Source: Clostridia bacterium (GTDB lineage: Bacteria; Bacillota; Clostridia; UMGS1840; HGM11507). From it: DNA of 64,000 bases. The notes beneath the pieces are model-generated. The model saw only the letters and a program-made list of their open reading frames with translations. It was not told the origin of the DNA and made no database searches. The DNA lies in assembly GCA_017554615.1 (NCBI GenBank), contig JAFZHY010000012.1, positions 1-64,000 on the forward strand, given 5' to 3'. This document shows, in pieces, positions 1 through 64,000 of the stretch; position 1 is the first letter of the stretch; each line of letters starts with the position of its first letter. A program made the position numbers and the translations under genes.

Positions 1-30
1 AAAAATCCTGTCGAAAGATAGGATTTTTCT
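1..30. terminator. Hairpin, likely terminator of the gene left of the window
   Basis: AAAAATCCT pairs with AGGATTTTT around a ten-base loop and is followed by a T-rich run. It looks like the end of a transcription unit outside the window. The first twelve bases (AAAAATCCTGTC) recur as an exact reverse complement at 80-91, so a longer alternative fold is possible. Confidence 0.5.
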
Positions 31-38
31 TTTGTGTT

Positions 39-142
39 ATTCATTTTTCATTATTCAATATTCATCATTCATTAAACTTGACAGGATTTTTTAATGAATA
101 ATGAATAATGAAGACGCTGTGCTTATGAATAATTAATAATTA
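39..142. repeat. AT-rich inverted repeat built from ATTCATT words
   Basis: Bases 49-76 are runs of ATTCATT/ATTCAAT. Bases 90-113 carry the complementary AATGAATAATGAA pattern, so the two arms can form a long imperfect stem around 77-90. No coding potential is visible. It looks like simple intergenic repeat DNA. Confidence 0.45.
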
Positions 143-182
143 CGGTATTTTTATATGTCATCTAAACCATTCATATCTTAAA

Positions 183-218
183 AAATTCCCAAGCCGTAAG
201 GTTTGGGATATTTTTTTA
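183..218. terminator. Hairpin with T-run upstream of proB
   Basis: TCCCAAGCC and GGTTTGGGA form a nine-base-pair stem with one wobble pair and a GTAA loop, followed by a run of seven T. It is a terminator-like element that isolates proBA from upstream transcription. Confidence 0.5.
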
Positions 219-260
219 CCTATTACTTCTTAACTCTTCACTTCCCCTAAAACAAAACCC

Positions 261-289
261 TTGAAAAAATCTTTCTTTTAATGTAAAAT
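261..289 (+). promoter_or_regulatory. Sigma-A type promoter for proBA
   Basis: TTGAAA (261-266), a 17-base spacer and TAAAAT (284-289). Transcription would start near 296, after the upstream in-frame ATG at 293. This is one reason to place the proB start at 320. Confidence 0.55.
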
Positions 290-319
290 AATATGTATGT
301 TGATAATGGGGGTATTAGT

Positions 320-1111
320 ATGTCAAAACGCAATATAAAATCTGACATCATTGTTATAAAAGTTGGAACAAGCACATTAACATATGAAACAGGAAAACTT
401 AATTTAAAAAGGCTTGATATCTTATCAAGAATTATCTCTGATTTAAAAAATTCAGGGAAGAGGGTAGTTCTTGTATCATCAGGTGCTATTGGTGTGGGAA
501 TGTCAAAACTTGGGATGACACAAAGACCTCAATCAGTTAAGGAGAAACAGGCTATTGCTGCTGTCGGCCAATGTGAACTTATGAGCATCTATGACAGACT
601 GTTTGCAGAATACGGAACAGTTGTGGCGCAGATTCTTCTTACAAAAGATGTTCTTACCAATAAAGAAAGAAATGATAATATAATAAATACATTTAATGTA
701 TTATTAGATAAAGGCATTGTTCCTATTGTTAACGAGAATGACTCTATATCCATTGACGAAATTAAGTTTGGAGATAATGATACTTTGTCTTCCATAGTTT
801 CAAAAATAGTTAACGCAGATACTCTTATAATTTTATCTGATATTGACGGTTTGTATAATAAAAATCCGAGAGAATATTCAGATGCAAAAATTATAAGACA
901 GATAGATGTAATTGACAATAGCGTAGAAGAAATGGCATCCGGTGCAGGAAGTAACCGTGGTACAGGCGGAATGATAACAAAAATCACTGCAGCAAAAATG
1001 GCAACTGAAACAGGAACTGATGTTGTAATTGCTAACGGATGTGATCCTCATATTATATATGATATATTGGACGGGGAAGAAATAGGTACAATTTTTACAG
1101 GAAGGAAATAA
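320..1111 (+). CDS. proB: Glutamate 5-kinase
   Basis: Phosphorylates glutamate to gamma-glutamyl phosphate, the first step of proline synthesis, in the cytoplasm. The 263-residue protein is an amino-acid kinase fold: a glycine-rich start (KVGTST, near residue 14), SSGAIG (53-58), NENDSIS (138-144) and GTGGM (214-218). It lacks the C-terminal PUA domain of longer ProB proteins, as many Firmicute enzymes do. An in-frame ATG exists at 293, but the GGGGG site just before 320 and the promoter position favour 320. Two bases separate it from proA, so the two are surely co-transcribed. Confidence 0.95.
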   Translation: MSKRNIKSDIIVIKVGTSTLTYETGKLNLKRLDILSRIISDLKNSGKRVVLVSSGAIGVGMSKLGMTQRPQSVKEKQAIAAVGQCELMSIYDRLFAEYGTVVAQILLTKDVLTNKERNDNIINTFNVLLDKGIVPIVNENDSISIDEIKFGDNDTLSSIVSKIVNADTLIILSDIDGLYNKNPREYSDAKIIRQIDVIDNSVEEMASGAGSNRGTGGMITKITAAKMATETGTDVVIANGCDPHIIYDILDGEEIGTIFTGRK

Positions 1112-1113
1112 AA

Positions 1114-2358
1114 ATGGAAGAACTTATTTTAAAAGGGAAGGCAACTAAAAAAGCATCCTCCTATCTTAGAACATTAAATAAAGATGATAAGAATAATTTA
1201 ATAAAAAGCATAATAAACAGTATTGATAAAAACAGAAACTATATCCTTTCAGAAAACAGAAAAGATATAGAAAATGCACGTGCAAACGGAATAAAAGATA
1301 CAATGATAGACAGATTAACCCTTACAGATGAAAGAATTGACGATATTATAGAGGGCGGGAAAAATCTTATAAGTCTTAACGACCCTGTTGGAGAGATAAT
1401 CTCAATGTGGGAAAGACCTAATGGTATTAAAATAGGTAAAAAAAGAGTTCCTATCGGTGTTATCGGGATAATTTACGAAGCGCGTCCTAATGTTACTGTT
1501 GATGCGGCTCTTTTATGTCTTAAAACATCCAATGCTGTAATTTTAAAAGGCGGAAAAGAAGCAATTAACTCCAATATTGCTCTTGTAAATGTTATTAAAT
1601 CTGCACTTTCTGAAAACGAAGTTTTGCAGGATGCAGTAAATATAATAGAAGATACTGACAGGGAAGTTACCCTTTCATTTATGAAACTTAATAAATATCT
1701 TGATTTGCTTATTCCTCGTGGGGGAGCAGGGCTTATTAAAACAGTTGTAGAAAATGCAACCGTTCCTTTAATTGAAACAGGCACAGGAAATTGCCATACA
1801 TATATTGATTCTTCATTTGATTTTAAAATGGCAGAAGATATAATAATAAATGCAAAAACTCAAAGACCGTCTGTGTGTAATGCCTGTGAAAGCCTTGTAA
1901 TAAATAAACAAATAGCAAATGAATTTTTGCCTTATATAGTAGAAAAATTAAAAGCAAAAAATGTTGAAGTAAGGGGTTGTGAAGAGTCTTTAAAAATATG
2001 CCCCGAAATTTTAAAAGCAACTGATGAAGATTTTTATAAAGAGTATAACGACCTTATAATATCGGTTAAAATAGTTGAAGGAATAGATGAGGCGATAGAA
2101 CATATCAACGAACATTCTACCGGCCATTCTGAATGTATTATAACTGATAATTATTTTAACTCGGAGAAATTCCTTAATGATATAGATTCTGCTTGTGTTT
2201 ATGTGAATGCTTCAACAAGGTTTACCGATGGGTATGAGTTTGGTTTTGGTGCAGAAATAGGTATAAGCACTCAGAAACTTCATGCCAGAGGGCCTATGGG
2301 GCTTACAGAATTAACAAGTATAAAATATATAATATACGGAAACGGACAGGTAAGATAA
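1114..2358 (+). CDS. proA: Gamma-glutamyl phosphate reductase
   Basis: Reduces the ProB product to glutamate-5-semialdehyde with NADPH, which cyclises on the way to proline. The 414 residues match the usual ProA length and the aldehyde dehydrogenase superfamily fold. The catalytic cysteine lies in the PSVCNACE segment near residue 255, and the C-terminal part shows the typical GFGAEIGIST segment. It follows proB by two bases, forming the proBA operon, and an AEC transporter gene follows by two more. Confidence 0.96.
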   Translation: MEELILKGKATKKASSYLRTLNKDDKNNLIKSIINSIDKNRNYILSENRKDIENARANGIKDTMIDRLTLTDERIDDIIEGGKNLISLNDPVGEIISMWERPNGIKIGKKRVPIGVIGIIYEARPNVTVDAALLCLKTSNAVILKGGKEAINSNIALVNVIKSALSENEVLQDAVNIIEDTDREVTLSFMKLNKYLDLLIPRGGAGLIKTVVENATVPLIETGTGNCHTYIDSSFDFKMAEDIIINAKTQRPSVCNACESLVINKQIANEFLPYIVEKLKAKNVEVRGCEESLKICPEILKATDEDFYKEYNDLIISVKIVEGIDEAIEHINEHSTGHSECIITDNYFNSEKFLNDIDSACVYVNASTRFTDGYEFGFGAEIGISTQKLHARGPMGLTELTSIKYIIYGNGQVR

Positions 2359-2360
2359 AA

Positions 2361-3299
2361 ATGGAGAATTTCTTTTTTGCATTAAACGGAGTATTGCCTA
2401 TATTTTTAGTAATGGCAATAGGCTGTTATTTAAAATATAAAAACATATTAAAAGAAGAATTTTATAATAATGCATCAAGATTTGTGTTTCTTATAGCCAC
2501 ACCTGCGCTTCTTTTTTCAGATACCGCATCGGTTGATTTTAATGAGACATTTGATATTAAATTTATTTTAGTTGGTTTGGGAATTATAGTGGCATATATT
2601 ATACTTTTATGGATATTTGTGCCAATATTTGTTAAAGACAGGGTAAAGACAGGTGCTATAATTCATTGCTCCTTCAGGTCTAATTTTGCTATTTTAGGAA
2701 TACCTCTGGCAAAAAATGTACTTGACTCTGTGGGAGTAGCAAAAGCAGAACTTCTTCTTGCGTTTGGTGTGCCTTTATTTAATATCTGTGCTGTGGTATG
2801 CCTTGCATACTGGTCCCAGGGAAAAGGGGACTATAAGAAAATGTTTAAAAACATTGTAACTAACCCTCTTATAATAGGTGCACTTAGTGGTCTTGTGTTT
2901 TCTGTGTTTAATATTCATATCCCTGTTTCTATATCTAAAACAATAAGTTATGTAGGGAACACTGCTTTAGGTCTTGGGCTTATAGTTTTAGGTGCATCCT
3001 TTGATATTAAGAAATTTACAAAAAATATTAAATTAACTTTTTTTTCATCAATGCTTAAGGTAGTTGTTGCTCCTATATTCGGCCTTACATTAGGCTATCT
3101 TATCGGTTTTAGAGGTGCTGAACTTATGATAATTTTAATATATATGGGTTCATCATCTGCTATTAACAGTTACATAATGGCAAAAGAAATGGGTTCGGAC
3201 AGTGAACTTACATCAGGCATTGTTGTCTGCACAACAGGTCTTAGTATTATAACTTTATTTTTAGGCCTATTTTTAATAAAATCATTAGGATTATATTGA
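2361..3299 (+). CDS. AEC-family (auxin efflux carrier) membrane transporter
   Basis: A 312-residue polytopic membrane protein with about ten hydrophobic segments in two halves. The pattern, including FRSNFAILGIPLA in the middle and conserved small residues in the last helices, is that of the AEC/PIN-like family. Bacterial members move small carboxylates such as malate, or amino acids. The substrate here cannot be read from sequence. Its place two bases after proA suggests it could move a related metabolite, but that is only inference from context. Confidence 0.85.
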   Translation: MENFFFALNGVLPIFLVMAIGCYLKYKNILKEEFYNNASRFVFLIATPALLFSDTASVDFNETFDIKFILVGLGIIVAYIILLWIFVPIFVKDRVKTGAIIHCSFRSNFAILGIPLAKNVLDSVGVAKAELLLAFGVPLFNICAVVCLAYWSQGKGDYKKMFKNIVTNPLIIGALSGLVFSVFNIHIPVSISKTISYVGNTALGLGLIVLGASFDIKKFTKNIKLTFFSSMLKVVVAPIFGLTLGYLIGFRGAELMIILIYMGSSSAINSYIMAKEMGSDSELTSGIVVCTTGLSIITLFLGLFLIKSLGLY

Positions 3300-3306
3300 G
3301 GTTAGT

Positions 3307-3906
3307 ATGAAGAAAGTATATGCAGTAAAAAAAGGCAAGAAAACAGGCATTTTTTATAACTGGGATGAAGTTAAAGAACTTATTTCAGGTTTTTCAGGTG
3401 CTGAGTACAAAGGCTTTAAAAATGAAAAAGATGCAAACGATTACCTTTACGGACTTGATATAGAACAACTTTCGTTTGAAGATGATAAAACGCTTACAGC
3501 ATATGTTGACGGAAGTTTTGACGTGGATACTATGAGGTATTCATACGGGGTAGTTTGTATTTTTAATAATGAAGTTATAGAAAAACTTTGTGCAGTTGGC
3601 GAAAATAAAGATGCAGCGTCAATGCGTAATGTTGCAGGGGAATTATCTGGAGCAATGAACGCAATAAATTATGCAGTTAAGAACGGTTATGAAAAGATAA
3701 AGATTTATCACGATTATGAGGGGATAGGAAAATGGGCAAGGGGAGAGTGGAAAACCAATCTTTTAAGTACTGTTAAGTATAAAGAATATTGTGATAAAAT
3801 GAGAGAAAAAATAGAGATTGAATTTATAAAAGTTCCTGCACATTCAGGAGTAGAATATAACGAAATGGCAGATAAACTTGCAAAACAGGCACTCGATAAA
3901 AAATGA
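3307..3906 (+). CDS. rnhA: Ribonuclease HI with N-terminal viroplasmin-like domain
   Basis: Degrades RNA in RNA:DNA hybrids. Residues 1-50 (AVKKGKKTGIFYNWDEVKE) form the small hybrid-binding domain also found at the N-terminus of eukaryotic RNase H1. The rest is the nuclease, with the acidic residues in AYVDGSFD, GELSGAMNAI, YHDYEGI and EMADKLAK forming the DEDD metal site. The 199-residue length fits this two-domain type. The gene is convergent with the SSB-like gene, and both stop codons lie inside the shared terminator hairpin. Confidence 0.92.
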   Translation: MKKVYAVKKGKKTGIFYNWDEVKELISGFSGAEYKGFKNEKDANDYLYGLDIEQLSFEDDKTLTAYVDGSFDVDTMRYSYGVVCIFNNEVIEKLCAVGENKDAASMRNVAGELSGAMNAINYAVKNGYEKIKIYHDYEGIGKWARGEWKTNLLSTVKYKEYCDKMREKIEIEFIKVPAHSGVEYNEMADKLAKQALDKK

Positions 3907-3932
3907 TAATGTGATTACACATTATCATTTTT
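3901..3932. terminator. Bidirectional terminator between rnhA and the SSB-like gene
   Basis: AAATGATAATGTG and CACATTATCATTT form a perfect 13-base-pair stem with an ATTA loop and T-tracts on both sides. The stop codons of the two convergent genes lie within the stem. Confidence 0.8.
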
Positions 3933-4550
3933 TATATATTCTATTTTACCTATTGATACCTCAAAAGCAGTTTTTGTAATTTCTGTTTCATCATCTAATT
4001 TTTTCTGATATTCTCTGCTTTGAATTCTGCCCCAAATTTTAATTCTGTCTGACACCTCTAAATTTGATGCAAACTTGGCATTTCTTCCCCACGCAATACA
4101 AGGAATGTAGTCTGATTTATTATGTATACGGTTAACTGCAAGTAAAATATCCGTTATTTCTCTTCCGAAAGGTGTAACCCTGTACACAGGAGTCTTACAT
4201 ATATAACCGTCAAGATATATTTCGTTTTTATCGTAACATTCGTTATAAACAGGCTCTATATCCTTTGCAAAAAGTGTAAGAATAAGTTTGTTGCCAACAT
4301 CAGAAAAGTTATTATACGAACGAAACTGACCGGTAATAATGAGCCTTGCACCAAATGATAAACTTATATTGTCGCATAAAAGTCTTTCGGATGCAGTGAT
4401 ATTTATTATATCGTAAGAATCTGAAAGCCTTTTTGATTTTAAAGAAAAGGAGTAAAACTTTTCTTCGTAAATTTCGTGGCTTAATTTTGGCTCGCTAAAC
4501 ACTTCGCCACAAACTGTGCAGTAGTTGTTTTCTGTGTCTTTTAAAAACAT
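3915..4550 (-). CDS. Single-stranded DNA-binding (OB-fold) protein, divergent, with N-terminal CxxC
   Basis: A 211-residue protein resembling SSB-type OB folds. Two beta-rich segments can be seen, at about residues 28-95 and 105-205. The second has the SSB-like pattern (YLDGYICKTPVYRVTPFGREITDILLAVNR, split here only for description, then YIPCIAWGRNAKF). A CTVCGEVF motif near residue 17 gives one CxxC pair, but I see no second pair for a full zinc ribbon. It lacks the acidic C-terminal tail of replicative SSB, so it is more likely an accessory protein. It lies 60 bases after ruvB, with a possible promoter -10 of its own (TATAAT on the minus strand, 4572-4577). Confidence 0.7.
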   Translation of the reverse strand: MFLKDTENNYCTVCGEVFSEPKLSHEIYEEKFYSFSLKSKRLSDSYDIINITASERLLCDNISLSFGARLIITGQFRSYNNFSDVGNKLILTLFAKDIEPVYNECYDKNEIYLDGYICKTPVYRVTPFGREITDILLAVNRIHNKSDYIPCIAWGRNAKFASNLEVSDRIKIWGRIQSREYQKKLDDETEITKTAFEVSIGKIEYIKNDNV

Positions 4551-4610
4551 AATTTTTATCTCCTATTTAATATTATACTAAATAATATTAAGTAAGAATA
4601 AAAAATATGC

Positions 4611-5642
4611 CTAAAATGATAATTGGTCCTCTTTTAAATCAGTCAGAGGGGATACAATTCCAAAATGCTCATACGCAAGTCGTGTAACCATTCTTCCTCT
4701 TGGAGTTCTGTTTAAAAAGCCTAACTGAAGAAGATATGGCTCATAAACATCTTCGATAGTTGTAGCCTCTTCGCCTATTGTAGCCGCTAATGTATCAAGA
4801 CCCACAGGTCCGCCGTTAAAAGCATTGATAATAGCAAGAATCATTCTTTTGTCAGTTTTATCAAGACCTATTTCGTCAATTTCCATCATCTTAAGAGCCT
4901 TGTCAGTAATGTCTTTTGTAATAACTCCGTCGCCCATAACCTGAGCATAATCTCTCACTCTTTTTAAAAGGCGGTTGGCAATTCTTGGAGTACCTCTTGA
5001 ACGGGACGCTATTTCTTTTGCTCCGTCTTCTTCAATTTTTATATCTAAAATTCCTGCCGACCTTTTTACAATCTGCTTTAATTCTTCGCCTGAATATAGG
5101 TCAAGACGAAGAAGAACGCCGAATCTGTCTCTTAAAGGGGCAGTAAGATTACCTGCCTTGGTGGTTGCACCGATTAAAGTAAATTTAGGCAAATCAAGTC
5201 TGATGCTTCGTGCAGACGGGCCTTTACCTATAATTATATCAAGAGCATAATCTTCCATAGCAGGATACAACACTTCTTCCACACTTTTTGACAGACGATG
5301 AATTTCATCAATAAATAAAACATCATTTTCTGATAAGTTTGTAAGAATTGCAGCAAGGTCGCCTGGTTTTTCTATTGCAGGGCCTGATGTAACACGGATG
5401 TTAACATTAAGTTCATTGGCTATAATCTGGGAAAGAGTAGTCTTCCCAAGCCCAGGAGGACCGTAAAGAAGAACATGGTCTAATGATTCGCCTCTCTGCT
5501 TTGCAGCCTGAATACAGATATTTAAATTTTCTTTTGATTTTTCCTGTCCGACATAATCGCATAAAAACTTCGGCCTTAAGGAATAGTCTTTATCTTCTGA
5601 AAGTTCTCTTGCAGATATTATTCTTTCATTATCTTCCATCAT
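4611..5642 (-). CDS. ruvB: Holliday junction branch migration ATPase RuvB
   Basis: The hexameric motor that drives branch migration of Holliday junctions with RuvA. The 343-residue length is standard. Walker A is GPPGLGKT (residues 61-68), Walker B is [10 protein letters not shown] (108-117), the sensor region is LIGATTKAG, and the C-terminal winged helix ends in TPRGRM. It is the third gene of ruvC-ruvA-ruvB on the minus strand, 13 bases after ruvA. Confidence 0.97.
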
Positions 5643-5655
5643 ATATCCTCACTTT

Positions 5656-6246
5656 TTAGTTCATTAAAAGTTTTAAAGCATTTTTTATAATATCTTCCAC
5701 ATCTTTATAACTGTCTTTAACATTTTTAACTGCACCTTTTGCTTCAAGATTTGAATAACCAAGAACCATAAGTGCATCAACTGCTTCTTTAATAGCAGAA
5801 TCAGGAAGTTCATTATTTTTAATAACTTCTTCGCTTATATTTGAAGAATTTGCAATCTTATCTTTTAATTCAAGTATAATTCTTTCGGCGATTTTTTTGC
5901 CTATTCCAGGCGCCTGTGTAATCGCTTTAACATCGTTTTTAATAACCGAAACTGCGAAAACATCGGTAGGCATAAAAGATAAAATTGAGAGAGCAGCCTT
6001 TGGGCCAACTCCTGAAACTGTGATTAAAAGTTCAAAGGTTTTTAACTCTTCACGACTGTAAAAACCGTAAATATCAAACATATCTTCTCTTATATGAGTG
6101 TATGTATAGCATAATAATTCTTTGTTTATTTCTGCTTTTTCCAAAGTGGTATATGATGTATAAATCTTATATCCAACCCCTGAAACATCAAGAACTAAAA
6201 AATTATTTTCTTTAAGTGTAACTATGCCTTTTATATAATAAAACAT
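5656..6246 (-). CDS. ruvA: Holliday junction DNA helicase subunit RuvA
   Basis: Binds the four-way junction and loads RuvB. It has 196 residues: an N-terminal OB fold (MFYYIKGIVTLKENNFLVLD), tandem helix-hairpin-helix motifs (VSGVGPKAALSIL near residue 77, and APGIGKKIAERIILELKDK near 112) and a C-terminal RuvB-binding domain. The start abuts the ruvC stop. Confidence 0.96.
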   Translation of the reverse strand: MFYYIKGIVTLKENNFLVLDVSGVGYKIYTSYTTLEKAEINKELLCYTYTHIREDMFDIYGFYSREELKTFELLITVSGVGPKAALSILSFMPTDVFAVSVIKNDVKAITQAPGIGKKIAERIILELKDKIANSSNISEEVIKNNELPDSAIKEAVDALMVLGYSNLEAKGAVKNVKDSYKDVEDIIKNALKLLMN

Positions 6247-6741
6247 TTAATATCCTCCTGTTTTACTTATTACCTTATATGAATGTGCATGACACACTGC
6301 AACTGCCAAAGCATCGGCAACATCATCTGGCTTAGGCACTTTTTCCAAGTTAAGAAGAACTTTTACCATCTGCTGCACCTGCTCTTTAACTGCTCGTCCG
6401 TATCCTACAACTGCCTGTTTTATCTGCAGGGGAGTGTATTCATATATAGGTATGTTGTTATAAGCACCGCAAAGAAGACAAACTCCTCGCCCTTGCCCAA
6501 CATTTATAGCAGTTTTTGCGTTGTTGTTAAAGAATAATTCTTCAATGGCAATAACATCCGGCTTATATTCACTAATTATGCAATTTAATTCATCAAATAT
6601 TTTCTTAAGCCTTTCGGGGAAATTTGTGTGCGCCTCAGTAGTAATCTTAGTGTATTCAATAACTTTGAACTTATTTCCCACATATTCTATTATGCCAATT
6701 CCCACGATTGCAAACCCCGGGTCTATACCAAGAATTCTCAT
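6247..6741 (-). CDS. ruvC: Crossover junction endodeoxyribonuclease RuvC
   Basis: Resolves Holliday junctions by symmetric cleavage. With the start at 6741 the protein is 164 residues, the normal RuvC length, and begins MRILGIDPG with the first catalytic Asp at residue 7. The second acidic residue is in AIEELFF, and the last two are in the [15 protein letters not shown] segment. A longer in-frame opening to 6870 would add 43 unlikely residues. The GAGG ribosome site eight bases before 6741 fixes the start. It is the first gene of the minus-strand ruv operon. Confidence 0.95.
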
Positions 6742-6796
6742 AATTAAAACCTCATAATGCATAAAAATACATTTTCTTGCATTTTTATAAAAATAC

Positions 6797-6825
6797 TTGC
6801 TTTTTTTGTTTTTTTGTAGTATAAT
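6797..6825 (+). promoter_or_regulatory. Sigma-A promoter for argGH
   Basis: TTGCTT (6797-6802), a 17-base spacer and TATAAT (6820-6825). The leader to argG is about 70 bases, AT-rich, with no riboswitch visible. An ArgR operator could overlap it, but I could not identify one convincingly. Confidence 0.6.
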
Positions 6826-6902
6826 ACTAAACGTTGTATATATAATAACATATTTTTTTATATTTAACAATAATAAAATTTATATTTGTGGAGGAATAAA
6901 TA

Positions 6903-8117
6903 ATGAGCAAAAAAGAAAAAGTTATTTTAGCCTATTCAGGAGGTCTTGACACTTCCATTATAATTCCATGGTTAAAAGAAAATTATGATTATGAAGTTAT
7001 AGCAGTATGCGGAGATGTAGGTCAGGGGAAAGAAACTGACGGGCTTTTGGAAAAAGCATTAAAAACAGGCGCATCTAAATTATACATAGAAGATTTAAAA
7101 GAAGATTATGTTGAAAACTATATTTTCCCTACTCTAAAAGCAGGGGCAATATATGAGGGTAAATATCTTTTAGGTACATCTCACGCTCGTCCTTGTATTG
7201 CAAAAAGACTTGTTGAAATTGCAGAAAAAGAGGGCGCAGTTGCTATCTGCCACGGTGCAACAGGTAAGGGGAACGACCAGGTAAGATTTGAACTTACAAT
7301 TAAAGCACTTGCTCCTCATCTTAAAATAATTGCTCCATGGAGAATCTGGGATATCCGTTCAAGAGAAGATGAAATTGAATATGCCGAAGCAAGAAATATT
7401 CCTATTCCTGTTACAAAAGAAGATAACTATTCTATGGACAGAAATGTATGGCACTTATCTCACGAAGGTTTAGATTTGGAAGACCCATGGAATGAGCCTA
7501 AATATGATAAAATTCTTCAACTTATGACAACTCCTGAAAAAGCACCAGATGAATGTGAATATATTGAAGTTGAATTTGAAAAGGGTATTCCTGTTAAAAT
7601 AAACGGTGAAAAATTATCACCTTTAAAAATTGTTGAAAAAGCCAACGAATTAGGCGCAAAACACGGAGTTGGTATAGCAGATATGGTAGAAAACAGACTT
7701 GTTGGTATGAAATCAAGAGGTGTGTATGAAACTCCGGGTGGAACAATTTTATATGCTGCTATTAAAGAACTTGAGTATTTATGTTTAGACAGACAGACAA
7801 TGCATTATAAAGAACTTATTTCTTCTAAATATGCAGAACTTGTATATGACGGATTATGGTTTACACCATTAAGAGAAGCGCTTGATGCATTTGTTGATGT
7901 ATGTGCTAAAAATGTTACAGGTACAGTAAGACTTAAACTATATAAAGGTCAGGTTACACCTGCAGGTGCAAAATCTCCTTATTCATTATATTCTGAAGAT
8001 TTTGCAACATTTGAAAAAGACGAAGTGTACAATCACAAAGACGCTGAAGGATTTATCAATTTATTCGGTTTACCTCTTAAGGTAAGAGCCTTAAAAGAAA
8101 AAGAAAACAAAAAATAA
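6903..8117 (+). CDS. argG: Argininosuccinate synthase
   Basis: Condenses citrulline and aspartate with ATP to argininosuccinate, the penultimate step of arginine synthesis. The 404-residue protein has the PP-loop [10 protein letters not shown] (residues 10-19), [15 protein letters not shown] near residue 117 and the [12 protein letters not shown] segment. The start follows a GGAGG site. argH follows after 11 bases. The arginine repressor gene argR is also in this window, at 36.7 kb. Confidence 0.97.
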
Positions 8118-8128
8118 GGAGTCCGTTT

Positions 8129-9508
8129 ATGAAATTATGGGGTGGGCGTTTTTCCAAGGATACAGACAGTCTTGCCAATGACTACAATTCTTCAATTAAG
8201 TTTGACCAAAGGCTTTACAAGGAAGATATAAAGGGAAGTATTGCACATGTTAAAATGCTTGGAGAAAACCATATAATACCTTTGGAAAATGCACTAAAAA
8301 TCAAAGAAGAATTAGAAAATATTTTAAAGGATATAGAAGATGGGAAGATAGAGTTTTCGGTTAATGCTGAGGATATTCATATGAATATAGAAACTATATT
8401 GATTGAACGCCTTGGCGATATCGGAAAGCAACTTCACACAGGCAGAAGCCGTAATGACCAGGTAGCAGTTGACTTTAAAATGTATTTAAGGGAAGAATGC
8501 AATGAGATTAAAGTTCTTCTTATAAATCTTTTAGAAGTGATTTTAAAGATTGCAAAAGAAAACACCAAAACAGTTATGCCTGGGTATACACATCTTCAAA
8601 AAGCACAGCCAATTACTCTTGCGCATCATATGATGGCATATTTCCAGATGTTTTTAAGAGATACCGAAAGACTTTCTGACTGTGTTAGGCGTCTTAATTT
8701 ATGCCCTTTAGGTTCAGGTGCTCTTGCAACTACCACATACCCTCTTGACAGGTTCTTTACTGCAAAGGAATTAGGGTTTTTCGGCCCTACTGAAAACAGT
8801 CTTGACGGGGTGTCAGACAGAGATTATGCGATTGAGTTTACCTTTGTGGCATCAATGATAATGATGCACTTGTCAAGATTTTCGGAAGAGATTATTTTAT
8901 GGTGCACAAATGAATATTCATTTGTTGAACTTGATGACAGTTTTTCTACAGGTTCAAGCATAATGCCTCAGAAGAAAAATCCTGATATGGCTGAACTTAC
9001 CCGTGGTAAAACAGGCAGAGTTTATGGCTCTTTAATGACTCTTTTAACTGTTATGAAAGGTCTGCCACTTGCGTATAATAAAGATATGCAGGAGGATAAA
9101 GAGGCAACATTTGATGCAGTTGATACTTTAAAAATGTGTCTTCCTGTATTTACAAATATGTTGGACACAGCAAAGTTTAAAAAAGATGTTATGGAAAAAG
9201 GCGCAAAAAAAGGGTTTACCAATGCAACCGATGCGGCAGATTATCTTGTTAAATGCGGTATGCCTTTCAGGGATGCTCATAAAGTGATAGGGGAAATGGT
9301 AGCATACGCTTTAGAAAATAATATTTCCCTTGATGAAATTAAAATGGATAAATTAAAGGAATTTTCAAGCGTTATTAAAGAAGATTTCTACACTGCAATA
9401 TCCCTTGACACCTGCGTTAACGAAAGAAACGTTTACGGTGGCCCGTCCGAAAAGGCAATAATAGAGTCAATAAAAAATGCACAGGCGTTTATTGATAAAA
9501 ATAAATAA
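8129..9508 (+). CDS. argH: Argininosuccinate lyase
   Basis: Splits argininosuccinate into arginine and fumarate. The 459-residue protein belongs to the fumarase/aspartase superfamily, with HTGRSRNDQVA near residue 106, TVMPGYTHLQKAQP near 150 and the signature loop SSIMPQKKNPDM near 278-290 that carries the catalytic serine. It is the second gene of argGH and ends at a strong hairpin terminator. Confidence 0.97.
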   Translation: MKLWGGRFSKDTDSLANDYNSSIKFDQRLYKEDIKGSIAHVKMLGENHIIPLENALKIKEELENILKDIEDGKIEFSVNAEDIHMNIETILIERLGDIGKQLHTGRSRNDQVAVDFKMYLREECNEIKVLLINLLEVILKIAKENTKTVMPGYTHLQKAQPITLAHHMMAYFQMFLRDTERLSDCVRRLNLCPLGSGALATTTYPLDRFFTAKELGFFGPTENSLDGVSDRDYAIEFTFVASMIMMHLSRFSEEIILWCTNEYSFVELDDSFSTGSSIMPQKKNPDMAELTRGKTGRVYGSLMTLLTVMKGLPLAYNKDMQEDKEATFDAVDTLKMCLPVFTNMLDTAKFKKDVMEKGAKKGFTNATDAADYLVKCGMPFRDAHKVIGEMVAYALENNISLDEIKMDKLKEFSSVIKEDFYTAISLDTCVNERNVYGGPSEKAIIESIKNAQAFIDKNK

Positions 9509-9520
9509 CAGTATAAAAAT

Positions 9521-9559
9521 AAAGGCGCACTTTCTTAAAAAGTGTGCCTTTAATTTTTT
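9521..9559. terminator. Bidirectional terminator between argH and proS
   Basis: AAAGGCGCACTTT pairs with AAAGTGTGCCTTT (one wobble pair) across a short loop, followed by T residues. It serves argH and, read on the other strand, can serve proS. Confidence 0.8.
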
Positions 9560-9613
9560 AGTTTAAAAGGATAAGTGAAATTTTTTATGTTTCAGACTTT
9601 TTTGGTATCCTTT

Positions 9614-11050
9614 TTAGTATGCTTTGCCCCAATATACCATACTCTTTGCTTTTTTACCGCAGCAAACGCAGGTATCGCAAAGTTCTTCCTGTTCAAAAGG
9701 CATACATCTTGCAGTAGCAGTAGTGTCTTCTTTAATTTTGTTTTCACATTCAACATCTCCGCACCACATTGCCTTAACAAAACCAGGTTTTGTTGCAACT
9801 ATTTCTTTAAATTCATCATAAGTTAGGGCTGTGCTTGTAGTTTCTTCTCTGTGAGAAAGTGCCTTTGCAAACAGAGAATCTTGAATGTCGCTTAGAAGTT
9901 CGCTGACTTTAACTTCAAGTTCATCAAGGGATACAAAAATCTTTTCTCTTGTATCACGGCGAACAAGAACGCATTGATTGTTTTCTATATCTTTAGGACC
10001 GATTTCAAGTCTTAAAGGAACGCCCTTCATTTCATATTCAGAGAATTTCCATCCTGGAGATTTATCTGAATCGTCAATTTTTACTTTAAACATAGAAGAA
10101 AGTCTTTCTTTAAGTTCATTAGCCTTATCTAAAACTCCTTCTTTATGCATAGCAATAGGAATTATAACAAGTTGAGTCGGAGCAATTTTAGGAGGAAGCA
10201 CTAAACCGCTGTCATCCCCATGAACCATTATAAGTGCACCGATAAGTCTTGTTGTAACACCCCATGATGTCTGGAATACATTACGTTTTTTATTGTCTTT
10301 ATCTGTATATTCAATGCCGAAAGCCTTAGCAAAACCGTCTCCAAAGTTATGAGAAGTTCCTGACTGAAGAGCCTTTCCGTCATGCATTAAACTTTCTATT
10401 GTATATGTAGCAACTGCTCCTGCAAACTTTTCTTTATCTGTTTTTCTTCCTTTAACAACAGGAATTGCAAGATAATCTTCGCAGAATTTTGCATATACAT
10501 TAAGCATTTTGATTGTTTCTTCCTGTGCTTCTTCAGGTGTAGCATGGGCAGTATGGCCTTCCTGCCATAAAAACTCTGCAGAACGAAGGAACGGTCTTGT
10601 AGTTTTTTCCCATCTTACAACTGAACACCATTGGTTGTATAATTTAGGTAAATCTCTGTGAGATTCAATTATATTTTTATAATGTTCGCAAAAGAGTGTT
10701 TCAGATGTAGGTCTTACGCATAATCTTTCCTGAAGTTTTTCAGAGCCACCGTGTGTAACCCATGCAACTTCAGGTGCAAAACCTTCAACATGGTCTTTTT
10801 CTTTCTGAAGTAAACTTTCAGGGATAAACATAGGCATATAAATATTTTCATGCCCTGTATCTTTAAACATAGAGTCTAAAACATTTTTCATATTTTCCCA
10901 GATAGCATATGCATAAGGTCTGATAACGCAACAACCCTTAACTGATGTATATTCAATCAAGTCTGCCTTTTTAACGATATCAGTATACCATTTGGCAAAA
11001 TCAACATCCATTGATGTTATTTCTTCAACAAATTTTTTATCATTACTCAT
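9614..11050 (-). CDS. proS: Prolyl-tRNA synthetase, short archaeal/eukaryotic type
   Basis: Charges tRNA-Pro. The 478-residue class II synthetase is of the short type without the editing insertion of the longer bacterial ProRS. Class II motifs include [11 protein letters not shown] near residue 44, the segment [12 protein letters not shown] and, in the active-site region, [17 protein letters not shown]. The C-terminal part holds the anticodon domain and a zinc-binding-like tail ([21 protein letters not shown] ends the protein). It has its own promoter, although spoIIID lies just upstream on the same strand. Confidence 0.95.
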
Positions 11051-11079
11051 AATTAAAACCTGACCTTTCTTATCAATTC

Positions 11080-11108
11080 ATTTTATCGAAAAATCAGGTT
11101 TATGTCAA
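11080..11108 (-). promoter_or_regulatory. Sigma-A promoter for proS
   Basis: On the minus strand: TTGACA (11103-11108), a 17-base spacer and TAAAAT (11080-11085). The -35 is perfect. It lies between spoIIID and proS and would allow vegetative expression of proS independent of the sporulation gene. Confidence 0.65.
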
Positions 11109-11119
11109 TAGTTTTAAGG

Positions 11120-11362
11120 TCATTTGTATTTTTTTCTTGTTGCTTCTCCGCCTCTTATATGCCTTTCTGCTTTGTTAAGGTCGAGTACATCTCTTGCCTT
11201 TATAAAAAGTTCCTTGTTTATTTTTTTAAGTCTTTCGGTTAAATCTTTGTGAACTGTTGATTTACTTATGTTAAAAACCTTGGCGGCGTTTCGTACAGTT
11301 TCCTTTTTTTCTATTATGTATACTGCAATTTCACAGGCGCGTTCTTCAATATTTCCCTTCAA
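11120..11362 (-). CDS. spoIIID: Sporulation transcription factor SpoIIID
   Basis: Small DNA-binding regulator of the mother cell that adjusts the sigma-E regulon during endospore formation. The 80-residue protein has a helix-turn-helix at about residues 20-41 (VRNAAKVFNISKSTVHKDL) and a basic tail (RHIRGGEATRKKYK), both characteristic of SpoIIID. The start codon is TTG, eight bases after a clear CGGAGG site. A sigma-E-like promoter lies just upstream. Confidence 0.95.
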   Translation of the reverse strand: MKGNIEERACEIAVYIIEKKETVRNAAKVFNISKSTVHKDLTERLKKINKELFIKARDVLDLNKAERHIRGGEATRKKYK

Positions 11363-11388
11363 ATAAATTACCTCCGTTTTTTTATTAC

Positions 11389-11417
11389 AGTATATGATCC
11401 TGATTTTTAATTTATGA
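11389..11417 (-). promoter_or_regulatory. Candidate sigma-E promoter for spoIIID
   Basis: On the minus strand, TCATAAA (11411-11417) and CATATACT (11389-11396) are separated by 14 bases. They resemble the sigma-E -35 (K-M-ATATT) and -10 (CATACA-T) consensus with two mismatches and one mismatch. In Bacillus subtilis spoIIID is a sigma-E gene, which fits. Confidence 0.45.
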
Positions 11418-11437
11418 AATTATGCTTTTTAAATTTG

Positions 11438-11466
11438 TTGATTTTAACAAGTAAAAAGTATATAAT
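11438..11466 (+). promoter_or_regulatory. Sigma-A promoter for the SDR gene
   Basis: TTGATT (11438-11443), a 17-base spacer and TATAAT (11461-11466). It likely serves the SDR-pepD-polymerase-yolD series that runs to 15296. Confidence 0.6.
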
Positions 11467-11500
11467 AAAAACATAAAGATACATAGAAAGGGATGCTATA

Positions 11501-12274
11501 ATGAAAGCATTGATTACAGGCGCAAGTTCCGGTTTTGGAAAAGATATGGCTTATAAACTTTCTCAGATGGGATATGATATAATTGCAGTTGCCAGAAGAG
11601 AAGATAAACTTATTGAACTTAAAAATGAACTAAAAACAGAAGTTATAATTAAATGCCTTGATGTTACAACAAAAGAGGGTATTAAAGAAATTGAAAAACT
11701 GCTTGACGAATGTGATGTGTTTATTAACAATGCAGGGTTTGGCGTTTTCGGAAAGTTTACCGATAATGACTTGCAAGACGAATTAAGAATGCTTGATACC
11801 AATGTTTACGCACTACATACTCTTACAAAAATTGCAGTTAAAAAGTTTAAGGAAAAAAACAGGGGGCATATTTTAAATGTGGCATCTATTGCAGCATTTT
11901 TTCCAGGGCCTTTATTTGCCGCCTACTATGCAGGAAAATCGTATGTTTTAAGACTGACTCAGGCAGTTTACGAAGAATTAAGGCAGGAAAAATCAAATGT
12001 TAAAATTAGCGTTTTATGCCCAGGTCCGTCTGATACCGAGTTTGGCAGTGTAGCAAAAGTTAAATTCGGAAAAGGTAATGAAAAAGGCAGAGATTTGGTA
12101 ATTTTGCCAAGTAAAAAAATTGCTGATTATGCAGTAAGAAAAATGTTTGAAGGAAAACTTATTATAATACCGGGCTTTTTATATAAAGTTGCTGTGTTTT
12201 TAAGAAGATTTCTTTCTGAAAAAATGCTTTGTAAACTTCTTTATAAACTGCAAAACAGTAAATTTACTTATTAA
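11501..12274 (+). CDS. Short-chain dehydrogenase/reductase
   Basis: A 257-residue NAD(P)-dependent oxidoreductase with a Rossmann fold. Visible motifs are the cofactor loop TGASSGFGKDMA (residues 6-17), the NNAGFG motif near 79, the serine in ASIAAFF and the YYAGK catalytic Tyr-Lys pair near residue 148. It resembles the DltE/YqjQ-like branch with a hydrophobic, basic C-terminus (VAVFLRRFLSEKM) that may touch the membrane. The substrate is unknown. It is followed after 13 bases by pepD. Confidence 0.85.
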   Translation: MKALITGASSGFGKDMAYKLSQMGYDIIAVARREDKLIELKNELKTEVIIKCLDVTTKEGIKEIEKLLDECDVFINNAGFGVFGKFTDNDLQDELRMLDTNVYALHTLTKIAVKKFKEKNRGHILNVASIAAFFPGPLFAAYYAGKSYVLRLTQAVYEELRQEKSNVKISVLCPGPSDTEFGSVAKVKFGKGNEKGRDLVILPSKKIADYAVRKMFEGKLIIIPGFLYKVAVFLRRFLSEKMLCKLLYKLQNSKFTY

Positions 12275-12287
12275 AAGGAGAGATTAA

Positions 12288-13715
12288 ATGAGCGTTTTAA
12301 AAGGTTTGGAGCCTGAAAGAGTATTTTATTATTTTGAAGAACTTTCTAAAATTCCTCACGGGTCGGGCGATACAAAAAGAATAAGTGATTTTTGTGCCGA
12401 CTTTGCCAAAGAAAAGGGCTTAGAGTTTATTCAGGACGAAAAGAATAATATTATTATAAAAAAAGATAAACAGAATTCTCAAAGTAACAATACAGTTATC
12501 ATACAAGGGCATCTTGATATGGTATGCGAAAAGGAAGAAGATTTTTCATTTGATTTTAAATGCGATCCTCTTATTTTGAAAATTGAGGACGGTTTTATTA
12601 AGGCAGAGGGTACTACTCTTGGAGGGGATGACGCAGTTGCTATTGCATATGCTCTTGCACTTTTAGAAGATAAAAATATTTCTCATCCTCCGATAGAAGC
12701 AGTGTTTACAGTTGATGAAGAAATAGGGCTTTTAGGCGCTCAGTTTATAGATTTATCTTCCTTAAAAGGTAAACTTCTTCTTAATATTGACTGCGAAGAA
12801 GAGGGGATATTTACCGTAAGTTGTGCAGGGGGAGGAAAAATTGACTTTTCTTTGCCTGTTGAGTATATGAATACATCAGGTATTAAATATAACATAAAAA
12901 TTCATGGGCTTTTAGGCGGACATTCAGGGGTAGAAATAGATAAATTAAGAGCAAATTCAAATGTAATATCTGCAAGGCTTTTAAGTAAAATTATAAAGTT
13001 TAATAAAACAAACCTTGTAAATATTAAGGGTGGTCTTAAGGATAATGCCATCCCTAATTTAACCTACCTTGAAGTTATATGTGAAAAAGAAATTGACGAC
13101 ATTATTAATGCTTTTTATGAAGATGTAAAAAAAGAGTACAGGGTTTCTGATAACAATATAAAAATAGATTTTACAAAAGAAAAATCAGATTGCCTTGCTT
13201 TAACAACAGAGTCTACCAAAAAAGCATCCTGCTTTTTACTTGCCTTTCCAAACGGAGTTATAAATATGGATCTGGAAATCGAAGGCCTGGTTAAAACATC
13301 TCTTAATATGGGCATATTAAATATGGACAAAAATTCTCTTAACCTTACAGTATCGGTAAGAAGTTCTCTAAAGAGTGAAAAAGAAGCGCTTATTGATAAA
13401 CTTTTAAGTATTGCTTCTCTTTCAGGAGCAACTGCAAAAGTTGGGGGAGAATATCCGCCTTGGGAATATAAATCAGAGTCTTTATTAAGAGAAGTAACAA
13501 GTAAAGTATATTTAGAACTCTTTAATAAAGAAGCCACCTTTGAAGCAATTCATGCAGGGTTAGAGTGTGGAGTGTTAAGCGAAAAAATAGAAAATCTTGA
13601 CGCTATTGCTTTTGGCCCTGATATATTTGATATTCATACACCTAAAGAGCGTATTGATATTAAGTCGGTAGAAAGAGTATGGAAATTTATTAAACGAATT
13701 TTGGAAGAATTATAA
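12288..13715 (+). CDS. pepD: Aminoacyl-histidine dipeptidase (Xaa-His dipeptidase)
   Basis: M20-family zinc dipeptidase that hydrolyses dipeptides such as Xaa-His. The 475 residues show the metal ligands in QGHLDMVCEKEED (near residue 73), the bridging Asp in TTLGGDDAVAIAYA (near 112), the general base in VDEEIGLLGAQ (near 142) and a last histidine in AIHAGLECG. Length and motif order match PepD. It sits in the operon-like series between the dehydrogenase and the polymerase gene, five bases before the latter. Confidence 0.92.
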   Translation: MSVLKGLEPERVFYYFEELSKIPHGSGDTKRISDFCADFAKEKGLEFIQDEKNNIIIKKDKQNSQSNNTVIIQGHLDMVCEKEEDFSFDFKCDPLILKIEDGFIKAEGTTLGGDDAVAIAYALALLEDKNISHPPIEAVFTVDEEIGLLGAQFIDLSSLKGKLLLNIDCEEEGIFTVSCAGGGKIDFSLPVEYMNTSGIKYNIKIHGLLGGHSGVEIDKLRANSNVISARLLSKIIKFNKTNLVNIKGGLKDNAIPNLTYLEVICEKEIDDIINAFYEDVKKEYRVSDNNIKIDFTKEKSDCLALTTESTKKASCFLLAFPNGVINMDLEIEGLVKTSLNMGILNMDKNSLNLTVSVRSSLKSEKEALIDKLLSIASLSGATAKVGGEYPPWEYKSESLLREVTSKVYLELFNKEATFEAIHAGLECGVLSEKIENLDAIAFGPDIFDIHTPKERIDIKSVERVWKFIKRILEEL

Positions 13716-13720
13716 ATAAT

Positions 13721-14977
13721 ATGGAAAATTATTATCTTTGCATTGACCTTAAAAGTTTTTTTGCCTCGGTAGAATGTGTTGAAAGAGGGCTTGACCCTTT
13801 TGAAACTGACCTTGTGGTAGCAAATGCTTCCAGAGGTAACGGGGCTGTTTGCCTTGCAGTTTCTCCGGCGCTTAAAAACAAAGGAGTTGCAAACAGGTGC
13901 AGAATTTATGAAATACCAAAAAGTATAGACTATATAACTGCAATGCCAAGAATGAATTTATATATAGAATATTCTGCAAACATTTACGAAATATATCTTA
14001 AATTCGTATCAAAAGATGATATTCATATTTATTCCATTGACGAATGTTTTTTAGATATAACCAATTATCTTGAACTGTATGATAAAACACCCAAAGAACT
14101 TGCGAAGATGATAATTAAAGAAGTTTATGAAAAAACTGGAATCCGCGCTTCTGTTGGTATAGGTACAAACCTTTTTTTAGCCAAAGTTGCGCTTGATATA
14201 ACTGCGAAAAATTCCGATGATTTTATAGGCTTTCTTGATGAGGAAAAATTTAAGGAAAAAATATGGACTCACAGACCTATAACGGATATATGGAATATAG
14301 GAAAGGGTATTGCAAAAAGGCTTGAACAGTATGGGGTATACGATTTAAAATCTCTATCCTTAATGGATGAGAGAATTTTATATAGAGAATTCGGAGTAAA
14401 TGCCGAATATCTTATAGATCATTCAAAAGGAATTGAGCCGTGCAGAATTTGTGATATTAAAAATTATCAGGCAAAGTCTTCATCTTTATCCAACAGTCAG
14501 ATTTTATTTGAAGATTATGAATTTTTAAATGCCCGTTTAATACTTAAAGAAATGGTAGATAGTCTTGTGCTTGAAATGGTAGATAAAAACCTTGTTACAA
14601 ATTCTGTAACACTTCATATAGGTTATTCAAAAAATCAGGTTAAGTCAACAGGCGGCACAAGGAAATTGGCAAGATATACTAATTCTCAAAAGAGACTTAC
14701 CGAAGAGTTCCTTTCCTTTTTTGACGAAACAACAAATAAAGATGCACTGATAAGAAAAATAACCATAGGTTTTAATAATCTTATATTTGAAGAGTTTGTT
14801 GACCTTGATTTTTTCAGTGAGCATATTGAAGACGAAAAGGAAAGAAAAAAGCAGAAAGCAATTATTGATATTAAAAGAAAATACGGTAAAAACGCAATAC
14901 TAAAAGGTATGAATTTTAAGGAAAAATCAACTGCAAAAACGAGAAATACATTGGTAGGAGGTCATAACGGTGATTGA
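13721..14977 (+). CDS. Y-family DNA polymerase (UmuC/UvrX-like)
   Basis: A lesion-bypass polymerase of 418 residues. The first metal site is in LCIDLKSFFASVE (Asp 9), and the second is in YSIDECFLDIT near residue 107. The steric-gate region, the helix-hairpin-helix segment (WNIGKGIAKRLEQYGV) and the little-finger domain follow. The N-terminal sequence DLKSFFASVECVERG is typical of the UvrX/YqjW type rather than housekeeping DinB. Its stop overlaps the start of a YolD-like gene by eight bases, the usual partner of this type. No LexA box was found nearby. Confidence 0.9.
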   Translation: MENYYLCIDLKSFFASVECVERGLDPFETDLVVANASRGNGAVCLAVSPALKNKGVANRCRIYEIPKSIDYITAMPRMNLYIEYSANIYEIYLKFVSKDDIHIYSIDECFLDITNYLELYDKTPKELAKMIIKEVYEKTGIRASVGIGTNLFLAKVALDITAKNSDDFIGFLDEEKFKEKIWTHRPITDIWNIGKGIAKRLEQYGVYDLKSLSLMDERILYREFGVNAEYLIDHSKGIEPCRICDIKNYQAKSSSLSNSQILFEDYEFLNARLILKEMVDSLVLEMVDKNLVTNSVTLHIGYSKNQVKSTGGTRKLARYTNSQKRLTEEFLSFFDETTNKDALIRKITIGFNNLIFEEFVDLDFFSEHIEDEKERKKQKAIIDIKRKYGKNAILKGMNFKEKSTAKTRNTLVGGHNGD

Positions 14978-15296
14978 CAGAGCAAAGCAATTTTCTCCGT
15001 TTTCTCCCCTTAAAGGGTTTTACTCAAAAATTCTTGATAAAGAAAAAATAATTGTTCCACGCCATGAAATATTAGAAGATAAGGCAAGTGATTTATCATA
15101 CAGAATAAATCAGGTTGAAAAGGGAATGATGATAAAGGTTATCTATTATTTAGATAACGAATATATAAAAAAAGAAGGCATTGTGTCAAAAATTGATTTT
15201 GACACAAAGAAACTTACAGTTGTAAAAGAAGAAATATTTTTTGACGATATATGGGAGATAGACAGCGACGAAAAAAATTTAGAAAAACTGTTTTGA
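14970..15296 (+). CDS. YolD-like protein
   Basis: A 108-residue protein with the YolD start pattern (DRAKQFSPFSPLKGFYSKI) and a beta-rich C-terminal half. Members are found paired with UvrX/UmuC-type polymerases and are thought to modulate them, though the mechanism is not established. The start is GTG, overlapping the polymerase gene, with its TAGGAGG ribosome site inside the end of that gene. Translational coupling is likely. Confidence 0.85.
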   Translation: MIDRAKQFSPFSPLKGFYSKILDKEKIIVPRHEILEDKASDLSYRINQVEKGMMIKVIYYLDNEYIKKEGIVSKIDFDTKKLTVVKEEIFFDDIWEIDSDEKNLEKLF

Positions 15297-15299
15297 TTA

Positions 15300-15331
15300 T
15301 TGACAATATTTAAAAAATAATGTATTATAAT
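15300..15331 (+). promoter_or_regulatory. Promoter of the pfl transcript
   Basis: TTGACA (15300-15305) with -10 candidates TATTAT (15323-15328, 17-base spacer) and TATAAT (15326-15331, 20-base spacer). Transcription would begin just before the riboswitch stem at 15337. Confidence 0.6.
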
Positions 15332-15334
15332 TTT

Positions 15335-15437
15335 AGATATGCCGCTGACGGATTATTATGGAATTAACCATAATGCGGTATGTTGTATATGGAGCCGACC
15401 GTCTGGGCATTTCTTAGAAAAGAAATGCCCTTTTTTT
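15335..15437 (+). ncRNA. ZTP (pfl motif) riboswitch with terminator platform
   Basis: Senses ZTP/ZMP, alarmones that build up when 10-formyl-tetrahydrofolate is short. P1 is formed by 15337-15345 and 15375-15383. P2 is formed by ATTATGG (15355-15361) and CCATAAT (15368-15374), with the conserved-looking TGACGG between them. The conserved 3' part CCGACCGTCTGGGCA runs from 15395. The GGGCATTTCTT/AAGAAATGCCC terminator stem (15405-15430), followed by seven T, overlaps that conserved segment. Ligand binding should therefore block termination and turn pflB on. The gene it precedes, pflB, is the one that gave the motif its first name. Confidence 0.88.
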
Positions 15438-15462
15438 ATACAAACCAAAAAGGAGTGTTTTT

Positions 15463-17688
15463 ATGAGTTTCTGGAATAATTTTAAAGGCGAAAAATGGAA
15501 AAATGAAATCGATGTTGCCGATTTTATTGATAATAACTATACTGAATATACAGGAGATGACAGTTTTTTAGCATCCAAAACTGATAAAACGACTGCAATT
15601 TTAGAAAAAACTAAAGAACTGTTTAAAAAAGAGCATGACAATGGAGGCGTTCTTGATGTTGATGTGTCTACCGTTACATCTCTTGTAAGTTATGATGCAG
15701 GGTATGTTGATAAAGATAATGAAGTTGTAGTAGGTCTTCAGACTGACGAGCCGCTTAAAAGAGGGGTTAATCCTTTCGGTGGTATAAGAATGGCAAGAAG
15801 TGCCTGTGAAGCATATGGCTATAAACTGTCTGATGAGGTTGAAATGAATTTTAAATATAAAACAACCCATAACGACGGTGTGTTCAGAGTTTACACTGAT
15901 GAAATGAGAAAGGTCAGAAAAGCAGGTATTTTAACAGGTCTTCCTGATGCATACGGAAGAGGCAGAATTATCGGCGATTACCGTCGTGTTGCTTTATATG
16001 GTGTAGACCGTCTTATTGAAGAAAAAATGAAGGACAAGGCTCTTCTTGGAAAGAACGATATGTCGGAAGATAATATAAGACTTTCTGAAGAACTTTTTAA
16101 ACAGATAGAATTCTTAAATCAGTTAAAAGAAATGGCAAAATTATATGGGCTTGATATTTCCAAACCTGCAAAAGATGCAAAAGAAGCAGTTCAATGGCTT
16201 TATTTTGCATACCTTGGTGCTATAAAAGAGCAAAACGGTGCGGCGATGAGCCTTGGCAGAAATACAGCATTTTTGGATATTTATATTAAAAGGGATATGG
16301 ATGCAGGAATTCTTGACGAAAAAGGGGCACAGGAACTTATCGACCAGTTTGTTTTAAAACTAAGAATTGTGCGTCATTTAAGAACACCTGAATATAACGA
16401 TTTATTTGGCGGAGACCCTGTATGGATAACTGAAAGCATCGGTGGTATGCGTGATGATAAAAAATCTCACGTTACAAAAACAGCGTTCAGATTTATGCAT
16501 ACTCTTTATAATTTAGGAACTGCACCTGAGCCTAATATAACTATATTATGGTCCGAAAATCTTCCTGAAAATTTCAAAAAATATGTTGCCAAAGTGTCAA
16601 TAGATACCGATTCAATTCAGTATGAAAATGACGATGTGATGAAGCCTGTTTACGGTAATGATTATGCTATTGCATGTTGCGTATCAGGTATGCAGGTTGG
16701 TAAACAGATGCAGTTTTTCGGTGCAAGATGTAACCTTGCAAAACTTTTATTAATGTCTTTAAACGGAGGAAGAAATGAAAAAACAGGCGATCAGGTAGGC
16801 CCTGTTGGAGAAACTGTTTCTTGTGATGTTTTAGATTACTCTGATGTAATGAAAAAGTTTAACTTCTATAAAGAATGGCTATGCAGACTGTATGTTAACA
16901 CAATGAATGTTATCCATTATATGCATGATAAATATGCGTATGAAAAGGTGCAGATGGCGCTTCACGATACCGAGATAGGCAGATTTATGGCCTTTGGAGT
17001 TGCAGGTCTTTCCGTTTTATGTGATTCATTGAGTGCAATAAAATATGCAAAGGTTACACCTGTTAAAAACGAAGATGGAATTGTGTGTGATTTTATAGTT
17101 GAGGGTGATTTCCCTAAATTCGGAAATGACGATGACAGAGTCGATTCTATTGCATGTGATATATTAAAAGATTTTTATAATGAACTTTGCAAAACAAAAA
17201 CATACAGAAATGCAAAACATACACTTTCAGTTTTAACAATAACATCAAATGTTGTATACGGTAAAAAAACAGGAACAACACCTGACGGAAGAAAATCAGG
17301 CGAACCTTTTGCGCCTGGGGCGAACCCAATGCATAACAGGGAAACAAACGGAGCATTGGCATCACTTAATTCTGTTTCCAAAATCTGTTACGATTACTGT
17401 CAGGACGGTATATCAAATACTTTCTCAATAGTTCCAGAAGCACTTGGAAAATCAAAAGAAGAAAGAATTGATAATCTTGTTACAATTCTTGGAGGATATT
17501 TTAAAAGTAAAGCCCATCATATAAATGTCAATGTTTTAAACCGTGATGTTCTTATTGACTGTTATAACAACCCTGAAAAATACCCTAATCTTACAATAAG
17601 GGTTTCAGGCTATGCAGTAAACTTCCACAAACTTAATAAAGAGCAGCAGCAGGAAGTAATTAAAAGAACATTCCATGGAAGCATTTAA
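15463..17688 (+). CDS. pflB: Formate C-acetyltransferase (pyruvate formate-lyase)
   Basis: Glycyl-radical enzyme that converts pyruvate and CoA to acetyl-CoA and formate in anaerobic metabolism. The 741 residues include the catalytic cysteine pair (Cys405-Cys406 in AIACCVSGM) and the radical glycine (Gly716 in RVSGYAV) near the C-terminus. The formate can be fixed to 10-formyl-tetrahydrofolate, which explains control by a ZTP riboswitch. The activating enzyme gene follows after two bases. Confidence 0.97.
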
Positions 17689-17690
17689 TT

Positions 17691-18383
17691 ATGATAAGTG
17701 TTAATTCATTTCAGTCAATGGGGGCAGTTGATGGGCCGGGAGTAAGATTTGTTGTTTTTCTTCAGGGCTGCAATTTAAGATGTAAATACTGCCATAACCC
17801 TGAAACATTGGATGTAAAAGAAGAAAATTTATATTCTGCCAAAGATATTTTATCAAAGGTTAACAGGGTTAAAAATTATATTTTTGATAAAGGCGGGGTA
17901 ACATTTTCAGGCGGAGAGCCTCTATTACAGGCAGGAAAACTTATAGATGTTTTTCGCACTTTAAAAGACGAGGGGTATCACATAGCGCTTGATACTAACG
18001 GAAGTATATTAAATGATGATGTTAAAACTTTAATGGAATATACTGACCTTGTTTTACTCGATATGAAAATGCCGACTGATAAAAAATATATGGAATTTAC
18101 CGGCTCTGATATAAATAAACCGTATGACTTTTTTAATTATCTTGTTAAAATAAATAAAGATGTATGGATAAGGCAGGTTATAATAAAAGGTGTTAACGAT
18201 AACAATGAAAACATTTCATTTTTAAAGGAACTTAAGAAAAATAAAAATGTTAAAAAAATTGAACTTCTGCCTTTTAGAAAACTTTGTGTTTCAAAATATG
18301 AGCAACTTAAAATACCGTTTTTAATGAAAGATTTTGAAGAAACGGATAATGAAACTATAAAAAAATTATATAACCAATTATAA
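17691..18383 (+). CDS. pflA: Pyruvate formate-lyase activating enzyme
   Basis: Radical SAM enzyme that places the glycyl radical on PflB. The CxxxCxxC cluster motif is at Cys27, Cys31 and Cys34 (GCNLRCKYC). SGGEPLLQ, near residue 78, binds S-adenosylmethionine. At 230 residues it is the short form without extra ferredoxin domains, as expected for PflA. It is coupled to pflB and ends at a strong terminator. Confidence 0.95.
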   Translation: MISVNSFQSMGAVDGPGVRFVVFLQGCNLRCKYCHNPETLDVKEENLYSAKDILSKVNRVKNYIFDKGGVTFSGGEPLLQAGKLIDVFRTLKDEGYHIALDTNGSILNDDVKTLMEYTDLVLLDMKMPTDKKYMEFTGSDINKPYDFFNYLVKINKDVWIRQVIIKGVNDNNENISFLKELKKNKNVKKIELLPFRKLCVSKYEQLKIPFLMKDFEETDNETIKKLYNQL

Positions 18384-18412
18384 AAGATGAGGGAATTTTC
18401 CCTCATCTTTTC
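18382..18412 (+). terminator. Terminator of pflBA
   Basis: AAAGATGAGGGAA pairs with TTCCCTCATCTTT around a two-to-four-base loop. The right arm ends in TTTTC. Confidence 0.75.
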
Positions 18413-18437
18413 ATATATTTATATTAAGGGTGATATT

Positions 18438-19529
18438 ATGTATGATTTTATAGTTAAAACATATGATAAAAGAACATTATATTTCTTTTTACATAAAGGG
18501 CTATGTGTTAAGAATTTATTAAAATCTGATAATAAATATTCGGTTATATATGAAGATGCAGTAAAAGACTTTGCAGTAGAGGATATGGGCTTTGGCAAAG
18601 TTTCAATAGTATGCCAGAATAACGAGGGAAGTATAGTTTTTATAAGAGAAGAGGATAATGGATATACCAAAACCATTCTTTTAAAAAACAAGAGTAAAGT
18701 ATATTATGATAAATATTTCCACTTAAAACTTCAGGGGAACTGGTTAGGGTTAAGTTATATAATAGAATATAACGGTAAAAATATTCTTTCCTACCAGATA
18801 ATAGATAACGAAAACGAACCTCCTATGGCAGTAGACTATATATTGGGTAAGAAATATTTTTCTTTTGTAGATTCTGATTTTAACAGAGTGTTTTTTTATA
18901 ATAAAGATAACGAATTTGGTATTAAAATATTCAGATGGTCCAAGAAAAATTTTGATGGGTATAAAAAACTTGACGACGGAGAACTTTTAAGCGTTATAAA
19001 TGATTTTAATGACAATTATTATCTTGTATATATGAAAGAAAATAAATGTTATTTAAAAATTATAAAAGGGGAAAGCGAAGAAGGGGAAGAAAGTGATTAT
19101 CCTCTTGATTTTATAAACCTTTTTGACGAAGTCAATTTACTTATTGAGAATAATAATTTATGGATAACTGTTAAACGCTATAATTTTACATTCGGCAAAA
19201 AAATAAATAAAGAAGATGTTTCCTTTTCTCCATCATATAATTTCTTTTGCGATAAGGAAATAAAAAATATTTCTCTTGCAATTCACGATAAGGATATAAA
19301 ATGCGAAACCTGTTTTGGAAGTGTAGCCGATTTTAAGCCTGAACTGTTACTGTATAAAAATATATGCGATTTTAAAAACAGCCATATATTTTTAAATGAA
19401 ATATCCTCCGAAACACCACAAATCCCTAATCCTTTGAATATAGCAGTATCAAAACTTGAAATAAGGATAAAAGAACTTGAAAGTAAGATAAAAGAGTTAG
19501 AGGGGGAAGCCCAAAGAAAAGAAAATTAA
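18438..19529 (+). CDS. Conserved-looking protein of unknown function, C-terminal coiled coil
   Basis: Not recognised. The 363-residue protein has no signal peptide or membrane segment. It is rich in alternating hydrophobic, aromatic and charged residues, suggesting repeated beta strands (for example GKVSIVCQNNEGSIVFI and KYFSFVDSDFNRVFFY), so a beta-propeller or beta-sandwich is plausible. Residues near 335-363 form heptad-like KLEIRIKELESKIKELEG, a short coiled coil. An upstream in-frame ATG at 18387 lies inside the pflA terminator. I chose 18438, which has a GGTGAT site. Confidence 0.6.
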   Translation: MYDFIVKTYDKRTLYFFLHKGLCVKNLLKSDNKYSVIYEDAVKDFAVEDMGFGKVSIVCQNNEGSIVFIREEDNGYTKTILLKNKSKVYYDKYFHLKLQGNWLGLSYIIEYNGKNILSYQIIDNENEPPMAVDYILGKKYFSFVDSDFNRVFFYNKDNEFGIKIFRWSKKNFDGYKKLDDGELLSVINDFNDNYYLVYMKENKCYLKIIKGESEEGEESDYPLDFINLFDEVNLLIENNNLWITVKRYNFTFGKKINKEDVSFSPSYNFFCDKEIKNISLAIHDKDIKCETCFGSVADFKPELLLYKNICDFKNSHIFLNEISSETPQIPNPLNIAVSKLEIRIKELESKIKELEGEAQRKEN

Positions 19530-19537
19530 GTTTTTTA

Positions 19538-19566
19538 TTGAAATTTTGGTTTTTATATGATAAAAT
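19538..19566 (+). promoter_or_regulatory. Sigma-A promoter with extended -10
   Basis: TTGAAA (19538-19543), a 17-base spacer and TAAAAT (19561-19566), preceded by TGA, which makes an extended -10. It drives the lipoprotein gene at 19633. Confidence 0.6.
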
Positions 19567-19632
19567 GTAGAGGAAAGTTTAAATTATTACCAATGTAAAA
19601 AAGGAATTATCCAAGTATACGGAGGAATACAT

Positions 19633-20385
19633 ATGAAACCAAAAAAGGTAGTTCTCATCTTAGTTTTAACTTTAGTTATGTTAATGTTGTCAGGTTGTGT
19701 AAATGTTACCTGTAATATTAAATTTTTAGATAATGATAAGGCAGACATTAAGGCAAAAGTATTTTATACTGACAGTAACTTTAAGTATAATAATCAGTCT
19801 ATTGAAAATGTAAAGGATGAATTTACAAGCCTTGGTTATTTAGTTAAAGATATTGATGAAAATGGTATGCGTGGTTTTTCTTTAGAATTAAATGATGTTA
19901 ATTTAAAAGAAATATTAACATCTTATTATATAAAAGAGTACGGCATAAATATCAAACTTACAGAACTTGAAAATTATCAGTTTTCCAAAGGCTTTTTTGC
20001 CAATAAATATGTTTTAAACCCTAAAATAGATATTACAGATGTTTCCAAAATAAAATCTGTTACTGACGGGGAAGGAAAGGTTGTAGGCGGCGAAGAACTA
20101 AGTCAACTTATTAAAGATTCTCACTTAAGATTTTCTGTTACATCTAAAAACGGTTCTATTACCAAAACGGATGAAGCGGCAATTATTTCAAAAGATGATA
20201 AAATTGCAGAATGGGTGCTTCTTCCTGATAAAATAACCGATGTAAGTGTTGAACTTTTAACATCCAATGTTTTAAATATTATAGGCACAATAATTATTCT
20301 TTCGGTTATTTTAGTGTTTACCATAATTTTTATGACCATGCTTATAAAAATGTATATTAAAAGAAAAAAAGAATGCAGTGAGTAA
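19633..20385 (+). CDS. LppM-like lipoprotein with C-terminal membrane anchor
   Basis: A 250-residue exported protein. Residues 1-22 are a lipoprotein signal with lipobox LSGC (lipidated Cys near residue 22). The ectodomain is beta-rich, and a hydrophobic segment near 218-240 is followed by a basic tail (KMYIKRKKECSE). This layout resembles the LppM/DUF3153 family. The function in Firmicutes is not known. The gene has its own promoter and terminator and sits just upstream of a cell-surface acylation-type cluster. Confidence 0.65.
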   Translation: MKPKKVVLILVLTLVMLMLSGCVNVTCNIKFLDNDKADIKAKVFYTDSNFKYNNQSIENVKDEFTSLGYLVKDIDENGMRGFSLELNDVNLKEILTSYYIKEYGINIKLTELENYQFSKGFFANKYVLNPKIDITDVSKIKSVTDGEGKVVGGEELSQLIKDSHLRFSVTSKNGSITKTDEAAIISKDDKIAEWVLLPDKITDVSVELLTSNVLNIIGTIIILSVILVFTIIFMTMLIKMYIKRKKECSE

Positions 20386-20407
20386 TAATTGTTGTAAAAC
20401 TTAAAAT

Positions 20408-20445
20408 GAATAGATGCAGAATGCTTTTTTCTGCATCTATTTTTA
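20408..20445 (+). terminator. Terminator after the LppM-like gene
   Basis: AATAGATGCAGAA and TTCTGCATCTATT form a long stem around a short loop, followed by TTTTT. Confidence 0.8.
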
Positions 20446-20504
20446 AAATCAGGGAACTTTTTATATATTAAGGTGTCTAATAAATGAAAAGGAGTGGACA
20501 AACT

Positions 20505-21152
20505 ATGAAAAAATTTTTATCTTTAATAGTAGTTGGTATGTTGATTTTATCAGTTATGGCAGGATGTGCAACTGATAAAGTGAGTAACGAAGAAAATAAT
20601 GATGTGGTAGTTAATCAGTCTGATGAAAATCAGGTTGCTGATGAAAAGGTTGAAGAAAGCGAGAATAAAGATAACATAAGTAATAAAGAAGAAAGCGAAA
20701 GTAAACCTCAGGAGTCAGTAAAACCTGAAAATAATACTGATAAAAAGGAAGAAGAAAAAAATATTACTTTAAGCGAAGTTGTAAAAGAGATGATAAAGGT
20801 TATCCCAAAAGATGAGCATACATTAGAAGAGATTCCCGAAGAGTTATACAAAGATGTATACGGAGTAAACAGTGCTGATTTTAAAGACGTTAAAATCTAT
20901 GGCACAATGATAAGCGTAAAAGCAAACGAAATTATAGTTATAAAAGCCGAAAATTCAAAAGAATTAGATAAAGCAGTTTCGGTTTTAAATCAAAGAAAAG
21001 ATACTGTTTATAAAACATGGGAGCAGTATTTACCTGACCAGTTTGAAATGGTAAAAAAAGGCGTTATTAAAACTAACGGTAATTACGCAGCACTTATAAT
21101 TTCGCCTGAAGTTGATAATGTAGCAAACAAATTTATTGAACTTACCAAATAG
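20505..21152 (+). CDS. DUF4358-type lipoprotein
   Basis: With the start at 20505 the protein is 215 residues and begins MKKFLSLIVVGM with lipobox VMAGC. An acidic, low-complexity linker follows (many Glu, Lys, Asn and Ser). A C-terminal domain from about residue 90 (LSEVVKEMIKVIP) fits DUF4358. An ATG at 20484 would put extra residues before the signal peptide. Genes of this family often stand next to MBOAT and AlgJ-like genes, as here, suggesting a joint role in modifying cell-surface polymers. Confidence 0.7.
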   Translation: MKKFLSLIVVGMLILSVMAGCATDKVSNEENNDVVVNQSDENQVADEKVEESENKDNISNKEESESKPQESVKPENNTDKKEEEKNITLSEVVKEMIKVIPKDEHTLEEIPEELYKDVYGVNSADFKDVKIYGTMISVKANEIIVIKAENSKELDKAVSVLNQRKDTVYKTWEQYLPDQFEMVKKGVIKTNGNYAALIISPEVDNVANKFIELTK

Positions 21153-21160
21153 GAGATATT

Positions 21161-22537
21161 ATGGTTTTCTCAAGTGTATTATTTTTATTTTACTTTTTAC
21201 CCTTAACACTTATTCTATATTTTATTTTGCCAAAAAGAGCGAGAAATCTTGCTCTTTTTGTTGTAAGTCTTTTGTTTTATGCATGGGGTGAGCCGATATA
21301 TATTCTTATAATGTTGTTTTCAACATTTTTTGATTATTTCAATGGTCTTATGATTGAAAAAAATGAGGGTGATAAAGGAAAACAAAAGTTTTATCTAATA
21401 CTTTCTGTTGTTGTTAACCTTTTAATTTTAGGGTTCTTTAAATATTCCGATTTATTTATTATGTCGGTTAATTCGCTTTTTAATCTTGATATAAAACTAC
21501 TTAATTTAGCATTGCCGATAGGAATTTCATTTTATACTTTCCAGACTATGTCATACTCTATTGATGTTTACTTTAAAAAGGCAAAAGCACAAAAAAGTAT
21601 AATAGATTTCGGGTGCTATGTTGCTATGTTTCCGCAACTTATTGCAGGGCCTATTGTAAGGTATCACACAATAAGCAAAGAACTTAATAAAAGGGAAGAA
21701 ACATTTGATAAAACATACGACGGTATAAGTCTTTTTATCTGCGGACTTTCCAAGAAAGTTTTACTTGCAAATAATATCGGTATTTTATGGGATACTATAA
21801 AAGTTCTTCCTGAGAGTGAAATGTCAGTTTTACTTTACTGGCTTGGTATAATTGCCTATGCATTCCAGATTTATTTTGACTTTTCAGGCTATTCTGATAT
21901 GGCAATAGGTCTTGGAAAAATTTTCGGGTTTACTTTTCCAAAAAACTTTAACTATCCTTATATAAGTAAATCAATAACTGAGTTCTGGCAAAGATGGCAT
22001 ATTTCCCTTGGCACATGGTTTAAAGAATATCTTTATATTCCACTTGGCGGTAACAGGGTTAAAATATCTAAAAATATATTAAACCTTCTTATTGTATGGG
22101 GCGCAACAGGCCTATGGCACGGAGCAAGTTATAATTTTATAGCATGGGGACTTTATTACGGACTTTTACTCGTTATAGAAAAATTTGTATTAAAGAAATA
22201 CCTTGAAAAACTACCTTCGGTATTTTCCCATTTTTACACATTGTTTTTTGTAATTATAGGCTGGGTGTTATTTGCTTTTGAATCTTTAAAAGACGGAATA
22301 TTATATTTATCAGGTATGTTTGGAAGAGGAGTGCCTTTTATAAATTCCTTAGGGTTATATCAACTTATGTCTTATATTCCATTATTGATTATACTTGTTA
22401 TTTCATCAACACCGGCAATGAAAAAAATAAGATTTAATAAATATGTTCTTGCAGTTTTATGTATATTAGGTTTTATACTTTCAACTGCATATATAGTAGA
22501 TTCAACATATAATCCGTTTTTATATTTCAGATTTTAG
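21161..22537 (+). CDS. MBOAT-family O-acyltransferase (AlgI/DltB-like)
   Basis: A polytopic membrane enzyme of 458 residues that moves acyl groups, usually acetyl, across the membrane for transfer to an extracellular polysaccharide. About ten hydrophobic segments are visible. Family marks are YAFQIYFDFSGYSDMAIG, FWQRWHISLGTWFKEYLYIPLGG and the conserved histidine in GLWHGASYNF near residue 319. It stands between a DUF4358 lipoprotein and a DHHW/AlgJ-like gene, eight to nine bases from each, forming an operon. The polymer modified cannot be read from the sequence. Confidence 0.92.
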   Translation: MVFSSVLFLFYFLPLTLILYFILPKRARNLALFVVSLLFYAWGEPIYILIMLFSTFFDYFNGLMIEKNEGDKGKQKFYLILSVVVNLLILGFFKYSDLFIMSVNSLFNLDIKLLNLALPIGISFYTFQTMSYSIDVYFKKAKAQKSIIDFGCYVAMFPQLIAGPIVRYHTISKELNKREETFDKTYDGISLFICGLSKKVLLANNIGILWDTIKVLPESEMSVLLYWLGIIAYAFQIYFDFSGYSDMAIGLGKIFGFTFPKNFNYPYISKSITEFWQRWHISLGTWFKEYLYIPLGGNRVKISKNILNLLIVWGATGLWHGASYNFIAWGLYYGLLLVIEKFVLKKYLEKLPSVFSHFYTLFFVIIGWVLFAFESLKDGILYLSGMFGRGVPFINSLGLYQLMSYIPLLIILVISSTPAMKKIRFNKYVLAVLCILGFILSTAYIVDSTYNPFLYFRF

Positions 22538-22545
22538 GAGATAGT

Positions 22546-23694
22546 ATGAAAAAAATATTTGTAATTATATTTGCCTGTTTTTACTTGTCTTTTAGTATTT
22601 ACAACTTTTTAGTTCCTGCAAAAGAATTTTTGGAAAATGAAAACAGGTACGCAAAAAAAAGCCCTGAGTTTTCCTTTGAAAACCTTTTTAAAGGAACATA
22701 TACATCAGATTATGAGGGGTATATAACAGATAAAACAGCATTCAGAGATAAGTTTGTATCTCTAAAGAGTAACAGTGAAAAACTTATAGGAAAAAAAGAT
22801 AATAACGGTGTATATTTTTGTGATGACGGTTATCTTATAAAAACTTATGATAATAAAGACTACTCACAGATTTTATTAGGTAATATAGATGCTATAAACC
22901 AACTTGCAAAAGATAAAAATTTTAATGTAAGTTTTTCTCTTATTCCAACTGCATATGAAATTTTAAAGGATAAACTTCCAAAATATGCCTATAATGACTA
23001 TCAGATAGATGTAATGGATGAGGTTTTATTAAACCTTGAAAATGTTAATTTTATAAATCATCTAAATACTCTTAATGAAAATAAAGATGACTATCTTTAC
23101 TTTAGAACTGACCATCATCAGACTGCACATGGGAGTTATTTAGTGTACTCGGATATTATTAAATCTCTTGGAAAAGAGCCTGTTGGTAAAGATAATTTTG
23201 ATATAAAAGTAATGTCTTCTTCGTTTTTTGGAACAACATGGTCTAAAGCAACCGTTAATGTAAAAGGAGACGAAATTATTAAATACGAACCAAAATTTGA
23301 TATAAGCTATAAAGTGAATTATGATATGACTAATGAGTCAGACTCATTATATTCAGAAAAAAATATTGCCATCAAAGATAAATATACCTATTATCTTGAT
23401 GGCAACCACGGTATTACAACTATAAGAACAAATTATAGGGGTGGAGAAAAACTTAGTAAAGAAAACGGTGAAAAAATAGCAATAATTAAAGATTCGTATT
23501 CCCACAGTATAATACCGTTTTTAGCAAATCATTATAGCGAAATCGTTGTATTCGATTTAAGATATTATAATCTTAATATTCCTTCATATCTTCGTGAAAA
23601 TAATATAAAAGACGTTCTTTTTATATACAATGTCGATAATTTTATAGAAGATAATAACCTTAGGAAAATAAGTGCATACCTACAAAGCAAGTAA
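22546..23694 (+). CDS. DHHW/AlgJ-like surface polysaccharide O-acetylation protein
   Basis: A 382-residue protein with one N-terminal membrane anchor (residues 4-22) and an extracytoplasmic domain. The FRTDHHQTAHGSY segment near residue 189 is the DHH motif of DHHW proteins and matches the Asp-His catalytic region of AlgJ/AlgX-type SGNH-like acetyltransferases. KDSYSHSIIPFLANHY near 315 is the serine-containing motif. It probably takes acyl groups delivered by the adjacent MBOAT protein. Its end overlaps the convergent small gene by 35 bases. Confidence 0.82.
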   Translation: MKKIFVIIFACFYLSFSIYNFLVPAKEFLENENRYAKKSPEFSFENLFKGTYTSDYEGYITDKTAFRDKFVSLKSNSEKLIGKKDNNGVYFCDDGYLIKTYDNKDYSQILLGNIDAINQLAKDKNFNVSFSLIPTAYEILKDKLPKYAYNDYQIDVMDEVLLNLENVNFINHLNTLNENKDDYLYFRTDHHQTAHGSYLVYSDIIKSLGKEPVGKDNFDIKVMSSSFFGTTWSKATVNVKGDEIIKYEPKFDISYKVNYDMTNESDSLYSEKNIAIKDKYTYYLDGNHGITTIRTNYRGGEKLSKENGEKIAIIKDSYSHSIIPFLANHYSEIVVFDLRYYNLNIPSYLRENNIKDVLFIYNVDNFIEDNNLRKISAYLQSK

Positions 23695-23923
23695 TAATGG
23701 ATATGGCTATGCATCCTAATATAAAACCTGAAATTTTAAGCAGTGAATAAGAGCGTTTTTTAACATTTTTATTTTCATATTCGTATATAATTTTTTCTGC
23801 TTGTTTTAAGAGTAGTTCCTCTGGAACTATTCTTTTTTTATTACCGTTTAAAATGAGAATAACCTTATCTATATATTCAGAATCGGTATTATTTATCATA
23901 ATAATATCGTTGTTAGTATTCAT
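23660..23923 (-). CDS. Small single-pass membrane protein of unknown function
   Basis: 87 residues: a soluble N-terminal part with charged helices (QAEKIIYEYENKN) and one hydrophobic helix at about residues 63-85 at the C-terminus. A good ribosome site (AAAGGAT) lies before the ATG. It reads in the same direction as spoIIE and lies downstream of it, so it may share its transcript. The last 35 bases overlap the end of the DHHW gene on the other strand. Family not recognised. Confidence 0.6.
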   Translation of the reverse strand: MNTNNDIIMINNTDSEYIDKVILILNGNKKRIVPEELLLKQAEKIIYEYENKNVKKRSYSLLKISGFILGCIAISIITCFVGMHLFS

Positions 23924-23992
23924 TTAAACATCCTTTCTAAAAAATATCTTCTAATAAATTAATTCCCATAAAAAAAGAAAATATACATAAAT

Positions 23993-26326
23993 TTACAAAT
24001 TTGACACTTTGCTTACTATAACTGTCATATCATCTTTGTCTTTGTTTTTTGTTGTTCTTGCAATTTTTAATAAAGTATCCGAGATAATATCAGGGTCGTC
24101 TGATTTAATAGCCTTTAAGGCATCTACTATCCAGTCTTCCTTATCTATTGAATCGTAAATTCCGTCGCTTAGCATAATTATCATATCATCTTTAGAAAGT
24201 TTTATTTTATTTATTATATCATCTTTGTTTTCAACAATTCCGGCAGGGAATGAGTTGTTTTTAATAACTATAAATTCTCCGTCAGCCTTCTTTATATATG
24301 TAGGACAAGCGCCTCTTTTTAATATTTCAAGTTCTCCGTTCTTTAAATCGAGTATGCTTAAATCAATAGTAGAAAAATAATCACTTTCTCCGCTGCACAT
24401 AAGGGAAGAATTTATAAGTTTAACAGAGGTTGTTTTGGAAAAGCCTGTCTTTAAAAATTCCTCCATAAGTTTAATGGTATTTTTTGAATAAAAAGATGCA
24501 ACCTTCCCGCTTCCGCTTCCATCGCATAAGATAATATATCTTGTGGAATTATCAAGAGTTTTTATAGAGTAATTATCTCCGTTTTTTTCAGAACTTGTTT
24601 TGGTGTTCTGCTTAACACTTGAATTTAAAAAGAAATTTTCCCCCTCTTTAAAGCGTAGTATACATTCTTTAAAAGAGCATTTTCCCGATACTTTAATAAA
24701 TGGAATTTCAAGTATTTCAGTAAGCCTTTTTTCTATAAATTTATAGCACTTGTCTTTTTTCTGGCAGGGAAAGAGAGTAAGTTCAATCTGGGTGTTTTCA
24801 TTTGAGTCTTTTAATACATTTATGCTCTTTATATTAATTCCGTCATTTTCAAGTGCCGATGATATATCAAGGGATAGTTTTTTATCAAAATATGGGTTTT
24901 TTTCTATCTCTTTTTTTAAGTTAGAAACAATATCTGAAAGTTCTGTAAACTGTTCTTTGTAAATTCTGGTGTTTTCGTTCATTTTATTTTGCCATACCGA
25001 ATTTAATCTGTAAATTTCGTAAAGAGAAGTTATGTGAAGTAATATATCATTTAATTTAACGCACTTGTTTTTAAACGCTTCAGGTAAATCTTCTTTTTTT
25101 ATTTTACCTTTTGTATTTATTTTTTTAATGGCAACAAATAATGAGTCAATAGTTTTATTGTAATCTTTCTGCCAGCAGTAAAATCTTAAAGCACAGTTTT
25201 TACATACTCTTTCTGCTAATTCTTCGCATATTTCGTTTCTGTAATCAACTGTTACTTTTTCCTTTTTGGAAAGGGTTTCGGTTATGGTGTCTGCAAGTTT
25301 TTTAAATGCAATGCTGAGCCTGTCCAGTTTAACCGTTGCAACATTTTTTATAGTCATTGCCGAACTGTTCTCAAATGTGTTTTTTTCATCTGTCATAAAC
25401 AGTTTTTTAAATAAAATGTCAGGAAAAATTATGTAAATAAGTGCTGCTATTGCAATTTCAAGATAGGAAATTACCATATAATTTTCAGTAACAGTTATTA
25501 AATTCAAAATAACATTTCCTAAGGTAAATCCCATAACGGTAATAATTTTTCCATACTTGTAAAACACAGAAGATAAAAGACCGTTAATTGAGTAAGATGC
25601 TATGTAAATTCCTGCCATATCGCTTCCGCATCCTGCACCTATTCCTGCAAATGTGCTTATCTGTGCGCCAAGCCCTAAATTCCCTGATGCAGCGCCGAGA
25701 AATACGATATATGTTGCAGCAATGTTTTTTAACTTTATATGTTCTGAAAGTGTAATTTCGTCCATTCCTGCAATAAATAATGCAATAACAAAAAGAAAGG
25801 TTATTATTTCATCTAATGTAAAATATTTTTTGTCAAAAATCTTAATAATTGAGTCAGTGCCTTTTTTAAAGACATAGTATAGTGCAAAGGATGATACTGC
25901 CTCAAATATAACAACTAAAATATCATATATAAAATAATCTTTAAAAAGGGTAAAGCATAAGCCGAAGATAAAGTATGAAATAAGGCAAATGCTGGGGTTT
26001 ACCTTATTTTCATCAATCTTTGGAAAAATCCATTTAATAAGAGTTGATAGGGTAAGGCCGAATAAAACAGCAAGAAGATATCTTGTAAAATTACTGCTTC
26101 CCATACTCCATAAGCCCAACAGAGCAGATAAACTTACCACAGGATTTTTACCTGATGCAAGTAAAAAGGGAAGTGCAAAAGGGGATATGCCTGGTGTTAA
26201 ATTTATTCTTCCAATAAAAAAAGATATCAGACAAATCAATGCTGTTTCCTTATATTTTGATATTATAAAAGAGAAACTGAATTTAGTTTTTTTAATCACG
26301 GTTGAGTTTTTCTTAAGTAATTCCAT
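23993..26326 (-). CDS. spoIIE: Stage II sporulation protein E (PP2C phosphatase)
   Basis: Membrane serine phosphatase that dephosphorylates SpoIIAA to activate sigma-F in the forespore and binds FtsZ at the polar septum. The 777 residues comprise about ten membrane helices (residues 15-310), a middle domain with Cys-containing segment CEELAERVCKNCALRFYCW, and a PP2C domain from about residue 590. Phosphatase marks are CDGSGSGKVASF, GACPTYIKK and MLSDGIYD. The first motif reads DGSGSG where DGMGSG is usual, but the metal-binding Asp is kept. The start has a GAGGAG site. A Spo0A-type promoter lies upstream. Confidence 0.95.
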   Translation of the reverse strand: MELLKKNSTVIKKTKFSFSFIISKYKETALICLISFFIGRINLTPGISPFALPFLLASGKNPVVSLSALLGLWSMGSSNFTRYLLAVLFGLTLSTLIKWIFPKIDENKVNPSICLISYFIFGLCFTLFKDYFIYDILVVIFEAVSSFALYYVFKKGTDSIIKIFDKKYFTLDEIITFLFVIALFIAGMDEITLSEHIKLKNIAATYIVFLGAASGNLGLGAQISTFAGIGAGCGSDMAGIYIASYSINGLLSSVFYKYGKIITVMGFTLGNVILNLITVTENYMVISYLEIAIAALIYIIFPDILFKKLFMTDEKNTFENSSAMTIKNVATVKLDRLSIAFKKLADTITETLSKKEKVTVDYRNEICEELAERVCKNCALRFYCWQKDYNKTIDSLFVAIKKINTKGKIKKEDLPEAFKNKCVKLNDILLHITSLYEIYRLNSVWQNKMNENTRIYKEQFTELSDIVSNLKKEIEKNPYFDKKLSLDISSALENDGINIKSINVLKDSNENTQIELTLFPCQKKDKCYKFIEKRLTEILEIPFIKVSGKCSFKECILRFKEGENFFLNSSVKQNTKTSSEKNGDNYSIKTLDNSTRYIILCDGSGSGKVASFYSKNTIKLMEEFLKTGFSKTTSVKLINSSLMCSGESDYFSTIDLSILDLKNGELEILKRGACPTYIKKADGEFIVIKNNSFPAGIVENKDDIINKIKLSKDDMIIMLSDGIYDSIDKEDWIVDALKAIKSDDPDIISDTLLKIARTTKNKDKDDMTVIVSKVSNL

Positions 26327-26372
26327 TTTAAATCTCCTCTTTAATACTTTGTAGTTTATGTAAGTAAAATAT

Positions 26373-26405
26373 ATTATACAACTTACATATGGAAAAAAAT
26401 GTCAA
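26373..26405 (-). promoter_or_regulatory. Spo0A-dependent sigma-A promoter of spoIIE
   Basis: On the minus strand, a perfect TTGACA (26400-26405) and a perfect TATAAT (26373-26378) are separated by 21 bases instead of 17. Over-long spacers are the mark of Spo0A-activated sigma-A promoters such as those of spoIIG and spoIIE in Bacillus subtilis. A near-match to the Spo0A box (TGTCAAA on the plus strand) overlaps the -35. Confidence 0.7.
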
Positions 26406-26431
26406 AACTAAAGAGGGGAATACAAAAATGT

Positions 26432-26438
26432 TTCGACA
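26432..26438 (-). promoter_or_regulatory. Spo0A box upstream of spoIIE
   Basis: The minus strand reads TGTCGAA, a seven-out-of-seven match to the Spo0A box, 26 bases upstream of the spoIIE -35 and in the same orientation. It fits activation by phosphorylated Spo0A. Confidence 0.7.
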
Positions 26439-26492
26439 TTGTTAAAATAATGTGGAAGATGCATATAAAAATAATATTTTTTACAAAATTTG

Positions 26493-26521
26493 TTGACAAA
26501 ATACCAAAAACTATGTATAAT
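26493..26521 (+). promoter_or_regulatory. Sigma-A promoter for rpsU
   Basis: Perfect TTGACA (26493-26498) and TATAAT (26516-26521) with a 17-base spacer. This is among the strongest promoters in the window, as expected for a ribosomal protein gene. Confidence 0.75.
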
Positions 26522-26527
26522 GTAATA

Positions 26528-26611
26528 GCATATTATGTTCGGAAGAAGTATTATGTATCGCTTAAATAATTTTTAAGCACCCAAAGCATTTGCTTTAGCG
26601 GAGGGAGGGAA
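26528..26611 (+). promoter_or_regulatory. rpsU leader with two hairpins
   Basis: The 5' leader has two stems: GCTTAAA/TTTAAGC (26560-26578, loop TAATT) and AAAGCA/TGCTTT (26583-26596, loop TT). The second ends just before the GAGGGAGGG ribosome site. It matches no riboswitch that I know. It may act in translational control or mRNA stability. Confidence 0.4.
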
Positions 26612-26615
26612 ACAA

Positions 26616-26792
26616 ATGTCAGAAATCAGAATTAAAGAAAACGAATCTTTAGATAACGCTCTTCGTAGATTTAAAAGACAGTGTGCGAGAGCAGGAGTGT
26701 TAACTGAAATCAAAAAAAGAGAACACTACGTTAAACCAAGTGTAAAAAGAAAGAAAAAATCCGAAGCTGCAAGAAAAAGAAAGTTTAAATAA
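26616..26792 (+). CDS. rpsU: 30S ribosomal protein S21
   Basis: A 58-residue basic protein of the small ribosomal subunit. It begins [19 protein letters not shown], followed by [20 protein letters not shown] and a very basic tail, matching S21 in length and sequence. It starts six bases after the strong GAGGGAGGG site and ends before a strong terminator, so it is transcribed alone. Confidence 0.96.
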
Positions 26793-26821
26793 TTGCAGTA
26801 TATTTTGTTATATGATTTTTG

Positions 26822-26857
26822 ATAGTTTGGAAAACATTTTCCAAACTATTTTTTTTA
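26822..26857 (+). terminator. Terminator of rpsU
   Basis: ATAGTTTGGAAAA and TTTTCCAAACTAT form a perfect 13-base-pair stem with a two-base loop, followed by T8. Confidence 0.88.
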
Positions 26858-27375
26858 GGGAAGGGATGTTAAAAAAGTCTGGATCGCAAAAAGTTAATAA
26901 TGTAAATTATTGAGATGTTCGCAATATACAAGAATAACAGTAACAAGGTAAAGATTTTTAAAAATAAAAATCTTTGAAATTTAAAACTTTTTGCTATGAA
27001 CAAACATAACCATTAAAGTATTATGCAAACACGCCTTAAAACCTTTAAAACTGGCTTTTTCTTCGTTGTCAATTTCGATATACCTCGTATTATCGAAATC
27101 TTTCGCCTTGAAAAATCTTATTTTTAAAGGTTTATAAGGTTCATAGAATTTTAGAATTAACAAATTTTTAGATAGAATTAGGCAAAAGCCTTGGGAATAT
27201 TTTTATATTCTCAAGGCTTTTAACGACATAATATCAGAAATTTGTAATTCCAAAACGAGTTTGTATAATACCTTAATGGTTACACACTCGCTGTATCTCA
27301 TACAGCGTCGGGTAACCCAAAGCAATGCTTTGGCTAAGTTTGTCCATTCCAAACATTTTTACCTATCCCTTCAAG
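26858..27375. repeat. Gene-free, hairpin-rich stretch with a 22-bp inverted repeat
   Basis: No convincing gene. Bases 27006-27027 and 27262-27283 are inverted copies (19 of 22 identical), enclosing 234 bases. Hairpins are at 26951-26974 (AAAGATTTTT type), 27072-27099 (ATTTCGATA/TATCGAAAT), 27183-27222, 27290-27306 (GCTGTAT/ATACAGC, loop CTC), 27310-27318 (GGG/CCC, loop TAA) and 27317-27333 (CCAAAGC/GCTTTGG, loop AAT). It resembles a non-coding mobile or palindromic element, possibly decayed. Short open frames on both strands show no start signals or known family. Confidence 0.55.
27183..27222. terminator. Strong hairpin within the gene-free stretch
   Basis: AAAAGCCTTGGGAATAT pairs with ATATTCTCAAGGCTTTT with one mismatch around a TTTT loop. 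T-tracts exist for either direction. No gene ends here, so it may belong to the repeat element rather than a transcription unit. Confidence 0.5.
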
Positions 27376-27421
27376 AAAAGGCTTTATTTAAAAAGTTTAA
27401 CTCTTTAAATAAAGCCTTTTG
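27376..27421 (-). terminator. Terminator of nth
   Basis: AAAAGGCTTTATTTAAA and TTTAAATAAAGCCTTTT form a perfect 17-base-pair stem directly downstream of the nth stop codon on the minus strand. Confidence 0.75.
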
Positions 27422-28048
27422 TTATATCTTTTTTAAACATATATCTTTTATCTTACATATATCGCATTTAGGTTTTCTTGCGTTGCAAACAGCCCTTCCG
27501 TGAAAAACCAACTGGTGGCAAAAGGTAGCCCTGTCATCTTTGGGAACAATCTTTGCAAGGTCCATTTCAACTTTGTACGGGTCGTCAAATTTTGTAAACC
27601 CCATTCTTTTTGCCAGACGTTTTGCATGAGTATCAATAACAAGATGAGGGTTACCAAATGCGTCCCCCATAACAACTCCTGCAGTCTTTCTTCCTACTCC
27701 GTTGAGTGATGTTAATTTATCAAAATCATTTGGTACTTCTCCGCCAAATTCCTCTGTTATTTTTTTAGCGGCAAGAATTATGTTTTTTGCCTTTGAATGA
27801 TAAAAACCTGTGGATTTTATGTCCATACAAAGTTCATCATAATCGGCATTTGCAAAAGCATAGATATCAGGATATTTCTTATATAAAGAAACGGTTACCT
27901 GATTAACTCTCTTATCTGTGCATTGTGCAGCAAGAATGGTTGAAATTAAGAGTTCGTGAGGCTTTTTGAAATTCAGCGAACATACTGCGTCATAATATTC
28001 TATATCAAATATTTCTTTTATCTTTTTATATCTTTCTTTTTTAGTCAT
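27422..28048 (-). CDS. nth: Endonuclease III
   Basis: DNA glycosylase/AP lyase that removes oxidised pyrimidines in base excision repair. With the start at 28048 it has 208 residues, the standard length. It shows the helix-hairpin-helix LNGVGRKTAGVV with the catalytic Lys, the Asp in LVIDTHAKRLAKRM, and the four iron-sulfur cysteines in CNARKPKCDICKIKDIC (spacing 6-2-5, with the first Cys before NARK). A longer opening to 28111 would start upstream of the promoter -10. The GGAG site before 28048 fixes the start. Confidence 0.95.
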   Translation of the reverse strand: MTKKERYKKIKEIFDIEYYDAVCSLNFKKPHELLISTILAAQCTDKRVNQVTVSLYKKYPDIYAFANADYDELCMDIKSTGFYHSKAKNIILAAKKITEEFGGEVPNDFDKLTSLNGVGRKTAGVVMGDAFGNPHLVIDTHAKRLAKRMGFTKFDDPYKVEMDLAKIVPKDDRATFCHQLVFHGRAVCNARKPKCDICKIKDICLKKI

Positions 28049-28082
28049 TTTTATACTCCTTAAGAATAAAACTCTCATTAAT

Positions 28083-28111
28083 ATTATACAAATATCCTTA
28101 TTTTTTGTCAA
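28083..28111 (-). promoter_or_regulatory. Sigma-A promoter for nth
   Basis: On the minus strand: TTGACA (28106-28111), a 17-base spacer and TATAAT (28083-28088). Both hexamers are perfect. Confidence 0.75.
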
Positions 28112-28127
28112 TAAAGGTAAAAAACCA

Positions 28128-28156
28128 TTGCAATAACCTACAATATAGTATATAAT
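28128..28156 (+). promoter_or_regulatory. Sigma-A promoter for glyA
   Basis: TTGCAA (28128-28133), a 17-base spacer and TATAAT (28151-28156). The leader to glyA is only about 30 bases, so there is no room for a riboswitch. Confidence 0.65.
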
Positions 28157-28192
28157 ATAATAAATTATTATGATTTAAAGGAGAAATTCAAG

Positions 28193-29428
28193 ATGTTTAC
28201 AGAAAAAATTTCAAAAGTTGACCCTGAACTTGCCTTGGCGATTTCCAAAGAAGTTGCAAGACAAAGAGGAAATATAGAACTTATCGCATCGGAAAACTTT
28301 GTATCCGAAGCAGTTTTGGAAGCAGTTGGCACACCACTTACCAATAAGTATGCAGAAGGTTATCCTGGTAAAAGATACTATGGTGGTTGTGAATGTGTTG
28401 ACATAGCAGAAGACCTTGCAAGAGAAAGAGCAAAAATGCTTTTTGGTTGCGACCATGCTAATGTTCAGCCTCACTGTGGAGCAGCAGCGAATACTGCAGT
28501 TTATTTTGCTATGTTAAATCCTGGCGATACTATTTTAGGTATGAATCTTGCTCACGGAGGGCATCTGTCTCACGGTAGCCCTGTAAATATCAGTGGTAAA
28601 TACTATAATGTTATTCCATACGGTATAGATGACGATACTCACAGAATAGATTATGAAGAAGTCAGAAGACTTGCCTTAGAGCATAAGCCAAAAATGATAG
28701 TTTGCGGAGCAAGTGCATATCCAAGAATTATTGACTTTGAAAAATTCTCTCAGATAGCCAAAGAAGTGGGTGCATATCTTATGGTTGATATTGCCCATAT
28801 CGCAGGTCTTGTTGTTGCAGGGCTTCATCCAAACCCTGTTCCTTATGCAGATTTTGTTACCACTACCACTCATAAGACATTGCGTGGTCCAAGAGGTGGT
28901 ATGATTATGTGTAAAGAAGAGTATGCCAAGGCTATTGATAAAGCAGTTTTCCCTGGTCTTCAGGGTGGTCCTTTAATGCATGTTATAGCAGGTAAGGCAG
29001 TATGCTTTAAAGAAGCGCTGTCAGATGAGTTTAAGGCTTATCAGACACAGGTTGTTAAAAATGCCAAAGCCCTTGCAGAAGGTCTTTGTAAAGAAGGGTT
29101 TGACTTAGTATCCGGAGGTACAGACAACCATCTTATGCTTGTTGATTTAAGAAACTTTAAGATTACAGGTAAAGAAGCAGAAAAAAGACTTGACGAAGTT
29201 AATATTACAGTTAATAAAAATGCAATTCCTAATGACCCTGAAAGTCCGTTTGTTACAAGTGGAATAAGAATTGGTACACCTGCGACTACTTCCCGTGGAT
29301 TTTTAGAAGAAGATATGAAAGTTATAGCAAAACTTATTGGAATGGCTTTAGGCGAAGATTTTGAAAATAAGAAAGAAGAAATCAAAGAAGAGGTTAAAAA
29401 ATTAACTGATAAATATCCATTATACTAA
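28193..29428 (+). CDS. glyA: Serine hydroxymethyltransferase
   Basis: Pyridoxal-phosphate enzyme that converts serine and tetrahydrofolate to glycine and 5,10-methylene-tetrahydrofolate, feeding one-carbon metabolism. The 411-residue protein carries [14 protein letters not shown] at the N-terminus, [17 protein letters not shown], the HIAGLV segment and the cofactor lysine in [14 protein letters not shown] near residue 226. It is a single-gene unit with its own promoter and terminator. Confidence 0.97.
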
Positions 29429-29431
29429 TTT

Positions 29432-29467
29432 TAAAAGGCAGTTTCGCACAGTGTGAAACTGCCTTTT
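29432..29467 (+). terminator. Terminator of glyA
   Basis: AAAAGGCAGTTTCGCAC pairs with GTGTGAAACTGCCTTTT with a small internal mismatch, followed by T residues. Confidence 0.85.
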
Positions 29468-29541
29468 TTAAAATAATTTTCAACTTAATGAAAAAAGTTG
29501 CATTTTCAGGGAAAAATAATGCATAAAGTTTACAAAATATA

Positions 29542-29570
29542 TTGAAATATATTATAAAAAATGATAAAAT
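29542..29570 (+). promoter_or_regulatory. Sigma-A promoter with extended -10 for the asp23-to-VOR block
   Basis: TTGAAA (29542-29547), a 17-base spacer and TAAAAT (29565-29570), with TGA directly before the -10. It is the only clear promoter I saw ahead of the long co-directional gene series that runs to 42137. Confidence 0.55.
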
Positions 29571-29611
29571 ATAATATAATTCAATTATGAAAAATTAAGG
29601 AGGCAACAACA

Positions 29612-29995
29612 ATGAAAAAATACGAAGAAGAAAACATTAACACAACAGTAGAAACAGGTGATATTACAGTTTCCGAAAATGTTATTGCATCTATTGCAAA
29701 AAATGCCCTTTCTGAAATTGAGGAAGTTCACTCCGTTGTTGGAGAAAGTTCTAATTCCAAAAGTTTTCTTGATATGATTTCCGATAAAGCAACAGGTAAA
29801 GATAAAGGCATTAAAGTAGAGTTTAAAGAAAATAATGAACTTAATATTGAAGTATTTGTTGTTTTAAAATACGGTACAAATCTTATTTCGGTTTCCAAAG
29901 TTATTCAGGAAAAAATAAAAGATGCTGTGGAAAGCATTGCAGGTATGCACGTTCTTGATATTGATGTGTTTATCGAAGGGGTTATTGCTGAATAA
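29612..29995 (+). CDS. Asp23/Gls24 family envelope stress protein
   Basis: A 127-residue protein with the Asp23 pattern: GDITVSENVIASIAKNALSE near residue 17 and repeated alpha-beta units ending in HVLDIDVFIEGVI. Family members are abundant and linked to cell-envelope homeostasis, often membrane-attached through partners. It lies just upstream of nusB, the usual neighbour (YqhY in Bacillus), and probably shares a transcript with it. Confidence 0.92.
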   Translation: MKKYEEENINTTVETGDITVSENVIASIAKNALSEIEEVHSVVGESSNSKSFLDMISDKATGKDKGIKVEFKENNELNIEVFVVLKYGTNLISVSKVIQEKIKDAVESIAGMHVLDIDVFIEGVIAE

Positions 29996-30026
29996 GATTT
30001 ACAAAAGTATATATCGGAGGTACGCT

Positions 30027-30464
30027 ATGAAAAGACAGGATTTAAGAAAATATGCTTTTCTTATAACATTTGGCAGGTCTCTTAGTTTTGATACGCCTGA
30101 AGAAGCATTGGGGAATTATCTTGAGTCCTTTAAGGAAGATTACGAAAAAGAAAATGGTAAATTTTCAGATAAAGATTTAGAGTTTGTTCGTGATATAATA
30201 TTCGGTATCAATAAAAATATAGGTGTTATAGACGATACAATTTCTATGTATTCTAAAGATTTTGAAATTTCAAGAATATCAAAAGTGGCACTTGCTGCTC
30301 TTAGAGTAAGTATTTATGAAATTCTTTTTAGAGACGATATTCCTGATAAAGTTTCTGTAAACGAAGCCATAGAAATAGTTAAACTCTACGATGAAGAAAA
30401 TACTGCCAGATTTGTTAACGGAGTGCTTGGCAATCTTGTTAATAAAAATAAGGAAGAAAAATAA
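30027..30464 (+). CDS. nusB: Transcription antitermination factor NusB
   Basis: RNA-binding protein that, with S10, promotes antitermination on rRNA operons. With the start at 30027 (CGGAGG site nearby) it has 145 residues, the normal length. It is all-helical, starting MKRQDLRKYAFLI and ending with the conserved VNEAIEIVKLYDEENTARF and NGVLGNL. An upstream in-frame opening to 29922 overlaps the asp23 gene and is unlikely. xseA follows after three bases. Confidence 0.93.
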   Translation: MKRQDLRKYAFLITFGRSLSFDTPEEALGNYLESFKEDYEKENGKFSDKDLEFVRDIIFGINKNIGVIDDTISMYSKDFEISRISKVALAALRVSIYEILFRDDIPDKVSVNEAIEIVKLYDEENTARFVNGVLGNLVNKNKEEK

Positions 30465-30467
30465 ACT

Positions 30468-31661
30468 ATGATTATTTCGGTTACCGAGCTTAATTCTCTT
30501 ATTAAAGAGTATTTTGATTTAAACCCTGTGTTCACAAGCCTTTATGTCAAAGGGGAAATTTCAAATTTTAAAAAGCATTCATCAGGGCACTGCTATTTTA
30601 GTCTAAAAGATGAAAAAAGCGTTATAAAAGCAGTGATGTTTAAATTTAATGCATATAACCTTCAATTTGAGCCGGAAAACGGTATGAAGGTTATTCTTAA
30701 TGCCCGTCTTTCTTCTTATGAGAGAGACGGTGTTTATCAGTTATATGTTAACGAAATGCAGCCTGACGGAATCGGAGCACTTCATATAAAATTTGAAAAG
30801 TTGAAAGAAAAATTTTCAAAAGAAGGCCTTTTTGATGAAAGGTATAAAAAACAGATTCCTCGTTTTCCTAAAACCATAGGGGTTGTAACCTCGCCGACAG
30901 GTGCAGCGATAAGAGATATAATAAACGTTTTAAAAAGGCGTTGGAAAAATGTCGATATAATAATATATCCTGCGCAAGTTCAGGGGGAAGATGCACATTT
31001 ATCCATTATAAGCGGGATAAAGTATTTTAACGAAAATAAAGTTGACGTTATTATTATCGGCAGGGGTGGCGGCTCGGTTGAAGACTTATGGTGTTTTAAC
31101 GAAGAAGAAGTTGCAAGAGAAATATTTAAATCAACTGTTCCTTTAATTTCTGCAGTAGGGCATGAAACTGATTATACAATATCAGATTTTGTGGCAGACT
31201 TAAGAGCACCTACACCGTCTGCAGCAGCAGAACTCTCAGTTCCATCTGTATATGAAGTAATGGAATTTATTAACTCATCTGAAAAAAGAATGTATTTATC
31301 CTTGCTAAAAAAGATAGAGTTTTTAAATGATAAAATAAATATGTATAAAAATTCCAATGTTTTAAAACACCCTGAAAGAATTTTAGAAAAATATCAGCAG
31401 GATGTTTCAAACTTTTCGGATAAACTTTTATTAACATATTCTGATGCGATTTCAAAGTTTAAAGAAAGATATATTAAGAATGTTGCACTTTTAGACGGAT
31501 TAAGTCCCCTTAAAGTTTTAAAAAGGGGATATACATTTGTCGAAGACGATAATGGCAAAGTTTTAGACAGTGTAAAAAATATTATCAGTGAAGATATTAT
31601 AAACCTTAAATTTGCAGACGGTAAAGCAAGATGTAAGGTAATATCCAGGGAGGAATATTGA
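30468..31661 (+). CDS. xseA: Exodeoxyribonuclease VII large subunit
   Basis: Large subunit of the single-strand exonuclease that trims DNA in both directions. It has 397 residues: an N-terminal OB fold ([25 protein letters not shown] region) and the catalytic part with [39 protein letters not shown] and [20 protein letters not shown]. The stop TGA shares one base with the xseB start, which indicates translational coupling. Confidence 0.95.
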
Positions 31662-31864
31662 TGGCAACCTTTGAAGAAAATCTTAAACAATTAGAAAATA
31701 TAGTTTCAAAACTTGAAAAGGGAGACGCTCCTTTAGAAGAGTCTATCAAAATGTTTGAAGAAGGAGTTTTAATTGCCAATACTCTTTCAAAAACATTGGA
31801 TGAAGCAGAAGGTAAGATAAAAATTGTTACCGGCTCATCCTTAAAAGACTTTAATATAGAGTAG
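31661..31864 (+). CDS. xseB: Exodeoxyribonuclease VII small subunit
   Basis: A 67-residue helical protein that binds XseA to form the active exonuclease. The sequence [19 protein letters not shown] followed by [12 protein letters not shown] is typical. The ATG at 31661 overlaps the xseA stop by one base. The TTG codon directly before it is less likely as the start. Confidence 0.95.
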
Positions 31865-31876
31865 GAAAGTGTATAT

Positions 31877-32752
31877 ATGAATACTTTTAATATTGAGTAT
31901 GAGAAAAGAAAAAATATAATAGAAAATTATATTAAAGAAGATATAAAGGAAGATAACCTTCCTTATAAAACTCTACTCTCTGCTATGAGATACAGCGTAA
32001 ATGCAGGGGGGAAAAGAATAAGACCTGTTCTTATGATGAGTGTGTATGAACTTTTTAAAAGTGATTATGAAAGTATTTTGCCCTTTATGGCAGGTATAGA
32101 GTATATTCATACCTATTCGCTCATTCATGATGACCTTCCTGCTATGGATAATGATGATTTAAGAAGAGGGAAACCAACCTGTCATAAGAAGTATTCCGAA
32201 GCAATGGCAATACTTGCAGGGGATGCGCTTCTTAATTATTCGTACGAAAAAATGCTTTCCTGCACTTTGCCTGATACTTTAAAAGGCGCAAGGTATATCC
32301 TAAACTGTGCAGGTAAAGACGGGATGATTGGCGGTCAGGTTATAGATATAGAAAATGAAAATAAAAAAATATCTGAAGACCTGCTTAATACACTTCATTC
32401 CCTAAAAACTGGTGCGCTTTTAAAAGCATCCTGTGCATTAGGCGCAATACTTGCAGGGGAAGATGATAAAACTATAGAACTTATGGCAGAGTTCGGAAGC
32501 CTTATAGGAATGGCATTTCAGATAAAGGATGACATTTTGGATAAAACAGGGGATGCCAAAGATTTAGGAAAACCTATCGGCAGTGATGAAAAGAATAATA
32601 AAACTACATATCTTACTTATAAGAGCATAGAAGAATGTGAAGATATTATTAAAAATCTTACTGCCCGTGCCGATAAAATTTTAGATAGATTTGAAGGTAA
32701 AAACCATTTTTTAAAAGACCTTATAAACTATCTTATTGTAAGAAATAAATAG
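31877..32752 (+). CDS. ispA: Farnesyl/geranylgeranyl diphosphate synthase
   Basis: Polyprenyl synthase that condenses isopentenyl and allylic diphosphates. The 291-residue protein carries the first Asp-rich motif DDLPAMDNDDLRRGKPT near residue 81, the second in QIKDDILDKTGD near 221, and GGKRIRP near 42. Its place in the xse-ispA-dxs series is the common Firmicute arrangement and ties it to the non-mevalonate pathway gene dxs just downstream. Exact chain length cannot be read. Confidence 0.93.
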   Translation: MNTFNIEYEKRKNIIENYIKEDIKEDNLPYKTLLSAMRYSVNAGGKRIRPVLMMSVYELFKSDYESILPFMAGIEYIHTYSLIHDDLPAMDNDDLRRGKPTCHKKYSEAMAILAGDALLNYSYEKMLSCTLPDTLKGARYILNCAGKDGMIGGQVIDIENENKKISEDLLNTLHSLKTGALLKASCALGAILAGEDDKTIELMAEFGSLIGMAFQIKDDILDKTGDAKDLGKPIGSDEKNNKTTYLTYKSIEECEDIIKNLTARADKILDRFEGKNHFLKDLINYLIVRNK

Positions 32753-32761
32753 AGGTGTCTG

Positions 32762-33211
32762 ATGAATTTTTTAAACAGTTTTTTTATGAATAAAGTAATT
32801 GTTGCCACCCTATTAAGTTGGTTTGTTGCTCAGTTTATAAAAACAATTCTTGTGCTTGTTACCAGCAGAAAGTTTGACATTTCAAGAATGTTCGGTTCAG
32901 GGGGAATGCCAAGTTCTCACTCGTCAATGGTATGTACCCTTTGTATTATGGTAGGAAGAATTGAGGGCGTGGAAAGTATATTGTTTGCAATAACATTAGC
33001 CTTTGCACTTATAGTAATGTATGACGCTGCAAATGTAAGACAGGAAGCGGGTAAACACGCAAGAATAATAAATATTATTATAGAAGAATGGGAAGAAAAA
33101 GAACATATTAAAATGGATAAAAACTTAAAAGAACTTTTAGGTCATACTCCGTTTGAAGTTATTATAGGCGCAATTTTAGGATGTCTTGTAGGTGGATTTT
33201 TCCCTGTATAA
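32762..33211 (+). CDS. Divergent PAP2-family membrane protein
   Basis: A 149-residue protein with about four membrane helices and the motif GSGGMPSSHSSMV near residue 45, which matches the YuiD/DUF212 family related to PAP2 phosphatases. Its place between the prenyl synthase and dxs suggests action on isoprenoid or lipid phosphates. That is inference from position. Confidence 0.85.
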   Translation: MNFLNSFFMNKVIVATLLSWFVAQFIKTILVLVTSRKFDISRMFGSGGMPSSHSSMVCTLCIMVGRIEGVESILFAITLAFALIVMYDAANVRQEAGKHARIINIIIEEWEEKEHIKMDKNLKELLGHTPFEVIIGAILGCLVGGFFPV

Positions 33212-33226
33212 ATAAAGGAGATAAAA

Positions 33227-35071
33227 ATGTTGTTAGATGGTATTCATTCATCCAATGATATTAAAAAACTAAATATCGAAGAATTAAAAACTCTGTCTGG
33301 TGAGATAAGAGATCATCTTATAAAAACCGTGTCAGAAACTGGTGGCCATCTTGCATCAAACTTAGGAGTTGTAGAACTTACTTTGGCAATGCATAAGGTG
33401 TTTGATTTTCCTTATGATAAAGTAGTTTTTGATGTAGGGCATCAGAGTTATGTTCATAAAATTATAACAGGCAGAAAAGACGAGTTTTTTAATTTAAGAA
33501 AATATAAAGGCATTTCAGGTTTCCCTAAGGTAGCAGAAAGTGAGTATGACTTTTTTAATACAGGCCACAGTTCAAACTCGTTATCTGTTGCACTTGGAAT
33601 GACAAGAGCCGCAGAAATCAAAGGCGAAAACTGTAAGGTAATTGCCTTTATAGGAGACGGTGCATTTGGCGGCGGAATGGTATATGAAGCGATGAACGAT
33701 ATAGGTCAGGATATGGATAACGATAATGTTATAATTATCCTAAACGATAATGAAATGTCTATATCCAAAAATCAAAGCAGTATTTCAAAATACCTTTCTA
33801 AATTAAGAATAAACAGTTCTTATATAGACGCAAAGGAAAAATGGGGAGAAATAATTAATAAAACCCCGATTTTTAAAAGTATAGTATCAGGTGCCAAAGG
33901 AATATTACGAAAAGCAGTTTCCAATGGCGAATTTTTTGAAAATCTTGGAATAAAATACTATGGCCCGTATGACGGTCATAATATTGAAGAATTAATAGAA
34001 GTATTTAAAGTATGTAAAAATATAAATAAGCCGGTTGTTATTCATACGGTTACACAAAAAGGAAAAGGGTACAAGCCTGCTGAAGAAAATCCTGAAAAAT
34101 TCCACGGAGTTTCTTCCTTTAATATCACAACAGGGGAAACAAAAGTAAAACAGGCAGACTTTTCTTCGGTTTTTGGAGAAGAACTTATTAAACTTTCTAA
34201 AACTAATGAAAATATAGTTGCCTTAACTGCGGCAATGCCATCAGGAACAGGGCTTATAGAATACTCCAAGAAATTTCCTAAAAGATTTTTTGATGTGGGA
34301 ATATGTGAAGAACATGCAGTTTCTATGTGTGCAGGAATGGCTCAGTCAGGTTTAACTCCTGTATTTGCAGTGTATTCATCATTTCTTCAAAGAGGGTTTG
34401 ACCAGATTATTACAGATGTATGTGCAATGAACCTTCATGTTGTATTTTGTATTGACCGTGCAGGAATAGTAGGGGAAGACGGAGAAACTCATCAGGGCCT
34501 TTTTGATATGTCTTATCTTAACTTAATTCCTAATATGACTGTTTTATCTCCTGCCGATTTTTGCGAGTTAAGACTTATGCTTCAATATGCAGTAAATAAA
34601 CATAACGGTCCTGTTGCAATAAGGTATCCGAGAGGGGGAGAAACTTTTAAACTTGAGAGTCCTCCTTCTATCGAATATAAAAAAGCATCACTTTTAAAGA
34701 GCGGAGATGATATCACCATTGTTGCAGAGGGCAGAATGGTTGGTGTTGCTTTAAAAGTTTCTAAATTGCTTTTGGACTTTGGTGTTAAGGCAGATGTTAT
34801 AAATATAAGATTTGTAAAACCGATAGATACTGAACTTATAAAAACTTCAGTTCTTAAAACTAAAAAATTAGTTGTTATAGAAGAGGGAATTCAAAACGGT
34901 GGTCTTGGAGACAGAATAAATGCCCTGCTTAACGATGTAGAATATAAGTTCCTAAGTAAAGCCATAAAAGACCAGTTTGTTGAACATGGCAGTTATAATG
35001 AACTTTTAAAACATTTGAAGTTAGACTCTGAAAGTATTTACAGTGAAATTAAAGAGGTGTTTGGTTTTTGA
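33227..35071 (+). CDS. dxs: 1-deoxy-D-xylulose-5-phosphate synthase
   Basis: Thiamine-diphosphate enzyme that joins pyruvate and glyceraldehyde 3-phosphate, the first step of the MEP isoprenoid pathway. It has 614 residues. The start region shows GGHLASNLGVVELT, and the cofactor-binding motif GDGAFGGGMVYEAMN is near residue 144. The pyrimidine domain has EEHAVSMCAGMA and ITDVCAMNLHVVFCIDRAG, then the transketolase C-terminal domain. The stop overlaps the TTG start of tlyA by three bases. Confidence 0.96.
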   Translation: MLLDGIHSSNDIKKLNIEELKTLSGEIRDHLIKTVSETGGHLASNLGVVELTLAMHKVFDFPYDKVVFDVGHQSYVHKIITGRKDEFFNLRKYKGISGFPKVAESEYDFFNTGHSSNSLSVALGMTRAAEIKGENCKVIAFIGDGAFGGGMVYEAMNDIGQDMDNDNVIIILNDNEMSISKNQSSISKYLSKLRINSSYIDAKEKWGEIINKTPIFKSIVSGAKGILRKAVSNGEFFENLGIKYYGPYDGHNIEELIEVFKVCKNINKPVVIHTVTQKGKGYKPAEENPEKFHGVSSFNITTGETKVKQADFSSVFGEELIKLSKTNENIVALTAAMPSGTGLIEYSKKFPKRFFDVGICEEHAVSMCAGMAQSGLTPVFAVYSSFLQRGFDQIITDVCAMNLHVVFCIDRAGIVGEDGETHQGLFDMSYLNLIPNMTVLSPADFCELRLMLQYAVNKHNGPVAIRYPRGGETFKLESPPSIEYKKASLLKSGDDITIVAEGRMVGVALKVSKLLLDFGVKADVINIRFVKPIDTELIKTSVLKTKKLVVIEEGIQNGGLGDRINALLNDVEYKFLSKAIKDQFVEHGSYNELLKHLKLDSESIYSEIKEVFGF

Positions 35072-35868
35072 GTGAACAAAAACAAAGAATAGATTTGTTG
35101 CTTTTTGAAAAAGGTCTTGCCGAAAGCAGAGAAAAGGCAAAAAGCCTTGTTATGGCAGGTGTGGTATATATTGACGAGCAAAAAATTGACAAACCTGGAA
35201 CAAATGTACCAACCGATGCAAATATCATAGTCCGCCAGGGTTTAAAATATGTAAGCCGCGGGGGTTTGAAACTTGAAAAATCAATGGATAAGTTTGATTT
35301 AAACTTAGAGGGTAAGGTTTGTATGGATATCGGTGCATCAACAGGAGGGTTTACCGACTGTATGCTCCAGAACGGTGCAAAAAAGGTGTTCTCTGTTGAT
35401 GTAGGGTATGGTCAACTTGCATGGAAATTAAGATGTGATGACAGGGTTTGTAATTTGGAAAGAACTAATATACGCCACCTTGATAATTCGCTTATTACCG
35501 AGCCTGTTGATTTTATCTCAATAGATGTTTCGTTTATATCTTTAAAACTTGTTCTCCCTAAGGTACGCGAATTACTTATAGATAAAGGAGACTGTGTTGC
35601 CCTTATAAAGCCTCAGTTTGAAGCAGGAAGAGAAAAGGTTGGTAAAAAGGGTGTTGTAAGAGATATAAATGTTCATAAAGAAGTTATATATACAGTTTTC
35701 TCATTTGCAAGAGAAATGGGCTTTAAAATAGTAGACCTTGATTATTCGCCTATAAAAGGGCCTGAGGGAAATATTGAATATCTTATGCATATAAAGAAAG
35801 AAAGTGATTTTGAAGTAGGTAACGAAATAATAGAAAATGTTGTTTCTGCTTCTCATTCGGAGTTGTAA
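35068..35868 (+). CDS. tlyA: TlyA-family rRNA 2'-O-methyltransferase
   Basis: A 266-residue protein with an N-terminal S4 RNA-binding domain ([19 protein letters not shown]) and a FtsJ/RrmJ-type methyltransferase domain with the SAM motif [15 protein letters not shown] near residue 87 and [11 protein letters not shown] before it. Homologues methylate ribosomal RNA. The start is TTG, overlapping the dxs stop, with a GAGGTG site inside dxs. The gene lies in the usual dxs-tlyA-nadK-argR-recN order. Confidence 0.93.
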
Positions 35869-35869
35869 T

Positions 35870-36733
35870 ATGGATATTAAAAATATAGGGATAGTCCTTA
35901 AAAACGCAGAAGAAATCAATCTTGATATTATAAAAAAAATATACGAAATTCTTTCGGATAAAAATATAAAAGTTTTTATTCATAAAAAATACGAAAAATT
36001 TATTGAGAATATTCCTGTTATATTCTGTTCCAACGAAGAGTTATATAAGATAAGCGATATAATTCTTGCCCTTGGCGGCGACGGAACACTCATTAAAGCA
36101 GCAAGAAACTGTGCAATATACAACAAGCCTGTAATGGGAATAAATCTTGGTAATTTAGGCTTTTTATCTGAAATGGAAAAGGATGAACTTTCAACCTTAA
36201 ATAAACTTCTTTTGGGAGATTATACCATTGATGAAAGAATGATGATAAATTGTGCCATTACAGATATATCAGGCAATAAACTAAACTATAACTGTTTAAA
36301 CGATGTTATTATTTCAAGAGGGTCATATCCGAGAATGATAGACATCAATTTAATGATAGGCAGTGAAAATGTAGAAAACTATACTGCCGACGGGCTTATT
36401 ATTGCAACTTCCACAGGCTCTACTGCATATTCTCTGTCTGCGGGAGGCCCGATAGTTGAGCCTGGTGTTGATGTAATAATTGCAACCCCAATCTGTCCTC
36501 ATTCTTTAAAAAATAAATCTATATTATTTTCATCAGACAGGGAACTTGAAATAACTGTTAATGAAAAATACAATAAGAAAGTTTTTGTATCTCCTGACGG
36601 GCAGGAATCAATAGAAATAAAGGGAAGCATCTTTATTAAAAAATCAGATTATAAAACTAAACTTATAAGAATAAATAACAAGAGTTTTTATTCCATACTA
36701 AATAACAAATTGTCTCAAAGGGGTGTTAAATAA
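35870..36733 (+). CDS. nadK: NAD kinase
   Basis: Phosphorylates NAD to NADP. With the start at 35870 it has 287 residues. The ATP-binding [11 protein letters not shown] is near residue 68, and the [15 protein letters not shown] motif near 178 is typical. The ORF extends to an upstream ATG at 35837 inside tlyA. The later ATG follows a GGAG site and suits the family start ([11 protein letters not shown]). Its stop shares a base with the argR start. Confidence 0.94.
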
Positions 36734-37188
36734 TGAAGCAGAAAAGGCAGATGGCAATTCTTGACTTTATAGAAAAAGAAGAAATTTCCACTCAGGAGGA
36801 ACTTACTCTTAAATTAAAGAATGCAGGGTTTAAGGTAACTCAGGCAACAGTTTCAAGAGATATTAAAGAACTTAAACTTATAAAAGTGCATTCGGATAAA
36901 AAGGGTAATAAGTACAGCAGAGTAGCATCTGAAATTTCTAAAAACTCGTCAGAAAGCACTATGAAACTGTTTACTATTATTAACGAAGCAGTTTCAAGTG
37001 TTGATTATGCGAACAATATTGTTATTATAAGAACTATTCAGGGTATGGCTCAGGGTGTTGCCTTTGCTATTGATAATCTGCATCAGGACGGAGTAATGGG
37101 AACTATCGCAGGAGACGATACCATAATGATTGTTACCAAAACCGAAGAACACGCAAGAAAACTTGTTTACAAGATAAATAATAAATAA
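36733..37188 (+). CDS. argR: Arginine repressor
   Basis: A 151-residue regulator that senses arginine. The N-terminal winged helix (QMAILDFIEKEEISTQEEL and VTQATVSRDIKELKLIKV) binds ARG boxes, and the C-terminal domain (GTIAGDDTIMIVTK) makes the hexamer and binds arginine. The ATG overlaps the nadK stop by one base. argGH at 6.9 kb are likely targets, although no clear ARG box was found there. Confidence 0.95.
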   Translation: MKQKRQMAILDFIEKEEISTQEELTLKLKNAGFKVTQATVSRDIKELKLIKVHSDKKGNKYSRVASEISKNSSESTMKLFTIINEAVSSVDYANNIVIIRTIQGMAQGVAFAIDNLHQDGVMGTIAGDDTIMIVTKTEEHARKLVYKINNK

Positions 37189-37200
37189 GAGGAATAAATA

Positions 37201-38886
37201 ATGCTTAAGAGTTTGTCCATAAATAACATTGCAGTTATTGAACAGGCAATGATAGATTTTGACTTAGGGCTTAATGTTCTCACAGGAGAAACAGGCGCAG
37301 GTAAATCTATTATAATTGATTCTTTAAATTTAATACTTGGAAACAGAGCTTCTAAAGACATTGTAAGAACAGGGGAAAGCAGTGCAAAAGTTGAAGCTTT
37401 GTTTGATGTTTGTAAAAATATTTCCGATTTGCTTTTAGAATACGGAATAGACATAGAAGACGGCGAACTTTTAATTTCAAGAGAAATAAGCGTTGACGGT
37501 AAGAATAATATACGCATTAATGGTAAACTTTCCACCATTTCCATTCTTAAGGAAATAGGTAAAGAACTTATAAATATCCATGGGCAAAACGATAATCAGG
37601 ATTTAACAAATTCTGATAAACATATTATACTTCTTGATAAATTTGCAGGGTGTGATACCCTTTTGGCTGAATACAAAGAAGTGTTTAACAAAGCAAAAGA
37701 AATTAAAGAAAAAATAGAAAAGATGACAATTGATTCATACGAAAAAGAAAGAAAACTAAGTCTTCTTACATACGAAATTGAAACGATAGAAAATGTTAAT
37801 CTAAAAGAGGGCGAGTATGAAGAACTTTTAGATAGAAGAAAGATGATGGCAAACAGTAAAAAGATATCCGATAATCTTTATTATGCCTATAATATGATAA
37901 AAAAAGGTAATGGTAAAGAATCGATAGAAGAACTTTTATCATCATCATTAAAACAGATCGCAGAAGTTTCATCATTTGATGGCGAAATAGAAGAAATGTA
38001 TAACAGAATAAACGAAATATACTATAATCTGTCAGATGTGGGAGACTCTCTTAGAAACTATCTTTCTTCCTTTTCTTTTAATGAAAATGATGTTTACGAA
38101 ACTGAAAAAAGAATAGACGAGATAAATGATTTAAGAAGGCGTTTCGGCAAAGATTATAATGATATTATGTCTTACTATTTAAAAATTAAAGAAGAAGTTA
38201 AAACTATATCGTCAACTGATGAATATATTGATACTCTTACAAAGGAACTATCATTAAAAAAAGAAGAACTTACAAATTTAAGCAATGCACTTGGCGAAAA
38301 AAGAAGAATTGCGGGTAAAAAACTTGAAAAAGAAGTTATGGCGCATCTTAACGAACTTAATATGAAAAACTGCATATTTAAAGTTGATATTGTAAAAGAA
38401 GAAAAATTCTTAAAAGACGGTACTGACAAAGTCGAATTTTTAATAAGTGCAAATGCAGGAATTGAGCCTGGTAAACTTACAAAAATAGCATCAGGCGGCG
38501 AACTTTCAAGAATAATGCTTGGAATAAATTGTGCGCTTCTTGATACTAATGATATTCCAACTATGATTTATGACGAAATTGATACAGGTGTAAGTGGAAG
38601 AGCAGCGCAGAAAATAGCAGAAAAACTTTACTATGTTTCAAAAAATAGGCAGGTTTTATGTGTTACCCACCTTGCGCAGATTGCGTCAATGGCAGACACA
38701 CATTTTTTAATAGAAAAAAATGTGTATGATAATTCTACTAAAACTAAAGTTATCAAAATGAATGACGAAGAAAAGACTAACGAAATAGCGCGAATTATAG
38801 GCGGAGTAAAAATAACCCAGAATACACTAAAGAGTGCGGAGGAAATGCTTTCTCAGTCTTTAAGTTATAAAAAAGATAAAGGTTGA
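37201..38886 (+). CDS. recN: DNA repair protein RecN
   Basis: SMC-like ATPase that acts early in double-strand break repair. It has 561 residues. Walker A is GETGAGKSIIIDSL near residue 29, followed by long coiled-coil arms from about 160 to 360. The signature is ASGGELSRIMLGIN and Walker B is PTMIYDEIDTGVSG near residue 460. It stands just downstream of argR, its usual neighbour in Firmicutes. Confidence 0.96.
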   Translation: MLKSLSINNIAVIEQAMIDFDLGLNVLTGETGAGKSIIIDSLNLILGNRASKDIVRTGESSAKVEALFDVCKNISDLLLEYGIDIEDGELLISREISVDGKNNIRINGKLSTISILKEIGKELINIHGQNDNQDLTNSDKHIILLDKFAGCDTLLAEYKEVFNKAKEIKEKIEKMTIDSYEKERKLSLLTYEIETIENVNLKEGEYEELLDRRKMMANSKKISDNLYYAYNMIKKGNGKESIEELLSSSLKQIAEVSSFDGEIEEMYNRINEIYYNLSDVGDSLRNYLSSFSFNENDVYETEKRIDEINDLRRRFGKDYNDIMSYYLKIKEEVKTISSTDEYIDTLTKELSLKKEELTNLSNALGEKRRIAGKKLEKEVMAHLNELNMKNCIFKVDIVKEEKFLKDGTDKVEFLISANAGIEPGKLTKIASGGELSRIMLGINCALLDTNDIPTMIYDEIDTGVSGRAAQKIAEKLYYVSKNRQVLCVTHLAQIASMADTHFLIEKNVYDNSTKTKVIKMNDEEKTNEIARIIGGVKITQNTLKSAEEMLSQSLSYKKDKG

Positions 38887-38891
38887 TTTAA

Positions 38892-39560
38892 ATGAAAGAA
38901 AGAATAACGATTTTTGTTGGCCACTACGGAAGCGGTAAAACTGAAGTAGCAGTCAACTATGCAATAAAGTTAAAAGAAGAGGGAAATGATGTTATAATTG
39001 TTGACCTTGACATTGTAAATGCGTATTACAGAACAAAAGATAACGAAAAAATGCTAAACGATATGGGCATTGAAGTAATATCCCCAACCTATGCAAATAC
39101 CAATGTGGATATTCCGTCGCTTCCACCTCATTTAATTAAGGTGTTTGCCGATAAATCAAAGAAAATAGTGTTTGATGTAGGGGGAGACGATGCAGGAGCA
39201 ACTGCTCTTGGAAGATTTTTTGGTTATTTTTCACAAGAAAATTACCAAATGTACTCAGTAATAAATACTAAAAGACCATTGACTGACAACAAGGAAAATA
39301 TTATAATTATGACAGAGGAAATAAATTATAATTCGAGGCTTAAAATAACAGGTCTTATAAATAATACAAATTTATCGTATGAAACAGAATGTGCCGATAT
39401 ATTAGAGGGCGAAAAAATTGTTAAAACTGTGTGCGACGAATTAAAACTGCCTTTTATTTTTACATCTCTTTTAGAAGAGAATGTATCAGAATATAAGAAA
39501 ATGTCATCTGCTAAGTTGTTTCCTATAAAGAAATATCTTAATATGCCATGGCAATTATAG
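38892..39560 (+). CDS. P-loop ATPase of the MinD/ParA/CobQ type
   Basis: A 222-residue protein with a Walker A FVGHYGSGKTEVAVNYA near residue 8 and an IVDLDIVNAYYRTKDNE segment near 41. These are MinD/ParA-like, but it lacks the signature lysine of the deviant Walker A at the usual place. The rest (VDIPSLPPHLIKVF, VFDVGGDDAGATALGRF) is a clear family pattern that often sits next to 2-oxoacid:ferredoxin oxidoreductase genes, as here (25 bases before the ferredoxin subunit). The function is unknown. Confidence 0.75.
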   Translation: MKERITIFVGHYGSGKTEVAVNYAIKLKEEGNDVIIVDLDIVNAYYRTKDNEKMLNDMGIEVISPTYANTNVDIPSLPPHLIKVFADKSKKIVFDVGGDDAGATALGRFFGYFSQENYQMYSVINTKRPLTDNKENIIIMTEEINYNSRLKITGLINNTNLSYETECADILEGEKIVKTVCDELKLPFIFTSLLEENVSEYKKMSSAKLFPIKKYLNMPWQL

Positions 39561-39584
39561 ATTTAAGTATGGAGGTTATAAAAA

Positions 39585-39794
39585 ATGGCAAAGATTACTA
39601 TTAATGAAGAATTATGCAAAGGTTGCGGTCTTTGTACAACAGTTTGTCCTAAGAACTTACTTATATTATCAAAGGATAAACTTAACTCTAAAGGCTACCA
39701 TCCTGCAGAAATGACAGATGAGTCAAAATGTATTTCCTGTGCATTTTGTGCTACAATGTGTCCTGATTGTGTAATAGAAGTGAGAAAGGATTGA
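39585..39794 (+). CDS. 2-oxoacid:ferredoxin oxidoreductase, ferredoxin subunit
   Basis: A 69-residue ferredoxin with two [4Fe-4S] motifs: CKGCGLCTTVCP near residue 12 and CISCAFCATMCP near residue 48. It passes electrons from the TPP-dependent enzyme whose alpha, beta and gamma subunits follow, which makes it the delta subunit (VorD/KorD type). Confidence 0.94.
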   Translation: MAKITINEELCKGCGLCTTVCPKNLLILSKDKLNSKGYHPAEMTDESKCISCAFCATMCPDCVIEVRKD

Positions 39795-39799
39795 TTATA

Positions 39800-40861
39800 A
39801 TGGATAAAGTTCTTATGAAAGGTAACGAAGCGATTGCTGAAGCCGCTATCAGAGCCGGTTGCAGACATTTCTATGGTTATCCTATAACACCTCAGACAGA
39901 GGTTTCAGCCTATATGGCAAAAAATATGCCTAAAGTAGGCGGATTATTTATGCAGGCAGAAAGCGAAATTGCCGCTATCAATATGGTTTACGGTTCTGCT
40001 GCTGCAGGCGTTCGTGCTATGACATCTTCTTCAAGCCCTGGTATAAGTTTAAAAGCAGAGGGTATATCATATATGGCAGGTGCAGATTTACCTTGCGTTA
40101 TTCTTAATATAGTTAGAGGTGGCCCTGGTTTAGGTGGTATTCAACCTGCTCAGTCTGACTATTTCCAGGCTACAAAAGGTCTTGCACACGGAGACTTTAA
40201 TTTAGTTGTTTTAGCACCTTCTTCTATTCAGGAATGTGTTGACTTAACTTTAGAAGCATTTGATATTGCAGACCAGTACAGAATGCCTGTTATGATTATG
40301 GGCGACGGTATGCTTGGTCAGATGATGGAGCCTGTTGCATTCGGCGAATATAAAGGAAGAGATTTAAAAGAAAAAACATGGGCAACAAACGGTACAGGTT
40401 TAAAAAGAGAACATAATGTTGTCAATTCTTTATACATAGATCCTGATACATTGGAAAAAACAGTTCTTGCAAGAGATAAAATGTATGAAGAAATCAAAGA
40501 AAACGAAGTTAAATATGAAGCCGAAGGTATCGAAGATGCTGATATTATAATGGTAGCATACGGAACAATCGGCAGAATAGTAAAAAATGCTATAAAAATG
40601 GCAAGGGAAGAAGGCATCAAAGTAGGTCTTATAAGACCGATTACTCTATGGCCTTTCCCAACTAAAATAATAAATAAAGCGGCAGATACAGCCAAAGCAT
40701 TTATTTCTGTTGAAATGAGTACAGGTCAGATGGTAGAGGATGTAATGATTGCTGTTAACGGAAAAGCAAAGGTTGACTTCACAGGAAGAACAGGCGGAGT
40801 TATTCCTACACCTAAAGAAATATTGGAAAAAATAAGAGAAGTTGCAGGAGGTATAAAATAA
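39800..40861 (+). CDS. vorB: 2-oxoacid:ferredoxin oxidoreductase alpha subunit (VorB/KorA type)
   Basis: Alpha subunit of a four-part enzyme that oxidises a 2-oxoacid (branched-chain or 2-oxoglutarate) with CoA and ferredoxin. The 353-residue protein begins MDKVLMKGNEAIAEAAIRAG and shows GYPITPQTEVSAYMA. An ATG at 39767 would overlap the ferredoxin gene and is unlikely. Four-subunit layout and order (D-A-B-C) point to the VOR/KOR class. Substrate choice is not certain from sequence. Confidence 0.88.
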   Translation: MDKVLMKGNEAIAEAAIRAGCRHFYGYPITPQTEVSAYMAKNMPKVGGLFMQAESEIAAINMVYGSAAAGVRAMTSSSSPGISLKAEGISYMAGADLPCVILNIVRGGPGLGGIQPAQSDYFQATKGLAHGDFNLVVLAPSSIQECVDLTLEAFDIADQYRMPVMIMGDGMLGQMMEPVAFGEYKGRDLKEKTWATNGTGLKREHNVVNSLYIDPDTLEKTVLARDKMYEEIKENEVKYEAEGIEDADIIMVAYGTIGRIVKNAIKMAREEGIKVGLIRPITLWPFPTKIINKAADTAKAFISVEMSTGQMVEDVMIAVNGKAKVDFTGRTGGVIPTPKEILEKIREVAGGIK

Positions 40862-41604
40862 TGAGTATAGTATTTAAAAAACCACATGCCCTTGCAGATG
40901 TTCCTCTTCACTACTGCCCGGGCTGTACTCACGGTATAGTTCACAGACTTGTTGCAGAGGTTATTGACGAACTTGGTATAGAAGGCAAAACAGTAGGTAT
41001 CGCACCTGTTGGTTGCTCAGTATTTGCATATAACTATTTTAATTGTGATATGGTTGAAGCGGCTCACGGAAGAGCACCTGCAGTTGCAACAGGAGTTAAA
41101 AGAGCCAACCCTGACAATATTGTTTTCACATATCAGGGAGACGGGGATTTAGCAGCCATTGGTACAGCAGAAACCGTTCACGCAGCAGGTAGAAGCGAAA
41201 ATATAACAATTATATTTATAAACAATGCTATTTACGGAATGACAGGTGGTCAGATGGCGCCAACATCATTGGTTGACCAGATTACCCAGACAACTCCTTT
41301 CGGAAGAAAACCTGAAACACAGGGTTATCCTATAAAGGTATGTGAAATGCTTTCTACTTTAGACGGTACAACATACGCAGAAAGAGTTGCAGTAAATAAT
41401 GTTAAAAATATAAGAAATGCTAAGAAGGCTATAAAAAAAGCATTCGAAAATCAAATAAACAAAAAAGGATTCTCCATTGTAGAAGTTCTTTCAACCTGTC
41501 CTACAAACTGGGGGCTTTCTCCACAGGAAGCGCTAAAATGGTTGGAAGAAAATATGATGCCTGTTTATCCTCTTGGTGTATATAAAGATAGGGAGGATGT
41601 GTAA
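40861..41604 (+). CDS. vorA: 2-oxoacid:ferredoxin oxidoreductase beta subunit, TPP-binding
   Basis: A 247-residue subunit with the thiamine diphosphate motif QGDGDLAAIGTAETVHAA near residue 95 and the HYCPGCTHGIVHRLV cluster-binding region near residue 18. It shares one base with the alpha gene. Together with alpha it forms the active site for decarboxylation and CoA-dependent oxidation of the 2-oxoacid. Confidence 0.9.
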   Translation: MSIVFKKPHALADVPLHYCPGCTHGIVHRLVAEVIDELGIEGKTVGIAPVGCSVFAYNYFNCDMVEAAHGRAPAVATGVKRANPDNIVFTYQGDGDLAAIGTAETVHAAGRSENITIIFINNAIYGMTGGQMAPTSLVDQITQTTPFGRKPETQGYPIKVCEMLSTLDGTTYAERVAVNNVKNIRNAKKAIKKAFENQINKKGFSIVEVLSTCPTNWGLSPQEALKWLEENMMPVYPLGVYKDREDV

Positions 41605-41606
41605 TT

Positions 41607-42137
41607 ATGAATCACGAAATAATTCTTGCAGGGTTTGGCGGTCAGGGTATACTGTTTGCCGGAAAACTACTTGCATATACAGGAATGATATTTGACAAAG
41701 CAGTTTCATGGCTTCCTTCATATGGGCCTGAAATGAGAGGTGGAACTTGTAACTGTCATATTATTATAAATGATTCTTCAGTTGGTTCCCCATATGTTGT
41801 TAACCCTACCGAAGCAGTAATACTTAACAAACCGTCTTTTGATAAATTTGAAAATTCTATTCTTCCGGGCGGAACATTGTTTTATGATAGTTCTCTTTGT
41901 GATAATGAGCATAAAAGAGATGATATAAAATATGTGGGTATACCTGCTACAACAATGGCATATGATATGAATGCATCAAAACTTGCCAATATGATTATAA
42001 CAGGTAAAGTTTTAAAAGAAACAGGAATGTTCAACTTAGAAGATGTATCTGTTGCTTTATCAAAACTTATTCCACCAAAAAGAGCAGAAATGCTTGAAAT
42101 AAATACAAAAGCAATAGAAGCAGGTTTTAATTACTAA
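41607..42137 (+). CDS. vorC: 2-oxoacid:ferredoxin oxidoreductase gamma subunit
   Basis: A 176-residue subunit with the start EIILAGFGGQGILFAGKLLA and PEMRGGTCNCHIIINDSSVGSP. This is the standard gamma domain of pyruvate/2-oxoacid:ferredoxin oxidoreductases. It is the last gene of the four-gene set and ends at a strong terminator, which also closes the long block that began at asp23. Confidence 0.92.
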   Translation: MNHEIILAGFGGQGILFAGKLLAYTGMIFDKAVSWLPSYGPEMRGGTCNCHIIINDSSVGSPYVVNPTEAVILNKPSFDKFENSILPGGTLFYDSSLCDNEHKRDDIKYVGIPATTMAYDMNASKLANMIITGKVLKETGMFNLEDVSVALSKLIPPKRAEMLEINTKAIEAGFNY

Positions 42138-42140
42138 TTT

Positions 42141-42181
42141 AAAGACCAAAGTGCAGTTTATTATGTACTTTGGTCTTTTTT
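42141..42181 (+). terminator. Terminator of the VOR operon
   Basis: AAAGACCAAAGTGCA pairs with TGTACTTTGGTCTTT (one wobble), followed by T residues. Confidence 0.85.
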
Positions 42182-42264
42182 GTATATTTTATATACTTTC
42201 TATAAAAAAACACAATTTGTAGTGTATTTTTTATAAAAAATTCATAAATATATGATAATATTTC

Positions 42265-42293
42265 TTGATATTTTTTGTAGGATATGTTAAAAT
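42265..42293 (+). promoter_or_regulatory. Sigma-A promoter with extended -10 for the SLH gene
   Basis: TTGATA (42265-42270), a 17-base spacer and TAAAAT (42288-42293), preceded by TGT as an extended -10. Confidence 0.6.
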
Positions 42294-42332
42294 GTAACTA
42301 TAAAAAATATATATACCAAGGAGGAATTTAAA

Positions 42333-44126
42333 GTGTTGAAGAAATTAATTTCCATTACACTTGTAATCACAATGTTTTTAAGCCTATCTGCAGTTAGTTT
42401 TGCTGCCAATGCTTTTTCTGATGTATCAGAAGAAGATTATTCATGGGCAGTAAGTCAGATCAGCGAAATGGCAGATAAAGGAATTATCACAGGTTATCCT
42501 GACGGTACATTTAAGCCTGATAAAGGTATTACAAAAGTAGAAGCAATGCTTCTTATATCCAGAATTTTAGGAATTAAAAATGATGTATATTCTGATAAAC
42601 TTGAGGATATATATGATATATACGAAGATGACCTTGAAGATTTAGACCTTCAGTATAAAAACGAAGTTGCTTTCTTAATATATAAAGGTGTATTCTCATT
42701 AGACGAAATTTTAGATATAGCCGATAATGATGAATTTAATGAACCTCTTTTAAGATATGAAGCAGCAGAATATTTAGCAAAAGTTTTAGGCGGAGAAGTT
42801 GATTTGTCAGATGATGATACAGGATATGAAGATGAAAATAAAATTCCTGCAGGTAAAAGAGCATTTGTTAAATATGTAAAAGACAAAAATATTATGCAGG
42901 GAATGAGCGAAACAACATTTGAGCCTTCATTCCAGGTTAACAGAGCCCAGATGGCAGTTATGCTTTACAGAGTTATGGGTCTTTCAGAACTTCTTTTTGT
43001 TGAAGGTAAATATGACAGAATAAGAAATGATGAAATAACAGTTGAACTTGAAAGTGGCGACGGAGATTATGATGTTTCCGATGCAGTATTTTATCTAAAC
43101 GGAGAAGAAATAGAAAGCGACGAATTAAAAGAAGGCATAGATGTTATCTTGGTATTTGAAGACACAACCTTAAAAAGAGTTGAAGCAATCTATTTTGAAC
43201 CAGAAGTACATACTTTAGTTTTAGGAGAAATTAAAGAAATCGTTTTAACATCAGTTAAAACTGTTAAAATTGATAACAGTCAGACAGGGGAAGTAGAAAT
43301 TTATTCTGTTCTTCCAACTTGTGAAGTTTATGTTGACGGTTCTTATGCTACACTTTCAGTTTTAAGAACAAAAGATAACGCTAAGTTATATCTTGATGAA
43401 GATAACAAAGTATTTAGAATTGATGTATTAGACGCAACAGACGAATTTACAGACGGAGTTATTAAAGAACTTTCTTTCGATGAGAGAAAAGTTGTTATCC
43501 AGAGAAAAAACGGTATAATTGAAACATATTTTGTTTCAGACGAAATTGCAGTTATAAGAAATGGTAAAGATTCAACTTTAGCAAATCTTATTGTTGGAGA
43601 TAAAGTATCTAAGGTTATCGTAAGATATAATAAGATCAGTAAATTACAGGTAACAAGTGAAATCGGTAGTTTATCTGGTACAATTACTGAAATTTTAATT
43701 GCAAAACAATCTTCTATCGTTGTTACTAAAGACGGGGATGATGAAAGATACCCTCTTACCAATTCTATTAAAGTATTCTTAGACGATGAAGAATGTGAAA
43801 TCTATGATTTAAGACTTGATATGACAGCGAAAATCACAACAGACAGTGGTGCGGTTTCCGAAATCAGAGTTTCAACAGTTGAAGAAGTAAGTCAGATTTC
43901 TGGTGTTGTAGAAGTTGTTAATCCGTCTTACGGTTTTATAAATGTTAAAACTGCAAATGGTGAGTCTAAACAGATTTTTGTTTCATCATCAACAAAAATT
44001 ACTGCTGATGGTGCAGTTACTGCAACAAAAACAATTAAAAACATCTATGTAGATGATTATGTTGTTGTTATCGGCAGAATGGTTAACGGAGCATTCCAGG
44101 CTTCAACTATCGTAATAGTTCAGTAA
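42333..44126 (+). CDS. S-layer homology domain surface protein
   Basis: An exported protein of 597 residues. Residues 1-25 are a signal peptide ending in SFAANA. SLH-type motifs follow, near 27-80 (FSDVSEEDYSWAV and GIITGYPDGTFKPDKGITK) and near 165-215 (NIMQGMSETTFEPSFQVNR). They would bind it to secondary cell-wall polymer. The remaining 380 residues are beta-rich repeats of unknown function. The start codon is GTG, eight bases after GGAGG. It has its own promoter and lies upstream of an EF-G paralogue with 21 bases between them. Confidence 0.88.
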   Translation: MLKKLISITLVITMFLSLSAVSFAANAFSDVSEEDYSWAVSQISEMADKGIITGYPDGTFKPDKGITKVEAMLLISRILGIKNDVYSDKLEDIYDIYEDDLEDLDLQYKNEVAFLIYKGVFSLDEILDIADNDEFNEPLLRYEAAEYLAKVLGGEVDLSDDDTGYEDENKIPAGKRAFVKYVKDKNIMQGMSETTFEPSFQVNRAQMAVMLYRVMGLSELLFVEGKYDRIRNDEITVELESGDGDYDVSDAVFYLNGEEIESDELKEGIDVILVFEDTTLKRVEAIYFEPEVHTLVLGEIKEIVLTSVKTVKIDNSQTGEVEIYSVLPTCEVYVDGSYATLSVLRTKDNAKLYLDEDNKVFRIDVLDATDEFTDGVIKELSFDERKVVIQRKNGIIETYFVSDEIAVIRNGKDSTLANLIVGDKVSKVIVRYNKISKLQVTSEIGSLSGTITEILIAKQSSIVVTKDGDDERYPLTNSIKVFLDDEECEIYDLRLDMTAKITTDSGAVSEIRVSTVEEVSQISGVVEVVNPSYGFINVKTANGESKQIFVSSSTKITADGAVTATKTIKNIYVDDYVVVIGRMVNGAFQASTIVIVQ

Positions 44127-44147
44127 AAAAATGGAGGATAAATCACA

Positions 44148-46211
44148 ATGAAAGATTATACTACTGGCTCAATCAGAAATATTGCCTTAGTTGCCCATGG
44201 CGGAACAGGTAAAACTAATTTAGCAGAAGCAATGCTTTACAATGCTAAACTTATCGACAGACAGGGTAAAGTGCTTGACGGAAATACCGTTATGGACTTT
44301 GACCAGGAAGAAGTAAAAAGAAAAATTTCTATCAATACTGCACTTGCAAGTTTTGAATGGAACGATTGTAAAATAAATATAATTGACACACCGGGATATT
44401 TTGATTTCGTCGGCGAAATGATAGAAGGAACATCTGTTGCTGACGGTGTTATCATTATGGTAAGCGGAAAATCAGGTGTTCAGGTTGGTACAGAAAAAGC
44501 ATGGAAAGTTGCAGAAAAAAATAATATCCCTAAAATAATATTCGTTAATGAAATTGACGAAGAAGATGTTGATTTTACTGCAGTTGTTAACAGTCTGAAA
44601 GAAACATTCGGTAAATCTATCGCTCCTTTATATATTCCTATAAGAGATAACGGTAAAGTAGTTGGTTTCTATGATGTTATCCATGCCGAAGCAAGAAAAT
44701 ATGTTACAGGCGGAAACGAGGCAATGGACTTACCTGCTCAGTATGAGAGCGAAGTTAAAGAAAATACTGATATGTTAAGCGAAGCTGTTGCTGAAACAAG
44801 CGATGAACTTATGGAAAAATATTTTAACGGCGAAGAATTCACTAAAAAAGAAATACTTGGCGCAGTTAGAAAAGGTATTGACGAATGTTCTATCGTTCCA
44901 GTATTATTCGGTTCTGCTCTTAAAAATATCGGTATTAAAGCATTAGTTGATGCAGTTGCAGAATATTTCCCTGCACCAAACGAAATAAAACAAAGAACAG
45001 CATATAAACCTGGTACAGAAGAAGTTATCGAAGTTAAAACTGAAGATGGAGAACCTTTATCACTATTTGTATTTAAAACATTGGTTGACCCATATGTTGG
45101 TAAATTAAGTTACTTTAAGGTTATGTCAGGAACATTAACTCCTGATACAACTCTTAAAAACATTAGAAAAAATGAAGATGAAAGAATTTCAAGAATTTTT
45201 ACAATGTGTGGTAAAAAACAGATTGAAGTTAAAAAACTTTCTGCAGGGGATATAGGTGCAGTTAATAAACTTAATATCACAAAAACAGGGGATACACTTT
45301 CTGACAGTAAGTGTCTTGTAGAATTTGAAAAACTTGTTTTCCCTAAACCTGCATTATCATTAGCAATTCTTCCAAAAGAAAAAGGCGATGAAGAAAAAAT
45401 CAGTTCAGGTCTTTCAAAATTAAGACACGAAGACCCAAGTTTTAACTTCTATAATAACACAGAAACTCATCAGCTTATAATCTCAGGTATGGGCGAACAG
45501 CATATTGATGTTATTATCAGTAAATTAAAATCAAGATACGGTGCAGAAGTTACTTTAGCAGAGCCAAAAGTTCCATACAGAGAAACAATTAAGAAAAAGG
45601 TTACTGCAGAAGGTAAACATAAGAAACAATCAGGTGGTCATGGTCAGTATGGTCATGTTAAAATCGAAATTGAACCTGGACATAGCGAAGGATTAGAATT
45701 TGGAGAACAGATTTTTGGTGGAAGCGTTCCAAAGAACTATTTCCCTGCAGTTGAAAAAGGTCTTCAGGAAAGTATTGAACACGGTGTTCTTGCAGGTTAC
45801 CCTGTTGTTAACCTAAAAGCAACACTTCTTGACGGTTCTTACCATCCAGTTGACTCTTCTGAAATGGCATTTAAAATGGCAGCGCATATAGCATATAAAA
45901 ACGGTTTGGAACAGGCAAACCCAGTTTTATTAGAACCAATCGGTAAACTTGTTGTTATAGTTCCTGATCATTATATGGGCGATATTATGGGCGATGTTAA
46001 TAAGAGAAGAGGAAGAATTCTTGGTATGAACCCAATAGGCGACGGGTTGCAGGAAGTTACTGCCGAAGTGCCTATGGCTGAAATGCACAAATACGCAATT
46101 GACCTTCGTTCAATGACTCATGCAAGAGGAAGTTTTGAATTTGACTTTGAAAGATATGAAGAAGCACCAAATATGGTAGCAGAAAAAATAATTGCAGAGT
46201 CCAAAAAATAA
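44148..46211 (+). CDS. Elongation factor G-like GTPase (paralogue of EF-G)
   Basis: A 687-residue translational GTPase with EF-G domains in order. G1 is AHGGTGKTNLAEAM near residue 17, in place of the AHIDAGKTTT of housekeeping EF-G. G3 is IIDTPGYFDFVGEM, and G4 reads VNEIDEED in place of NKxD. The C-terminal EF-G domain IV/V region follows. These changes match the EF-G-2/FusA2-type group of EF-G-like proteins. The precise role is not settled. It is not the main fusA, which normally lies in the str operon. It is followed by a terminator. Confidence 0.88.
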   Translation: MKDYTTGSIRNIALVAHGGTGKTNLAEAMLYNAKLIDRQGKVLDGNTVMDFDQEEVKRKISINTALASFEWNDCKINIIDTPGYFDFVGEMIEGTSVADGVIIMVSGKSGVQVGTEKAWKVAEKNNIPKIIFVNEIDEEDVDFTAVVNSLKETFGKSIAPLYIPIRDNGKVVGFYDVIHAEARKYVTGGNEAMDLPAQYESEVKENTDMLSEAVAETSDELMEKYFNGEEFTKKEILGAVRKGIDECSIVPVLFGSALKNIGIKALVDAVAEYFPAPNEIKQRTAYKPGTEEVIEVKTEDGEPLSLFVFKTLVDPYVGKLSYFKVMSGTLTPDTTLKNIRKNEDERISRIFTMCGKKQIEVKKLSAGDIGAVNKLNITKTGDTLSDSKCLVEFEKLVFPKPALSLAILPKEKGDEEKISSGLSKLRHEDPSFNFYNNTETHQLIISGMGEQHIDVIISKLKSRYGAEVTLAEPKVPYRETIKKKVTAEGKHKKQSGGHGQYGHVKIEIEPGHSEGLEFGEQIFGGSVPKNYFPAVEKGLQESIEHGVLAGYPVVNLKATLLDGSYHPVDSSEMAFKMAAHIAYKNGLEQANPVLLEPIGKLVVIVPDHYMGDIMGDVNKRRGRILGMNPIGDGLQEVTAEVPMAEMHKYAIDLRSMTHARGSFEFDFERYEEAPNMVAEKIIAESKK

Positions 46212-46220
46212 ATTAAACTA

Positions 46221-46252
46221 AAAGGATGCAAAATTTATTTTGCATCCTTTTT
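46221..46252 (+). terminator. Terminator after the EF-G-like gene
   Basis: AAAGGATGCAAAAT pairs with TTTTGCATCCTTT across a short loop, followed by TT. Confidence 0.85.
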
Positions 46253-46277
46253 AATTTGTAAAAATATAAAAAATATT

Positions 46278-46306
46278 TTGCTTTTTTAATCACTTTGTAT
46301 TATAAT
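46278..46306 (+). promoter_or_regulatory. Sigma-A promoter for the MATE gene
   Basis: TTGCTT (46278-46283), a 17-base spacer and TATAAT (46301-46306). The mRNA would begin near 46313, after the ATG at 46295, supporting the start at 46340. Confidence 0.6.
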
Positions 46307-46339
46307 AAAAAAGATGTATATTTATTACGAGGTGATTTA

Positions 46340-47731
46340 ATGGTAAAAAAACTTTCTGCTCCCACAGACTTAACAAAAGGGACACCGTGGAAAGGTATAT
46401 TGATGTTTACTCTGCCAATGTTAATTGGTAATATAGCCCAGCAATTATACAGTACGGTGGATAGTATTGTTGTTGGTAAATATATAGGGGATAATGCCCT
46501 TGCCGCAGTCGGCAGTGCAATGCCTATTCTTAATATGCTTCTTGTTTTATTTATCGGTATATCTGCAGGTGCTAATATTATGGTGTCCCAGTATTACGGT
46601 GCTAAAAACAGGGATGCCCTTTCTTATACAATAGGTAACTCTATAACAATAACCATAATTTGCTGTATAGGTCTTATCCTTGTTGCAACACCTTTTATCA
46701 GGCCTATTCTTATAATGTTAAATACTCCGCAGTCTATACTTAATGACTGTACAAGTTATCTTACAATTTCTCTCATAGGTATTGCGGGTATGGCTTTTTA
46801 TAATATTTTAAGTGGTATTATAAGAGGTATGGGAGATTCTTTTTCCTGCCTGATTTATTTACTGGTTGCAACAGTTATAAATATTGTTTTAGATATAGTT
46901 TTTGTTGCCTATGTAAAAATGGGGGTAGCAGGTGTTGCATATGCTACTGTAATTTCACAGGTTGTTTCTGCTTCTTTATGTCTTATTAAACTTTCTAAAA
47001 TGAACGAATATTTTGACTTTGGCTTAAAATATATAAAACCTGTCGGCACATATTTAAAAACTATAATAAGGCTTGGTATTCCGTCAGGAGTAACTCAGGC
47101 AATAGTATCTTCTGCTATGATTGTTGTTCAATCGCTTACAAATTGTTTTGGCGAACTTTTTATTGCAGCCAATGTAATTATAATGCGTGTTGACGGTTTT
47201 GCCATGATGCCAAACTTCTCTTTCGGAATGTCCCTTACAACTTATTCAGGGCAGAATGTAGGCGCAGGTAATTATGAAAGGGTTACAAAAGGTGCAAAGC
47301 AGGGAACACTTCTTGCGGTTTTATGTTCAACATTTATAACACTTGTTATTTTAATATTCGGTAAATACCTTATGATGTTATTTACAGATACCAAAGAACT
47401 TGTTGATATGAGTTATAATCTTATGATGATTCTTGCAGTTGGATATATTGCTATGGCTGTAACACAAAGCTTGTCAGGTATTATGAGAGGAGCAGGGGAT
47501 ACATTAACCCCTATGTGGATTTCTCTTATTACAATCGTATTTCTGCGTGTTCCTCTTGCATATGGTATATCATATATGACAAGAACACCCCTTCTTCCAT
47601 ATGGTGTAAAAGAATGTATCCAGATTTCTCTTCTTATATCATGGGTTATGAATGCAATTATAACTTTACTTTTCTATAAAGCAGGTAGATGGAAGAAAAA
47701 AGCAATTACAAACAGTATTCAGGAAAACTAA
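46340..47731 (+). CDS. MATE-family multidrug/metabolite exporter
   Basis: A 463-residue membrane protein with twelve predicted helices in two homologous halves. The first half begins with LPMLIGNIAQQLYSTVDSIVVGKYIGDNALAAVGSA. Typical MATE positions include QYYGAKNRDAL and the second-half GQNVGAGNYERV. It would use a sodium or proton gradient to export drugs or metabolites. The start after GAGGTGAT at 46340 suits the promoter. The gene stands alone with its own promoter and terminator. Confidence 0.93.
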   Translation: MVKKLSAPTDLTKGTPWKGILMFTLPMLIGNIAQQLYSTVDSIVVGKYIGDNALAAVGSAMPILNMLLVLFIGISAGANIMVSQYYGAKNRDALSYTIGNSITITIICCIGLILVATPFIRPILIMLNTPQSILNDCTSYLTISLIGIAGMAFYNILSGIIRGMGDSFSCLIYLLVATVINIVLDIVFVAYVKMGVAGVAYATVISQVVSASLCLIKLSKMNEYFDFGLKYIKPVGTYLKTIIRLGIPSGVTQAIVSSAMIVVQSLTNCFGELFIAANVIIMRVDGFAMMPNFSFGMSLTTYSGQNVGAGNYERVTKGAKQGTLLAVLCSTFITLVILIFGKYLMMLFTDTKELVDMSYNLMMILAVGYIAMAVTQSLSGIMRGAGDTLTPMWISLITIVFLRVPLAYGISYMTRTPLLPYGVKECIQISLLISWVMNAIITLLFYKAGRWKKKAITNSIQEN

Positions 47732-47746
47732 TATATAATAAAAAAT

Positions 47747-47784
47747 AATGCACTGTGAAGATAATCTTCACAGTGCATTTTTGT
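47747..47784. terminator. Terminator of the MATE gene
   Basis: AATGCACTGTGAAGA and TCTTCACAGTGCATT form a perfect 15-base-pair stem with a TAA loop, followed by T residues. Confidence 0.88.
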
Positions 47785-47841
47785 TTAATCATTTCAATAT
47801 TAGTTGTGCAAATTTTATTAAAATAAATTGCTTATTGCAAT

Positions 47842-48840
47842 TTATTTCATCGCTTCTTCAACAGCAACAGCAACTGCAACAGATGCACCAACCATTGGGT
47901 TATTACCCATACCGATTAGTCCCATCATTTCAACGTGAGCAGGAACTGAAGATGAACCTGCAAACTGAGCATCAGAGTGCATTCTTCCCATTGTGTCTGT
48001 TAAACCGTAAGAAGCAGGACCTGCAGCCATATTGTCTGGGTGAAGAGTTCTTCCTGTACCTCCGCCTGAAGCAACGGAGAAGAAGTTTTTACCCATTTCA
48101 ATTCTTTCTTTTTTGTATGTGCCCATAACAGGGTGCTGGAATCTTGTAGGGTTAGTAGAGTTACCTGTGATACCAACGCCTGCATCTTCAAGATGAAGAA
48201 TAGCAACACCTTCTCTTACATCGTTTGCGCCATAGCAGTTAACTTTTGCTTTGTCTCCGTTTGAGTAAGGAATTTTTTCTATAACTTTAAGTTCGCCTGT
48301 AGCATAGTCATAATCAGTTTTAACGTATGTGAAACCGTTAATTCTTGAAATGATCTGAGCTGCATCTTTACCAAGACCGTTTAAGATAACTCTTAATGGC
48401 TCTTTTCTAACTTTGTTTGCTGATCTTGCGATACCGATAGCACCTTCAGCAGCAGCAAATGATTCGTGTCCTGCAACGAATGCAAAACATTTTGTTTCTT
48501 CTCTTAAAAGCATAGCAGCAAGATTACCGTGGCCTAAACCAACTTTTCTCTGTTCAGCAACTGAACCAGGAATACAGAATGCCTGTAAACCTTCACCGAT
48601 TGCTTCAGCAGCATCAGCAGCAACTTTGCAACCTTTTTTAATTGCAATAGCAGCACCAAGTGCGTATGCGTAACAAGCATTTTCAAAACAGATTGGCTGA
48701 ATGTCTTTAACTAATTTTAAAACATCAATGCCTTTGTCATTACAGATTTTAACTGCATCTTCAATACTTGCAATATCATATTGTTTAAGAACAACATTTA
48801 TTTTATCAATTCTTCTTTCGTAACCTTCAAATAATGGCAT
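47842..48840 (-). CDS. GGGtGRT-motif protein linked to Fe-S cluster assembly
   Basis: A 332-residue protein with the name-giving GGGTGRT motif near residue 253, followed by LHPDNMAAGPASYGLTDTMGRM. It is rich in glycine and alanine in the last third. This family is found beside a NifU-like scaffold gene, as here, 17 bases downstream. The reaction is not known. The pairing suggests a part in iron-sulfur metabolism, but no catalytic motif can be named. Confidence 0.75.
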   Translation of the reverse strand: MPLFEGYERRIDKINVVLKQYDIASIEDAVKICNDKGIDVLKLVKDIQPICFENACYAYALGAAIAIKKGCKVAADAAEAIGEGLQAFCIPGSVAEQRKVGLGHGNLAAMLLREETKCFAFVAGHESFAAAEGAIGIARSANKVRKEPLRVILNGLGKDAAQIISRINGFTYVKTDYDYATGELKVIEKIPYSNGDKAKVNCYGANDVREGVAILHLEDAGVGITGNSTNPTRFQHPVMGTYKKERIEMGKNFFSVASGGGTGRTLHPDNMAAGPASYGLTDTMGRMHSDAQFAGSSSVPAHVEMMGLIGMGNNPMVGASVAVAVAVEEAMK

Positions 48841-48857
48841 AACAACTCACCTCCTGA

Positions 48858-49553
48858 TTATTCTTTTCTTGGATCGATATATTTAACAGCATCGTCAAAT
48901 CTACCGTATCTGCCTGTAGCCTTATCCATAGCTTCTTTAGGATCTGTACCTGCTTTAATCATATCCATCATTCTTCCGAAGTTGATGAATTCGTAACCGA
49001 TAATTAAATCTTTATCGTCAATAGCAAGTTTTGTAACATAACCTTCAGCCATTTCTAAGTATCTTGGACCTTTTTCAGTAGTTGAATACATTGTACCAAC
49101 CTGAGAACGAAGCCCTTTACCTAAGTCTTCCAAACCAGCACCGATAGGTAAACCGTTTTCAGAGAAAGCAGTCTGAGTTCTACCGTAGATAATCTGTAGG
49201 AATAATTCTCTCATAGCAGTATTTATAGCATCACAAACAAGGTCTGTGTTAACTGCTTCAAGTAAAGTTTTACCTGCTAAAATTTCAGCAGCCATAGCAG
49301 CAGAGTGAGTCATACCGGAACAACCGATTGTTTCAACCAATGCTTCTTTGATAATACCGTCTTTAACGTTAAGGCTAAGCTTACATGCGCCCTGCTGAGG
49401 TGCACACCAGCCGATACCGTGTGTAAAACCGGAAATATCTTTGATTTCTTTTGCCTGAACCCATTTGCCTTCTTCAGGAATAGGAGCAGGACCATGATTA
49501 ACGCCTTTTGCAAGGCATATCATATTTTGAACTTCATGTGTTAATTCGCTCAT
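48858..49553 (-). CDS. Iron-sulfur cluster assembly scaffold (NifU-like)
   Basis: A 231-residue protein related to the N-terminal domain of NifU/IscU, with cysteines in GIGWCAPQQGACKLS, VETIGCSGMTHSAAM and LVCDAINTAM that could hold a nascent cluster. It is longer than canonical IscU, with a C-terminal extension of about 90 residues. It is the first gene of a two-gene minus-strand unit with the GGGtGRT protein and has an AAGGAGG ribosome site. Confidence 0.82.
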   Translation of the reverse strand: MSELTHEVQNMICLAKGVNHGPAPIPEEGKWVQAKEIKDISGFTHGIGWCAPQQGACKLSLNVKDGIIKEALVETIGCSGMTHSAAMAAEILAGKTLLEAVNTDLVCDAINTAMRELFLQIIYGRTQTAFSENGLPIGAGLEDLGKGLRSQVGTMYSTTEKGPRYLEMAEGYVTKLAIDDKDLIIGYEFINFGRMMDMIKAGTDPKEAMDKATGRYGRFDDAVKYIDPRKE

Positions 49554-49586
49554 GATAATCCTCCTTAGTTAATTATTTCAAATTTT

Positions 49587-49615
49587 ATTATACTTAAAAT
49601 TAGTATACTTGTCCA
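49587..49615 (-). promoter_or_regulatory. Sigma-A promoter for the Fe-S scaffold operon
   Basis: On the minus strand: TGGACA (49610-49615), a 17-base spacer and TATAAT (49587-49592). Confidence 0.6.
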
Positions 49616-49632
49616 TAGTTTTTTAAAATTTT

Positions 49633-50727
49633 TTACACATTAAATCTGAATAAAACTACATCTCCGTCCTGGAATACATATTCTTTTCCTTCAGAACGAA
49701 CAAGCCCTTTCTCTTTAGCATTAGCCATACTTCCACATTCTATTAAATCTTTATAAGAAATTACTTCTGCACGGATAAATCCTCTCTCAAAATCTGAATG
49801 GATTTTACCTGCTGCCTGAGGTGCTTTTGTTCCTATTTTAATTGTCCACGCTCTTGTTTCAGTTTCACCTGCAGTAAGAAAACTCATAAGACCAAGTAAT
49901 TTGTAACTTGCCTTAATCAGTCTGTCAAGACCTGATTCGTTAATTCCAAGTTCATTTAAAAATGCATTCTTTTCTTCATCGTCAAGTTCTGCAATTTCAG
50001 ATTCTATCTTTGCAGAAATAGGGAGTACCAAAGAATTTTCTTTATCTGCAATTTCACTTACCTTTTTAACAAGTTCGTTATTGTCAATTCCGTCAATAAA
50101 ATCATCTTCAGAAACATTTGTAGCATATATAACAGGTTTTGCAGTAATAAGTGCAACCTCTTTTATAGCCTCTTTTTCTTCAGCTGATAAATCTAAAAGA
50201 CGAACACAGGTTTCGTTTTCAAGCGCTTCTTTAATTTTTAAAAGAACATCAAGTTCTGCCTGATACTTTTTGTCTCCCTTTAACATTTTTCTTGTTCTGT
50301 CTATCCTTTTTTCAACTATATCAAGGTCAGAAAGTATAAGTTCTATATTGATTGTGTCAATATCTCTTTTAGGGTCAATGCTTCCTTCAACGTGAACAAT
50401 GTTAGGGTCTTCAAAACATCTTACAACGTGAATAATAGCATCAACTTCTCTTATATGAGATAAGAATTTATTTCCAAGGCCTTCGCCCTTTGATGCACCC
50501 TTAACAAGCCCTGCAATATCTACAAATTCAATAGCAGCAGGAATAGTTTTTTTAGAGTTATACATCTTAGTAAGCACATCCAGCCTTTCGTCAGGAACAG
50601 TAACTATTCCGACATTTGGGTCAATAGTGCAAAAAGGGTAGTTGGCAGATTCAGCACCTGCTTTTGTTATTGCATTAAATAGTGTACTCTTACCAACATT
50701 AGGTAAGCCTACTATACCTAATTTCAT
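49633..50727 (-). CDS. ychF: YchF-family ATPase/GTPase (OLA1-like)
   Basis: Conserved P-loop NTPase that binds ribosomes and prefers ATP. The 364-residue protein starts MKLGIVGLPNVGKSTLFNAIT, with G1 GLPNVGKS (residues 6-13), the switch region ESANYPFCTIDPNVG, DIAGLVKGASKGEGLGN near 70, and a C-terminal TGS domain ending EGKEYVFQDGDVVLFRFNV. It lies in the same direction as the Fe-S scaffold genes but has its own promoter. Confidence 0.96.
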   Translation of the reverse strand: MKLGIVGLPNVGKSTLFNAITKAGAESANYPFCTIDPNVGIVTVPDERLDVLTKMYNSKKTIPAAIEFVDIAGLVKGASKGEGLGNKFLSHIREVDAIIHVVRCFEDPNIVHVEGSIDPKRDIDTINIELILSDLDIVEKRIDRTRKMLKGDKKYQAELDVLLKIKEALENETCVRLLDLSAEEKEAIKEVALITAKPVIYATNVSEDDFIDGIDNNELVKKVSEIADKENSLVLPISAKIESEIAELDDEEKNAFLNELGINESGLDRLIKASYKLLGLMSFLTAGETETRAWTIKIGTKAPQAAGKIHSDFERGFIRAEVISYKDLIECGSMANAKEKGLVRSEGKEYVFQDGDVVLFRFNV

Positions 50728-50765
50728 ACTAAAATCATTCCTTTATACATAATAATCTACTATGC

Positions 50766-50794
50766 ATTATACCTTATTTTTCCCTGAATTTCAA
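50766..50794 (-). promoter_or_regulatory. Sigma-A promoter for ychF
   Basis: On the minus strand: TTGAAA (50789-50794), a 17-base spacer and TATAAT (50766-50771). Confidence 0.6.
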
Positions 50795-50842
50795 CACTTA
50801 CAAACCAAATAAAAAATTTTTTTCAAATATACTTAATTCCCC

Positions 50843-50871
50843 TTGACATAACACTATATATGGTGTATAAT
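50843..50871 (+). promoter_or_regulatory. Promoter of the ribonucleotide reductase operon
   Basis: Perfect TTGACA (50843-50848) and TATAAT (50866-50871) with a 17-base spacer. The spacer is almost filled by a palindromic NrdR-type site, so a bound repressor would block RNA polymerase. Confidence 0.72.
50851..50866 (+). promoter_or_regulatory. NrdR box 1
   Basis: ACACTATATATGGTGT matches the NrdR consensus acaCwAtATaTwGwgt at 15 of 16 positions. NrdR represses ribonucleotide reductase genes when dATP is plentiful. The site lies between the -35 and -10 of the nrdJ promoter. Confidence 0.65.
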
Positions 50872-50881
50872 CTTCAATGTT

Positions 50882-50897
50882 GACGCTTATATTGTGT
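50882..50897 (+). promoter_or_regulatory. Possible NrdR box 2 (right half only)
   Basis: The right half TATTGTGT fits the NrdR consensus at all eight positions, but the left half is poor. Its centre is 31 bases, about three helical turns, from box 1. Phased pairs are usual for NrdR. Confidence 0.4.
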
Positions 50898-50988
50898 TTT
50901 GGTTCTGTGGGAAAATCGCATAACCAAGCACTTTTTAACACTATTTATACGAATGAAAAGGAATAAATTAAGGGAAAGGGAGAAAAAA

Positions 50989-53253
50989 ATGGAAAACTAC
51001 ACAATGGAAAATTGGTTCAGTACCGATTTACAAAGAGATATCTGGCTTAAAAAGTATCAGCATAATGACGAATCATTTGACGAATTTTTTGAAAGAGTAA
51101 GCGGTGGAAACAAAAAAATCAAAGAATTTATGATGGCAAAAAAATTCCTTCCTGGCGGAAGAATTATAGCAAGCCGCGGACTTAATAAAAAGAACAGAAA
51201 GATTACATATTCAAACTGTTATGTTATTACTCCGCCTGAGGATAATATAGAAAGTATTTTTGAATGTGCATCTAAACTTGCAAGAACATTTTCATACGGT
51301 GGAGGTTGTGGTATAGATATATCCAAACTTTCTCCTGCAGGTGCTAAAATAAACAATGCTGCCAAAGAAACTACAGGTAGTGTTTCATTTATGGACCTTT
51401 ATTCGCTTGTAACCGAACTTATAGGCCAGTCTGGAAGAAGAGGAGCGCTTATGATTTCTCTTGACTGTTCCCACCCTGATGTTGAATCATTTATAGATAT
51501 AAAGAATGACCTTGATAAAGTTACAAAAGCAAACATTTCAATAAGAATTACAGATGCTTTTATGGAAGCAGTTAAAACTGACGATTACTGGACAATGTCA
51601 TATGTAAGAGATGAAACAAAAGAAGTAATCGAAAAGAAAGTTAAAGCAAGAGATTTATTCAATAAACTTGTATTTAATAACTGGGATATGGCAGAACCTG
51701 GTGCACTGTTCTGGGACAGAATAGAAAACTGGAATCTTCTTAGCGAAGATGACCGTTTTAAATTTGCAGGGGTTAACCCATGTGCAGAAGAGCCACTTCC
51801 TGCAGGGGGTAGTTGTTTACTTGGAAGTATCAACCTTGCAGAATTTGTTGACAATGCATATCAGGTTAGTGCTGAATTTGACTACGAAGGTTTTGGAGAA
51901 GCAGTTGAACAATCAGTTATATACCTTAACGAAGTATTAGAAGAAGGTTTACCACTTCATCCTTTGAAAGAACAAAGAGAAAGCGTTAATAACTGGAGAC
52001 AAATCGGTCTTGGTATTATGGGTCTTGGCGACTGTCTTATTAAGTTAGGTATAAAATATGGTACTGATGCTGCAGTAGAAATATGTGATAAAATTGGTTT
52101 TGTAATGGCAGACAGAGCGATACTTACAAGTGCAAAACTTGCTAAAAAGTTCGGAACATACCCAATGTATGATGAAAACGCTGTTATGAATTCTCCTTAC
52201 TTTATAGCAAACACATCTAAAGCGACTAAAAAAGCAGTTAAAGAAAACGGTTTAAGAAACAGCCAACTTTTAACAATAGCACCAACAGGTACTATTTCAA
52301 CAATGCTTGGAATAAGTGGTGGTATAGAGCCTATATATAATATTTCCTATATGAGAAGAACACAGTCTCTTCACGGGGAAGACAGATATTATAAAGTATA
52401 TACACCTATCGTTTCTGAACTTATGGAAATGAAAGAAATAAAAGACGAAGAAAATCTTCCTCCATATGTTGTTACTGCTATGACTCTTGATTATAAAGAA
52501 AGAATCAATATGCAGGCAGTATGGCAGAAACATATTGATGCATCTATCAGTTCAACTGTTAATGTTCCTGAAGAATTCACTACAAAAGATGTATTTGACT
52601 TATATATCAAAGCGTGGGAAAAAGGTCTTAAAGGTATAACAATTTACAGAGATAACTGCAGAAGAAGCGGAATATTGGTTAATAGTATGCCAAAAGACGA
52701 AAAGAAAGACGAGTTTAAATTTGACTCTGTTAAACCTATCAGTCGTGCTGTTTTAGGTAAAACATACGGAACAACTACCAAGTATAAAACTGCTTGTGGA
52801 AATCTTTATGTTACTATCAACAGAGATAAAAACGGTAATATAGTTGAATCTTTCGTTAACACTTCTAAAAACGGTATCTGTAAATCTAATATCGACGGTC
52901 TTAACAGAATGATTTCACTTTGCTTAAGAGGTGGAGTGCTTGTTGACGAAATTATTGACCAGTTGACAAATATCACTTGCCCTGCATGTGTAAGATATAA
53001 AACAAAGGGAGAATACTTAGACGGTATTTCTTGTCCTGATATTATTGCAAAAGCATTAAAAGAAGAATATAATACAGAACTTTTTGTTGGCGGAAAAGGT
53101 AAAGACAATGAGCCAAAAGAAGATAAAGACCAGGTTTCTTTCAACTTAGAAGATGATGTTTCAACTTTGACAAACTGTCCTGAATGTGGCGAAAAACTTC
53201 GTCATGAAGCAGGTTGCGTTCAGTGTGTTTGTGGTTGGTCTAAATGTATGTAA
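50989..53253 (+). CDS. nrdJ: Adenosylcobalamin-dependent ribonucleotide reductase (class II)
   Basis: Makes deoxyribonucleotides with a B12 cofactor, so it needs no oxygen. It has 754 residues from the ATG after GGGAG. Active-site marks are the first reactive Cys in YSNCYVITPPEDN, NPCAEEPLPAGGSCLLGSIN (Cys and Glu of the radical site) and APTGTISTMLG. The C-terminal part has a TSCPD-like domain and a short zinc-ribbon/redox tail (CPECGEKLRHEAGC). An in-frame ATG at 50899 would place 30 odd residues ahead and lies in box 2, so 50989 is preferred. Confidence 0.95.
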   Translation: MENYTMENWFSTDLQRDIWLKKYQHNDESFDEFFERVSGGNKKIKEFMMAKKFLPGGRIIASRGLNKKNRKITYSNCYVITPPEDNIESIFECASKLARTFSYGGGCGIDISKLSPAGAKINNAAKETTGSVSFMDLYSLVTELIGQSGRRGALMISLDCSHPDVESFIDIKNDLDKVTKANISIRITDAFMEAVKTDDYWTMSYVRDETKEVIEKKVKARDLFNKLVFNNWDMAEPGALFWDRIENWNLLSEDDRFKFAGVNPCAEEPLPAGGSCLLGSINLAEFVDNAYQVSAEFDYEGFGEAVEQSVIYLNEVLEEGLPLHPLKEQRESVNNWRQIGLGIMGLGDCLIKLGIKYGTDAAVEICDKIGFVMADRAILTSAKLAKKFGTYPMYDENAVMNSPYFIANTSKATKKAVKENGLRNSQLLTIAPTGTISTMLGISGGIEPIYNISYMRRTQSLHGEDRYYKVYTPIVSELMEMKEIKDEENLPPYVVTAMTLDYKERINMQAVWQKHIDASISSTVNVPEEFTTKDVFDLYIKAWEKGLKGITIYRDNCRRSGILVNSMPKDEKKDEFKFDSVKPISRAVLGKTYGTTTKYKTACGNLYVTINRDKNGNIVESFVNTSKNGICKSNIDGLNRMISLCLRGGVLVDEIIDQLTNITCPACVRYKTKGEYLDGISCPDIIAKALKEEYNTELFVGGKGKDNEPKEDKDQVSFNLEDDVSTLTNCPECGEKLRHEAGCVQCVCGWSKCM

Positions 53254-53269
53254 CAGGGGAGAAATAAAA

Positions 53270-53764
53270 ATGAAGATCAGAGGATTTATGGTATGTAAAG
53301 GCTTTGAAGACCAGGGCATTACATTACCTCAAAGAAGCACAAAAAACAGCGCAGGTTATGATTTTTGTGCTGCAGAAGATACAGTTATTGAATCATATTT
53401 TAAAAAACTGATAAAACTAATTACAAATAAAGAAGAAAATCCTGTTAAACCAACCCTTGTAAAAACCGGTATAAAATCTTATATGCCGGATGACGAAGTT
53501 TTATATATTTATAACCGTTCATCCAACCCTATGAAAAAGGGTATTGTACTTGCAAATTCCGTTGGTGTTATTGACAGTGATTATTTTGAAAACCCTGATA
53601 ATGACGGGCATATTATGTTTGCATTCTATAATTTTTATCCTTTTGATATAACAATTAAAAAAGGGGATAAAATAGGTCAGGGAATATTCCAGAAATATTT
53701 AATAGCAGACGGAGACGAAGCCGAAGGAGAAAGAACCGGAGGATACGGAAGTACAGGGAGATAA
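53270..53764 (+). CDS. dut: dUTP diphosphatase (trimeric dUTPase)
   Basis: Hydrolyses dUTP to dUMP, keeping uracil out of DNA and supplying the thymidylate precursor. In the 164-residue protein, motif 1 is STKNSAGYDFCAAED and motif 2 is YIYNRSSNPMKKG. Motif 3 is NSVGVIDSDYFENP, motif 4 lies in KKGDKIGQGIF, and motif 5 is ERTGGYGSTG. An insertion of about 20 residues after motif 1 (KKLIKLITNKEENPVK) is not in short dUTPases. The start at 53270 follows a GGGGAG site. It shares the RNR operon. Confidence 0.9.
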   Translation: MKIRGFMVCKGFEDQGITLPQRSTKNSAGYDFCAAEDTVIESYFKKLIKLITNKEENPVKPTLVKTGIKSYMPDDEVLYIYNRSSNPMKKGIVLANSVGVIDSDYFENPDNDGHIMFAFYNFYPFDITIKKGDKIGQGIFQKYLIADGDEAEGERTGGYGSTGR

Positions 53765-53767
53765 TAT

Positions 53768-54364
53768 ATGAATAAAAAACTAATATCCATTCTTTTGCTT
53801 ATAGTTTTGATGCTTTCAGGTTGCTCAGGTGCTAAAGATGATTTAAGTTTATCCTATCCTTTTGAAGTTTTAACAAGTAAGGATATTATCGAGGCGCAGA
53901 TTCAACTTGCAAACGATAAGGTAATTGAACTTGAGTTGTACCCTGAAATTGCACCTGTAACAGTATCTAACTTTATGTATCTTGCAAATGAAGGCTTTTA
54001 TGATGGGCTTATTTTCCACAGAGTAATCAGTGGCTTTATGATTCAGGGTGGCTGCCCTAACGGAATAGGTACAGGTGGCCCTAATTACAGAATAAAGGGC
54101 GAGTTTAAAGATAATGGCGTTAATAATCCTCTAAATCATACAAGAGGCGTAATCTCAATGGCAAGAACATCAAATTCATACGATTCTGCAGGTTCTCAGT
54201 TTTTTATAATGCATAGAGATTATCCATCACTTGACGGGCAATATGCAGCATTTGGCAGAGTAACAGAGGGTATGGATGTAGTTGATGAAATTGCAAGTGT
54301 TATGACCGATTCAAATGATAAGCCATTAGAAGATATAGTTATTAAAACTATTATTATAAAATAA
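53768..54364 (+). CDS. Cyclophilin-type peptidyl-prolyl isomerase, lipoprotein
   Basis: A 198-residue prolyl isomerase fixed to the outside of the membrane. Residues 1-19 end in lipobox MLSGC. The cyclophilin domain has GLIFHRVISGFMIQGG (catalytic Arg), SMARTSNSYDSAGSQFFI and DGQYAAFGRVTEGMDVVD. It would help fold exported proteins. A close paralogue without the signal peptide lies directly downstream. Confidence 0.92.
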   Translation: MNKKLISILLLIVLMLSGCSGAKDDLSLSYPFEVLTSKDIIEAQIQLANDKVIELELYPEIAPVTVSNFMYLANEGFYDGLIFHRVISGFMIQGGCPNGIGTGGPNYRIKGEFKDNGVNNPLNHTRGVISMARTSNSYDSAGSQFFIMHRDYPSLDGQYAAFGRVTEGMDVVDEIASVMTDSNDKPLEDIVIKTIIIK

Positions 54365-54378
54365 CAGGAGAAAAAAGT

Positions 54379-54891
54379 ATGAATTATCCTTTTGAAATAA
54401 TTACAACAAAAGAAAAGATAAATTGTGAAATTTTGCTTGATACAGATGAAGTTATAACATTAGAACTTTATCCTGATATTGCGCCTATAACAGTTTCTAA
54501 TTTTAAATACCTTGCCAATAAAGGTTTTTATGACGGACTTATTTTTCACAGAGTAATAGAAGGCTTTATGATTCAGGGTGGTTGCCCTGAGGGAAGAGGT
54601 ACAGGTGGCCCAGGATATAATATAAAAGGAGAATTTTTGGCAAACGGAGTTGAAAATAACCTTAAACACTTAAGAGGGGTTATTTCCATGGCAAGAGCAA
54701 TGAGTTATGACTCTGCAGGTTCTCAATTCTTTATTATGCATCTTGATGCTCCTCATCTTGACGGTCAGTATGCCGCTTTTGGTAAGGTTGTATCAGGCTA
54801 TGAAGTAGTCGACAGAATTGCCGCAGAAAGAGTAGACTTTTCTGACAGACCTCTTAATAAAGTAATAATAAAATCAATTAAAGTAGACTAA
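54379..54891 (+). CDS. Cyclophilin-type peptidyl-prolyl isomerase, cytoplasmic
   Basis: A 170-residue enzyme nearly the same as the preceding protein over its whole cyclophilin domain (GLIFHRVIEGFMIQGGCPEG, SMARAMSYDSAGSQFFI), but with no signal peptide, so it should act in the cytoplasm. The two arose by tandem duplication. It is the last gene of the nrdJ operon and ends at a terminator. Confidence 0.92.
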   Translation: MNYPFEIITTKEKINCEILLDTDEVITLELYPDIAPITVSNFKYLANKGFYDGLIFHRVIEGFMIQGGCPEGRGTGGPGYNIKGEFLANGVENNLKHLRGVISMARAMSYDSAGSQFFIMHLDAPHLDGQYAAFGKVVSGYEVVDRIAAERVDFSDRPLNKVIIKSIKVD

Positions 54892-54894
54892 AAT

Positions 54895-54931
54895 AAAAAA
54901 ATACAAACTCTTATAGAGTTTGTATTTTTTT
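54895..54931. terminator. Bidirectional terminator between the ppi gene and cca
   Basis: AAATACAAACTC and GAGTTTGTATTT form a perfect 12-base-pair stem with a TTATA loop, with A and T runs on the two sides. The convergent genes end on either side. Confidence 0.85.
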
Positions 54932-56053
54932 AATTAAAATTTCTTTTTTGTTAAGCGAGTTATCAGAAATTACAAGATTTAAAAGATAATCTAACACTTT
55001 ACTTATTTCTTCTTTTTTTATTCCCAAATTAATTAAATCATTTCCGTTAATAGCAAGATGCGATAAAAGATAACATTCTTTGTTTTTTTCTATCTCTTCA
55101 TATATTTTATAAATGTCATTTTTAGCTAAACCACAAACTATATGTGTGTCAAAAATCAAATCTATAATATCCTGACATTTTAAATTGTAAAGCATTTTTT
55201 TAATAGAAGTTTCATCATCCAAACTGTATGAAAAAGATTCTCTTATTTTTTTAATATTACTCTTTATTTTATTTGAACATTTTATATCTTTTAAAACATC
55301 ACTGTCTTTTAAAATAATAGCAAAAACAGTTTCAAATCTTTTTATCTTAAGATTTTTTAAATATTTAATTTTTTCTTTATATACAGGTATTTTATATATA
55401 TCAAAAAAACCTGTTTCATAAAGCATTAAAACTGCACTGTAAGGGTTTGTTAAAAACATCTTATTAAGTTCATCAAATATTCTCTCTTTTGAAATATTAA
55501 GAGTAAGATGCATAAGTTTTTTTATAGCAGTTAATGTGTTTTCTTCAATTATAAAATCAAACCTTGAAGAAAATCTTATTGCTCTAAGTATTCTTAAAGC
55601 ATCTTCGCTTATACGATCATATGGGTCATTAACCGTTCTTATAATCTTATTTTTAATATCATTTATTCCGTTAAAATAATCTATGTAGCCAGAGTCTTTG
55701 TGATAGGCAATAGCGTTAATAGTAAAATCTCGCCTTTTTATATCATCTAAAAGAGAGGAAGAATATTTAACATTTTTTGGCTTCCTGAAATTTTCATACT
55801 CTCCGTCAATTCTGAAAGTTGTAACCTCAAAAAAATTCCCGTTCTCATTAACTGTAACCGTGCCGTGTTTTAAACCTGTGGGAATAGTGTGAGGAAAAAG
55901 GCTTATAACTTCGTAAGGTGTAGCCGATGTTGTTATATCATAATCTAAAGGGATATTATTCATTATAATATCCCTTACGCATCCACCAACAAGATAGGCT
56001 TTATGCCCGTTTTCATTAAGTTTTTTTATTATATATTCTGCGCCTTTAATCAT
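54911..56053 (-). CDS. cca: tRNA nucleotidyltransferase/poly(A) polymerase-type enzyme
   Basis: Adds or repairs the CCA end of tRNA. The 380-residue class II nucleotidyltransferase begins with the head domain YLVGGCVRDIIMNNIPLDYDI, followed by the GTVTVNENGNFFEVTTFRIDGEY segment, the RRDFTINAIAYH motif (neck) and the EDALRILRAIRFSSRFDF region. It overlaps the end of the glycosyltransferase gene by four bases, so the two are co-transcribed. Subtype (CCA- versus poly(A)-adding) is inferred by length and position only. Confidence 0.9.
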   Translation of the reverse strand: MIKGAEYIIKKLNENGHKAYLVGGCVRDIIMNNIPLDYDITTSATPYEVISLFPHTIPTGLKHGTVTVNENGNFFEVTTFRIDGEYENFRKPKNVKYSSSLLDDIKRRDFTINAIAYHKDSGYIDYFNGINDIKNKIIRTVNDPYDRISEDALRILRAIRFSSRFDFIIEENTLTAIKKLMHLTLNISKERIFDELNKMFLTNPYSAVLMLYETGFFDIYKIPVYKEKIKYLKNLKIKRFETVFAIILKDSDVLKDIKCSNKIKSNIKKIRESFSYSLDDETSIKKMLYNLKCQDIIDLIFDTHIVCGLAKNDIYKIYEEIEKNKECYLLSHLAINGNDLINLGIKKEEISKVLDYLLNLVISDNSLNKKEILIKKIQTL

Positions 56054-57150
56054 CTGAATTTTTCAATAAACTCAATTATATCCTTTGAAGCATCAGGCTT
56101 TCTGATTAAGTTTATCTTTTCCTTCATACAGTTTATTTCATCATCAAATTTAAAAAGTTTATCTACTATATCGCATATACTGATATCTTTTGATACTGCA
56201 TAAGCAACTTGACCTTTTACAAGAAAGTCCATATTTTTAATTTCATGCCCTGGAATAGGGTTTATTAAAATTATAGGTAAGCACTTAACAAGCGCTTCGG
56301 ATACAGTAATTCCACCAGGTTTTGTAACTGCAATATCACATGCATCCATATATAAGTGAACATTCTTACTAAAGCCTATATTGTATATCTTTTTGGAAAA
56401 AGAATGTTCATCAATCTTTTTCTTTATTCGCTTGTTATTTCCGCATATGGTAACAATCTGGAAATCATAAGAAGATTCACATAAATTTTCCAGTTGTTTA
56501 AATAAATTTCCATATCCCATTGAGCCGCTCATCATAAGAATAGTTGGCTTGTCTTCTAAACCAAGAATTTTTCTTGCCTCTTTTTTATCAGTAGAAGTAT
56601 TGAATTTTGGGTTTATAGGAATTCCAAAAGGCAGTATTTTTTCTTTATCTATGCCTTTGTTTACAGCCTCAGAAATTAACTCTTCATTCGGGATAATGTA
56701 ATAGTCAATATCAGTTCTGTTCCAATAAGGATGAATAGTATAATCTGTAACAATACCGAATGTAGGAATATTTATGCCTACTTTTTTAAGGTTTGATACA
56801 AAATGCGCCGCAACAACATGAGTGCAGATTATAGCATCAGGCTTTGTTTCTTTGATATAGTTTACAATCTTTTTGTCAAATTCCTGATATGTTAGAGAAT
56901 ATGGCATATATTTTTTTATTTTAGGCTTTCTTTTATCAAGTAAATTATAAACTGTGTTATATGCCGCAGGGGTAAGGGAAGAAGAAAGCAAAAAGCCTTT
57001 ATCAAGTGCCTTCTGGCAAAATGGATTAATATGAAGAAGTGCGTCAAGTACATCCACATTATGCCCTTTATCTTTAGCATACTGGTTAACAGAAGCGGCA
57101 ACCTGATTATGCCCATGCCCCGTTGTTATGGTAAGAATCAATATATTCAT
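56050..57150 (-). CDS. Diacylglycerol glucosyltransferase-like protein (MGDG synthase/UgtP type)
   Basis: A 366-residue GT28-family glycosyltransferase. The N-terminal domain begins MNILILTITTGHGHNQVA, where the glycine-histidine loop binds substrate, and the C-terminal domain has ILMMSGSMGYGNLFKQL and TKPGGITVSEALVK near residue 280, which bind the UDP-sugar. Relatives transfer glucose or galactose to diacylglycerol to make glycolipids and lipoteichoic acid anchors. Sugar and acceptor cannot be told from sequence. It is upstream of cca on the minus strand. Confidence 0.88.
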   Translation of the reverse strand: MNILILTITTGHGHNQVAASVNQYAKDKGHNVDVLDALLHINPFCQKALDKGFLLSSSLTPAAYNTVYNLLDKRKPKIKKYMPYSLTYQEFDKKIVNYIKETKPDAIICTHVVAAHFVSNLKKVGINIPTFGIVTDYTIHPYWNRTDIDYYIIPNEELISEAVNKGIDKEKILPFGIPINPKFNTSTDKKEARKILGLEDKPTILMMSGSMGYGNLFKQLENLCESSYDFQIVTICGNNKRIKKKIDEHSFSKKIYNIGFSKNVHLYMDACDIAVTKPGGITVSEALVKCLPIILINPIPGHEIKNMDFLVKGQVAYAVSKDISICDIVDKLFKFDDEINCMKEKINLIRKPDASKDIIEFIEKFR

Positions 57151-57364
57151 TAAATCACCTTTTTTATCTTATTAAGAAGTATATTTATCTTTTACTATAT
57201 TAAACCATAAAAAACATATAAAGTCAAATAGTAACACTTTTTTAATTTGCACATAAATTATTATTGAATACTGAAAATGAAGGGGATTACATATATTTTC
57301 CCTTTCAACTGTAAATAAGTTTACTTGTTTGCAGAAGTATATTATATATTAAGGAGTGAAGTAT

Positions 57365-57550
57365 ATGTCATTTTTTGGTAGCAGAAATGATACATGGGTT
57401 TGGGTGATAGTTTTATTTATAATCTTAATCTGCTCATGTAATGATAACAATAACGATAACTGTTGCAATAATAACAATGATTGTGGTTGCAACAGTTCAA
57501 ACAACTTTGATTGCGAATGTCATAAAGAATGTAAGTGTTGTTTAAGATAA
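57365..57550 (+). CDS. Small Cys-rich membrane protein A
   Basis: A 61-residue protein. After a short N-terminus (MSFFGSRNDT) it has one membrane helix (WVWVIVLFIILI, residues 11-22) and a tail with 11 cysteines of 61 residues (CSC, NCC, DCGC, DCEC, ECKCC) rich in Asn and Asp. It starts eight bases after AAGGAG. A GTG at 57356 is less likely. A small sister gene follows 14 bases later. Tiny membrane-plus-Cys proteins are common in spores, but I do not recognise the family. Confidence 0.65.
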   Translation: MSFFGSRNDTWVWVIVLFIILICSCNDNNNDNCCNNNNDCGCNSSNNFDCECHKECKCCLR

Positions 57551-57564
57551 CAGGAGGTTTTTAT

Positions 57565-57699
57565 ATGTTTAATAATTGTGGTTGTAATAATTCTTCTAAT
57601 AGAAACAATGATACTTTATGGATTATTTTAATTATTATTGCAATATATATTTTATGCGTAAGCGATAACAACAGAGGCTTTGATGATTGCTGCTGTTAA
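57565..57699 (+). CDS. Small Cys-rich membrane protein B
   Basis: A 44-residue protein with the same parts in a different order: an N-terminal CGCNNSSN motif, then RNNDTLW followed by a membrane helix (residues 18-31), then a DCCC end. It has six cysteines. The RN-DT-W motif before the helix is shared with protein A, so the two are related. The ribosome site is CAGGAGG. It was too short for standard ORF listing but has good start signals. Confidence 0.65.
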   Translation: MFNNCGCNNSSNRNNDTLWIILIIIAIYILCVSDNNRGFDDCCC

Positions 57700-57710
57700 C
57701 ATTTAATTAT

Positions 57711-57739
57711 GGGAGTTCCGAAAGGAATTCCCTTTTTTT
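57711..57739 (+). terminator. Terminator of the small Cys-rich genes
   Basis: GGGAGTTCC pairs with GGAATTCCC (one wobble) around a GAAA tetraloop, followed by T7. Confidence 0.85.
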
Positions 57740-57837
57740 GTTCTAATATATTTTTTACCTTGAATATAAATAAGTATTTAAGGAATTATATAATCAGTAT
57801 AAAACAAAATTTTAATTTTTATAATGGGGAGAAATAA

Positions 57838-58782
57838 ATGAAAAAAACAATTATAACGCTTGTATTAAGTTTTTCTTTAATTTTAGGAATTATGATTGCA
57901 GATTATATGGTAAATAATAACTTTGTTATGGCAAACACCGAAAAAGTAAAAGTAACAGAAATAAAAAAATATATAAGCGCTTTGGGAGTATGCCATGAAC
58001 AGAATAAAAGAGAAATAAAAATAGATATGCCCTTTGTAGTAGAAGATATTTATGCTAATGTGGGCGATTATATTAAAAAAGGGCAGAAAATTGCAACTCT
58101 TAATAAAGAAATTCTAAAAAGCAAACTTGAATATCAGAGCGTAACAGTAAGTTCTGTTAATAATAATAGTCTTATTGCTAAAATAAATAACTATAATACT
58201 GAAATTTTATCCCCAATAAGCGGAATGGTAACAAAAATAAATGTTACAAAGGGAAGCGAAATAAATCCGTCTGTTCCTGTAATGGTTGTATCAGACTTAG
58301 AAAATATGGTAATAAAATCTTCAGTCAAAGAAGATGATATAAAGGATATCTATGTAGGACAAAAGGTAATAATATCAGGCAATTCATTTGTCGGAGATGT
58401 TGAAGGGGAAGTTATAAAAATATATCCACTTGTAGAAAAATCAAATACATTAAATGGCGAAAATTTTGTAACCGTTGATGTGGTTGCCAAAAATTATGAT
58501 AATATCCGTCCCCAGACAAATCTTAACCTTGAGTTTGAAGATTTTACTAAGAAAAATGCAGTTATTATCCCTTTTGATTCGGTAATGTTTGATGAAGATA
58601 AGCCTTATGTGTATATAAATAATATGGGTTATGCCGCAAAAAGATATGTAAAATTAGGGGAAGAGTATGACATTGATGTTGAAATTTTAGGAGGAGTAAA
58701 TGAGGGGGACAATCTAATATTAAATCCTAAATTTTTAAAGATAAAAGAGGGAGATAAACTTTTAAATACAAATGAGGTATAA
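57838..58782 (+). CDS. Efflux membrane-fusion (periplasmic-adaptor type) protein
   Basis: A 314-residue HlyD/MacA-type protein with an N-terminal anchor (residues 5-25) and an ectodomain with biotinyl-lipoyl and beta-barrel parts (DIYANVGDYIKKGQKIATL near 65, GMVTKINVTKGSEINPSVPV near 128, and the later KVIISGNSFVGDVEGEV). The coiled-coil hairpin is very short. In Gram-positive bacteria such proteins join MacB-type ABC permeases, and the next gene is one. It starts after GGGGAG. Confidence 0.85.
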   Translation: MKKTIITLVLSFSLILGIMIADYMVNNNFVMANTEKVKVTEIKKYISALGVCHEQNKREIKIDMPFVVEDIYANVGDYIKKGQKIATLNKEILKSKLEYQSVTVSSVNNNSLIAKINNYNTEILSPISGMVTKINVTKGSEINPSVPVMVVSDLENMVIKSSVKEDDIKDIYVGQKVIISGNSFVGDVEGEVIKIYPLVEKSNTLNGENFVTVDVVAKNYDNIRPQTNLNLEFEDFTKKNAVIIPFDSVMFDEDKPYVYINNMGYAAKRYVKLGEEYDIDVEILGGVNEGDNLILNPKFLKIKEGDKLLNTNEV

Positions 58783-58784
58783 AA

Positions 58785-59960
58785 ATGTTTTTTAATGACT
58801 ATTTAAGATTTTCTTTTAAAGGGCTGTTTTCAAAAAAGTCAAGATTTTTTTTAACAGTGTTAAGTATATTTATAGGAGTTATATCAATTATAATAATTTC
58901 TGCAATAGGCTCTTCAGGTCAGAACGCAATAAATATGGAACTTGAAGCATTAGGCTTAAACGGAGCATCAATAAAATCTCAAGGTTATAATATTACTCTC
59001 GCTGATGTTGAAGATGTTAAAAACTATCTTGGAAATGAATATCTTGTTTCTTCCATGTCTAAAGAAATAGCAAGAATAAAATATAGGGATAAAGAATCAA
59101 ATGCGTTTTTATGCGGTGGAGAAATAGATGCTCTTGAAATTTTAAATATGGAAATAATCTATGGTAGAGGAATAAGAGAATCAGATATAAAAAATAATAA
59201 AAAAAATGTTATCTTAACTAAAAGTAGTGCAGAAAAATTATTTGATAAGGCAAACTGTGTGGGCGAGAAAATCTCTCTTACCACTCCCTTTAAAAGTCAG
59301 GAATTTACTATTGTCGGAGTAGTCAATAATGGTAATATATATGACCTTGTAAGTGAGCATATGCCGCCTATGATTTATATGGCATCAGTAACTTTTTTAG
59401 ATATGTATAACGGAAAATATGTAGGCGAAATCTCAGTTGTGGCAAAGGGGGAAAATGATGTTGCCGCAGCATCAGACAGTGTAATATCATATCTTGAAAA
59501 AGATTTGGAATTTAAAAATATCCTGTATTATGAAAATATGAATAGTTATAAAAAAAGTATTTCTAATGTTCTTTCAATTATAACTTTGATTATAACACTA
59601 ATCGGAGCAGTTTCCTTAGTTGTAGGAGGAATATCCGTAATGAACACTATGCTTATTTCTGTGAATGAGAGGAAAAAAGAAATAGGAATAAAAAAAGCAA
59701 TAGGCTCAACAAATGTAACCATTATGCTTGAATTTTTACTTGAAACATTGATTATTGTTTTAATTTCCTGTATATTAGGTATTATAACAGGGCTTTTAAT
59801 TTCCTATATTTTAATGAAAGGTTATGGCATAACCTTGGTAGTAAGTTTAAAATCAATGATTGTTGCAGTTTTATTTTCAGTCTTAATTGGTGCAGTTTTT
59901 GGTGTATATCCTGCATATAAAGCATCAAGATTAAACCCTGTTGAAAGTCTTAACAGTTAG
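58785..59960 (+). CDS. MacB/FtsX-type ABC transporter permease
   Basis: A 391-residue membrane protein with one helix at 20-42, a large ectodomain (about residues 45-250) and three helices near 260-380, the FtsX/MacB layout. It ends in YKASRLNPVESL, the common end of these permeases. It follows the fusion protein by two bases. The usual third part, an ATPase of the LolD/MacB type, is missing from this cluster. Confidence 0.88.
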   Translation: MFFNDYLRFSFKGLFSKKSRFFLTVLSIFIGVISIIIISAIGSSGQNAINMELEALGLNGASIKSQGYNITLADVEDVKNYLGNEYLVSSMSKEIARIKYRDKESNAFLCGGEIDALEILNMEIIYGRGIRESDIKNNKKNVILTKSSAEKLFDKANCVGEKISLTTPFKSQEFTIVGVVNNGNIYDLVSEHMPPMIYMASVTFLDMYNGKYVGEISVVAKGENDVAAASDSVISYLEKDLEFKNILYYENMNSYKKSISNVLSIITLIITLIGAVSLVVGGISVMNTMLISVNERKKEIGIKKAIGSTNVTIMLEFLLETLIIVLISCILGIITGLLISYILMKGYGITLVVSLKSMIVAVLFSVLIGAVFGVYPAYKASRLNPVESLNS

Positions 59961-59968
59961 GTGATAAA

Positions 59969-60691
59969 ATGAAGATTATTAAAAACCCGTATCTTCCTCA
60001 AAATGAAGTTTCTCTTTTTGTGTATGATAAAACTATTGAATTTTTAAAAGACGGTTTTAAATCATATGAAGATAAAAATGTTTTAAAGGGCATAAACACT
60101 CATCCTGATATGACTCTATGCCCCCTTTTTAACGGGGATGTTGTAGTAAGCCCTGAAAGTTATTCTTATTATAGTAAACTTTCTTCTTTTGGTTTAAATA
60201 TAATAAAAGGGGAAACTACTTTAAAAAAAGATTACCCTTTTGATATAGCATATAATCTTGTTATACTGGGTAATAAACTTTTTCATAACTTAAAATATAC
60301 GGATAAAGCAGTGCTTAAATACTTAGAAAATAAAGGTGTTGAGTTTATAAATGTAAGGCAGGGGTATACCAAATGTTCAACTTTAATTGTAGATGAAAAT
60401 TCGGTTATTACCTGTGATATGGGTCTTCATAAAATTTATCAGAAAAATATGATAGACTCACTTTTAATCTCAAATAACACAATTTGTATAAATAATTTTA
60501 ACCATGGGTTTATAGGGGGCTGTGGTGGGCGAATTTCACATAATACTATTGGTTTTTTCGGAGATGTAACAAAACATCCTGATTTTATAAAAATAGAAGA
60601 ATTTTTAACTAAGAAAAATTTAAAATTTAAAGTTTTATTTGACACACCTCTTTTTGACTATGGCAGTTTAATTCCTCTTTGTACATACTAA
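59969..60691 (+). CDS. DUF6873-like protein, possible pentein (GME) fold
   Basis: A 240-residue soluble protein that I place tentatively in DUF6873 on the basis of the HPDMTLCPLFNGDVVVSP region near residue 48. It has five beta-alpha-like units and a late GGCGGR motif near residue 195 (FNHGFIGGCGGRISHN), where penteins such as amidinotransferases and deiminases carry their catalytic cysteine. The Asp and His partners are not identified, so activity is open. It lies between an export pair and a sporulation gene. Confidence 0.55.
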   Translation: MKIIKNPYLPQNEVSLFVYDKTIEFLKDGFKSYEDKNVLKGINTHPDMTLCPLFNGDVVVSPESYSYYSKLSSFGLNIIKGETTLKKDYPFDIAYNLVILGNKLFHNLKYTDKAVLKYLENKGVEFINVRQGYTKCSTLIVDENSVITCDMGLHKIYQKNMIDSLLISNNTICINNFNHGFIGGCGGRISHNTIGFFGDVTKHPDFIKIEEFLTKKNLKFKVLFDTPLFDYGSLIPLCTY

Positions 60692-60710
60692 AATAAGGGG
60701 AGATTTTTTA

Positions 60711-61358
60711 GTGATACTTGATATAACTAAAAAAAATATAGATAAAGTTTCAACTACACTTACAAATAAGTTTTTAAATGAAATTGATAAATCATATATA
60801 TCGAAAGTTTCTAAAGTATATGAAGTGGAAAATAAAAAAGATTTTTTCGAGTTTGTAAATATAAAACTTGACGAATATTTAGTAAGAAAAGATTTTATAT
60901 TTAATCTTATAAAGGATAACTTAAAAGATTTTAATAAAATTGACGATAAAGGGTTTTTAAATTTCAGAATGTGGAAATATAAAGACTTTTTAAATAAAGT
61001 TTTAAATGAAATTTATTTAACCTATCTTGAAAAAATACATTATGAAAAGTTATTATCTTTAATAGGAGTAATACTAAAAAATTCAAACCCTATAGTCTAT
61101 CATCTGCATATTGATATAAATAAAAAATCTCTTTATGAGTTTTATGACGACTATTTTAATGACATCACAAATATATGTATAACAGAATTTATAAAAGAAT
61201 ACGGAGAGTATGACTTTTTATATAATGATATTCTTTTTTCTGCAATACTAAATCTTACCCCCAAAATTATAACATTTCATCATACCAAAAGGCTTAAGAA
61301 TAAAGAACTTTTAAATACATTAAAAAAACTGTACGGAGAAAATTTAATTATTTCATAA
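60711..61358 (+). CDS. ytxC: YtxC-like sporulation protein
   Basis: A 215-residue helical protein. The central GFLNFRMWKYKDFLNKVLN and the later YEKLLSLIGVILKNSNP are as in YtxC, and the C-terminal third ends with LFSAILNLTPKIITFH. It is shorter than Bacillus YtxC, mainly at the N-terminus. The start is GTG, after AGGGGAG. In spore-formers the gene is tied to sporulation, but its function is not known. Confidence 0.75.
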   Translation: MILDITKKNIDKVSTTLTNKFLNEIDKSYISKVSKVYEVENKKDFFEFVNIKLDEYLVRKDFIFNLIKDNLKDFNKIDDKGFLNFRMWKYKDFLNKVLNEIYLTYLEKIHYEKLLSLIGVILKNSNPIVYHLHIDINKKSLYEFYDDYFNDITNICITEFIKEYGEYDFLYNDILFSAILNLTPKIITFHHTKRLKNKELLNTLKKLYGENLIIS

Positions 61359-61388
61359 AAAATATCGGTTTTTTGTCGATATTTTTTT
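61358..61388 (+). terminator. Terminator of ytxC
   Basis: AAATATCG and CGATATTT form a stem around a T-rich loop, followed by T residues. Confidence 0.7.
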
Positions 61389-61400
61389 ATTTGTGTGTTA

Positions 61401-61610
61401 GAATAGATTTAACACAGTTAAATCTATTCAGCTAAATTCGCATTCTGCGAGCTAAATGTGCTAACACACGCTAAATTACTTTGTAGCTAAATTGACCCGT
61501 GGTCAGCTAATTGCGAATTTAATTTAGCTACTCCAAAGGAGTTATTTAGTTATGTAGCGAAACGGAATAATTTAGCTTTGAACTTTAGTTCAAGATTTAG
61601 TTAAAATGTT
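61401..61610. repeat. Array of GCTAAAT words and hairpins, reversing halfway
   Basis: Direct words GCTAAAT start at 61431, 61451, 61470 and 61486, with GCTAATT at 61506. Reverse words ATTTAGC or ATTTAGT start at 61522, 61544, 61570 and 61595. Hairpins of unrelated sequence fill most gaps: TGCGA/TCGCA, TGTG/CACA, TAC/GTA, TGACC/GGTCA, AATT/AATT, ACTCC/GGAGT and TTGAAC/GTTCAA. A 13-base-pair stem (GAATAGATTTAAC, loop ACA) opens the array at 61401-61429. No gene or known element explains it. Confidence 0.7.
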
Positions 61611-61781
61611 TGGTCCAGGCTTGACACGAGTTTGAATTGTGTCGAATGGTGATGAAATATAAGAAAATATAAGATAAAATAAGGGTTACAGGGTATAGCA
61701 GCCTTAATGTTGGAGTTTGTGCGTTTTTAGGTACACAACTTTGAAATGTGGGTTATGCACTTTTTATTTGGAGGTTTTAAA
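61611..61781 (+). other. Leader region of the LRR gene, no gene
   Basis: Holds a hairpin TTGACAC/GTGTCGAA (61621-61646), then an AT-rich stretch (61650-61685) and a possible stem AGTT-T-GTG with CAC-AACT (about 61714-61741), ending in the TTGGAGG ribosome site. It matches no riboswitch I can name. A promoter could not be located with confidence. Confidence 0.4.
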
Positions 61782-64000
61782 ATGAAAAAGAAATTTTTAT
61801 TTATGTTTATATTTGTTTGCTTATTTATGCTTGGATTTGGTGTAATGAGTGTTTCTGCGGAAACATACGGAGACTTAACCTACAGTGTTTCCGATGCGGA
61901 GGTTAAAATTACTGATTGCACACAAAGTGTAACAATGGTAGAGATTCCAAGTGAGATTGACGGAAATCCGGTAACTAGCATCGATAGTTATGCGTTCAAA
62001 AAATGTACTAACTTGACAAATATAACAATTCCTGAAAGCGTTACCAATATTGGAGTTGGAGCATTTGATAGCTGTACTAGTTTAACAAACATAACAATTC
62101 CAGAAAGCGTTACCGATGTTGGAGGAGGTGCGTTTTATGGTTGCTCCAGTTTGGTAAGCATAAACATTCCTAGTGGCGTCACTGATATTGAAGGCAATAC
62201 ATTTTGGAATTGCACAAGTTTGAAAAACATAACACTATCTGAAGGAATTACAAAAATTTACGGCAGTGCATTTAGGTGTTGCACTAGTTTGTCGAATATT
62301 ACCATACCCGACAGCGTAACAAGCATCGATGGATATGCCTTTCGTGATTGTAGCAATTTAACAAATATAAATATACCAAACAGTGTTACAAGTATTGGTA
62401 ACTATACATTTTATGGATGTGATAGTCTAATAAGTATAATAATTCCTAGTGGTGTTACAAGTATTGGCGATTATGCATTTTATGAGTGCGATAGCTTGAC
62501 AAGTATAACGATTCCCAACAATGTAAAAAAAATCGGCACTAATGCTTTTTACAACTGCACTAACTTAACAAGAGCAATAATAGGTGATAATGTAACAACA
62601 ATCGGTAACTATGCCTTTTCTGGTTGTGCTGGTTTAGTAAATGTAGTGTTAGATGGTGATGTAACGACTATCGGAAGCAATGCATTTTCTAATTGCACCG
62701 GTCTAGCAAGTGTAATCATAGGAGATAGCGTAACCACCATTGGCAATTATGCATTTTCCAACTGTAAAGGACTAACAACTATAACTATTCCAGAGAGTGT
62801 TACAAGTATTAATTGTACTGTATTTAATGGATGTACTAACTTGTCAAGTTTCCTCGTGGATGATAGCAATATGGATTATTGTTCGATAGATGATGTGTTA
62901 TTTAACAGAGACATTACAACTTTAATAGTATATCCAGCAAAAAAAGCGGGTACAAGTTATACAGTTCCTAGCAGTGTTAAAAGTGTTGGAGCTAATGCAT
63001 TTCGTAATTGTACTTACTTGTCAAGTGTGGTAATTCCTGATGGGGTTACCAGCATTGGCAGTTATGCATTCGATAAATGCATTAATTTAACAAGAATAAT
63101 AATTCCAAATAGCGTTAAAAGTATTGGAGACCGTGCATTTTCTTACTGTACAAATTTAGCAAGCATCACCTTAGGCGAAGGCATTACGAATATGGGTGAA
63201 TATGTATTCTCAGGGTCTGATAATTTAACAAGCATAACGCTTCCAAACAGCTTAACCAATATTGGAAGATATACCTTTGGAAATTGCGGATTGACGAGTG
63301 TTACAATACCAGATACTGTTACAGATATTGGAATGTATGCATTTTCAGACTGCACTATGTTAACAAGTGTAATAATAGGCAATAATGTAACAACGATTGG
63401 AACTTTTGCATTTGATTGTTGTAACAGATTAAAAAGTATCATACTTCCTAATAGTATAACCAATATAGAACAAGGTGCTTTTTATGGTTGTACTAGTTTG
63501 AACAAAGTAACTTATGAAGGCACACAAGAATCATGGAATAATATTTCAATAAAAGCACTCAATAGTTGTTTAACTAATGCCTCCAAAACTTTCAATAACA
63601 TACCATCCAAAGTATATACATTTGTAACCAATGGAGGTAGTAAAGTTGAGAAAATCCAAGATAAAATTTTATCATCGCCTATAACAACAAAAGAAGATAG
63701 TGAATTTATTGGATGGTATGACAATGCTGATTTTGAAGGAGAAAGCATAACATTTCCCTATTCAGGAGAAAAAACTATTTTGTATGCAAAATGGAAACCT
63801 ATAATATATTTAACTACTTCAATTTTATCAGAAACAACAAAAAACACAGTGTTTAAAGTGGTACCAAAAAATGTAAATAACGGTGCTTCTATTATATTTG
63901 CAAGTTACAATGATGGTAGACTTACTTATATGGAACAGGCTGAGTATAAAGATGAAGAGTATATAACTTTTAATTTGAAAAAAGATTGCGAATGCGACAT
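61782..64000 (+). CDS. BspA-type leucine-rich-repeat surface protein, incomplete at window end
   Basis: An exported protein, open for 739 residues to the window edge. Residues 1-26 are a signal peptide (VMSVSAET). From about residue 50, about 21 tandem BspA-like repeats of about 23 residues follow, each with a core like GxxAFxxCxxLxxIxIPxSV. Between repeats 13 and 14 an insertion of about 25 residues breaks the register. After the repeats comes a ListBact/InlB-like segment (DSEFIGWYDNADFEGES and TILYAKWKP). Such proteins bind host or other cells. The anchor is outside the window. Confidence 0.9.
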   Translation, partial: MKKKFLFMFIFVCLFMLGFGVMSVSAETYGDLTYSVSDAEVKITDCTQSVTMVEIPSEIDGNPVTSIDSYAFKKCTNLTNITIPESVTNIGVGAFDSCTSLTNITIPESVTDVGGGAFYGCSSLVSINIPSGVTDIEGNTFWNCTSLKNITLSEGITKIYGSAFRCCTSLSNITIPDSVTSIDGYAFRDCSNLTNINIPNSVTSIGNYTFYGCDSLISIIIPSGVTSIGDYAFYECDSLTSITIPNNVKKIGTNAFYNCTNLTRAIIGDNVTTIGNYAFSGCAGLVNVVLDGDVTTIGSNAFSNCTGLASVIIGDSVTTIGNYAFSNCKGLTTITIPESVTSINCTVFNGCTNLSSFLVDDSNMDYCSIDDVLFNRDITTLIVYPAKKAGTSYTVPSSVKSVGANAFRNCTYLSSVVIPDGVTSIGSYAFDKCINLTRIIIPNSVKSIGDRAFSYCTNLASITLGEGITNMGEYVFSGSDNLTSITLPNSLTNIGRYTFGNCGLTSVTIPDTVTDIGMYAFSDCTMLTSVIIGNNVTTIGTFAFDCCNRLKSIILPNSITNIEQGAFYGCTSLNKVTYEGTQESWNNISIKALNSCLTNASKTFNNIPSKVYTFVTNGGSKVEKIQDKILSSPITTKEDSEFIGWYDNADFEGESITFPYSGEKTILYAKWKPIIYLTTSILSETTKNTVFKVVPKNVNNGASIIFASYNDGRLTYMEQAEYKDEEYITFNLKKDCECD

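What the first reader, a model, noticed from the sequence alone, without database searches (positions are those of the whole stretch)
61401..61610. Palindromic array: one seven-base word alternating with different small hairpins, then reversing
Read directly: GCTAAAT occurs four times exactly and once with a change, at steps of 16-20 bases. Then its reverse complement ATTTAG[C/T] occurs four times at steps of 22-26 bases. Most gaps hold a perfect short stem with a 3-4 base loop, and the stem sequences are unrelated to one another. Because words point inward from both sides, the whole can fold as one long arm whose bulges are hairpins, or in ssDNA as a comb of hairpins. This is not a CRISPR (unit too short, gaps self-complementary), not a terminator, and not known to me as a riboswitch, BOX or REP unit. 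It could be a target or product of a ssDNA transposon or integrase, or an RNA scaffold made before the LRR gene. I infer, but cannot show, that it is a dispersed element.
Basis: partly seen in the sequence, partly recalled or inferred. Interest (0 to 1): 0.8.

Follow-up and report, generated by a model that had tools for sequence, protein, structure and literature searches.

The report
Seven-base repeats paired with S23 proteins
The odd palindromic array is a real, dispersed element of gut and rumen bacteria, and it is the gene-less version of a larger kind of element in which a small ring-forming protein of unknown function (S23) lies next to, or between, arrays of its own seven-base word; this gives the first candidate partner for the puzzling seven-base repeats found across bacteria.

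Summary
The array is a dispersed element: 2 copies in this genome and many in relatives, always the word GCTAAAT alternating with nearly perfect, sequence-variable hairpins, then reversing. One orthologous site is filled in two congeners and empty in three.

Following copies that sit beside genes led to PF05635 ('S23', 23S rRNA-intervening-sequence protein, four-helix bundle). S23 genes in Clostridia are mostly preceded by such a comb, but each S23 clade has its own word. Ten words need nine changes on the S23 tree, the minimum; shuffled labels need at least 21. S23 clades without hairpins have plain tandem heptads instead: period 7 and no other period, replicated in plasmids (12/14) and viral contigs (15/18). 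There the heptad arrays flank S23 on both sides in inverted orientation. In Nostoc one such unit splits a methyltransferase gene that is intact in sister plasmids.

The window copy is therefore a gene-less (MITE-like) derivative of an S23 element whose terminal inverted repeats are heptads separated by hairpins. Stems almost lack G·T pairs, which argues for a DNA rather than an RNA role. That S23 rings bind single-stranded heptads and promote spread is inference. No transposase or reverse transcriptase is linked.

The parts
61401..61429 (+). hp0: opening 13-bp hairpin (GAATAGATTTAAC/GTTAAATCTATTC); its 5' arm overlaps a -10-like TAGAAT
   Evidence: the same hp0 in L012, L058, L068, L071, L075
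61431..61437 (+). forward heptad 1 GCTAAAT
61438..61450 (+). hairpin 1 TCGCA-TTC-TGCGA
61451..61457 (+). forward heptad 2 GCTAAAT
61458..61469 (+). hairpin 2 GTGCTAACACAC (one A.C mismatch; perfect in the sister copy)
61470..61476 (+). forward heptad 3 GCTAAAT
61477..61485 (+). hairpin 3 TAC-TTT-GTA
61486..61492 (+). forward heptad 4 GCTAAAT
61493..61505 (+). hairpin 4 TGACC-CGT-GGTCA
61506..61512 (+). degenerate forward heptad 5 GCTAATT
61513..61521 (+). turn-point segment GCGAATTTA, reverse complement of heptad 1 + hairpin 1 5' arm (TAAATTCGC, 61433-61441); an equivalent segment occurs with several other words
61522..61528 (-). reverse heptad 1 (ATTTAGC)
61529..61543 (+). hairpin 5 TACTCC-AAA-GGAGTT
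61544..61550 (-). reverse heptad 2 (ATTTAGT)
61551..61569 (+). hairpin 6 TATGTAGCGAAACGGAATA (imperfect)
61570..61576 (-). reverse heptad 3 (ATTTAGC)
61577..61594 (+). hairpin 7 TTTGAAC-TTTA-GTTCAAG
61595..61601 (-). reverse heptad 4 (ATTTAGT)

Best explanation
The array at 61401-61601 is a gene-less (MITE-like) copy of a mobile element whose full form carries one gene, an S23/PF05635 four-helix-bundle protein. The element's recognition unit is a heptanucleotide repeated several times and then repeated in inverted orientation. In plasmids, viral contigs and some Clostridia the two inverted arrays flank the S23 gene like terminal inverted repeats. In most Clostridial families both halves lie before the gene, and a perfect hairpin is inserted between successive heptads. 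Each S23 clade has its own word, so protein and word are cognate. Shown: dispersal, insertion polymorphism, word/clade congruence, inverted flanking arrays, S23 units inserted at loci that are empty elsewhere, DNA-type stem conservation. Inferred: the S23 ring (homopentamer in published structures) binds single-stranded heptads displayed between hairpins (spacing varies but each spacer is closed by a stem), probably on the lagging-strand template. It promotes copying or annealing of the element into sites that resemble the heptad, supplying no chemistry of its own and using host replication or repair enzymes; solo combs would be moved in trans.
For: Dispersal and two copies in the genome. Many gut/rumen Clostridia MAGs (row-capped). 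Site filled in G004 and G007, empty in G005, G006 and G008. All 12 RSGTSIGAN-type S23 ORFs found in the GCTAAAT loci lie directly behind a comb on the same strand. Combs before S23 genes: 37/98 by a strict test, 0/490 shuffles, 0/50 window genes. Word/clade congruence: 9 changes for 10 words = minimum, null 21-27. Lag-7 periodicity only: 17/32, 12/14 and 15/18 in three sets. Inverted arrays on both sides of S23: 12/14 and 13/18, direct-orientation control 3/14 and 1/18. S23 units at loci that are empty elsewhere. Gene-less inverted array pair in L384. Stems 2589 Watson-Crick, 9 G.T, 5 A.C; G.T share 0.7% against 6.7% in tRNA and 3.7% in terminators. Strand bias 27:6 of solo combs with the coding direction. 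The S23 of this genome matches 2rld (5 chains), E 2.9e-33. Coxiella IVS has GACAGAT heptads before S23p (PMC4990558).
Against: No binding or transposition experiment. S23 has no known catalytic activity, and no enzyme is linked to the element. Several genomes have combs but no cognate S23 above threshold (G015, G006), so trans-mobilisation may be past rather than present. The two Nostoc insertions removed 188 and 328 bp of target instead of making a target duplication, which is unlike a standard transposon. Word/clade congruence is also expected if leader and gene are simply inherited together. Strand bias could reflect selection. Perfect stems could partly come from quasipalindrome template switching rather than function.
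Confidence: 0.62

Rival explanations
1. The comb is a cis-acting RNA leader. S23 rings bind heptads in mRNA (like TRAP on trp leaders) and regulate their own gene; solo combs form a regulon.
For: S23-linked combs lie 30-50 nt before the start codon on the same strand; at several sites the comb sits directly behind a promoter -10; strong RNA fold; solo + strand follows gene direction 27:6.
Against: Almost no G.U pairs (0.7% against 6.7% in tRNA stems); 17 of 64 solo combs lie between convergent genes; arrays also follow the S23 stop codon in inverted form; gene-less copies are present or absent at orthologous sites.
Confidence: 0.15
2. REP/REPIN-type repeat moved by a Y1 (RAYT) transposase.
For: Word + hairpin + inverted halves resemble REPINs; single Y1 genes exist in G001 and G004.
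Against: No Y1_Tnp in the window genome or in G006, both of which carry combs; the Y1 genes found are not flanked by combs; no GTAG/GGAG foot; the linked protein is S23.
Confidence: 0.05
3. S23 is a passenger: heptad arrays expand by replication slippage and spread by recombination, and S23 genes merely tolerate them.
For: Heptad repeats are widespread and slippage has been proposed (discussed in PMC4679880); array copy number varies.
Against: Arrays flank S23 on both sides in inverted orientation, sort with S23 clade, and are rare before other genes; slippage does not make inverted pairs or hairpin-spaced heptads.
Confidence: 0.12
4. Reverse-transcription-based mobility, S23 acting like the DGR accessory protein Avd.
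For: PF05635 is homologous to Avd (PMC10053308).
Against: No RVT_1 in the window genome or in G001, which has about 17 GCTAAAT and many TCGATAT combs; the KVWQ/Avd-like clade is the one without combs.
Confidence: 0.04

Closest known systems
23S rRNA intervening sequences (IVS) with S23p (Coxiella, Leptospira, Xanthomonas)
   Same: S23 family protein in a small 'selfish' element; Coxiella IVS has tandem heptamers (GACAGAT) immediately before the S23p start (PMC4990558)
   Different: not in rRNA; dispersed in intergenic DNA; inverted heptad arrays, hairpins between heptads, abundant gene-less copies
Short tandem heptanucleotide repeats (cyanobacterial STRR, TAACTGA repeats of Beggiatoaceae/Bacteroidetes, GGGAATC of Xanthomonas)
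   Same: 7-nt unit, intergenic, dispersed, sporadic phylogeny, no known mechanism (PMC4679880, PMC4692102)
   Different: here linked to a cognate protein gene; Clostridial versions have hairpins between heptads and an inverted second half
MITEs
   Same: short gene-less palindromic derivative, inverted ends, many copies
   Different: the parent encodes no known transposase; no target-site duplication was seen in the two S23 insertions examined
REPIN-RAYT
   Same: inverted word-plus-hairpin units, autonomous/non-autonomous logic, cognate protein
   Different: no Y1 transposase; four or more words per half; different protein fold
DGR accessory protein Avd
   Same: same protein superfamily, ring of four-helix bundles
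   Different: no reverse transcriptase or template/variable repeats; the Avd-like clade of PF05635 lacks combs here

Membership tests
REPIN-RAYT | Y1 (RAYT) transposase gene flanked by the repeats | tested here: not met
   none in G000/G006; Y1 genes elsewhere have no comb nearby
CRISPR array | long direct repeat, unrelated non-self-complementary spacers | tested here: not met
   7-nt word, spacers are hairpins, array reverses
Known structured RNA (Rfam) | match to a curated covariance model | tested here: not met
   no family at the gathering score
Structural RNA by conservation | stems tolerate G.U pairs, strand-asymmetric | tested here: not met
   G.T 0.7%, G.T/A.C not strand-skewed
MITE (gene-less derivative of an autonomous element) | same terminal inverted sequences as an element with a gene | tested here: met
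   identical combs with and without S23
MITE (gene-less derivative of an autonomous element) | target-site duplication and transposase-encoding parent | tested here: not met
   two S23 insertions (Nostoc) with 188/328-bp target loss, no duplication seen; parent encodes only S23
23S rRNA IVS | S23 family ORF | tested here: met
   PF05635 E 3.5e-29
23S rRNA IVS | located within a 23S rRNA gene and cut out by RNase III | tested here: not met
   intergenic between protein or tRNA genes; 0/73 inside an ORF
Heptanucleotide tandem repeats (STRR-like) | exact 7-nt period | tested here: met
   lag 7 only, for S23 leaders; in combs the heptads are separated by hairpins
DGR | reverse transcriptase with TR/VR | tested here: not met
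   no RVT_1 in G000/G001

The most novel reading that the evidence does not exclude
A widespread class of bacterial mobile elements exists whose only gene is an S23 ring protein and whose ends are inverted arrays of a clade-specific heptanucleotide. S23 recognises single-stranded heptads and drives the dispersal of heptad repeats (cyanobacterial STRRs, hairpin-spaced combs in Clostridia, rRNA IVSs) without a conventional transposase.
Probability: 0.45. Interest if true: 0.95.

Novelty: categorically new. Interest (0 to 1): 0.86.

Why it matters
S23/four-helix-bundle proteins have no known function, although structures have been solved. Intergenic heptanucleotide repeats are the most abundant long simple repeats in many bacterial genomes (Mrazek et al., as cited in PMC4679880), with no known mechanism. 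Linking the two gives both a testable role: a protein-word code that can be checked by binding assays, and a dispersal mechanism that can be checked in the laboratory. It would also explain 23S rRNA intervening sequences as one niche of a general element.

Tried and rejected
Integron/attC cassettes: flanking genes are ordinary and in mixed orientation. Phage cargo: 0 matches in 2.9 million viral contigs for the GCTAAAT comb and no phage hit. Rfam families: none. RT-based mobility: none in G000/G001. RAYT: no comb near the Y1 genes. Structural-RNA reading by covariation: stems change on both sides but with almost no G.U. Common tail after S23 as proof of internal deletion: S23 downstream sequences share no tail in Clostridia. 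Literature: eight searches found no paper linking S23/PF05635 with heptad repeats beyond the Coxiella IVS observation; preprints and most subscription journals are not held.

Full report
OBSERVATION. Forward GCTAAAT stands at 61431, 61451, 61470 and 61486, a one-change GCTAATT at 61506, and the inverted word at 61522, 61544, 61570 and 61595. No dinucleotide shuffle of the window (0/200) contains a comparable comb. Both RNA and ssDNA folds are far better than shuffles (z -5.0 and -5.7). A 13-bp opening hairpin (61401-61429) belongs to the unit: the same hp0 recurs at other copies.

DISPERSED ELEMENT. The window genome (G000, 1.28 Mb, 98.7% complete) has a second copy at C13:89420-89631 (82% identical). 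Among 60 related genomes 21 have spaced-word matches: G001 54 matches and G004 51, with 0 reversed-pattern controls in both. No viral contig has it. All complete copies share one plan: hp0, then W-hp1-W-hp2-W-hp3-W-hp4-(degenerate fifth word), then a turn segment GCGAATTTA, then W'-hp5-W'-hp6-W'-hp7-W'. Some expand to ten or more forward words (L157). At one orthologous locus (RNase H gene, terminator, promoter) G004 and G007 carry the comb and G005, G006 and G008 do not.

THE STEMS BEHAVE AS DNA. In 98 distinct combs, 557 hairpins hold 2589 Watson-Crick pairs, 9 G.T and 5 A.C. Among 280 distinct hairpin sequences the G.T share is 0.7%, against 6.7% in tRNA acceptor stems and 3.7% in terminator stems of the same loci. 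G.T and A.C are not clearly strand-skewed. So stems vary but stay perfect without wobble steps, as expected for DNA palindromes (selection on ssDNA hairpins, or arm-to-arm correction), not for a structural RNA. No comb lies inside an ORF (0/73). Solo copies occur in all gene arrangements (++ 27, +- 17, -+ 14, -- 6), but between codirectional genes the + strand follows the coding direction 27:6 (binomial two-sided about 3e-4, my arithmetic). That fits insertion of the + strand into the lagging-strand template, or selection.

THE PARTNER GENE. A minority of copies are followed within about 50 bp, same strand, by PF05635 (E 3.5e-29). All 12 RSGTSIGAN-type S23 ORFs in the comb loci lie directly behind a comb. 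When all PF05635 genes of comb-bearing genomes and of 148 Clostridia genomes were examined, most proved to have a comb before them, with a different word: TCGATAT, GCGATAT, ATGAATT, (A/G)TGAAAT, ATGATAT, TGATATT, TGATG, GTGAAG, GAATAAT. A strict caller finds combs before 37/98 S23 genes, 0/490 shuffles and 0/50 window genes; 2/85 control genes score, and both lie beside a comb already counted. On a tree of 98 S23 proteins the ten word classes change nine times, the theoretical minimum; 1000 label shuffles give 21-27. The KVWQ/Avd-like clade has no combs. Several word families also share the turn segment that is the reverse complement of word 1 + hairpin 1 (17/35 at p<0.01, at least seven words), an alternative pairing I cannot yet explain.

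HEPTADS ARE THE COMMON DENOMINATOR. S23 leaders without hairpins contain tandem heptads, e.g. ATTATTC-ATTTTTC-ATTATTC-ACTATTC-ATTATTC in L254. Periodicity exceeds the 99% null in 17/32 of them at lag 7 and in 0-3 at every other lag from 3 to 12. Two further sets replicate this: S23 genes on plasmids, mostly cyanobacterial (12/14 at lag 7), and on viral contigs (15/18; two pairs there are near-identical). Words include TTAGTGA, GTCGGAA, AATTCGT, AATTCGC, ATTGACA, ATTGAAA and GATTGCG. In both sets the same array follows the S23 stop codon in inverted orientation (12/14 and 13/18; direct-orientation control 3/14 and 1/18), often 0-10 nt after the stop. In some Clostridia S23 lies between the two comb halves (L220, L292). 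A comb is thus a heptad array with a hairpin between successive heptads.

INSERTION. In Nostoc plasmids, L320 carries the S23 unit inside a cytosine methyltransferase gene that is intact in L381-L383, and L319 carries it at a site that is empty in plasmid L378 of the same strain (right flank 100% identical, left 92%). Both insertions replaced target sequence (328 and 188 bp) and left no evident target duplication. The L320 target has CAATTCG at the left junction, one heptad of the element; one case, suggestive only. L384 also holds a gene-less inverted pair of the same arrays about 90 bp apart, the cyanobacterial counterpart of our solo comb.

MECHANISM (inference). S23 of this genome matches PDB 2rld over its length (E 2.9e-33; 5 chains). 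The Xanthomonas homologue is a toroidal homopentamer (stated in PMC4990558). Heptad spacing differs between families (7 to about 26 nt), but each spacer is closed by a stem, so the heptads are equivalent only if read as single strands. I propose that the S23 ring holds several single-stranded heptads and lets the element anneal or be copied into exposed heptad-like target DNA, using host enzymes. In our copy, four exact plus one degenerate forward word make five, which invites a one-heptad-per-subunit reading, but counts vary and this is speculative. S23-free genomes with combs (G015, G006) show that solos outlive their gene. RT and Y1 transposases are not consistently present and not linked.

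COMPARISON. It works like a MITE/REPIN system with a cognate protein but is not a member of either: no transposase, no target duplication seen, no RAYT. It shares S23 and, in Coxiella, heptamers before S23p with rRNA intervening sequences (PMC4990558), but is not in rRNA. It shares the 7-nt unit with tandem heptanucleotide repeats, for which 'no mechanism is evident' (PMC4679880). I found no paper joining S23 to these repeats; preprints and most subscription journals were not searchable.

LIMITS. Most Clostridia are MAGs; gene calls around solos are simple ORF calls; the cyanobacterial and viral samples are small; S23 leader and gene are inherited together, so congruence alone does not prove binding.

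Noticed in passing
window 15334-15415 (+): ZTP riboswitch (RF01750, 43.3 bits), the only Rfam hit in the window.
   Followed up: no
L042:2664-2834, L045:2218-2386, L050:2224-2395; G000 C2:144778, C6:20009, C18:30497, C27:12946: A second comb family with the word TCGATAT(G), with many solo copies in G001 and several in this genome, often adjacent to GCTAAAT combs; cognate S23 clade LREETINFAIEISDICDN.
   Followed up: yes
L151:3955-4125; L201:9594-9736; L080:56-248; L117:5403-5574: Further combs with other words (TAATGAAG; ATGAATTG in a viral contig; CGATAT variants).
   Followed up: partly
downstream of solo combs in L041, L042, L047, L050, L063, L377: Shared tail TTGGCATCTAAATTATACAGTCTTTATAT, promoter-like (TTGNCA-17-TTATAT), present behind combs of two different words; other tail types behind tRNA terminators (TTGCATCTATTATGAACGTGAAAGCC).
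   Followed up: partly
L204, L208, L218, L219, L228, L231, L250, L254, L264: Many S23-comb units begin right after a tRNA or tmRNA gene and its terminator.
   Followed up: no
L313, L322, L323, L324: S23 genes lie inside or between defence genes: HsdS-S23-HsdR, cas2-S23-cas1, helicase-S23-N6 methylase, DUF1156-S23-Swt1 HEPN.
   Followed up: no
L229, L231, L254, L265: S23 genes flanked by long direct repeats of the terminator and comb, as if the whole unit had been duplicated around the gene.
   Followed up: no
L320/L381 and L319/L378: S23 insertions replaced 328 and 188 bp of target instead of duplicating it.
   Followed up: partly
A1 alignment columns (positions in the first sequence): S23 proteins keep invariant Q36 R39 S43 N47 E50 D59 K63 K69 E70 E73 Y76 W77: unusually many charged residues for a mere scaffold; a catalytic role is not excluded.
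   Followed up: no
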